Under the pieces are notes generated by a model. That model was not told the origin of the DNA. It worked only from the letters and a program-made list of their open reading frames with translations, and did no database searches. From Bacteroidota bacterium (GTDB lineage Bacteria > Bacteroidota > Ignavibacteria > Kapaibacteriales > UBA2268), in contig JAJRTW010000153.1 of NCBI GenBank assembly GCA_024278075.1, positions 1 to 32,679 on the forward strand: a stretch of DNA of 32,679 nucleotides, read 5' to 3'. The position numbers and the translations under genes are program-made. Below are positions 1-32,679 of the stretch, in pieces. The first letter of the stretch is position 1, and every line of letters begins with the position of its first letter.

Positions 1-32
1 ATTTTCTCGCTTTTTTGACCTATCTTGTTCAT

Positions 33-111
33 GAGGTTCCTCTCGGTTAATTGAAAAATTTTGTAGTTTTAAATTTAACTATTTTGTGAGGAACCTCCTT
101 TTTGTTTTTTT
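33..111 (+). terminator. Probable intrinsic terminator of an upstream gene outside the window
   Basis: A perfect 10-bp inverted repeat, GAGGTTCCTC at 33-42 and GAGGAACCTC at 88-97, is followed at once by a T-rich run (98-111). The 45-nt loop is long for a terminator but AT-rich. The T-run lies on the plus-strand 3' side, so it would end a plus-strand transcript entering from the left. A recombination or protein-binding inverted repeat is the alternative. Confidence 0.4.
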
Positions 112-139
112 CAATTTTCAACTAACTTTAAGATAACAC

Positions 140-305
140 CTCAAAGCAACGCCTTTATTCATCAAAGTAACGCCTTTATGTATCAAAGTAACGCCTTTAT
201 GCATCAAAGTAACGCCTTAATTCATCAAAGTAACGCCTTAATTTATCATTGTAACGCCTTAATTTATCATTGTAACGCCTTAATTCATCATTGTAACGCC
301 TTAAT
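140..305. repeat. Tandem array A, 21-bp unit, about 8 copies
   Basis: The core TAACGCC recurs with its AAC at 148, 169, 190, 211, 232, 253, 274 and 295, exactly 21 bp apart each time. The left copies read CAAAGTAACGCCTTTAT and the right copies CATTGTAACGCCTTAATT, so the array grew by stepwise unit duplication after the units had diverged. No open frame uses it. It lies downstream of the minus-strand DUF5683 gene. Confidence 0.9.
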
Positions 306-379
306 TCATAAATGAAACGACACGATTAATAAACTAACCCTCTCGATTGATTATTTATAATAACAGCAGTATAATCTGA

Positions 380-526
380 GCGTTCAGAAGTATAATTATA
401 GCATTCAGAAGTATAATCCGAGCATTCAGAAGTATAATAATGGAGTTCAGAAGTATAATAATGGAATTCAGAAGTATAATAATGGAGTTCAGAAGAGTAA
501 TCTAAGCGTTCAGAAGAGTAATCTAT
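380..526. repeat. Tandem array B, 21-bp unit, 7 copies
   Basis: TTCAGAAG recurs at 383, 404, 425, 446, 467, 488 and 509, a strict 21-bp period. The unit shares no sequence with array A, which sits 75 bp away with the same period. The last copies end in AGAGTAATCTATGG. The 14-mer AGAGTAATCTATGG occurs again near 10138-10151, outside any array. Confidence 0.9.
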
Positions 527-555
527 GGCCCTTGATGATGATTCTATGAGGTTAG

Positions 556-1191
556 TTAGAAATGATAATTAATGCGGAAGGTAATAAAGCCATTGCGATT
601 GGGAATTATGACGGCCGATATGTTCTCATCGACATTAAAATCATAGAGATGCGCCCCCACATAAGCGTCCACCGCCGCCACAACGTAAACCCCAAGCATA
701 TAAAGAGCCGCCAAGTCCCTCGAATCTCGGTAAAATTCCCTTGTCGACTTCATTACCCTCAATTCGCTGTCCGATGGCTCGGTCAGATTGTCGATTCGCC
801 GTGTATAATCCTGAAATAAATTGTTATTATATACAATTAATCCCGCCATCCCCGCCGCCGCCGCCAAGAAAAGCGGCGCCTTCCAGTATGATTCGACGTA
901 TATCTGCCCCCAACCGGGGATAATGAACGACCGCCATACCGCCCCGAGCGGGGATTTCTGCATTTGGAATCTATCGGGGCCGGTATTGGCTTTAATATGG
1001 CCGCCGGATTCTTTAATCAGGCTGTCCATCGCCGCTTTTACATCGCTCTCCGGCTTTATCAGGCTGTCGGTTTCGTTAGATTGATGCAAAATGGCGCTGC
1101 CGGCAAGCCAGTACGGCTTGTTTTGTGCCGGCAGCGGAGGCGGCAGGTGGAAAAGCAATGTTAGAATCGCTATTTGGAGATAATATTTCAT
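556..1191 (-). CDS. DUF5683 family membrane protein with signal peptide
   Basis: The protein has 211 residues from the ATG at 1191. An alternative ATG at 1215 adds eight residues encoded by repeat-derived DNA, so I prefer 1191, which begins a clean signal peptide (residues 1-22, ending LPPPLPA-Q). The DUF5683 core starts near residue 80 with SPLGAVWRSFIIPGWGQIY and a WKAP motif. A hydrophobic segment follows (about 105-122), then REFYRDSRDL (about 151-160), a second hydrophobic segment and DAYVGAHLYDF (175-185). These are the family landmarks, but the molecular function of the family is unknown. It is probably envelope-located. It is the last gene of the minus-strand run from gcvPA and is separated from ridA by array C. 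Confidence 0.8.
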   Translation of the reverse strand: MKYYLQIAILTLLFHLPPPLPAQNKPYWLAGSAILHQSNETDSLIKPESDVKAAMDSLIKESGGHIKANTGPDRFQMQKSPLGAVWRSFIIPGWGQIYVESYWKAPLFLAAAAGMAGLIVYNNNLFQDYTRRIDNLTEPSDSELRVMKSTREFYRDSRDLAALYMLGVYVVAAVDAYVGAHLYDFNVDENISAVIIPNRNGFITFRINYHF

Positions 1192-1205
1192 AATTAATTG
1201 ATTAC

Positions 1206-1330
1206 GATGATGCATTCAATACTTAATATGATGAAATAATTGCTTAATATGATGCATTAATTACTTAATATGATGCAATAATTACTTAATATGATGCAAT
1301 AATTACTTAATAAGATGCAATAATTAGTTA
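1206..1330. repeat. Tandem array C, 21-bp unit, 6 copies, starting at the ridA stop codon
   Basis: GATG recurs at 1209, 1230, 1251, 1272 and 1293, then GATG after TAA at 1314, all 21 bp apart. Read on the minus strand, the first unit begins with the ridA stop TAA (1330-1328). Further TAA codons follow at exact 21-nt steps, in the ridA frame. The array fills the whole gap up to the DUF5683 start region. Confidence 0.9.
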
Positions 1331-1708
1331 ATCAATTACTGCAATGGCTTCAATCTCTACCAAAACATCGAGCGGAAGCCTTGCAACCTCGAAGGCAGCT
1401 CGTGCTGGCTTGCTTTCTCCGAAATATTCGTCATAGATTTTGTTCATATCGGCTAAATCATCCATATTTTTGAGCAAAACCGTTGTTTTTACGACGTCAT
1501 TAATCGCTGCTCCGGCTTTGTCGAGTACTGCAATGATATTATTAATTGCCTGATGGGTTTGCGATTTAATATCATAGGCTACCAAAGCTCCGTCTGGCCT
1601 TAAAGGGATTTGCCCCGAGACGTATAAAAAGCTTCCGGCGGCTTTTACGGCTTGAGAATATGGCCCGATTGGCTGCGGCGCGTCTTTAGTATTGATTATT
1701 TCTTTCAT
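1328..1708 (-). CDS. ridA: RidA family enamine/imine deaminase
   Basis: The protein is 126 aa, the normal length for the YjgF/YER057c/UK114 family. RidA hydrolyses reactive 2-aminoacrylate-type enamines released by PLP enzymes, giving ketoacid and ammonia in the cytosol as a homotrimer. The sequence carries GPYSQA (Tyr17), the substrate-binding arginine in [13 protein letters not shown] (Arg103), and EIEAIA near the C-terminus (Glu120). The start ATG has AAGGA about 8 nt upstream. It lies 105 bp after the ROK gene in the same direction. Proximity to a PLP enzyme gene (gcvPA, three genes upstream) fits the role, but that link is inference. Confidence 0.93.
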
Positions 1709-1813
1709 TTATTTATCCTTTAGTGGTATTAATTGAACATTATTACTCTTAAAATATACGGGAAGGCCTTAATTGGACGGTTAAAATCATTCGGATTGAC
1801 AATTATAATGATA

Positions 1814-2776
1814 TTATTTCAAATTCATTCCCAATAAAGCCGCTCCGATTATTCCCGCTTTATCTCCGAAGCGGGCTATTTTGATTTCTGCATTGGCAGC
1901 TATTGTCGGCAGGGCTTTATCTTTAATGGCATCGATTATAGCATCGAATAAAAGCGGGTGGGCATTTGATATTCCGCCGCCAACGACAATTAAAGTGATG
2001 TCAAGAAGGTTCATAGCGGAGGCAAAACCAGCGCCGATAAGGTTTCCTGTTTGTCTAAAGCATTCAATTGCTGCCGCATCGCTTTTCGATACTGCTTCTG
2101 ATATATCAATTACGTCGAAACGGGCTGTTTTGTTCAGTACGGAGCTTTTATATTGCGGCAAAATGCTTTTAGCAAGTGCTATGATGGCATTTTTTCCTGC
2201 AAAAGTTTCCAATATACCATTGCGGAAGCTTCTTTGCTTTGGCAAAATAGAATTAAAATCGATTATAGTGTGGCCAATTTCGCCAGCACCGCCGTTATCA
2301 CCGCGAAAGATTTGTTTATTTATAATAATAGCGCCGCCTATTCCAGTGCCGAGGGTGGCATATATGAAATTATCTCTGTTCCGGCCTGCTCCTGCTTGTA
2401 ATTCTGCATACGCTGCAGCGTTAGCATCGTTATCGACGGCTATTGGCAAGTCGAAATTGCTTTTAATAATGCTTTTAAGCGGTAGATTATTCAGTGCTTT
2501 GATATTAGGGGATATTCGGACGGTTCCATCGGGGCCGACCACGCCGGGTATGCCAGCGCCAATGGAGCTGATTTGCGGATAATCGCTTATGAAATTGCCT
2601 ATGAAGGCGATTAATGATTGAGCAAATTGATTATTATCAGCTTCGACGGGCGTAGGGATGGATTTTATGGCAATTAAATCGAGAGCCGGGCTTACCGCAC
2701 CTGCTTTAATGGTTGTTCCTCCGATGTCGATGCCGAGGAACAGCTTCTCTTTATTCTTTTTATTGAGGATATCCAT
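1814..2776 (-). CDS. ROK family sugar kinase (glucokinase-like) lacking the zinc-site cysteines
   Basis: The protein is 320 aa, standard ROK length. Residues 15-24 (GIDIGGTTIK) form the phosphate-1 loop, DNDANAAA (115-122) holds the catalytic Asp117, LGTGIGGAI (142-150) is phosphate-2, and VVGGGIS (264-270) is the adenosine motif. GEIGH (165-169) and the later Glu190 are kept. The CxCGxxGCxE zinc motif that normally lies between them is absent: this stretch (172-192) contains no cysteine. Likely activity is ATP-dependent phosphorylation of glucose or another hexose; N-acetylmannosamine kinase activity cannot be excluded. The start is 6 bp after the ftsB-like stop, so the two genes are probably co-transcribed. 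Confidence 0.85.
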   Translation of the reverse strand: MDILNKKNKEKLFLGIDIGGTTIKAGAVSPALDLIAIKSIPTPVEADNNQFAQSLIAFIGNFISDYPQISSIGAGIPGVVGPDGTVRISPNIKALNNLPLKSIIKSNFDLPIAVDNDANAAAYAELQAGAGRNRDNFIYATLGTGIGGAIIINKQIFRGDNGGAGEIGHTIIDFNSILPKQRSFRNGILETFAGKNAIIALAKSILPQYKSSVLNKTARFDVIDISEAVSKSDAAAIECFRQTGNLIGAGFASAMNLLDITLIVVGGGISNAHPLLFDAIIDAIKDKALPTIAANAEIKIARFGDKAGIIGAALLGMNLK

Positions 2777-2782
2777 TTAATA

Positions 2783-3100
2783 TTACTTTTTAGGCTTAAC
2801 ATAATAGATTTTTTCGCCTTTCTTCATCAGTCCGTATTTCTCCCTTGCAATTCTTTCGATTTCCGTGGAATCATAATTTAATAATTTTATTTCATTTAGA
2901 AGCGATTCCGCCATTTTCTTTTCGTTAGCGATATTATTATATAATTCATTTTTATCCGATTCGAGTGATATTCTCTTGATAACGCCATGATCGGAGAATA
3001 AAATGACAATTATTAACACCATCACCAGTCCCGCACCGATAAGCAAGTGCCTTCTGCCGGAATTTACATTCAGGAATTCTATAATTGTTTTCTTTATCAA
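2783..3100 (-). CDS. FtsB/DivIC-like septum formation initiator
   Basis: The protein has 105 residues, with one transmembrane helix (about 19-35), a coiled coil (about 45-75) and the C-terminal signature REKYGLMKKGEKIYYV (86-101) of the FtsB/DivIC family. FtsB-type proteins join FtsL and FtsQ in the divisome and sit in the inner membrane with the coiled coil outside. The only start before the membrane helix is TTG at 3100. The first ATG falls inside the helix (residue 27), and upstream in-frame codons run into TAG inside array D. The first codons are themselves a degenerate unit of that array. It is followed after 6 bp by the ROK kinase. Confidence 0.82.
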   Translation of the reverse strand: MIKKTIIEFLNVNSGRRHLLIGAGLVMVLIIVILFSDHGVIKRISLESDKNELYNNIANEKKMAESLLNEIKLLNYDSTEIERIAREKYGLMKKGEKIYYVKPKK

Positions 3101-3217
3101 TGAAATTATTTTCTTTATTGATGAAATTACTGTCTATTTTAATGAAATCACTGTCTATTTTGATGAAATCACTGTCTGTTTTGATGAAATTACTGTCTAT
3201 TTTGATGAAATCACACG
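3085..3217. repeat. Tandem array D, 21-bp unit, about 6 copies, merging into the ftsB-like start
   Basis: ATGAAAT recurs at 3100, 3121, 3142, 3163, 3184 and 3205, strictly 21 bp apart. On the minus strand the unit reads ATTTCATCAAAATAGACAG, and the copies closest to the gene turn into the coding sequence around the TTG start. Most units carry TAG in the frame shared by gcvPA (upstream) and the ftsB-like gene (downstream). Confidence 0.9.
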
Positions 3218-3226
3218 TTATTAATC

Positions 3227-4564
3227 CTATGCAAATGTCTTCAGGAAGGCCACAAAGGCGTCGAGTTCTTCTTTTGTTCTTTTTTCTGTCACTGCAATCA
3301 GCAATCCGTCTTTGATTCCTTTGAAGGGCGATAAATCGATACCGGCCATGAAGCCATCTTTGATTCCCGCATCGAAAATAACACTTGGCGGGACTGGAGT
3401 ATTGATTAGGAATTCATTAAAAAACGGTTTATCGATTGCCAAATCGCAGCCTGGAATTATCTTTATTTCGCCGGCGAGATAATGAGCGGCGGCCAGCGAC
3501 ATTTTGGCCACTTCCTTAATGCCTTCTTTGCCCATAGTTTCCATATAAACCGTTGCGGCAAGCATATTCAGGCCCTGGTTAGTGCAGATGTTCGAGGTTG
3601 CCCGCTCGCGTTTTATCTGCTGTTCCCTTGTTTGCAATGTAAGGACAAAACCTCTGTTGCCATCGGCATCTACGGTGACTCCGGCCAATCGCCCTGGCAT
3701 CTTCCGCACAAACTCTTTCTTGCAGGCGAACAGCCCGAGGTAGGGGCCGCCGAAATTCATCGGCACTCCAAGCTGCTGCCCCTCGCCGACTACTATATCC
3801 GCATTATATTCACCTGGCGGCTGAAGGATTCCGAGCGAAACCGGGTCGGCGGAGACTATGAATAATGCTTTGTTGCTATGCACGATTTTCTCTATTTCGA
3901 ATACATCCTCGAGGCTGCCGTAAGCGTTGGGCTGCTGGACGATTACCGCCGATGTGATGTCGCTGATTTCATCGGCAAGCCTGCCAAGATCGCACATGCC
4001 ATCGTCATCGGATATAATTTTATAAGATAGGTTCTTACCCACGCAAAGGGTTTTCACTACCCGGAGATAATTCGGATGAACCGTTCCGCCGATAATTATC
4101 TCTTTTTTCTTATTATGGGCATGAGCCATCAAACATGCCTCGGCCAGGGCGCTGCCGCCGTCATAGAGCGATGCATTGGCAACATCCATCTGCGTCAATT
4201 CACAAATCATCGACTGGAATTCATACATGGCCTGCAAAGTCCCTTGCGATACTTCCGCCTGGTATGGCGTATAGGCAGTTTTGAATTCCGGCCTTTCCAG
4301 CACCGAACCTACTATCGCCGGGATATAGCGGTCGTAGGCACCGAAGCCCATAAAGCAGGCGTGAGTGGCTGCGGTTATATTTTTATCTGCGTATTTATTC
4401 AATAATTTCAAAGCTTCGAATTCGGATAATTGCGGCGGCAGGCCAATGGGATTTTTCAGGCGAATTTCTTCGGGGATAATAGCAATCAGCTCGTCGAAGG
4501 ATGATACGCCGATTTTGCTCAGCATTTCCTGTCTGTCCAGGTCCGTGTTCGGTATGAATGGCAT
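3227..4564 (-). CDS. gcvPA: Glycine dehydrogenase (decarboxylating) subunit 1, GcvPA
   Basis: The protein is 445 aa, the usual size of the N-terminal subunit of the two-subunit P-protein. P-protein decarboxylates glycine and passes the aminomethyl group to lipoyl-GcvH. The PLP lysine belongs to subunit 2 (GcvPB), which is not in this window. Recognisable family stretches are MPFIPNTDLDRQEMLSKIG at the start, then SLYDGGSALAEA and FGGPYLGLFA. It heads the minus-strand run toward ftsB, ROK and ridA. A matching Bacteroidota-type promoter lies 62 nt upstream of the ATG. gcvPA and gcvPB are usually adjacent, so their separation here is unusual. Confidence 0.93.
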   Translation of the reverse strand: MPFIPNTDLDRQEMLSKIGVSSFDELIAIIPEEIRLKNPIGLPPQLSEFEALKLLNKYADKNITAATHACFMGFGAYDRYIPAIVGSVLERPEFKTAYTPYQAEVSQGTLQAMYEFQSMICELTQMDVANASLYDGGSALAEACLMAHAHNKKKEIIIGGTVHPNYLRVVKTLCVGKNLSYKIISDDDGMCDLGRLADEISDITSAVIVQQPNAYGSLEDVFEIEKIVHSNKALFIVSADPVSLGILQPPGEYNADIVVGEGQQLGVPMNFGGPYLGLFACKKEFVRKMPGRLAGVTVDADGNRGFVLTLQTREQQIKRERATSNICTNQGLNMLAATVYMETMGKEGIKEVAKMSLAAAHYLAGEIKIIPGCDLAIDKPFFNEFLINTPVPPSVIFDAGIKDGFMAGIDLSPFKGIKDGLLIAVTEKRTKEELDAFVAFLKTFA

Positions 4565-4625
4565 TAACTACTCCGGTGATTCTATTCTATTATATATTTA
4601 TTCAATTTCAGTCCTTTTCCACTTA

Positions 4626-4656
4626 CAAAATTAGTTTTATTTGGTTTGTTTTCCAA
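4626..4656 (-). promoter_or_regulatory. Bacteroidota-type promoter of gcvPA
   Basis: On the minus strand TTG (4656-4654) is followed after exactly 20 nt by TAATTTTG (4633-4626). This matches the published Bacteroidota consensus of -33 TTG and -7 TAnnTTTG. It would start transcription about 55 nt before the gcvPA ATG. Seen by eye only. Confidence 0.55.
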
Positions 4657-4915
4657 CAAAATATGCACAATTTCGAGGTGGGGAATAATATTAGTGAAGC
4701 AGTGATTCGGATGGTAAATTATAATAAATTGCTGTGGTGTAGCTCATACTCTTATACATTATATTAACCCGCATTATTCATAAAAAATCCAAAACACATG
4801 ACGGATAATGAATAACAGGCAACGGAAATTACTCAAAAAAGGGCTATATATCATCGCTGTTGTATCGGCCTAACTCGAATATTTCATAGGAAATACCAAG
4901 CTCACGGGTAAAAGT

Positions 4916-4930
4916 CCCGCAATATGCGGG
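4916..4930 (-). terminator. Hairpin directly after the DUF2490 stop
   Basis: CCCGCA and TGCGGG pair over a 3-nt loop. On the minus strand the hairpin begins right after the TAA and is followed by ACTTTTAC, a short U-tract. It is related in sequence to the hairpin at 10211-10225, including the trailing CTTTTAC, so it may be a mobile hairpin serving as a terminator. Confidence 0.45.
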
Positions 4931-5638
4931 TTAATTGAGTTCATGATGAAAACTACATTGAATTTGACCTTTACTCCAATTATCTGTTGTTTGAATCATA
5001 TATCCGAGTTGCAATTTTAAATTATCGGAGATGCTATAGCCAAACCCGCCGTATGTTCTGTTCCTATCGAAGATTTCCACACTATTTTTATTGCCGATAT
5101 TACGTTCACCGTTAATAAACAGTTCGTTATAAAAAGAGAAATAGATGGCTCCTTTTTTTAAATCAGTTTTATTTAGAGGCACGTTGATGAATATATTATA
5201 TCTCCATCTTGTTCTGAAATACTGACTTTCAACAAATCTCTGCTCGAATCTGAATCTGTGCACTAAATAAAATCGTCCTCCGATTTTCTGAGGGATCAGA
5301 GACTCTTGATAAATACGGTTTTCTATCTTTGTTTCCTTGCCGCTTCCATATTCACCAGAAACCACATGGGCATAACCGAGAGTGAATTTAATGTCAGATT
5401 CGGATGGGCTAAATGTCAATCCACCTCTCAATAGCAATTGTTCAAGGTCTCCGATAATATTCCAATTTCTATGTTGAAAATCTCCTTGGAAACCGAAAGA
5501 ACTTTGCTCAATATTAGTATTCCAGAAATACATATACCAGGCGCCTGTTTTATCTTCATTTATCTGGCTATAAGCCTTGAAAGAGAGCAGATTGAACGTT
5601 ACAATGAGCCAAATTATCATCCATATTTTCATAAACAA
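4931..5638 (-). CDS. DUF2490 family outer-membrane beta-barrel protein
   Basis: The protein is 235 aa with a signal peptide (residues 1-25, ending KAYSQ). The mature part is made of alternating aromatic/polar strands typical of DUF2490: TGAWYMYFWN, FGFQGDFQHRNW, LLLRGGLTFSP, FYLVHRFRFEQRFV, RTRWRYNIFINVPLN, and a C-terminal GYMIQTTDNW. The repeated R-x-R/W strand ends and the terminal strand fit an outer-membrane barrel. No enzymatic function is known for the family. It is a single gene, in the same direction as gcvPA but upstream of that gene's promoter, with a hairpin after its stop. Confidence 0.75.
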   Translation of the reverse strand: MFMKIWMIIWLIVTFNLLSFKAYSQINEDKTGAWYMYFWNTNIEQSSFGFQGDFQHRNWNIIGDLEQLLLRGGLTFSPSESDIKFTLGYAHVVSGEYGSGKETKIENRIYQESLIPQKIGGRFYLVHRFRFEQRFVESQYFRTRWRYNIFINVPLNKTDLKKGAIYFSFYNELFINGERNIGNKNSVEIFDRNRTYGGFGYSISDNLKLQLGYMIQTTDNWSKGQIQCSFHHELN

Positions 5639-6190
5639 TGTATCTTATTAATTCGTTATTATAATATTGATTTACTTCATATTTTATTATTTATTTTCTA
5701 TTTCATTTCTTACTGCCGCTGGCAACGGAGATCAATTTGCTTTTCCGGCGGAAGGAATGCACTACAACGTTAGTATATGTAAAGCAGCCGATTGCGTTGC
5801 ACAATACTTTCAGTTTGCAACTAAATTTTATTACTTGCATAATCTTTCAATTTGCAACCAAACCCGCATTTCGTATAGCCTTTGTTATGGGCTTTTAGTT
5901 TAATAAATTTGGAAATTCAGCTTCAATATTTTCATAACGTCCAATCTATAAAAGTAATAATGAGATCCTAATCAAATCAAAATTGGAATAAAAGTGCCTG
6001 CTTTCAATAACCCAACTGCCGTATGTATGTTGTCGATTTGAGTTTATCATCTTAACATATCAGCCCTATGGTTGATTATTATTGTGAGTACAACGATTCA
6101 GAAACCAAATTATTAACATTAATATTTATATTTTCCTTAAATTTGAATTCATTCATTGCGCAGGAATTCGAGATACGAAGGAAAATAATT
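5639..6190. other. Intergenic region upstream of pgk with a duplicated motif
   Basis: No gene is supported. It contains an imperfect tandem pair of TTGCA...TTTCARTTTGCAAC units (about 5797-5856, spacing 38 bp). The first is preceded by GCCGATTGCGT, and a related copy lies at 28991-29046. A possible -7 element TAAATTTG lies at 6138-6145, 45 nt before the preferred pgk ATG, without a good -33 partner. Confidence 0.45.
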
Positions 6191-7477
6191 ATGGAAGCAA
6201 ATAACAATAGGATACCATCGATCCGCGATGTGGATTTGAAGGGCAAAATCGTACTGATGCGCGCCGACCACAACGTAGTCAAAAAAGGCGTAATCCACGA
6301 CCCATACAGGATTGATTGTACAATCGAAACGCTGTCCTATATTTATTCGCAAGACGCGAAAGCTATTCTGATGACGCATGTGGGCAGGCCGAAGGATAAG
6401 GCAACGGGAAAGATTAATATCGGCCCGGATACTTCGGTGGTGCCGATTGCCGAATACCTGAAAAACAAGCTGCATATGGATTTTATAACGCCTGATGTAA
6501 TTCCCTCCGAGGGCGGAATTGCAGGCATCAGCTCTGACATCACATCTTTGGCAGATGATCTGAGATATGATAAAATTGACGGGATATACCTGCCCAATAC
6601 CCGATGGTTTGCCGGCGAGGAAAGCAAAGGCGATATGGCCGATTCGCTGGCCAAACAGCTTGCCGGGCTGGCCGACGTTTATGTAAATGACGCCTTCGGC
6701 TCGTGGCAGCCGCATGTCTCGACCGTCGGCGTTACGAAATATCTTCCCGCCTACGCCGGCTTCCTGATGGAAAAGGAAATTGAGAATCTCGGGCGTATTT
6801 TCAATCCCGAACCCCCTTTTGTTGCCGTCGTTGCGGGGTCGAAATTCGACACTAAGATAAAGTCTTTGAGCGCCCTGTTGCAAAAGGCAGATCATCTAAT
6901 CCTTGGCGGAGTGCTATATAACGCCTATCTCGCTGCAAAGTATGGCTTTAAGATCAACGGCCTGTCGGCTGAAGACATCGCTTCGGCTTCGGAATTTGTG
7001 GAATTTGCTAAGGATTTCCCGGGCAGGATTGTTGAACTGCCATTGATTGTTGAGTCCGATACTATGGAAGGAAAGCTCAATGGGCAACACCGAACGGTAG
7101 ATATTCGCACATTTGAGAAAGGTGCGAAGTTGAATTTCGTTCTTGATGCCGCCGCAGAATCATTCGACGAGCCAGATGTTAAAGAAGTATTTGCAAATGC
7201 AAGAACAATTTTCGTAAATGCGGTGATGGGGTTCGCGCCTCATTTCAACGACGGCACGATAGCGCTAGATCAGATTATTGATAATAATAAAGATGCTATG
7301 AAACTGTTCGGCGGGGGAGACACATTGCAGGAAATGAAAAGATTATTGCCGGAGATTTATCTTCCCACTTTCGATAACCCGAAGTATTATTTATTCACCG
7401 GCGGCGGTGCGGTATTGAAGGCAATTCAGGAAGGTTCGTTTGCCGGAATTGAACCGGTGAGGGCGATTTTCGAATAA
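6191..7477 (+). CDS. pgk: Divergent phosphoglycerate kinase
   Basis: From the ATG at 6191 the protein has 428 aa. The frame stays open up to an ATG at 6068, but those 41 extra residues are unlike PGK and lie upstream of a possible -7 box (6138-6145). PGK converts 1,3-bisphosphoglycerate and ADP to 3-phosphoglycerate and ATP. Landmarks are MRADHNVV (usual RVDFNVP), Arg40, THVGRPKDK (His63, Arg66), LPNTRWF (Arg138), NDAFG (166-170), AGSKFDTK (Lys218, Lys222), FGGGDT and FTGGGAVLKA. After NDAFG the normal THRAH becomes SWQPH, placing proline where the substrate-binding arginine (yeast Arg168) is expected. The GPMGVFE loop reads AVMGFAPH. The fold is clear, but activity as the main glycolytic PGK is uncertain. 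Confidence 0.82.
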   Translation: MEANNNRIPSIRDVDLKGKIVLMRADHNVVKKGVIHDPYRIDCTIETLSYIYSQDAKAILMTHVGRPKDKATGKINIGPDTSVVPIAEYLKNKLHMDFITPDVIPSEGGIAGISSDITSLADDLRYDKIDGIYLPNTRWFAGEESKGDMADSLAKQLAGLADVYVNDAFGSWQPHVSTVGVTKYLPAYAGFLMEKEIENLGRIFNPEPPFVAVVAGSKFDTKIKSLSALLQKADHLILGGVLYNAYLAAKYGFKINGLSAEDIASASEFVEFAKDFPGRIVELPLIVESDTMEGKLNGQHRTVDIRTFEKGAKLNFVLDAAAESFDEPDVKEVFANARTIFVNAVMGFAPHFNDGTIALDQIIDNNKDAMKLFGGGDTLQEMKRLLPEIYLPTFDNPKYYLFTGGGAVLKAIQEGSFAGIEPVRAIFE

Positions 7478-7596
7478 TTTTGTTATTTCTAATTTATTGT
7501 TTAATTCGAACATGTTTCATTTTTTGTTATCTTATCAAGAGCTGCATTGTCAGCAGAAAGGCCTATCGCAAGAAATATACAAGGCGAAAAGATATA

Positions 7597-7611
7597 CCCG
7601 AAATATTCGGG
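7597..7611. repeat. CCCGAA hairpin family, copy 2
   Basis: CCCGAA (7597-7602) and TTCGGG (7606-7611) are separated by ATA. The same arms recur at 10211-10225, and close variants occur at 4916-4930 and 9961-9975. No U-tract follows on either strand, so this copy is unlikely to be a terminator. Confidence 0.55.
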
Positions 7612-7669
7612 CTAACACTCAATATACTAATAAAGTATACTTCAATAGCATGATAGTATGTTATAAAGA

Positions 7670-7700
7670 TTGGATATTAATGTAATCGTAGTTAACTTTG
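7670..7700 (+). promoter_or_regulatory. Bacteroidota-type promoter of the PpiD-like gene
   Basis: TTG (7670-7672), 20 nt, then TAACTTTG (7693-7700) fits -33 TTG / -7 TAnnTTTG. The ATG at 7774 lies 73 nt further on, with GGAG about 9 nt before it. Confidence 0.5.
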
Positions 7701-7773
7701 TAATTCCTGTAAATTGGATAAAAATATAAAGAAAGAAATTTTTTTATTAGTATTAATGTAGGAGTTTCTGTTA

Positions 7774-9960
7774 ATGGCAAAGAAAGGAACATTCGAACGA
7801 ATTAGGGAAATATCGCCTTATGCCTTCGGTTTTTTTGGGGTGATGCTGGTTTTGTTTTTTACAATAGGCGACCCCACGGTTGTCGATGGTTTATTTAGTA
7901 CGGGATTGAACCCGCAGACGGCCCCGATTGTGACTGTTAATGGCGAAGATATTCGATATATCGACTACGAGAATAAAGTACGCGAACAGATAGAACAGCA
8001 AAGATTGAGCCAGCAGGACCCGGGAAAAGAGATTGACGAAACGCAAATCCGCCAGCAGGTATGGAACCAGATGATTGACGAAGTGTTAATGCGGCAACAG
8101 GCCGAGGAGGCCGGGATTATTGTTACCGACGAGGAAATTGCCGATATTATGATTGAGAATCCGCCGGACTATCTGAAAAAAGGATTTATCGACTCTGCCG
8201 GTACTTTCCAAAAGGGGATGTATCTTGATATAGTTACGAACCCGGAGAATATTGCCAACTATATAGAGGGAGACCAGGCCAAGATTCTGGATGCGATTCA
8301 GACCTTCAGAAATGATCTTATCGTAATCGAGAATTATCTGCGCAATCAGACAATAAGGGAGAATCTTACCGTTGCCGTGAATGCTGCCGGGTCAATCTTG
8401 TCGCCGGCCTATGCCAGGGAAAAGTACTTATCGGAGAATAGCACCGCCGATGTGTCATTTATTGCAATTAAAATAAGTGAGAACAAAGACACAACAATCG
8501 AAGTATCCGACAGCGAGATCGAGGAGTATTATAACGAGCATAGAAAGTATTATAAGCAAAAACCGCAAAGAAAAATCAAATACGTTTCGTTCCCGATTGT
8601 TCCCTCGGCTGATGACTCTACAAGGGCGCAGAAGAAAACACGCCGGGTGATGGAAGCATTGCGGCAGGGTGCAACGCTTGCCGAACGCGACAGCATCTTC
8701 GACCACGAACTGGATAAACTTGGCGGAACAACATCGGATTTTACTTTAGTTAAAGATTTGGATAAAATGAAGTCCGCCTATCTGATAGGCGCCCAAACAA
8801 GAGAAGTAATTGGCCCGGTCAGGCTTGGCGATGGGAATTATTTCTTCAGGGTGGACGAGCGCCGCGAGGGCGAGTCGGTGGTTGTAAAGGCAAGCCATAT
8901 ATTGATTAATTCCAATGATAATAAGGACAGTGCCAAAGCGGAAGCCGATAAAATATATAAACGCGCCAAAAAAGGTGAGGATTTTGCTATCCTGGCTATG
9001 CAGTACTCTAAAGACCCGGGCTCGGGGAAAAGAGGCGGCGACCTTGGCTACTTTGGCAAAGGCCAAATGGTGAAACCTTTCGAAGAAGCCGCCTTCGGGG
9101 CTGAAATTGGCGAAATAACAAAGCCGGTGGAATCGAGATTCGGTTTTCATATAATCAAGGTAGTGGATAAGAGGTCCGACGAGATTATATTTAGTGAAAT
9201 AGTTATTAAACCCACATTAACAGCTGCTTCGAGGAGTGCTATATATCGCCAGGCCCATTCATTTAAGAAGCAAGTCGAGGAGGATGGAGTCAATTTCGAC
9301 ACTTTGGCAGCCATGTTGGATATGGTGCCGGTTGAGACTGCCTTGTTCGAGAAGAAACGCCCCGTTCTCGGCAGCCAGTATATCACTGACGTTGTTTTCG
9401 ACAGCGAAGTCGGAGATGTGCTGGAACCGGTGGATGTCAAGAGGTATGGAGTAATTGTTGCACAAGTTACCGATATTAGAAATGCCGGCATTGTGCCGCT
9501 TGAGGACAAGGCCGAAGAGATAAAACGCAAGTTGGTTAGTCTCAAAAAACTGGAGCTAATCAAACCTAAGATAGAAAGTATTTATAACAGGATTAAATCC
9601 GGCACTGATCTGATAGCTGCCGGCGCAACCAACCCTGATATTAGTGTGAAGACTGCCGATGACATTAAACCGGTTGGTTCCGTGCCGGGCCTTGGCAAAG
9701 ACGAAGCCTTTGCTTATAATGCATTTACACTACCAATTGGTAAAATATCAGAGCCAATAAAAGGTGAATTGGGATATTACATAATCCAGGTCAGGGAAAG
9801 GGAAATACCGTCTGAAGACAAAATCAAAGATGAAATGCCCGATTATATTTCCAAACTGGAACAAAATATTAAGTCTTCAACTTTTTTCCAATGGTATAAT
9901 AACATAAAAGAAGAAGCGCAAGTCGAAGACTTTCGGATGAATTTCTACAAGGAATATTGA
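7774..9960 (+). CDS. Membrane-anchored PpiD/SurA-like peptidylprolyl isomerase
   Basis: The protein is 728 aa. An N-terminal transmembrane anchor (about 15-31, PYAFGFFGVMLVLFFTIG) and a SurA-type N-terminal region (about 50-250) come first. A clear parvulin (PPIC) domain follows (about 373-463) with VKASHILI, FAILAMQYSKDPGSGKRGGDLGYF, F-E-A-AF and GFHIIKV. A second, degenerate parvulin-like repeat lies near the C-terminus (AYNAFTLPIGKISEPIKGELGYYIIQVRE). Such proteins act outside the inner membrane as chaperones or prolyl isomerases for exported proteins. The domain order matches PpiD, which is about 620 aa in E. coli. The start ATG has GGAG about 9 nt upstream and its own promoter. The stop TGA abuts a hairpin. 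Confidence 0.87.
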   Translation: MAKKGTFERIREISPYAFGFFGVMLVLFFTIGDPTVVDGLFSTGLNPQTAPIVTVNGEDIRYIDYENKVREQIEQQRLSQQDPGKEIDETQIRQQVWNQMIDEVLMRQQAEEAGIIVTDEEIADIMIENPPDYLKKGFIDSAGTFQKGMYLDIVTNPENIANYIEGDQAKILDAIQTFRNDLIVIENYLRNQTIRENLTVAVNAAGSILSPAYAREKYLSENSTADVSFIAIKISENKDTTIEVSDSEIEEYYNEHRKYYKQKPQRKIKYVSFPIVPSADDSTRAQKKTRRVMEALRQGATLAERDSIFDHELDKLGGTTSDFTLVKDLDKMKSAYLIGAQTREVIGPVRLGDGNYFFRVDERREGESVVVKASHILINSNDNKDSAKAEADKIYKRAKKGEDFAILAMQYSKDPGSGKRGGDLGYFGKGQMVKPFEEAAFGAEIGEITKPVESRFGFHIIKVVDKRSDEIIFSEIVIKPTLTAASRSAIYRQAHSFKKQVEEDGVNFDTLAAMLDMVPVETALFEKKRPVLGSQYITDVVFDSEVGDVLEPVDVKRYGVIVAQVTDIRNAGIVPLEDKAEEIKRKLVSLKKLELIKPKIESIYNRIKSGTDLIAAGATNPDISVKTADDIKPVGSVPGLGKDEAFAYNAFTLPIGKISEPIKGELGYYIIQVREREIPSEDKIKDEMPDYISKLEQNIKSSTFFQWYNNIKEEAQVEDFRMNFYKEY

Positions 9961-9975
9961 CCCGATTATTTCGGG
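9961..9975 (+). terminator. Weak hairpin terminator of the PpiD-like gene
   Basis: CCCGA and TCGGG (5-bp arms, 5-nt loop) begin at the base after the TGA stop and are followed by CTTGTTGTT. It belongs to the same hairpin family as 7597 and 10211. Confidence 0.4.
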
Positions 9976-10147
9976 CTTGTTGTTAAGGCTTCATTTCTAT
10001 TGGGGAATCTAAGAGTTGGGCAGAAAGCTGGGCACTCATGTTTGATTCATAATTGAGCATTCGATATAAGTGCTATCCATTGCCGATCGGCTTCTCGAGT
10101 ATAATTAGAATAAAGCCGGTTAATGCTTTATATCACCAGAGTAATCT

Positions 10148-10183
10148 ATGGGCTATTCTTTTCCGGAGTAGCCCATATTTTTA
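10148..10183 (+). terminator. Intrinsic terminator
   Basis: ATGGGCTA (10148-10155) and TAGCCCAT (10169-10176) form a perfect 8-bp stem over a 13-nt loop, followed by ATTTTTATT. This is the best terminator in the gap. It may end transcripts from the PpiD-like gene, 190 nt upstream, or an unseen small RNA. Confidence 0.6.
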
Positions 10184-10210
10184 TTCTGCCGGCGGGAATA
10201 ACAGACATAA

Positions 10211-10236
10211 CCCGAATATTTCGGGCCTTTTACTCA
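10211..10236 (+). repeat. CCCGAA hairpin family, copy 4, with CTTTTAC tail
   Basis: CCCGAA and TTCGGG around TAT, then CCTTTTACTC. The minus-strand element at 4930-4906 has the same layout (CCCGCA, TAT, TGCGGG, ACTTTTACC). Homology therefore extends past the hairpin, which argues for a dispersed element rather than chance. Confidence 0.55.
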
Positions 10237-10497
10237 AGAGCTTAGTATCTATTTGTGAATATAAGTGTTAAGTTGAGAGTGTGGCAATAATACTTGGCTC
10301 AAAATTGAGAATAAAATAATATCTGAAACCCATTGTCAATCAGGCATCTTGAATATTTTATGAATAATGCAGGATAAAGCCCTTCCCATTGAAGGGAGAT
10401 TAACAAAGGTGGCAGTAATAAATTCATTCAGAGGGATTCTCATTTCTCAACCGGTCTTTTGGGGATTGGATAGATTATATTTTTCGGGGGCGTTAGC

Positions 10498-11442
10498 TTG
10501 AAGTTTAATAAGGAACAGTTGATCGAATTGACCCGAAGCGATGGTGGCAGCCATGCTGTGGAATCATTGCAGGATGCCTATGGTTTCTGCATGAAGCTCG
10601 CAACATCTCATTATGAGAACTTCCCCGTAGGCTCGATTATTATTCCGAAGAAATTGAGAAAGCATTTTTATTCCATCTATGCCTTTGCCCGGATAGCCGA
10701 TGATATTGCCGATGAATTGGCCGAAGTGGATGCAAGCACAAGGGTTAAGTTGCTGAATGACTTCATTGGCAATCTTTATGAAAAAGATAGTGGAACCGCA
10801 ATTATTGGCAACCCGGTTTTCGTTGCGATTCGCAGCACAATCAATAATTTCTCGCTTCCGCCGCAGCCATTCGAGAGATTAATTACTGCATTCAAAATGG
10901 ATGTGGAGTTCGAACAACCCACGAGTTTTGATGATTTGGAGCATTATTGCATCCATTCCGCCAATCCTATCGGCGAATTAGTGCTAAGGCTGTTCGGCGA
11001 GTGGAATGACGATACATCGAAGAAATCCGACAGTATATGCACCGCATTGCAGCTGGTTAATTTTTGGCAGGATTTCTCCTTAGACCTTCCCAACGGAAGA
11101 TGTTATTTGCCAACGGCTATGCTCGAAAAATATTCATTAGTGAAAGAAAATTTGCAAGATGAAAAATTTTCAGCTATCTTATATCCATGTTTATCCGAAG
11201 TCTATGATAAAACTTCAGATTACTTTGCCGAAGGCGGGCAATTAATTCACCGTTTGAAAAGCAATCGCCTTAGAATGGAAATTGCCGCTACAATTAACGG
11301 TGGAAAAAAGATGATCGATAAAATAAAAGAGTCCGGTGCCGAAATATTTCATAAGCGGCCATCGCTGAGCAAATCGGATTATCCCGGATTATTATTTAAA
11401 TCCGTTATCGATGTGATGGTCCGTAGGAGATTAGGCAGTTAG
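10498..11442 (+). CDS. hpnC: HpnC, squalene/phytoene synthase family (hydroxysqualene-forming step)
   Basis: The protein is 314 aa. In the HpnCDE route HpnD makes presqualene diphosphate from farnesyl diphosphate, HpnC converts it to hydroxysqualene and HpnE reduces that to squalene. HpnC hallmarks are AYGFCMKLATSHYENFPVGSII (27-48), YAFARIADDIADE (61-73, first Asp-rich motif) and LVNFWQDFSLDLPNGRCYLP (186-205, second motif). The start is TTG at 10498, because an in-frame TAG lies upstream and no ATG precedes the conserved N-terminus. GGGGG about 7 nt before it may serve as the ribosome site. hpnD follows in the same direction after 224 bp. hpnE is not in the window. Confidence 0.92.
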   Translation: MKFNKEQLIELTRSDGGSHAVESLQDAYGFCMKLATSHYENFPVGSIIIPKKLRKHFYSIYAFARIADDIADELAEVDASTRVKLLNDFIGNLYEKDSGTAIIGNPVFVAIRSTINNFSLPPQPFERLITAFKMDVEFEQPTSFDDLEHYCIHSANPIGELVLRLFGEWNDDTSKKSDSICTALQLVNFWQDFSLDLPNGRCYLPTAMLEKYSLVKENLQDEKFSAILYPCLSEVYDKTSDYFAEGGQLIHRLKSNRLRMEIAATINGGKKMIDKIKESGAEIFHKRPSLSKSDYPGLLFKSVIDVMVRRRLGS

Positions 11443-11451
11443 GCATATCTT

Positions 11452-11477
11452 AATGCCAAATTCCGGTTTGGGAATGC
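11452..11477. repeat. CATTCCC palindrome family, copy 1 (reverse orientation, one arm diverged)
   Basis: AATGCCAAATTCCGG then TTTGGGAATGC lies just after the hpnC stop. It is the reverse complement of the copies at 13579 and 26644, with one mismatch in an arm. Confidence 0.7.
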
Positions 11478-11529
11478 AATATCACCTCGGAACAACGTTT
11501 TGCGATGAATTAACCGAATAGGATATGAA

Positions 11530-11563
11530 ATAATATCACAGCCGGGTATGGCTGAAATATTAT
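11530..11563. other. Hairpin in the hpnC-hpnD spacer
   Basis: ATAATAT (11530-11536) pairs with ATATTAT (11557-11563), and inside it CAGCC (11539-11543) pairs with GGCTG (11550-11554) over GGGTAT. The only gap is a 2+2 internal loop. No T-run follows. It could be an mRNA-processing or stabilising structure between hpnC and hpnD. Confidence 0.4.
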
Positions 11564-11666
11564 GATTATCAACGAACAGATTGACTAAATAAACAGATAC
11601 GCTTTAGTTAAATAGGCTTGTTGTGAATTTGAATTCAGCTAATTAGTAAATTAAAATAAATAAGAA

Positions 11667-12569
11667 TTGGAAACAATTACACAAATAGAATTGGCCAACC
11701 ACGAGAACGTTGACCCACCTAAGGTAGAAAGGTCGAATTTTCATTATTCCTTCTCTTTCTTGCCGAAGGAGGAGCGTTCGGCAATGAATTCAATCTATGC
11801 TTTCTGCAGCTATATTGATGATATTGTTGACAGCACACCAACTCCCGACCAAACAATTGTCGCCCAAAAAATGGAACGGCTTGCATGGTGGGAACTCGAA
11901 ATCGATAAGCTTTATAACGACAAATCCTCGGGCAAGCTGCTCAAGCCATTCATTGCCGTGATTGAAAGGTTTAATATCCCCAAGCAATATTTCCTAACGC
12001 TTATCGACGGGTGCCGCAGGGACCTAGTGCAGTATCGCTATGGTACATTCGATGAACTGAAGGACTACTGCTATAGTGTGGCAAGCGTAGTCGGGCTGAC
12101 AAGCATCGAGGTTTTTGGCTACAGCTACGAGGATACGAAAAATTACGCTATCAACCTCGGCTATGCCCTGCAGTTGACCAACATACTCAGGGATGTGAAA
12201 ATTGACAAGGACAGGGGGTATATCTACCTTCCGCTGGAAGACCTCGAGCGGTTTAACTATTCCGAAGAAGACCTATTCAATGAAGTCTATAACAGCAACT
12301 TCGTCGACCTGATGCAATTTCAGACAAAGCGCGCCCGGGAGTATTATCATAAAGCCAGAACTTACCTGAGGCCGGACGAAAGGCCAAAAGTCTTTACCGC
12401 CGAAATTATGGATGCAATTTATTATCGGTTGCTGGAAAAAATTGAATTAAATGATTATAATATTTTCGATAAAAAGATAACGGTTTCTCCGGTGCATAAA
12501 ATGTTGATTGCCATAAAGCATTGGCTTTCTATCGGGATATTTGTCACCAGGATAAAAAGGAAAAATTAG
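11667..12569 (+). CDS. hpnD: HpnD, presqualene diphosphate synthase
   Basis: The protein is 300 aa. It is predicted to condense two farnesyl diphosphates to presqualene diphosphate. Class landmarks are FHYSFSFLPKEERSAMNSIYAFC (25-47), DDIVD (51-55), LVQYRYGTFDELKDYCYSVASVVG (120-143) and NILRDVKIDKDRGYIYLP (172-189), the second Asp-rich motif. It is closer to HpnD/CrtB-type synthases than to HpnC. The start must be TTG at 11667: an in-frame TAA lies two codons earlier and the next ATG (residue 40) would cut the first conserved block. A phytoene synthase function is possible in principle, but adjacency to hpnC favours squalene synthesis. Confidence 0.88.
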   Translation: METITQIELANHENVDPPKVERSNFHYSFSFLPKEERSAMNSIYAFCSYIDDIVDSTPTPDQTIVAQKMERLAWWELEIDKLYNDKSSGKLLKPFIAVIERFNIPKQYFLTLIDGCRRDLVQYRYGTFDELKDYCYSVASVVGLTSIEVFGYSYEDTKNYAINLGYALQLTNILRDVKIDKDRGYIYLPLEDLERFNYSEEDLFNEVYNSNFVDLMQFQTKRAREYYHKARTYLRPDERPKVFTAEIMDAIYYRLLEKIELNDYNIFDKKITVSPVHKMLIAIKHWLSIGIFVTRIKRKN

Positions 12570-12593
12570 GTATTTAGGCTGTGATTATACTGC

Positions 12594-12725
12594 AAGTTAA
12601 AACTTATAGCAATAGATTCTGTAGCCACGTGCTTTAGCTTGTGGATGCGAATTAACTTATTCTATTCCCCGCGAGTTAAAACTTATAACAATAGATTCAA
12701 TAGCCACGTGCTTTAGCTCGTTGGG
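12594..12725. repeat. Two copies of a 79-bp-spaced GCCACG-GCTTTAGC repeat
   Basis: AGTTAAAACTTATARCAATAG followed by TAGCCACGTGCTTTAGC begins near 12595 and again near 12674. The CCACGTGC and GCTTGTGG halves are near-palindromic. A third, diverged copy (CAATAGCCACGAGCTTTAGC) lies at 21638-21661. Confidence 0.7.
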
Positions 12726-12839
12726 ATTGCCCCTAACAACTCGCAATAGTTAGAAAAATATTATGTTAATTGAATTATAACTTCTTATTTTTGTATATTA
12801 AAATCTGATGTAAATTTCAACAATAAGGACTGCGAATCG

Positions 12840-13319
12840 ATGGATATTGTTTTTTCAGAAAGTGAATTAGAAAAAGTCGAAGAAATCAAATCACGATACC
12901 CGGAGCTGCAAGCAGCATTAATGCCGGTTTTATGGATGGCCCAGAAGAAATTCGGATGGCTGTCGAAAGAAGTGATGATGTACGTTGCCGGCCTTCTGGA
13001 CCTCTCTTATGCACACGTATACGGAGTTGCCACATTCTATACTATGTACTTCAAAAAGCCTATGGGCAAAAACCATATCCAGGTCTGCACAAACGTATCT
13101 TGTATGCTCGGCGAGGGTGAGATGATTTTCCGGCACATTTCCGAAAAACTTGGCATAAATAATAATGAAACTACCCCGGACGGCTTGTTTTCGCTTGAAG
13201 AAGTCGAGTGTATGGGAGCCTGCGGCGGAGCGCCTATGATAGCAATTAATGAAGATTATTATGAGAATGTTTCAATAATGATGATAGATGATAAGTTTGA
13301 TTTGCTAAAACAATCATGA
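12840..13319 (+). CDS. nuoE: NADH-quinone oxidoreductase subunit E (24-kDa, 2Fe-2S)
   Basis: The protein is 159 aa with a thioredoxin-like ferredoxin fold. The four 2Fe-2S ligands are Cys83 and Cys88 (CTNVSC) and Cys124 and Cys128 (CMGAC), preceded by the expected VYGVATFYTMY block. NuoE carries cluster N1a in the NADH-oxidising arm of complex I. nuoF and nuoG, its usual neighbours, are absent here. A -7-like TATTTTTG lies at 12786-12793, without a convincing -33. The gene stands alone, with repeats upstream and 760 bp of gene-free DNA downstream. NAD-dependent hydrogenases and formate dehydrogenases also use NuoE-like subunits, but nuoD and nuoJK elsewhere in the window favour complex I. Confidence 0.92.
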   Translation: MDIVFSESELEKVEEIKSRYPELQAALMPVLWMAQKKFGWLSKEVMMYVAGLLDLSYAHVYGVATFYTMYFKKPMGKNHIQVCTNVSCMLGEGEMIFRHISEKLGINNNETTPDGLFSLEEVECMGACGGAPMIAINEDYYENVSIMMIDDKFDLLKQS

Positions 13320-14081
13320 TGCAGTGCCCCCGGGCGGCGTTCGCTTTCACCTTTCCCGAATTCATTTCCTGTCATATTGAGGGAAACGAAAAGGGGAGTT
13401 CACGTCGCATTAAAACAGAGAAAAGCAAGATTGATACGTTATTAATCTATATTTATCTGATTTTATACTATAGCGGTTCACTAAAAAGCCCGTTACATTA
13501 ATGAGCTTGTTGCCAGTTCCCCCATCACAAAATATATTGCCTAATCGTTTGCCAAGAAGAGGTTTGAGTGGGAAATCGCATTCCCAAACCGGAATTTGGG
13601 AATGAGCTAAGTAGTGATACGAGAAGTTATTGGATTCTCAATATTGAGCTGATTATATTTACTGTACTGTCTGCCAAACATCCTAATTATCAATTGGATA
13701 CAAAGCCAAAGAGAAAAAGGCCCGAATCACTCGGATTATCTCTATCAATTTCCCCATTTCTAACATAAAGGCCTATAGTTATCAGCAATGTATGGTTAAT
13801 TCGCCGCTTATTAGGCTAAATCATTGATATTAGCTGCGTTTTGGCATACATTGTGCTGTATTGAAGAAGCACTGAATACCGCTATTGTTAGTTATGCCTA
13901 TTTTGTGTAAAGTATACTATCACGCAAGATTAAGCTATGGTAATTAATAATATGGCAATTCATTACTGGCAAACAGGGAAATACTTTTATTATAAACAAA
14001 AATTAATTATTTTAATCGGCGCTGCAAAGACAACTGTGATTTAAATTAAGGAAATTCAGCAGCAGATGCGGCCTGTACAAT
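13320..14081. other. Longest gene-free stretch (762 bp)
   Basis: Short open frames here show no family features. The only recognised element is a perfect copy of the CATTCCC palindrome (13579-13604). I see no tRNA cloverleaf, no tandem array and no clear promoter. It may hold a decayed gene or an unrecognised small RNA. Confidence 0.45.
13579..13604. repeat. CATTCCC palindrome family, copy 2
   Basis: The arms CATTCCCAAA and TTTGGGAATG are perfect inverted repeats around CCGGAA. It is identical over 26 bp to the copy at 26644-26669. Confidence 0.85.
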
Positions 14082-14561
14082 ATGGCACAATCATCAGATA
14101 TAAGTATTCACGGCTCGGCAAACGCCGGTTCGCCATCGATCGGAGGAGCAGCGAAGAGGACTGTTTTGATAATCGACGACGATTCATGGATTAATAGATT
14201 ATTGTCAAAATATTTAGTAAGTTATGGATTTAATCCGATTAGCTCGACTGACCCGTTCGAAGGAATTGGGATGGCTGTGAAGGAAAAGCCTGATTTGGTT
14301 TTCCTTGATGTGTTAATGCCGGATCTGAACGGCGACAAAGTTCTAAGGGTATTAAGATCGATTGACGAGACGGCTGACATCCCGATTTTAATTCTCTCTG
14401 CAAATTTAAACAAAGAAATTATTAAATTATTAATGAACGGCAAAGCATCCGGATTCGTTTCCAAGCCATTTACTCACGAAGTGGTTATCGAGAAAATAAA
14501 GGAAGTTTGCAGCCCATCAGTTCTAAACAGCCTGAACCTCGAGATGCCCCAGGCGAGATAG
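14082..14561 (+). CDS. Single-domain CheY-like response regulator
   Basis: The protein is 159 aa. A low-complexity Ser/Gly/Ala leader (1-25) precedes one receiver domain (27-145). It has the acidic pocket DDD (32-34), phosphoacceptor Asp76 in LVFLDVLMPDLNG, the switch residue Ser106 (LILSAN) and Lys128 in VSKPF. There is no output domain, so it probably acts by protein interaction or as a phosphorelay intermediate. No histidine kinase is nearby. The stop is followed by the promoter of the rpmE operon, so the two are separate units. Confidence 0.85.
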   Translation: MAQSSDISIHGSANAGSPSIGGAAKRTVLIIDDDSWINRLLSKYLVSYGFNPISSTDPFEGIGMAVKEKPDLVFLDVLMPDLNGDKVLRVLRSIDETADIPILILSANLNKEIIKLLMNGKASGFVSKPFTHEVVIEKIKEVCSPSVLNSLNLEMPQAR

Positions 14562-14647
14562 CCGTCGGAAGCAGCACCTTTATATTAACAAATTTAGCCT
14601 AAAACACAAAGAATTGATTAGAATTTCTTCGATAATGAAGATTTCTC

Positions 14648-14678
14648 TTTGAAAACAATATATTCTGCCTTAAATTTG
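14648..14678 (+). promoter_or_regulatory. Bacteroidota-type promoter of the 58-aa gene-rpmE-rpsR operon
   Basis: TTTG (14648-14651), exactly 19 nt, then TAAATTTG (14671-14678) is a full match to TTTG-N19-TAnnTTTG. The first ATG of the operon follows at 14717. No Zur-like palindrome is visible around it. Confidence 0.65.
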
Positions 14679-14716
14679 TAGTCGTAGAAAAAATAATAAC
14701 CAAAATAATAAGCAAG

Positions 14717-14893
14717 ATGGCAAAAACACAAACATTCGGCGATAAGCTGAAAAAGAAAAGAGACGATGGCAGAATTAATGTCAAAGTTATCAAGTGGTAT
14801 AACGACGAGACAAGGGGCACATTGCGCACCCTTGAGCGATTTGTTAAAGTTACCGATATTAATGAAGTTGATAAAATAGAAATTTCAAAATAA
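14717..14893 (+). CDS. Small basic protein of unknown function (58 aa), first gene of the rpmE-rpsR operon
   Basis: The ATG at 14717 lies 39 nt after a strong promoter match, and the frame runs 58 codons to TAA at 14891. Residues 1-15 (MAKTQTFGDKLKKKR) are Lys-rich. They are followed by a beta-strand-like INVKVIKWYNDETRG and an acidic tail (VTDINEVDKIEISK). The charged, compact make-up and the position 7 bp before rpmE suggest a ribosome- or RNA-associated protein, but I do not recognise a family. The coding case rests on the promoter, the tight spacing to rpmE and protein-like composition. Confidence 0.72.
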   Translation: MAKTQTFGDKLKKKRDDGRINVKVIKWYNDETRGTLRTLERFVKVTDINEVDKIEISK

Positions 14894-14900
14894 GGGAATT

Positions 14901-15137
14901 ATGAAAAAAGGAATTCATCCATTATACAGAACCGTTGAAATCGTTATGACTGATGGCAGTACGTTCCAAACACGTTCTTGCTATAAAAACGACAAAATGG
15001 TACTCGAAATTGATTCTAAGTCGCACCCTTTCTTCACCGGCAAGCAAATGCTTGTTGATACTGCCGGCCGTGTGGAAAGATATAACAAGAGATTTAATAA
15101 AGCTAAAGAAATTATGAAAGCGAGGAAAACTAAATAA
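14901..15137 (+). CDS. rpmE: Ribosomal protein bL31, cysteine-free form
   Basis: The protein is 78 aa. Signatures are [20 protein letters not shown] at the start, SHPFFTGKQ in the middle and [13 protein letters not shown] near the end. bL31 sits in the large-subunit central protuberance and bridges to the 30S head. The four Zn-binding cysteines of the C+ form are replaced ([17 protein letters not shown]), leaving one unrelated Cys, so this is a zinc-independent form. rpsR overlaps its stop codon by one base (TAATG), implying translational coupling. Confidence 0.95.
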
Positions 15138-15406
15138 TGGCAGCTATCTATCCAATGCAAACAGGGGCTACTTTTCGCCCGAATAAGAAAAATGGTGGGA
15201 AGAAAAAACCTAATCCATTGAAAAAACAAAAGGTTATAGATTATCTCGATGCAAAATTCCTGCAAAGATTTACTAACGACCAGGGTAAAATTCTTCCTCG
15301 CAGGATTACCGGCGTTACTGCTTACCAGCAAAGAAGAATAGCAAGGGCTATTAAATATGCACGTCATTTGGCGCTGTTGCCGTTCGTCGCTCAGGATATT
15401 ACGTAG
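15137..15406 (+). CDS. rpsR: Ribosomal protein bS18, cysteine-free form
   Basis: The protein is 89 aa. The S18 core [50 protein letters not shown] is clear. bS18 binds the 30S platform next to bS6. The N-terminal tail ([18 protein letters not shown]) is longer than in E. coli, as in Bacteroidota, and there is no cysteine at all. The neighbour is rpmE rather than the usual rpsF, ssb or rplI. The last codons CAG GAT ATT ACG TAG are the first unit of tandem array E. Confidence 0.95.
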
Positions 15407-15512
15407 GCAGGATATTACGTAGGCAGGATATTACGTAGGCAGGATATTACGTAGGCAGGATATTACGTAGGCAGGATATTACGTAGGCAGGATATTACGT
15501 AGGCAGGATATT
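15393..15512. repeat. Tandem array E, 16-bp unit, 7.5 copies, built from the rpsR 3' end
   Basis: AGGATATTACGTAGGC starts at 15393, 15409, 15425, 15441, 15457, 15473 and 15489, and a partial copy begins at 15505. The copies are identical, so the expansion is recent. The first copy contains the last codons and the TAG stop of rpsR. Confidence 0.95.
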
Positions 15513-15544
15513 GCTTATCCAGTGTTTGCATTTAATAATTTTAG

Positions 15545-15573
15545 AAAAGGGGGTTCAAACGAACTCCCTTTTT
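15545..15573 (+). terminator. Intrinsic terminator of the rpmE-rpsR operon, possibly bidirectional
   Basis: AAAAGGGGGTTC (15545-15556) pairs with GAACTCCCTTTT (15561-15572) over AAAC: 12 bp with one G-T wobble, then TTTTT. The A-run on the left would act as the U-run for the convergent nuoJK transcript. Confidence 0.8.
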
Positions 15574-15685
15574 ACGTTATTTGGTGGTGTTGGATATTGG
15601 GCTGCGCATGATTGCATGGGATAGGATATGACGTTCGCGATATGATGTGGAATCGGCGGCCTGAAAACCACTATCCACCGGTATG

Positions 15686-15997
15686 TTACCACTTAAGAAC
15701 GTTTACTTCGTCTACATAGATAGTTTGCTTATTCCTGAAAAGAGCCAGAACAATGGCAAGCCCAATTGCTGCTTCGGCTGCGGCAACTGCCATTACAAAG
15801 AACACAAATACCTGTCCGGCGGTATCGCCCAAATAAGTCGAAAACCCGACAAAGGTAAGGTTCACAGAATTCAGCATCAATTCAATCGACATAAAGACAA
15901 TAATGGCATTTCTCCGTACCAGCACTCCAACGGTGCCAATTAAGAAAATAATTGAAGCCAAACCGAGATAATATTCCAAAGGAATTGCGTTAATCAT
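15686..15997 (-). CDS. nuoK: NADH-quinone oxidoreductase subunit K
   Basis: The protein is 103 aa with three transmembrane helices (about 7-26, 31-52, 62-87). The conserved proton-channel glutamates are Glu39 ([12 protein letters not shown]) and Glu75 ([12 protein letters not shown]). NuoK belongs to the membrane arm of complex I. It lies 24 bp after nuoJ in the same direction, the canonical order, but nuoI and nuoL do not flank the pair. It converges with rpsR across the terminator at 15545-15573. Confidence 0.96.
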
Positions 15998-16021
15998 TAC
16001 ATTGAATTCTAAAATTAAACA

Positions 16022-16531
16022 TTAAGTGATTTTGCGCTTTGCCAATAATAGCGCCCCGACAATTGCTGCTAATAATAACACTGCAATTGCCTCGAATTGA
16101 ACAAGATAGTTAGTGAATAAATCGGTGCCGATGGCCTGAACAGTGCCGTTAAATGCAGCCGATTCCGGAATGAAAGCGGCATCGGGAAGATTTGTAATAT
16201 AAATTGATATGAACTGTATCGCAAGGACAAAAGCAAAAAGTATGGCTACTATTCTGCGAATGTTCCATTTCTCGGATAACTTTTTTTCATCGCCCAGGTT
16301 GAGAAGCATAATCACAAATACAACCAAAACCATTATTGCGCCGGCATAGACCAGAATCTGCATGACGGCCACGAATTGCGCCTGCAGAGTTAGATATAGC
16401 CCCGAGAGCATAAAAAAGTGCAAGACAAGTGCCATCGCCGAAACGACCGGATTTCGGCTGGATATTGTTACAATTGCGCTGGCTATCGACAAAACGCCGA
16501 GTATCAGAAATAACAGAAGTGTTAAGCTCAC
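16022..16531 (-). CDS. nuoJ: NADH-quinone oxidoreductase subunit J
   Basis: The protein is 169 aa with five hydrophobic helices. The family block ILVYAGAIMVLVVFVIMLLNL (about residues 59-79) holds the pi-bulge helix that couples quinone reduction to proton pumping. The N-terminus (SSRNPVVSAMALVLHFFMLSGLYLTLQAQFVAVMQ) is also typical. It is followed directly by nuoK. A -7-like element (TACTTTTG on the minus strand, 16559-16552) lies 21 nt upstream, but its -33 partner is badly spaced. Confidence 0.95.
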   Translation of the reverse strand: MSLTLLLFLILGVLSIASAIVTISSRNPVVSAMALVLHFFMLSGLYLTLQAQFVAVMQILVYAGAIMVLVVFVIMLLNLGDEKKLSEKWNIRRIVAILFAFVLAIQFISIYITNLPDAAFIPESAAFNGTVQAIGTDLFTNYLVQFEAIAVLLLAAIVGALLLAKRKIT

Positions 16532-16629
16532 AATTATTTACTCATTAATTACAAAAGTAAAAAACTAAAATAAGCAAAATATATTAATTGGTCAATCTTA
16601 TTTGATTAAAAAACGGATTGCATGTGAAG

Positions 16630-18822
16630 CTATTCTATGATTCTCTTAATGGATTCGAAGCTTTTTACTTTGCTAATTCTGTCGGCGAGCAATTTATAAT
16701 GGCTCAGGCTTTTCAAGACAACGACAATATCAGAGTCCGTCCGTCCTGCATTGCTGTCTAAGTCCATGCCCTCAAGGGTTATACCTTCGCAGCCTACGAT
16801 AGCGCCAGTCAATTCACCCACAAAGTCGGGATGCTCGCTGGCCGTCACATGGATATGGGACTTGAATTCTTTAATCGAAATATCATTCCAGTCGACATTG
16901 ATTTGCTTGGAATGGTTTGATTCAATCTCTTTCTTCACCCTCGGGCATTCGCTGCGGTGGATCGTCAATACGTTCGAATCGGTTATCAATCCTGTAATCT
17001 TGTCATCTTTTAGCGGGCAGCAACATTCGGCGATACTAATTTTAGATGTTAGTTTGCTCTTTGCCGGCTTATTCCCCGGTTCGAATTTTGTTCTATCAAA
17101 TCCGTCATTAAGCATATACTTGAAATAATCGTTTGCCCTGCCAATATCAAATTTATGACTGCCGAGCGCAACGAAAAATTCAGGTATATCCTTATAATTT
17201 AGTGACTTTGCCAGCTTCGAAAGATCATCCTGATCAATTTTCAAATTATGCTTTTCAAGATTTTTCAACCATATATTCCTGCCTATCTCTTCGACCTTCT
17301 TTTGGTCGTCCCTTATATACTTACTGATTAAAGTTTTAGCACGGCTTGTTGCAACAATCCTAAGCCATTGCTTGCTTGGCTTTTGGTTTGCCGATGTAAG
17401 GATTTCCACCTGGTCGCCGTTATGCAGCTTATAGTCGAGCGGTACGATTTTGCCATTAACTTTAGCTCCGATGCACTGGTAGCCAATTTCCGAGTGGATG
17501 GAAAAGGCAAAGTCCAACGGAGTGGCATCTCTTGGGAATGCCCTTAGTTCGTTTGCCGGAGTAAATACGTGAATTTCGTCCATGAACAGATTTTTCTTTA
17601 CGCTTTCGAGCAATTGCTGAGGCGTTTCTTCGCTTGTGTTTTCAAATATTACTCTAACGGTGTCCATCCACTCTTGAATATTTTTATCGTCGAGCACGGA
17701 CTGGGCCGGCAGCAGCCCCCGTTTATAGCCAAAGTGCGAAGCAAAGCCATGCTCTGATATTCTGTGCATTCTTTCGGTTCGTATTTGGATTTCAACAGGC
17801 TTTTTGTCCGGGCCGACTACGGCAACATGAATAGACTGATAGCCGTTCTTCTTTGGGGCGTTGATATAATCCTTAAAGGTTTCGAATACGGGGGGGTAGA
17901 TAGCAGCAATTAGGCCATATACATAGAAACACATATTGTCGTCATTCGAGTTGATAATTATTCTGACAGCCACTAAATCATATAGTTCGCCGACTGCTTT
18001 CTGCCGGGCTCGCATCTTATTATATATGGAAAATATATGCTTTGCCCTTCCACTAATTTCAAATTTTATCCTGTTTTTTCGGAGGAATCTGTCTTTTTCA
18101 AGTTTTTCCTTTATCGGTGCGGTGAATCTGTCGACATACTCCTCACGCTCTTTCCTTGTCCCCCTTAGCGATGATTTTATGGAATCATATTCTTTGCGGT
18201 AGGTATATTTAAATGCAAGGTCTTCGAGTTCCCATTTCAGGTTGCGCAGCCCGAACCTGTTGGCAAAAGGGGCGTAGACTTCCAAAGTTTCGTTGGCCAG
18301 GTAGATTTGACGATCTACCGGAAGGTATTCCAGAGTGCGCATATTATGCAGCCTGTCGGCCAGTTTGATTAATATGATACGGACGTCTGTGAACAGGGAC
18401 AGCAGGAGCTTTCTATAGTTCTCCAGTTGGTTCAACTGGTCGATATTATAGCTTTCGATATTTTTTATTTTGTGTACGCCCGTAACAATCTCGGCAACAG
18501 TAGGGCCGAATTGCTTACGAATGTCATCTAATTTATATTTTTCACTATAGTTCAACACATCATGCAGCAGGGCGCTTGCAACTGATATGTCGTCCAATGG
18601 GATTTCGTCGATAACGATTATGGCAACCTGCAGGGAATGAGTATAGAACGGCTCGCCGGATTTGCGGACTTTGCCTTCGTGGGCTTGAATGCAAAGATTA
18701 AACGCACTTTTAATTAAGTTCTTGTCGAATTTTCCCAACCGCTTTTTGCATCTGACCAAAAGGTAGCTAAGGTCTGCATTCGTGTCTTTACCGATAATAT
18801 ATTTTTTTGATTCAATCAGCAT
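16630..18822 (-). CDS. rsh: RelA/SpoT homologue (RSH) with a probably inactive hydrolase site
   Basis: The long RSH protein (730 aa) has all the usual domains. The HD hydrolase domain (about 35-200) contains His62, His87-Asp88 (LLHD) and Asp156 (KLADRLHNMRTL). The synthetase domain (about 250-365) contains GRAKHIFSIYNKM, KDYINAPKKNGYQSIH and EIQIRTERMHRISEHG. TGS follows (about 413-475), then the conserved-cysteine region (AECCCPL at 598-604, IHRSEC at 621-626) and a C-terminal ACT domain (about 655-728). It makes, and normally degrades, (p)ppGpp. The HDxxED motif reads HDVLNY here: both acidic residues are replaced, which should impair hydrolysis while synthesis motifs are intact. It is a single gene, transcribed toward nuoJ. 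Confidence 0.93.
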   Translation of the reverse strand: MLIESKKYIIGKDTNADLSYLLVRCKKRLGKFDKNLIKSAFNLCIQAHEGKVRKSGEPFYTHSLQVAIIVIDEIPLDDISVASALLHDVLNYSEKYKLDDIRKQFGPTVAEIVTGVHKIKNIESYNIDQLNQLENYRKLLLSLFTDVRIILIKLADRLHNMRTLEYLPVDRQIYLANETLEVYAPFANRFGLRNLKWELEDLAFKYTYRKEYDSIKSSLRGTRKEREEYVDRFTAPIKEKLEKDRFLRKNRIKFEISGRAKHIFSIYNKMRARQKAVGELYDLVAVRIIINSNDDNMCFYVYGLIAAIYPPVFETFKDYINAPKKNGYQSIHVAVVGPDKKPVEIQIRTERMHRISEHGFASHFGYKRGLLPAQSVLDDKNIQEWMDTVRVIFENTSEETPQQLLESVKKNLFMDEIHVFTPANELRAFPRDATPLDFAFSIHSEIGYQCIGAKVNGKIVPLDYKLHNGDQVEILTSANQKPSKQWLRIVATSRAKTLISKYIRDDQKKVEEIGRNIWLKNLEKHNLKIDQDDLSKLAKSLNYKDIPEFFVALGSHKFDIGRANDYFKYMLNDGFDRTKFEPGNKPAKSKLTSKISIAECCCPLKDDKITGLITDSNVLTIHRSECPRVKKEIESNHSKQINVDWNDISIKEFKSHIHVTASEHPDFVGELTGAIVGCEGITLEGMDLDSNAGRTDSDIVVVLKSLSHYKLLADRISKVKSFESIKRIIE

Positions 18823-19005
18823 TGGAATTGGTGACGTCTATAATTGAATTTAGTATTGATTGATAGGCTTATCTCATTTCCAAATTCCGATAAGGGAATG
18901 CAATTGTTCCGCTAATCTGTGTAAGTATTGTTTTATACGATTGGAAATTGAGAATTTCTAATTTGCTTTATTGTGCTTTTTTAGCAATTGACCGAACCGG
19001 TATTT
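18823..19005. other. Spacer between the RSH gene and the NotI-like gene
   Basis: It holds a diverged CATTCCC palindrome (18875-18900) and otherwise AT-rich sequence without a visible gene. The NotI-like frame ends at 19006. Confidence 0.45.
18875..18900. repeat. CATTCCC palindrome family, copy 3 (diverged)
   Basis: CATTTCCAAATTCCG then ATAAGGGAATG is in reverse orientation, with two or three mismatches to the consensus arms. It lies upstream of the RSH gene. Confidence 0.6.
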
Positions 19006-19128
19006 TCATTTCCACCAATCAAAGTTGTCAGACAGAATAATTTCATTTTTTTCAATATGGTGTGTGGTTTTCATAGGAATTGTGCGGAAATCAAAATCGT
19101 ATTTCTTTGCTAATTTTCGGATTTCTCA
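19006..19128 (-). other. In-frame continuation of the NotI-like frame beyond its TGA
   Basis: After the TGA (19128-19126) the same frame stays open for 39 codons, reading EIRKLAKKYDFDFRTIPMKT then THHIEKNEIILSDNFDWWK, before a second TGA at 19008-19006. The composition is protein-like and continues the preceding helix. This suggests that the first TGA is a nonsense mutation. An ATGA overlapping the stop opens another frame of only 12 codons, so a translationally coupled second gene is unlikely. Confidence 0.5.
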
Positions 19129-19974
19129 TTTAATAGCAACTTCTGTTAGTTGAAATTCCAAATAGTCAGTAAAATCTTCAACATTAGGATAATCTTCCAA
19201 TTCAATTTCACCCAAAGAAAACAATTCAGTATAAACAGTTTCAACTAATCGGAGAGTATTCCGATTCGTATTCTTATCATAAACCAGGTCATATAGAAAC
19301 CATGCAATATCTGCTTTTGATTTCGAGGTTGTGGGAAGAGCCGGTAATGTCTCAAAGAATGATTTTTGTAAAGCAACAGTTTGTTTCTTCTTCCATGATT
19401 GGAATATTCCGCCTTTATAAAGCATTTGCGGAATTAATCTTTTCCTTGAAGATGAAAGATAGTCAGGTTTGGGATAATTATAACCATTAGGCCATTCAAA
19501 TTCCTTTGAAGGTTTTCTCAGATAAGCTTCAAATGGGTTTCTCAAATTTCCTGAGATGTAAACACCCTGAACTTCGAGGGAAGTAAAGTCTATCAATTCT
19601 CCTTTGTCATTGTAGGCTACAAGCACAAAATCTATATTTCCTGCTGATTGTCCATTTTTATCAACTAATTTAATTTCCGATAGCGAAGTCCATTTTACTT
19701 TTGTACCAAAAGCAAATTCCGAAGCATTTTCCACAATTAACCAATCTTCTCTAAATCTTGTAGGGCAAGTAATGACCGATGTCTCGCCATGATTTATACT
19801 GCAAACTCCTAAAGGGTTGTTCGCTTTATCTTTGGTGCAATTTGGAACTTTATTATTGAACGGGCAGAGTTTCTGGTTTCTGTATCTTTTCGCATTGGTC
19901 GAATTATTATCTAATGGGAAACCAAAGACTTCAGATAGGGGACTTTTATTTGATGATTTCATTGGCATATTCAA
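19126..19974 (-). CDS. NotI-family restriction endonuclease, possibly truncated by a nonsense codon
   Basis: The protein has 282 residues up to TGA. The N-terminal cysteine-rich block (Cys37, Cys46, Cys58 and Cys70, in LCPFNN, PNCTKDKANNPLGVCSI, VITCPTRF) matches the metal-binding region of the NotI/EagI family. NotI itself is a PD-(D/E)xK enzyme cutting GCGGCCGC. A nuclease core is visible as NIDFVLVAYN (Asp115) and SLEVQGVYI (Glu134-x-Gln136, the ExQ variant known in NotI). It ends before a 39-codon in-frame continuation, so the gene may be broken. No methyltransferase is adjacent on either side. It is AT-rich compared with the flanking genes and probably acquired. The target site cannot be read from the sequence. 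Confidence 0.75.
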   Translation of the reverse strand: MNMPMKSSNKSPLSEVFGFPLDNNSTNAKRYRNQKLCPFNNKVPNCTKDKANNPLGVCSINHGETSVITCPTRFREDWLIVENASEFAFGTKVKWTSLSEIKLVDKNGQSAGNIDFVLVAYNDKGELIDFTSLEVQGVYISGNLRNPFEAYLRKPSKEFEWPNGYNYPKPDYLSSSRKRLIPQMLYKGGIFQSWKKKQTVALQKSFFETLPALPTTSKSKADIAWFLYDLVYDKNTNRNTLRLVETVYTELFSLGEIELEDYPNVEDFTDYLEFQLTEVAIK

Positions 19975-20376
19975 ACATCCTTAATTTTGCGAGCCAATAG
20001 AAATATAATTCGAAATCTCATATTTCGCATTGACATCAACATTTATTTATCCACAATTTAATTAATTTTATGGGAATATTTTAGTTATTTGTGTTTAATA
20101 TATTACTTCAGGATAACAGGTCAAGTCATATCTGCCATAACGATTAATGCTCTATAAAAAATTGTATTATTTGTTATCGTGAAAGTTCAAAACAAGATAA
20201 TAAATTAAGCAATTAATTCAAATATTCAATAATCGAATAGAATAATTTCATTAATATCCAAACGTCGGCATATTATATGATAAAGTTCTTAATTGTTATT
20301 CCGATATTATAAAAGTAGGTATCATTTCAATCTTGGCCAACAGTTAAATTTGTAATATAATGGCAATTGCATAACA
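19975..20376. other. AT-rich gene-free region upstream of the NotI-like gene
   Basis: No gene or repeat was recognised. A -7-like TAAATTTG at 20345-20352 precedes the 94-aa gene by 24 nt, but I find no -33 element at the right distance. The divergent promoters of the two flanking genes should lie here. Confidence 0.4.
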
Positions 20377-20661
20377 ATGGCAATGACAGAAGAGACGCGG
20401 AAAAAACTGATTAGTATGATTCAGCCAAAGACTATTTATGCCGAAATGGCTGAGTATGGCTATTTGGAAGAATACCTTGGAACGTCTCTGAAAGATAAAT
20501 ATGATAGTGACCCCGAGTTTCGAGAAGAGATGTTTGATGTTTTCCTCACTTATTCCAAGGCCCCAATCCCAGAAATAGAACATCATTATTTGGAAAAAAT
20601 ATGCGAGGGCCTTAGTTATTTCCTGGAGTACACAAAGAAATGTCGGATACAAAAGCAATAA
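20377..20661 (+). CDS. Unknown acidic 94-aa protein
   Basis: The gene starts at ATG 20377 (a second ATG two codons later is equally usable) and ends inside the next gene, overlapping it by 22 bp. It appears largely helical and rich in Glu, Tyr and Lys (IYAEMAEYGYLEEYLGTSL, FREEMFDVFLTYSKA). There is no signal peptide, membrane segment or known motif. The overlap with the coiled-coil gene downstream implies coupled translation and a shared task. I do not recognise the family. Confidence 0.65.
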   Translation: MAMTEETRKKLISMIQPKTIYAEMAEYGYLEEYLGTSLKDKYDSDPEFREEMFDVFLTYSKAPIPEIEHHYLEKICEGLSYFLEYTKKCRIQKQ

Positions 20662-21584
20662 GCCCGGCTGTTAAAGTTTTGTTCGATACGATAAAGCAAC
20701 AAGCCGCCGAATATACTAAGGCCTTCGATGACCTGCAGTCGGAAATGGAGAGAATCGAACGGGAGCGTAATTCTCTTTCCAAAACCGCTGAAATGCTTAA
20801 GGGTAATGTCAATACAGCGATTGCTACAATGAATGATACGGTTGAAAATGCCTTGAATGTCCTGGAAAATAAAACTGCCATTACACTTAAAAATTTCGAA
20901 GATCATGACAAAATCGTTTCGCTAAGGCGTTCTCTGAGCGAGTTGAATGCCGTGCTGTTGTCTCAGCAGGCTGAAATGCAGACCTTAATTACTAATTTTA
21001 AGGCTAAATCCGGCCTGGAACTCGAATCAACGCTGATTAATATTAAAGGCGGAATCAATAAAGAATTAGCCTCGGAACTTAAGAAGATAGAACTGAGGCT
21101 GGCAAGAAACCTGAGCAGCCTTGACAATAAATTAGCCAATACCGAAGAGCATGTTAAAAACATACTTCACCAAAAATCCAGCGAAACCCACAAGCTGTCA
21201 TCCGAAATTAATGAGGTTAATCTGAAATTCGAAACTTTCCAGCAGTCGAATGACGAACTGGTCAGAGTGATGTTCGATCGGCTGGAAGATTATAAAAAGG
21301 AAATTGATAATAATACGATTAAGCTCCAAAATACCGTTAGCCAAATTGAAGATAAATTTAGCAATATAGTATATGGCTCGTCTTCTGCAGGCGGAATTAG
21401 CGGCGAAAAACCCAGCCACGAATATGGTGGCCTTTCCATGATGAGCAACAGGCTGCCTTTAATCGAGACTGAGTTGAGAACGGTTAGGAAACAAATGACG
21501 GTTTATCAAAGGTTGCTGTGGACTACGATTCTGCTATCGACTATAGCAATTGTCGGCCTGCTGATTTTATTTTCCGTTACATAG
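20640..21584 (+). CDS. Tail-anchored coiled-coil protein of unknown function
   Basis: The protein has 314 residues. From about 20 to 240 it is almost continuous heptad-rich coiled coil (for example DDLQSEMERIERERNSLSKT and the following blocks to QLNTVSQ-type repeats near 235). A Gly/Ser linker (about 246-265) and a second short helix follow, then a single transmembrane segment at the extreme C-terminus (about 291-312, LLWTTILLSTIAIVGLLILF). There is no signal peptide, so it should be a C-tail-anchored inner-membrane protein with the coiled coil in the cytoplasm. It lacks methyl-accepting or kinase motifs. It is translationally coupled to the 94-aa gene. A scaffold or tether role is inference. 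Confidence 0.75.
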   Translation: MSDTKAISPAVKVLFDTIKQQAAEYTKAFDDLQSEMERIERERNSLSKTAEMLKGNVNTAIATMNDTVENALNVLENKTAITLKNFEDHDKIVSLRRSLSELNAVLLSQQAEMQTLITNFKAKSGLELESTLINIKGGINKELASELKKIELRLARNLSSLDNKLANTEEHVKNILHQKSSETHKLSSEINEVNLKFETFQQSNDELVRVMFDRLEDYKKEIDNNTIKLQNTVSQIEDKFSNIVYGSSSAGGISGEKPSHEYGGLSMMSNRLPLIETELRTVRKQMTVYQRLLWTTILLSTIAIVGLLILFSVT

Positions 21585-21637
21585 CGGGTTAAATCCGGGA
21601 TTTTGCTATAGAAATATTTCATCTGATAAGTCCCTTC

Positions 21638-21661
21638 AATAGCCACGAGCTTTAGCCCGGT
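21638..21661. repeat. GCCACG-GCTTTAGC repeat, copy 3
   Basis: CAATAGCCACGAGCTTTAGC then CCGG is a diverged copy of the elements at 12622 and 12701. The halves CCACGAGC and GC-CCGG retain partial dyad symmetry. Confidence 0.55.
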
Positions 21662-21758
21662 TCTATTTATTCTCTTCTTTCACACAAGCTAAATCGGCCG
21701 GTTGCAAGCCCGGTCTGGGAAATAATATTTTGTGTAACGTCAGTTAATAATTCATTAA

Positions 21759-22454
21759 TTACAGATTGTGGCTGAGTTTGCGGATGAATGATTTTTTGGC
21801 AACAAGCGGGCGGCTTATTGTCTGAAGGTAGCGGCTGTCGATGCACCCTTTTTGCACTATTTGATTCCCGGCTTGGCGGGCAGCTGTGAATATATCTTCG
21901 GGCGGAAAATTATTTTTCTGCAAAGCAGTAATCGCCGAGGCGTGGGGCCTGGTAATAGTTCCGCAATATTGCTTGCCGAATAGTTCGGCGGTGCTTTGAA
22001 CATGCTTAATTATCGTATCGAATTGGGATAATCCCCAGGAATTGGAAATGGAAATGAAAACAACTTTACCAGTAATATTGCCGCCTGCATTTGATTGAGT
22101 TTTGCCATTAGTGCTTATAGGGGGCAGTTGGAATAAAGGTTCCATGCGGTCGAGGAAATTCTTGAAATTATTATAAACCGATACTGTGTCGATGGAAGCG
22201 GCAAAAACCCAGATGTCGGCTTCTCTGAGCTTGGGGTGAATAATCTGCATATCGTCTTCAATAATGCAATAGCCATTTGACTCGAAAAAATAATCGGCCG
22301 TGCATTCCCGGCAGCACTCAATATTCATACTGTCGGTTTCAATTATTTCAACACCGGCCCCGGCCTCAAGCAGTCCGTCGGCAAATGGCCGGATTAATTC
22401 GGAAAGAAGAGATTTATTTTGAGCTGAACCGCAATTGAGTATTAATGCGTTCAT
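21759..22454 (-). CDS. Flavodoxin-fold NAD(P)H-dependent oxidoreductase
   Basis: The protein is 231 aa. The N-terminal MNALILNCGSAQNKSLLSEL is the FMN-binding strand-loop-helix. It is followed by the cysteine-rich NIECCRECTADYF...YCIIEDDMQ (Cys47, 48, 51, 63) and EADIWVFAASIDTVSVYNNFKNFLDRMEPL, which is typical of iron-sulfur-flavoprotein-like flavodoxin reductases. VFISISNSWGLSQFDTI is the second nucleotide-contact region. It probably uses FMN to reduce a quinone or other small acceptor; the substrate is unknown. The usual PxY in the flavin loop is replaced by SID. It is a single gene on the minus strand, convergent with the coiled-coil gene. Confidence 0.75.
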   Translation of the reverse strand: MNALILNCGSAQNKSLLSELIRPFADGLLEAGAGVEIIETDSMNIECCRECTADYFFESNGYCIIEDDMQIIHPKLREADIWVFAASIDTVSVYNNFKNFLDRMEPLFQLPPISTNGKTQSNAGGNITGKVVFISISNSWGLSQFDTIIKHVQSTAELFGKQYCGTITRPHASAITALQKNNFPPEDIFTAARQAGNQIVQKGCIDSRYLQTISRPLVAKKSFIRKLSHNL

Positions 22455-22718
22455 AAGCAGAACCGTTCATTTGTAATATAATCGAAAAATTTCAACAGCA
22501 ACAATAATTTCAACAGCAGATATTCTGACTCGGCATCTCAATCTCTTTATCTGTTTTATGCCATTTGGTATTTATTATAAAGTATTAATGCTCAATTAAT
22601 TGTATGAGCAACGAAGAAAATATAAAAATCCGATTTATTGATATAGTTACTTGGTTAAAGATTAAGAGTTGCTTATTTTAATATTCGCTATGAATTTCTA
22701 TTACATGGAGACTGATCT

Positions 22719-23993
22719 GTGAATGTTAAAACAAGAAAAGCAGTTGACAGTATAAACAAGGCAAGGCAGGCCAAAATTTATGCCGAGCTTTTGGATAAGG
22801 ACACCTCGGTATTATTCGATGACCCTCTGAAAAATGACATGGTGTTGAACATGGGGCCTCAGCACCCCGCAACTCATGGCGTGCTTAGAGTTGTGCTTAG
22901 GCTTGATGGCGAAACGATCATTAAATGTGTCCCGGAATTGGGATATTTACACAGAGGCTATGAGAAATTAGCAGAAAATCTGACTTACCATGAATTTATA
23001 CCTCATACCGACCGGCTGGATTATCTGGCCCCTATGTCTAATAATGTTGCCATCACTTTGGCTATAGAGAATGCCCTCGGCATGGAATCGCCCGAACGGG
23101 CGCAATGGATACGAACATTGGTTTCGGAACTGGCCAGGATTTCTTCGCACCTGATGGCAATGGGGTCTACGTGTATGGATGTTGGTGCGTTGACAATACT
23201 ACTCTGGACATTCGTCGAACGGGAGAAATTATACGATATATTCGAAGAGATATGCGGCGCTCGGTTCACGACGAGCTATTCCAGAATTGGCGGCATTGCA
23301 AATGACATCAATGATACCGTTTTGGCAAAGATAAGAAAATGGGCCGAGGAATTCCCGAAGAACCTGAATCACTTCACTTCGCTTATTCACCGCAACAGGA
23401 TATTCATCGACAGAATGGCCGGGATTGGCCTGATGCCGAGGGATAAGGCAATCGAGCTTGGGCTGACCGGGCCGACTTTGCGGGGATCGGGTGTGGCAAG
23501 GGACCTTCGCAAGGATGTTCCGTATCTTGTCTACGGCCGGCTTGATTTTGATGTGATGACCCGAACCGAAGGCGATGTTTGGGGCAGGTACATGGTTAGG
23601 GTGGATGAGATGAGCCAGAGCCTGAAGATGGTCCATCAGATTCTGGACCAAATGCCCAAGGGCGAAATTCGGCTTAACGAGCCTAATGTGGTGCTGCCGA
23701 AGAAATCAGAAATTTATACTAAGATGGAAGAATTGATCAGCGACTTTATGCTGATTAATTTCGGTGCTGCGCCCGAGAAAGGTGAGACCTATACGGCCAT
23801 TGAATCGCCAAAGGGAGAATTAGGTTTCTATATCGTTTCCGACGGCACGGGCTTTCCGTGGAGGATGAAGATACGCTCGCCTTCAACGGCAAATCTGCAA
23901 GGTTTGTCGCACATGGCCGAAGGCTCAATGATTTCCGATATTGTGGCCATCATTGGTTCGGTTGACCCGATTATGGGCGAGGCGGATAAATAG
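22719..23993 (+). CDS. nuoD: NADH-quinone oxidoreductase subunit D (49-kDa)
   Basis: The protein is 424 aa. Quinone-pocket motifs are MGPQHPATHGVLR (near 45-57) and GYLHRGYEK. Other family blocks are DRLDYLAPMSNN, RISSHLMAMGS, RIGGIANDIND, LTGPTLRGSGVARDLRKD, SPKGELGFY, RMKIRSPS and a C-terminal GSVDPIMGEADK. The start is GTG at 22719, with GGAG 8 nt upstream; the nearby ATG at 22705 meets a stop after five codons. nuoB, nuoC and nuoE do not flank it. The TAG stop is the first element of tandem array F. Confidence 0.97.
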   Translation: MNVKTRKAVDSINKARQAKIYAELLDKDTSVLFDDPLKNDMVLNMGPQHPATHGVLRVVLRLDGETIIKCVPELGYLHRGYEKLAENLTYHEFIPHTDRLDYLAPMSNNVAITLAIENALGMESPERAQWIRTLVSELARISSHLMAMGSTCMDVGALTILLWTFVEREKLYDIFEEICGARFTTSYSRIGGIANDINDTVLAKIRKWAEEFPKNLNHFTSLIHRNRIFIDRMAGIGLMPRDKAIELGLTGPTLRGSGVARDLRKDVPYLVYGRLDFDVMTRTEGDVWGRYMVRVDEMSQSLKMVHQILDQMPKGEIRLNEPNVVLPKKSEIYTKMEELISDFMLINFGAAPEKGETYTAIESPKGELGFYIVSDGTGFPWRMKIRSPSTANLQGLSHMAEGSMISDIVAIIGSVDPIMGEADK

Positions 23994-23999
23994 GTATCG

Positions 24000-24056
24000 T
24001 AGGTATTTAGGAGTTTAGGTATTTAGGAGTTTAGGTATTTAGGAGTTTAGGTAGCA
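24000..24056. repeat. Tandem array F, 16-bp unit, 3.5 copies, after the nuoD stop
   Basis: TAGGTATTTAGGAGTT begins at 24000, 24016, 24032 and (partial) 24048. It is preceded by the nuoD stop in TAGGTATCG (23991). The same TAGGTATTTAGG follows the hpnD stop (12567-12578). Confidence 0.9.
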
Positions 24057-24098
24057 TAGACACACTTGAGCAATTGAAGATCAAATATGCCCCCTTCG

Positions 24099-24203
24099 AC
24101 TCCGCTCAGGGTGACAAGAACTCCGCTCAGGGTGACAAGAACTCCGCTCAGGGTGACAAGAACTCCGCTCAGGGTGACAAGAACTCCGCTCAGGGTGACT
24201 CGA
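24099..24203. repeat. Tandem array G, 21-bp unit, 5 copies
   Basis: ACTCCGCTCAGGGTGACAAG starts at 24099, 24120, 24141, 24162 and 24183 with no mismatch until the last copy. The core CTTCGACTCCGCTCAGGGTG resembles a GC-rich repeat seen in many environmental genomes. Its base composition differs from the AT-rich surroundings. Confidence 0.9.
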
Positions 24204-24210
24204 GTTGTTC

Positions 24211-24231
24211 CGTCAGTTGTTACAACTGACG
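24211..24231. repeat. 21-bp palindrome 1
   Basis: CGTCAGTTGT and ACAACTGACG are perfect 10-bp inverted repeats around a single T. Confidence 0.75.
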
Positions 24232-24250
24232 ACAAACCACAGACCCTGCA

Positions 24251-24271
24251 TGTCAGATGTAACATCTGACA
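24251..24271. repeat. 21-bp palindrome 2
   Basis: TGTCAGATGT and ACATCTGACA are perfect 10-bp inverted repeats around a single A. It shares GTCAGNTGT with palindrome 1, which starts 40 bp upstream. Both lack a loop long enough for a stable RNA hairpin, so a dimeric protein site or a replication-derived palindrome is more likely. Confidence 0.75.
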
Positions 24272-24423
24272 TAACATGGATTAACTAATTGTCTCGCAGC
24301 CAAGCCCCAGCTTGATTACGCTATAATGTAGCTAAGCTCCGGCATTACTGTATTATATCTCATCATCGTGGCCTCAGGGCTTCCCGTCCTGACGGCTCAA
24401 TCTCATTTATTAATAATTAAAAG

Positions 24424-25026
24424 ATGGCTGAAAGCTCCACAAACAGAACAGATAGAAGAGTGGCGAGGATCAAGGAAATTCTCGCAAAAAGGCAGCCGAG
24501 CCTGACCGTAGTTCTTGAAAATATCAATGACCCGCATAATCTGTCGGCCTGTGTGCGGTCGTGCGATGCCGTGGGCGTTGATGAAATCCACTTGGTTTAT
24601 TATGGCGGCCAGCCTTTCCCCAAACTTGGCAAATCAAGCTCGGCAAGTGCCAGGAAATGGGTTGGCCAGAAGCATTATAGGTCAGTCCGGGAATGCTTCG
24701 GCCAGCTAAGGGCAGAAGGCAAAAAGATATTCACCACGCATATTGGAACGGACTCGGTTTCATTATTCGACCTTGACCTGACGCAGCCGGTGGCACTTGT
24801 TTTCGGCAACGAACATGACGGAGTATCGCCGGAGGCGGTAGAATTGGCAGACGGGAATTTCTTAGTCCCCCAGGCCGGTATGATACAAAGCCTGAACATT
24901 TCCGTTGCCTGCGCCGTTAGCCTCTACGAAGCGATGAGGCAAAGATTAGATGCCGGCTTCTACGGGAAACGGCAATTAGATGAAGCCGAATTCGAAGCCA
25001 GACTTGAGGAATGGCTGTTGAAGTGA
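24424..25026 (+). CDS. trmH: tRNA (guanosine-18) 2'-O-methyltransferase TrmH
   Basis: The protein is 200 aa, a SPOUT methyltransferase. Motif 1 is NINDPHNLSACVRSCDAVGV (33-52) with the catalytic Arg45, motif 2 is FGNEHDGVS (127-135) and motif 3 is QSLNISVACAVSLYEAMRQR (155-174), which form the trefoil-knot SAM site. The N-terminal RRVARIKEILAKRQPSLTVVLE and the length fit TrmH (Gm18) rather than RlmB, which carries an extra N-terminal domain. It acts on the tRNA D-loop in the cytosol. It stands alone downstream of repeats. Confidence 0.88.
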   Translation: MAESSTNRTDRRVARIKEILAKRQPSLTVVLENINDPHNLSACVRSCDAVGVDEIHLVYYGGQPFPKLGKSSSASARKWVGQKHYRSVRECFGQLRAEGKKIFTTHIGTDSVSLFDLDLTQPVALVFGNEHDGVSPEAVELADGNFLVPQAGMIQSLNISVACAVSLYEAMRQRLDAGFYGKRQLDEAEFEARLEEWLLK

Positions 25027-25121
25027 GGATGCTATCTACACACACTTTGTGTGGCTTTTCGCAATAAAATTACAATCAAGCCTGGCTTAGCTGCGAAATA
25101 GAAAAAATGAATATATGCAAT

Positions 25122-25195
25122 CGTAGGGGACGGTTCCAAACCGTCCCTGAAAATAACATTGACTTGCCAGGGCAGGTTACGAACCTGCCCCTACG
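25122..25195. repeat. Nested palindromic element CGTAGGGG...CCCCTACG
   Basis: Outer arms CGTAGGGG (25122-25129) and CCCCTACG (25188-25195) flank two hairpins, GGGACGGTT/AACCGTCCC (25127-25147) and GGGCAGGTT/AACCTGCCC (25170-25190). The two hairpins are similar but not identical. The layout resembles paired REP (BIME-like) or small non-autonomous elements. Confidence 0.8.
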
Positions 25196-25241
25196 GAGTT
25201 AATTTAAAAAATTCTGCCGTCGTAAGTTGTAATATAATTTG

Positions 25242-25267
25242 CATCCCCAAGCCGGAATTTGGCAGTG
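25242..25267. repeat. CATTCCC palindrome family, copy 4 (diverged)
   Basis: CATCCCCAAGCCGGAATTTG then GCAGTG differs from copies 2 and 5 at about four positions and has lost much of its dyad symmetry. Confidence 0.6.
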
Positions 25268-25380
25268 AGGATAAATTGATTGCAAATTTTGTTTGCATAT
25301 TTCTTATATTGTAATAACTTTCAGTAAAGATTTTAATTAATAATCGAGGAAAACCGGAGAAAAATAATAATCGCAGGTCA

Positions 25381-25419
25381 TTGCTTGCAATAATAGTTGC
25401 TTGCAATAATCATTGCTGC
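25381..25419. repeat. 16-bp direct repeats upstream of the structured RNA
   Basis: TTGCTTGCAATAATAG (25381), TTGCTTGCAATAATCA (25397) and a partial TTGCTGCAA (25413). They lie about 35-75 nt before the RNA candidate and could be operator sites. The 10-mer TTGCTTGCAA occurs in reverse complement inside the following coding sequence. Confidence 0.7.
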
Positions 25420-25454
25420 AAAAATATATATATAAGCGTTTGCTTATTTTCGTT

Positions 25455-25572
25455 CTAAGTTGAAAACCGACAAAATTTCATACATGGAAAACGAAATAAG
25501 TGATCGCTCCTGTTCATAGGGGCGGTTTACTTATGTCTTCCATGATAGGTGCTTGTCGGTACCTCAACTTAG
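25455..25572 (+). ncRNA. Candidate structured RNA, 118-nt rod with five helices
   Basis: Five nested helices stack into one rod: CTAAGTTGA/TCAACTTAG (25455-25463 with 25564-25572), ACCGACA/TGTCGGT (25466-25472 with 25554-25560), CATGGAA/TTCCATG (25483-25489 with 25538-25544), ATAAGT/ACTTAT (25496-25501 with 25529-25534), and ATCGCTCCT/AGGGGCGGT (25503-25511 with 25518-25526) capped by GTTCAT. That is 38 base pairs with two G-U. Internal loops are 2/3, 10/9, 6/3 and 1/2 nt. A terminator follows immediately. A long rod with a central bubble recalls 6S RNA, but it is shorter than usual and I see no specific match. It could instead be a cis-acting leader of the methyltransferase gene. Confidence 0.6.
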
Positions 25573-25599
25573 GGCATTTGTTAAATCGCCCTTTTTTTT
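25571..25599 (+). terminator. Intrinsic terminator after the structured RNA
   Basis: AGGGC (25571-25575) pairs with GCCCT (25588-25592), and inside it ATTT pairs with AAAT over GTT with one bulged C. Eight T follow (25592-25599). It shares two bases with the closing helix of the RNA. It lies only 17 nt before the ATG of the methyltransferase gene, so that gene must be transcribed by read-through or conditional antitermination. Confidence 0.75.
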
Positions 25600-25616
25600 A
25601 TTCTTGAGGTATCATT

Positions 25617-26585
25617 ATGAATATTGAGAAACTGAAATTATTTTTGACAGACATTACTGACATTTTAGTTGCAGATGGTGAAAAGCAGTGTTATGATATG
25701 CTTTCGGGTATATTGGAAGAATTCGCCGAAGAAAGAGAAACGTATTCTGCCGAAAAAGACAAAGAAGAATACTTGAAATTCAAAAAAGAAATCCACCCTA
25801 TCCTTCTTGAATCCAAGTTTAGTAAATACATTATTCATAAGCCCGGCGGGTATGCAGGTGATTTTGTCAGCCAGGAATTAATATGGTTTGGACGGACATT
25901 GAAAGGCGAATATAAATATTGCGGCGTCACGGAGAGGGGTAAATTAATTAGCTCGCTTACCTTTGATATGGAAGCGTGCAAAGCCTATGAAGAAAGAATA
26001 AAAATTATTAGAGACCTAATACAAAATGAAGGCAATGAAATTGCAAGCAATAAGATTGCAAGCTATAAAATTGCGAGCATTGGCTGCGGTTCGGCGATTG
26101 AGCTTTGGGATTTGCAAGATTGGATAGATGAGGAAGATATAGATATTTTCCTGTTAGACCAGGATGATAGAGCCTTAAAAAGGGCTAAACAAAAGCTGGG
26201 CCAAGTGAAAAATGGCAATGTTTGTTTTCACAATGAAAATATTCTAAAATTCATTCTCAATCAGGATAATACCATTCTTTCCCCAAGAGATTTGATCTAT
26301 GTTGCGGGCATGACGGACTACTTTTCTACTGAAAATTCCAGCAGGATAGCAAAGGGCTTATGGAAGTTTGTGAAACCGGGCGGTTTGCTCGTTGTCACTA
26401 ATGCCCATCCGAAAACTCCGACCAGATTTTGGATGGAATATGGTGGTGATTGGATTTTGAAATATAAAACCGAGGGCGAGATGTATCGCGTTTCCGAAGG
26501 CTTATCATCAATTGAAGATGTTAAAGTACGCATCGATAGTCAGGGAGTTCACCAATATTTAAAAATCAGGAAATCATCTAATTGA
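25617..26585 (+). CDS. Class I SAM-dependent methyltransferase, PhcB-like
   Basis: The protein is 322 aa. A helical N-terminal region (1-70) leads to KPGGYAGD (75-82), a motif shared with PhcB-type enzymes that methylate 3-hydroxy fatty acids into signal molecules. A Rossmann core follows: IASIGCGSA (152-160, motif I), IFLLDQDDRAL (177-187), DLIYVAGMTDYFS (225-237), FVKPGGLLVVTN (251-262) and MEYGGDWILKYKT (273-285). The substrate cannot be assigned; a 3-hydroxy fatty acid is one option. Residues 141-154 (EIASNKIASYKIAS) are a tandem repeat of a 15-bp unit just before motif I. The gene follows a structured RNA and terminator within 17 nt, suggesting leader control. Confidence 0.75.
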   Translation: MNIEKLKLFLTDITDILVADGEKQCYDMLSGILEEFAEERETYSAEKDKEEYLKFKKEIHPILLESKFSKYIIHKPGGYAGDFVSQELIWFGRTLKGEYKYCGVTERGKLISSLTFDMEACKAYEERIKIIRDLIQNEGNEIASNKIASYKIASIGCGSAIELWDLQDWIDEEDIDIFLLDQDDRALKRAKQKLGQVKNGNVCFHNENILKFILNQDNTILSPRDLIYVAGMTDYFSTENSSRIAKGLWKFVKPGGLLVVTNAHPKTPTRFWMEYGGDWILKYKTEGEMYRVSEGLSSIEDVKVRIDSQGVHQYLKIRKSSN

Positions 26586-26643
26586 CAATATTGCCGTTCA
26601 TGCCGGATTCCTATATCCTGTCAGTTGTTACTACAAGCAAAAA

Positions 26644-26704
26644 CATTCCCAAACCGGAATTTGGGAATGAGGGTAAAAAACCGGAATTTGGGAATGAGGA
26701 TAAA
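26644..26704. repeat. CATTCCC palindrome family, copy 5, with a tandem half-copy
   Basis: A perfect 26-bp palindromic copy (26644-26669) is followed by a second right half (CCGGAATTTGGGAATG, 26681-26696). The direct-repeat period is 27 bp (AAACCGGAATTTGGGAATGA at 26651 and 26678). It lies between the convergent methyltransferase and ABC permease genes. Confidence 0.85.
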
Positions 26705-26728
26705 ATAGCATTATTCAGTGATATACCA

Positions 26729-28030
26729 TCACTTAGCAAGTTTAATCCAGTGGTAAATATCTTTAAATGTAGGTTTCTTTCCGGTCATTAATATTCCCAC
26801 GCGATAAATCTTCGCAGCCACCCACAGGCATCCGAGGAATGTAGATATTAATAACACCACCGAAGCCGCTATCTGCCAAACCGGAACATCAGTTGCCGCC
26901 ACGCGGACCATCATCAGAATCGGCGTGAAGAACGGAATCAATGATAAAACAATGGCAAGTGTGCCGTCGGGGTTAGCTATAATATTGCCGATCAGTAGAA
27001 TCGGAATTATGATTGGCAGTGTAACCGGTATTTGCAATTGGGCTGCATCTGATTCCTGGTCGACAGCCGAGCCGAGGGCCGCGAATAAAGTGGAATAAAT
27101 AAAATAACCCGATATGAAATAAAAGATAAAGCCAACGCCAAGCCATGGCGATATTGAAGGAATCTCGAAATTAGCAGGAAGATTTGAATCGGATGCCTGA
27201 GGCATTCCGGCTTTTATCGCTTCGGGGTCAATATTGACGAACAAATCAACGATGTATCCGGCCGATGCCAGCAGCACAGCCGACAGAATAACCCAGAAGA
27301 CTACCTGGGTCAGCCCCACCAATCCGATGCCGACCACCTTGCCGAGCAGTATGTCGAACGGCTTGGCCGAGGATGCGATTATCTCTATGATACGATTGGC
27401 TTTTTCCTCTATCACACTCCTCGACACGAAGCTGCCATAGACGAACATGAGAATATAAATTACGAAACCAAGCACATATCCGATTCCGGCCAAAGCCGCA
27501 GTGAAATCTTTCTCGGTGCCTTCTTCGGTGATTTTAATGGTAGATATTGACACGCCTTTATTCACAAGGTTGATAACGTTCGTATCGGCGCCGGCCTGCA
27601 CTAACCTCTCCCGCCGGATTATTTTGCTTAATTGTTTGTCGAGAATCGTCAGGTAGCCAATGCCGCCTCCGCCGCGGGTATACACCTCAAGCTCTCCGGT
27701 TTGAACAGCATCGGAAGGTATCAATAAATATCCGTCAATTTCTTCGGCCAAAGTCCTTTTCTTCAATAAATCCTCCGGCTTGTCAGTCAGGTAGTACCTG
27801 CCGGGATCCAGCTTCACTACTTTGGGGCCGATGGTTCCTGTTTCGTCTAATATAGCAATATTCTTGGCAGAATCCTCGAACGAGAGCAAAGTAGTGGCGA
27901 TAGGAATTGCGATAAGGGCTACCATGATAAGCGGCCCGAGTAATGTGCCGATTATGAAGCCCTTGGACTTGACCTTAGTTATATATTCATGGTTGATAAT
28001 TGTCGCTATTTTAGATGACCTTCTACTCAT
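26729..28030 (-). CDS. ABC transporter permease, NatB/ABC-2 type
   Basis: The protein has 433 residues from the ATG at 28030, which overlaps the upstream ATPase stop in ATGAGTAG. The frame extends 20 codons further into the ATPase gene, but those residues look like a shadow. One membrane helix near the N-terminus (GFIIGTLLGPLIMVALIAIPIATTLL) is followed by a large extracytoplasmic region of about 120 residues. Five or six helices follow in the C-terminal half (YVLGFVIYILMFVYGSFVSR, GLVGLTQVVFWVILSAVLLA, and others). VIEEKANRIIEII is a typical ABC-2 motif. It forms an exporter with the ATPase; the substrate is unknown, though NatAB of Bacillus exports sodium. Confidence 0.87.
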   Translation of the reverse strand: MSRRSSKIATIINHEYITKVKSKGFIIGTLLGPLIMVALIAIPIATTLLSFEDSAKNIAILDETGTIGPKVVKLDPGRYYLTDKPEDLLKKRTLAEEIDGYLLIPSDAVQTGELEVYTRGGGGIGYLTILDKQLSKIIRRERLVQAGADTNVINLVNKGVSISTIKITEEGTEKDFTAALAGIGYVLGFVIYILMFVYGSFVSRSVIEEKANRIIEIIASSAKPFDILLGKVVGIGLVGLTQVVFWVILSAVLLASAGYIVDLFVNIDPEAIKAGMPQASDSNLPANFEIPSISPWLGVGFIFYFISGYFIYSTLFAALGSAVDQESDAAQLQIPVTLPIIIPILLIGNIIANPDGTLAIVLSLIPFFTPILMMVRVAATDVPVWQIAASVVLLISTFLGCLWVAAKIYRVGILMTGKKPTFKDIYHWIKLAK

Positions 28031-28931
28031 TTTCTGCCTCCTGGGTGCCGACAACATCAATGAAAATCTCATTAAAATTCGGCTCTGCAAGTTCGAAGCG
28101 TATCACTTCCACACTCTCGGAAGCAGCCTTCAGCACATCCGAACTGCTCATGCCGTTTAACTTAAATTCAACCCGGTTTGCTGATTTATTAATAAATTCA
28201 ATATCGGGGAAGGCGTTAAGGAATTCATTGCTCCCCTCAAATTCCATTATGACACTGTCGCGGCCGAAGCTTTTCTTTATTTCGCGAACCCTGCCGGATA
28301 GTATCGCCTTGCCTTTGTTGATCAGGCAAATATCATCGCAGAGTTCTTCGACCTGCTGCATTACATGAGTCGACAGAATAATTGTTTTCCCTTCGCCTCT
28401 CATTTTCAATATTATATTCTTCAATGCTTCCACATTAATCGGGTCGAAGCCGGAGAAGGGTTCGTCGAGGATAAGGAAATCAGGTTCGTGAAGAATCGTG
28501 CATATAAATTGTACTTTCTGCTGCATACCTTTGGACAGTTCCTGGATTTTCTTGCCTGCCCAATCTGCGGCGCCGAATTCGGCCAGCCATTTAAGAGCTT
28601 GTGTCGTAGCATTCGGCCTTGTCATACCCTTGAGCATACCGAAATAAACCAGTTGGTCTATTACCTTCAGTTTCTTGTATAGGCCCCGCTCTTCGGGCAA
28701 ATACCCTATCCGGTTTTGCAATTCGGAACTTACCGGCTGGCCGAATAAAGTGATCGACCCGGAATCCGGCATATATATATTAGTAATCATACGGATCATA
28801 GTCGTTTTGCCGGCTCCGTTCGGGCCGAGCAATCCGAATATCCGCCCTGCGCTCACAGATAAAGAAACATCATTTACTGCAATAATGTCTCTGAACGATT
28901 TAACAACATTTTCTACTTTTAGTATTTCCAT
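28023..28931 (-). CDS. ABC transporter ATP-binding protein, NatA-like
   Basis: The protein is 302 aa. Walker A is GLLGPNGAGKTT (33-44). The Q-loop region is RIGYLPEERGLYKKL, the signature is ELSKGMQQKVQF, Walker B is FLILDEPFSGFDP and the H-loop is STHVMQQ. The C-terminal 80 residues form the DUF4162 extension common in NatA/CcmA-like exporters. It supplies energy to the overlapping downstream permease. No promoter match was found in the 176-bp upstream gap. Confidence 0.93.
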   Translation of the reverse strand: MEILKVENVVKSFRDIIAVNDVSLSVSAGRIFGLLGPNGAGKTTMIRMITNIYMPDSGSITLFGQPVSSELQNRIGYLPEERGLYKKLKVIDQLVYFGMLKGMTRPNATTQALKWLAEFGAADWAGKKIQELSKGMQQKVQFICTILHEPDFLILDEPFSGFDPINVEALKNIILKMRGEGKTIILSTHVMQQVEELCDDICLINKGKAILSGRVREIKKSFGRDSVIMEFEGSNEFLNAFPDIEFINKSANRVEFKLNGMSSSDVLKAASESVEVIRFELAEPNFNEIFIDVVGTQEAENE

Positions 28932-28990
28932 AAATTACGGTGTGCTTTATGTTGTGTAACTTTGAGATTGTAACGGTAAGTATAAGAATA

Positions 28991-29046
28991 GTAGCCGACT
29001 GCGTAACTCAAATCTTTCAATTTGCGATGAAGTTGAAGCGGGCTAC
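28991..29046. repeat. Dispersed element with GTAGCC/GGCTAC ends
   Basis: GTAGCC (28991) and GGCTAC (29041-29046) are inverted ends around GACTGCGTAACTCAAATC and TTTCAATTTGCG. The interior matches the duplicated motif at about 5787-5856 (GCCGATTGCGT...TTTCAATTTGCAAC). Confidence 0.5.
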
Positions 29047-29107
29047 AACTCTTGAATTTACTACTGTCTCGGTTATTATTTTTATACATTGTTATGCCTT
29101 CGCCTTT

Positions 29108-30787
29108 TTATTCCGTCAACCAATTTAACGCTTCTTGTGTTATTCCGTTATACCAATCTACTTCATTTTCAGTCGAGTTCGCTAATTCATTTGAACGCTC
29201 AAAAAATCGCTGAACGTGTCTTGGCTCTGGAACGTAACTTGCGTTGTATGAATCCTGAACCATCTTTATAAAAACACTTAAAGGTAAAGGAACAATCGTT
29301 GAAGTTCCGCCATAGTATTGAATATTCATTTTATGCAAAGCGTAAAAATGTGCTTTACAAGCATCATTAATGTTAGGGGCTATAAATAAACAATACGCTG
29401 GTTTTTCAGTTTCTTTCTTGAATTTTGCAAGGTGTCTCGTAACTGGTTCGCCTTCCGTTTCATATTGTCTTTGACCACCTTGCATAGTTACTTCAACTGT
29501 TAAACCAAAGTCGTCATAATCACAAACAATATCCGCCATATTACCTTGTGCGGTTGACATTGGATTACCAAAATCATCAAATTTTAGATTTGCTTTTATA
29601 TTTCCACCGTCTAACATTGTCATTGCTCGCCAAGTGTTCCATTCCAACATTAATGGGTTGTCGTAAAGTGAATTGGCAATTATTTGGTCAAACGTTGTGC
29701 TAATTTCTTCAAATTTTCGATAGTCTTTTATTGCTGAAACTTGGTCAGTAAGTATTTGTTCTCTTCTGTTGTCTAACTCGTCTGCAAATATATTTTTTAG
29801 GTCTTGTAAAGTGGCAGTCGCTGAAATTTCAAGTAACGGAAATTCAGACCTTATTTTTTGTTCGAGTAACTCCCTATTATCAGTTAATAAATTTGGAATT
29901 GAAGGATTACCAAGATAAGTAACATACTGTCTTTCATTATCAACCAATATAGGGTCTCTATCTGTATTTTGAAGAAAGAAATCAACCTCTTCCATCTTTT
30001 CTGGAACGATTGAAAGAGACTTGCCAAAATGAGAGATATTTACCAAACCTGTTGCTCTCAAGTAACGTACACAAGCATCTGCATAGTCTCGCATATTACT
30101 TGCCTTGGTCTTAATAAATTTTGGAATTGAAGCATCATTTGTTTGTCGTGTTTTAGTGTTTCCTGAACTTATATCTGCTTCATAAAGTTCTCTAATTTCA
30201 CTATCTAAATATTCGGCACGAAATCGTTTATAATTTCCAACATTCTGTGCTTTTGCAATTCTGAATTGGTTTATCTTTTCAACTATTGTATCAAATTCTC
30301 TATAATCCACTAACTGTAATCCGAAAATTTTTAGTTCATCAAACTTCAAAGAGCCAAAATGCCTAACGAGTCGAAATAATTCAAGATATGGTTTAACCCA
30401 AAATTCAGCCGAAGTTGCAGTTGGTTTGTGAAATGGTGAAGGAACTTGAAATTTCAGCAATTGTCTTAAAAATATTTCCTCTTTTCGTTTTGAGTTTATC
30501 AGTTCTTCGCCTGCTGAAGTTAGTTGTATTACTGGCGATAGTACAACAAAGCCAAGGGCTTTTGGTGCTCTATTTATTCTGTCTCTTGCACTAAATGACG
30601 GGTCTTTTGCACCTTTTCCATTAAAGAAATTTTCTTCTTTTAATAGTTCCATAAAGGCAAGTTGGGTCTCTTTATTCCATTTCTGACCTGCAAAATGAGT
30701 GTTCAATAACTCAATTTCAGGAATCATTTTAGAAGGTGTTCTTGGTGAAGTTGTAACAAATATTACTTTACTGTTTATTGTCGCCAT
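29108..30787 (-). CDS. AlwI-family type II restriction endonuclease
   Basis: The protein is 559 aa. The N-terminus (VIFVTTSPRTPSKMIPEI, then FAGQKWNKETQLAFMELL and SARDRINRAPKALGF) is characteristic of the AlwI family, which recognises GGATC and cuts outside the site. The nuclease core is NMADIVCDYDDFGLTVEVTM followed by GQRQYETEGEPVTRHL, with a D...ExT arrangement of the PD-(D/E)xK type. It starts 6 bp after the methyltransferase stop, so order and spacing give an XRE-M-R operon. The AT-rich coding sequence and the integrase remnant nearby suggest transfer. GGATC specificity is inferred from the family and from the Dam-type partner. Confidence 0.85.
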   Translation of the reverse strand: MATINSKVIFVTTSPRTPSKMIPEIELLNTHFAGQKWNKETQLAFMELLKEENFFNGKGAKDPSFSARDRINRAPKALGFVVLSPVIQLTSAGEELINSKRKEEIFLRQLLKFQVPSPFHKPTATSAEFWVKPYLELFRLVRHFGSLKFDELKIFGLQLVDYREFDTIVEKINQFRIAKAQNVGNYKRFRAEYLDSEIRELYEADISSGNTKTRQTNDASIPKFIKTKASNMRDYADACVRYLRATGLVNISHFGKSLSIVPEKMEEVDFFLQNTDRDPILVDNERQYVTYLGNPSIPNLLTDNRELLEQKIRSEFPLLEISATATLQDLKNIFADELDNRREQILTDQVSAIKDYRKFEEISTTFDQIIANSLYDNPLMLEWNTWRAMTMLDGGNIKANLKFDDFGNPMSTAQGNMADIVCDYDDFGLTVEVTMQGGQRQYETEGEPVTRHLAKFKKETEKPAYCLFIAPNINDACKAHFYALHKMNIQYYGGTSTIVPLPLSVFIKMVQDSYNASYVPEPRHVQRFFERSNELANSTENEVDWYNGITQEALNWLTE

Positions 30788-30793
30788 AAAATA

Positions 30794-31702
30794 TTAAAAT
30801 GCTAGTTCTTTTTGAAATGCTAGTTCAGGAAAGTGTTTTTCTGCTTCATTACCGTAGTTTGAAATTAAAATGTGCTTTGCTTCTGATTTAAATCTGTTTC
30901 TAATGTTTACAGTATAAGATTTACCATACTCGTCAACAATTAAATCTTCATATAATTTCTCTGTTAAAGGTGTTCTACCGATAACCATTAATGCTTTGCA
31001 TTTTAATTCACGAAAATTGTCGGCTAAAACAGTATGATTTTTTTCGTTAAATCCATCTTTATGTTCTACGTTGCCATAGTCTGAAAACACACAGTCATAA
31101 GGTGGGTCTAAAAACATAAAATCGTCTTTTTCAGCCATTTTAAAAATTTTAGTGTAATCAAGATTGTATATTTCCGTATTTGCAAGTAACTTGTTGTGTG
31201 ATTTTGTAACCAAAGAAGTATTCAGGTTTTTATACCTACCGTAAGGCACATTAAATTCGCCTTTCGAGTTGTATCTAATCATACCTGAATAAGCAGTTTT
31301 GTTTATGAAGAAATAAAGCAATGCTTCGGAATATTTTTTTTCGGTCAAATCATTGAACATTTCTCTGATTTCGTAATACAGAGGTTCGTTTTCGTCATTT
31401 ACTCGTTGGTCTGGTGTCTTGCTTTTGAGTTCTTCAAATTTTCTTCGATTTATCGTGTAAAGTTTTTCAATTTCGGTTAGTTCAGTTTTAAGAACTTCAA
31501 AATTGTCTTTTACTCCCAAATAAAATGAGATTAGTTTTGAGTTAATGTCATTGATAATTGCTTTTTTTGGCTCTAAATGAAAGAACAAAGCACCACCACC
31601 AAAAAAGGGTTCAATGTATTTCCCACTAAACTTTGGAATATGTTTTATCAAATGAGGGATTTCTCTTGATTTTCCTCCTCTGTATTTTACAAGTGGTTTC
31701 AT
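30794..31702 (-). CDS. Dam/DpnM-type N6-adenine DNA methyltransferase (D12 class)
   Basis: The protein is 302 aa. Motif X is VKYRGGKSREIPHLIKHIP (5-23), motif I is EPFFGGGALFFHL (31-43) and motif IV is FLDPPYD (197-203). The INDINSKLISFY block (50-61) between them is typical of the D12 class. Enzymes of this class mostly methylate adenine in GATC, which would modify both strands of the asymmetric GGATC site. A single methylase could therefore protect against the AlwI-type nuclease downstream. The start overlaps the stop of the XRE gene in ATGA. Confidence 0.9.
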   Translation of the reverse strand: MKPLVKYRGGKSREIPHLIKHIPKFSGKYIEPFFGGGALFFHLEPKKAIINDINSKLISFYLGVKDNFEVLKTELTEIEKLYTINRRKFEELKSKTPDQRVNDENEPLYYEIREMFNDLTEKKYSEALLYFFINKTAYSGMIRYNSKGEFNVPYGRYKNLNTSLVTKSHNKLLANTEIYNLDYTKIFKMAEKDDFMFLDPPYDCVFSDYGNVEHKDGFNEKNHTVLADNFRELKCKALMVIGRTPLTEKLYEDLIVDEYGKSYTVNIRNRFKSEAKHILISNYGNEAEKHFPELAFQKELAF

Positions 31703-32010
31703 AATTTGGCAGTTTTTCGTTTGTATTCTACTATGTTCTCTGCAACTACGTTTAATATTTGCGTTGCTTCATCTTCTTCGGCTATAATATCATAAACTTT
31801 GTCTGCCGACCATAAACGAATTAACTCCTTTGAGTCAACTTCAAGCAATTCTGCAAGAACTGGTAATTGTTCTCTTTTTGCTCGTCTGTCGCCCTTTTCA
31901 ATCTTACAGTAGGTTGCCGTGTCTATTTGCAATGCAGAAGCCAACTGTCGTTGAGGGATTTGCTTGTTCTCTCGAAGTGTCTTTATTTTATTTCCGAAAA
32001 TTGTTGACAT
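31699..32010 (-). CDS. XRE-family regulator of the restriction-modification operon
   Basis: The protein is 103 aa. A helix-turn-helix occupies about residues 6-62 (IKTLRENKQIPQRQLASALQ, DTATYCKIEKGDRRAKREQL, LLEVDSKELIRLW). It is the first gene of the operon and overlaps the methylase start, as controller (C) proteins do. Controller proteins delay nuclease expression until DNA is methylated, so autoregulation is expected but not shown. A -7-like TATATTTG lies at 32041-32034 on the minus strand, 24 nt before the ATG, without a TTG at the proper -33 distance. I see no clear C-box. Confidence 0.88.
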   Translation of the reverse strand: MSTIFGNKIKTLRENKQIPQRQLASALQIDTATYCKIEKGDRRAKREQLPVLAELLEVDSKELIRLWSADKVYDIIAEEDEATQILNVVAENIVEYKRKTAKL

Positions 32011-32185
32011 AATTAAGTCTTGACGTTATTTGGCAAATATAGTTTTATTTCCACTAAATCATTGTTCTTTGCACGATTTTTTTTAGGTGAGGCACAACGT
32101 ACGTGTATAGTTAATGTTCATATCCCGCCAAATTGGGCGTATAAGAACAATTGTTTATATTTTTCTTTTACCATCTATTGTACCT

Positions 32186-32446
32186 CTATTCAAAAAAATC
32201 ATCGACAGGATTTTTTATCTTATCTATTGCCCTTTTGGATACATGTGTATATATTTCAGTTGTTTTTGAGCTGCTATGCCCCAATAATTCTTGAATATAT
32301 CTCAAATCTGTTCCTTGTTCCAATAAATGAGTTGCAAAACCATGTCTAAGCATGTGCGGAGTTACTTTTTTTCTTATTCCTGCATTTGCAGCTGATTTTC
32401 GTAAAATATTAGCCACGCTCGTAGGCGAATATTTACCACCGTTCTG
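32186..32446 (-). pseudogene. Remnant of a XerC/D-like tyrosine recombinase (C-terminal part)
   Basis: About 87 codons remain: [20 protein letters not shown], then [20 protein letters not shown] (HxLRH box), [20 protein letters not shown] (GHxxxxTT...YTH with the catalytic tyrosine) and the usual end IKNPVDDFF. The homology runs upstream past the GTG at 32416 to NGGKYS, then meets an in-frame TGA at 32449-32447. Before it lies FE, where family members read FEGQ, so a GGA to TGA change is possible. Further upstream there is no recombinase sequence. The first catalytic arginine and the whole N-terminal domain are missing, so it cannot be active. Confidence 0.82.
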
Positions 32447-32580
32447 TCACTCAAACACCTGACTTGACATCACTTTTAGCTTATAACATTACGACAAACA
32501 ATTAAAATTGTTTCCAAATTTTGTGTGTTCGATGTTTTTTACAGCTAAGCAGGGACTTGATTATCATTATATTGTAAAAA

Positions 32581-32679
32581 TCACACGAAGCATGAAATCA
32601 CACGAAGCATGAAATCACACGAAGCATGAAATCACACGAAGCATGAAATCACACGAAGCATGAAATCACACGAAGCATG
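32581..32679. repeat. Tandem array at the window edge, 17-bp unit, at least 5.8 copies
   Basis: TCACACGAAGCATGAAA starts at 32581, 32598, 32615, 32632, 32649 and 32666, all identical. It runs off the end of the window, so its full size is unknown. Confidence 0.95.

Follow-up and report, generated by a model that had tools for sequence, protein, structure and literature searches.

The window analysed here is a stretch of 32,679 nucleotides (nt) of a Bacteroidota genome (contig JAJRTW010000153.1 of assembly GCA_024278075.1, positions 1 to 32,679, forward strand). It contains, on its + strand, an open reading frame (ORF) encoding a 322-amino-acid class-I SAM-dependent methyltransferase (25617..26585), preceded by a structured leader RNA (25425-25600, +) made up of a 5' hairpin, a long rod, a strand located before the U-tract, and eight U. 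The preliminary description of this locus regarded the protein as a PhcB-like SAM-dependent methyltransferase; the enzymatic class is retained, the PhcB-like assignment is not, as the Pfam matches are to generic class-I models only (Methyltransf_31, E-value 3.9e-6; Methyltransf_12, E-value 4.5e-6). In BLAST comparisons, the protein groups with methyltransferases encoded behind three other copies of the leader.

The 5' hairpin (ATAAGC-GTTT-GCTTAT, 25432..25447, +) is followed by the rod, in which helices P1, P2, and P3 lead up to an apical hairpin (25452..25575, +). The closing helix P1 contains 12 bp (25452-25463/25564-25575, +), and P2 (25466-25473/25553-25560, +) is separated from P3 by a central bubble. 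The 5' arm of the apical hairpin, X1 (25503..25511, +, limits approximate), pairs within the rod with the 3' arm X' (GGGCGGUUUAC, 25518..25530, +), whose other partner is X2 (GUUAAAUCGCCC); X2, the termination strand, and the U8 tract that follows it occupy 25580..25599 (+). The predicted fold of positions 25455-25574 has an energy of -51.9 kcal/mol, compared with a mean of -23.7 for shuffled sequences (z -8.9), and none of 200 shuffles reached so low a value. The rod is where it had been placed initially, with two corrections to its limits: the closing helix is a 12-bp helix that includes a GUUCU:AGGGC foot, and the conserved family element begins upstream of the rod, at the 5' hairpin (~25432-25447). 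The intrinsic terminator described previously is seen in the window sequence, a G+C stem with its U8 tract ending at 25599, as is the methyltransferase ATG at 25617, 17 nt further on.

Repeats of the type TTGCTTGCAATAAT lie upstream of the leader RNA (25383-25421). Three 16-bp repeats at this location (~25381-25421) had been proposed as operators, but they are not seen upstream of other copies and lie outside the family. Units ATTGCAAGCAATA resembling them are found inside the methyltransferase gene (26035-26080), and a palindromic stretch (GGGGACGGTTCCAAACCGTCCC ... GGGCAGGTTACGAACCTGCCCC, 25125-25198) is located between a SpoU gene and the leader. On the - strand, 3 kb behind the methyltransferase gene, an AlwI-type restriction endonuclease (PF09491) is encoded beside a Dam-family adenine methyltransferase (TIGR00571), as a restriction-modification pair occupying 29108-31702.

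A Leader RNA Family in Bacteroidota

By using a blastn-type search of the same genome, we identified related copies on three other contigs (C241, C21, and C39). A covariance model built from four copies (R1) retrieved five copies in the source genome, with E-values from 3.7e-45 to 1.9e-17, and, among 100 genomes of relatives, about 100 copies distributed over 28, with a maximum of 14 in one genome. A second model built from 92 copies (R2) detected the leader RNA in 48 of 395 genomes sampled phylum-wide and in 56 of 294 sampled across the class, all genomes sampled for the family being within Bacteroidota. The covariance model also confirmed plasmid-borne copies from Rhizosphaericola mali (plasmid pB3-10) and Phocaeicola massiliensis, as well as copies on contigs of the viral collection IMG/VR; DNA searches of phage records returned none. 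The copy on C39 is preceded, at a distance of 600 nt, by a weak second R1 match (L104:276-385; 31.6 bits, E-value 0.0003), possibly a decayed copy. Copies from the same genome (G015, G064, or G008) often resemble each other from ~60-90 nt upstream to just past the U-tract and no further; in G064, the similarity extends into the start of the gene and then stops.

At the gathering threshold, no Rfam family was matched in the window, a permissive scan of the window gave only matches far below the cut-off at the element, and twenty divergent loci gave no match at the element. The earlier statement that the RNA matches no known riboswitch class is supported by these scans. Literature searches retrieved no description of the family, which may nevertheless be included in the motif list of Fremin and Bhatt (2021), who catalogued many uncharacterized Bacteroidetes motifs. 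We conclude that the leader RNA represents a family for which we found neither an Rfam class nor a published description.

The covariance search proposed initially thus yielded homologs, and the compensatory changes that it was meant to reveal were found throughout the rod. All 50 modeled pairs, including those of the 5' hairpin, have changed on both sides, and 91.5% of the alignment cells are paired (100 copies); for the 5' hairpin alone, all five pairs have changed on both sides and 90.6% of cells are paired (100 copies). The covariation score is 0.721, versus 0.228 in shuffled alignments (0/500 as high) and at most 0.126 when partners were slid along the alignment. Because the alignment was fitted to the rod structure, part of this signal leans its way, but a bias of this kind would fall far short of the observed margin over the slid controls. 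P1 and P3 are almost freely variable in sequence while keeping their pairing. Among unpaired positions, the least variable are AA and CC, located between P1 and P2, and the GGU of the central bubble. The conserved fold is an RNA fold.

Copies behave like discrete units, the similarity between which often ends just past the U-tract within genomes, and some are found beside toxin-antitoxin genes, on a mobilizable plasmid, or in contigs of the viral collection. These features would suit a recombination or cassette site acting at the DNA level, such as an integron attC, whose fold would be that of single-stranded DNA. The attC end boxes (RYYYAAC/GTTRRRY) are present in only 1 of 119 copies, which led us to reject an integron attC, and the strand-specific U-tract, the upstream promoter, and the constant orientation relative to the gene all point to RNA, making a DNA-level element highly improbable.

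Two Competing Pairings before the U-Tract

The AGGGC that ends P1 (25571..25575, +) is both the 3' strand of the P1 foot and the 5' arm of a local terminator: in the window, it may pair with GTTCT (25452-25456) or with GCCC(T) (25588-25592), that is, with the GCCC(U) preceding the U-tract. Because the closing helix takes in GUUCU:AGGGC, the whole of AGGGC is common to P1 and the terminator stem, and the overlap is therefore 5 nt rather than the two bases counted previously. On the alignment, AGGGC:GCCC is paired in 82.2% of cells versus 77.6% after shuffling, and 29 cells display double-side changes versus 10.8 (0/500 shuffles). The mean energies calculated over 116 copies are -58.9 kcal/mol for the zipped rod and -59.9 for the local-terminator state, and P1 and the local terminator are predicted to exclude each other while differing little in energy. 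In the most distant group examined, no local terminator is present (L142 and L145, about 0 kcal/mol).

The second competition involves the apical hairpin. X2, the 10-12 nt before the U-tract, is complementary to X', with a mean energy of -14.3 kcal/mol for a copy's own partner versus -9.7 for swapped partners, the lowest of 2000 permutations being -10.5. The preference is also found within genomes (own -14.26 versus other partner -12.19; permutation 0/5000), which argues for pairing in cis. When X':X2 is scored as a 10-pair helix on the alignment, 79 cells have changed on both sides versus 30.7 in shuffles (0/500); the tail columns had been aligned without regard to this pairing. For ten held-out copies (plasmids and IMG/VR contigs), the part of the tail that pairs best with X' lies directly before, or a few bases from, a T-rich stretch, and between 0 and 13.5% of shuffled tails attained its energy. 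At least four T immediately follow X2 in 107 of 119 copies. Since X' pairs with X1 in the rod and with X2 before the U-tract, X1 and X2 compete for X'. The earlier impression that mutually exclusive hairpins were not obvious here is consequently incorrect on two counts, the sharing of AGGGC by P1 and the terminator and this X':X2 pairing.

How X2 might gain access to X' is less straightforward. With the rod intact, X':X2 is a pseudoknot calculated at 3.5 kcal/mol above the rod, entropy penalty not yet added, and the RNA would have to fold back on itself at the central bubble, a reach that is possible according to a rough count of helices. A nested X':X2 terminator is ~19 kcal/mol worse than the rod and was discarded as an equilibrium structure. 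Given the cost of the pseudoknot and the poor nested alternative, the route of X2 to X' is put forward as a proposal only.

Placement between Promoter and Gene

Upstream of the RNA, the window contains a candidate Bacteroidota-type promoter (TTG, 22 nt, TATATTGT; 25280..25312, +), a weak one read from the sequence, the window copy being a poor match. Across the family, perfect sites for the pattern TTTG-N17-23-TAnnTTTG were found upstream of the copies 17 times, versus 1.8 in shuffles. Of 119 copies, 115 are followed by a sense ORF, at a median distance of 46 nt and in 65 cases within 60 nt, leaving few copies without an adjacent sense gene. ORFs covering the 5' half of the rod are depleted (55/128 versus 91.8 in shuffles), so the leader RNA is probably untranslated, and a leader-peptide attenuator was rejected from these same counts.

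Nearly all copies have a U-tract, and paralogous multicopy small RNA (sRNA) families exist in Bacteroides, for example, FopS (PMC11697453), so that the element might be regarded as a stand-alone sRNA that ends in a terminator of its own, travels with accessory genes, and acts in trans as an antisense RNA or a protein sponge. FopS resembles the leader RNA in being a multicopy Bacteroidota RNA with a terminator, present about a dozen times per genome; by its description, on which our comparison is based, it consists of a single-stranded 5' seed and a terminator hairpin and represses SusC mRNAs in trans, whereas the leader RNA is a long rod in cis with 50 covarying pairs. Moreover, an ORF starts at most 60 nt from the U-tract in 65 of the 115 copies, leaving little or no space for another promoter, and longer gaps are likewise not enriched in promoters: among 32 loci with an RNA-gene gap of at least 110 nt, none had a perfect match, and a looser threshold gave two versus 4.1 expected. 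A stand-alone sRNA is, accordingly, unlikely.

The same observations bear on the 6S-like stand-alone RNA suggested in the preliminary description. The leader RNA shares with 6S RNA (RF00013; RF01685, 6S-Flavo) a rod, a central bubble, and a terminal closing helix, but it is multicopy, missing from most sampled genomes, and placed as a leader between promoter and gene, with a gap in which promoters are not enriched. The proposed Rfam scan for 6S gave no match to this or any known class, in searches where the 6S control was matched in 5 of 14 genomes. We therefore discarded 6S; the separate RF01685 search, for which the positive control was matched nowhere, carries no weight in this.

With the rod sitting between a promoter and often operon-like gene sets, a terminator right behind it, and a very diverse cargo, processive antitermination as in EAR or put RNA may also be envisaged, the rod binding the elongation complex to allow read-through of adjacent and later terminators. 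Many targets look like single genes, however, and such a mechanism does not require a conserved competition for X2; this alternative is very unlikely.

A Putative Conditional Terminator

We consider that the element is probably a cis-acting leader, transcribed from an upstream promoter and forming a conditional terminator at the U-tract before the gene. The sequences themselves show a family of rods with two conserved competing pairings, set between promoter and gene. Of the two layouts suggested earlier, that of a structured leader whose control would probably be exerted at termination is supported.

Transcription would start at the promoter upstream of the leader, and the polymerase would either stop at the U-tract or enter the gene 17 nt on; that this choice is conditional is something we infer. 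When the rod is fully zipped, AGGGC would be held by P1 and X' by the apical hairpin, leaving X2 without a partner and permitting read-through, presumably the ON state. If the P1 foot opened, or if X' were released or invaded, X2 could pair with AGGGC, as a local hairpin, and/or with X', placing a stable helix directly on the U-tract and causing termination. The balance might be shifted by a small-molecule or protein signal that binds the conserved internal loops, for which the AAAA/ACC loop between P1 and P2 and the GGU-containing bubble between P2 and P3 are candidate sites.

Such an organization is reminiscent of terminator-type riboswitches as a kind: a 5' leader with a compact covarying fold, a P1 3' strand common to the terminator stem, and a U-tract near the start codon. 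Two hallmarks of riboswitches are found here, a 5' untranslated leader whose conserved fold covaries and a mutually exclusive expression-platform pairing. The leader RNA differs from these riboswitches in that it matches no known class, its targets share no pathway, it adds a long-range pairing between an apical arm and the strand before the U-tract, and it reaches 14 copies per genome. As judged from its sequence, its anatomy is that of a terminator-type riboswitch or of a protein-controlled attenuator, outside all Rfam classes.

Genes behind the Leader

The genes behind the leader are very diverse and largely accessory. Among the 109 first genes scanned, the T9SS sorting domain (PF18962) is encoded by 22, and beta-propeller or WD40 models are matched by at most 12; three of the genes behind the leader match SusC/RagA and four match thioester-reductase models. 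Others encode an EcoRI-type methylase, type III restriction and modification subunits, GmrSD, or a reverse transcriptase. These targets have no pathway in common, and therefore no ligand can be guessed from gene content.

Several further observations concern these loci. A reverse transcriptase gene (RVT_1, L138:97-1053) lies ~450 nt behind one leader copy, and two members of the leader gene set match retron-type reverse transcriptase models. Behind two of the genes that follow a leader copy, both in the same genome, short repeats (L002:2595-3085 and L004:2287-2601) translate as CPLDGDLCPLDDD/CPFDEDL runs. Small toxin-antitoxin-like genes (RelE, PemK, PIN, HicB-like) are located just upstream of five elements (L050, L078, L046, L056, and L104).

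GEMM (c-di-GMP) riboswitches occur in many copies per genome before diverse genes, often encoding secreted or surface proteins. The leader RNA likewise precedes diverse genes in many copies per genome, but its secondary structure is different and no GEMM model was matched in the Rfam scans. More speculatively, the leader could be a portable, phylum-wide switch module that spreads with accessory genes, places secreted, restriction, and transport genes under one global signal, and terminates through the pseudoknotted apex:X2 helix, a scenario that we regard as possible but doubtful as a whole.

Bacteroidota are major bacteria of gut, soil, and water, in which few classes of cis-regulatory RNA are known. 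That the leader occurs up to 14 times per genome, in front of genes for SusC transporters, restriction systems, and T9SS-secreted proteins, suggests a global signal or an RNA-binding regulator. Because the positions of the competing strands are mapped to the base, the putative switch is directly testable in vitro.
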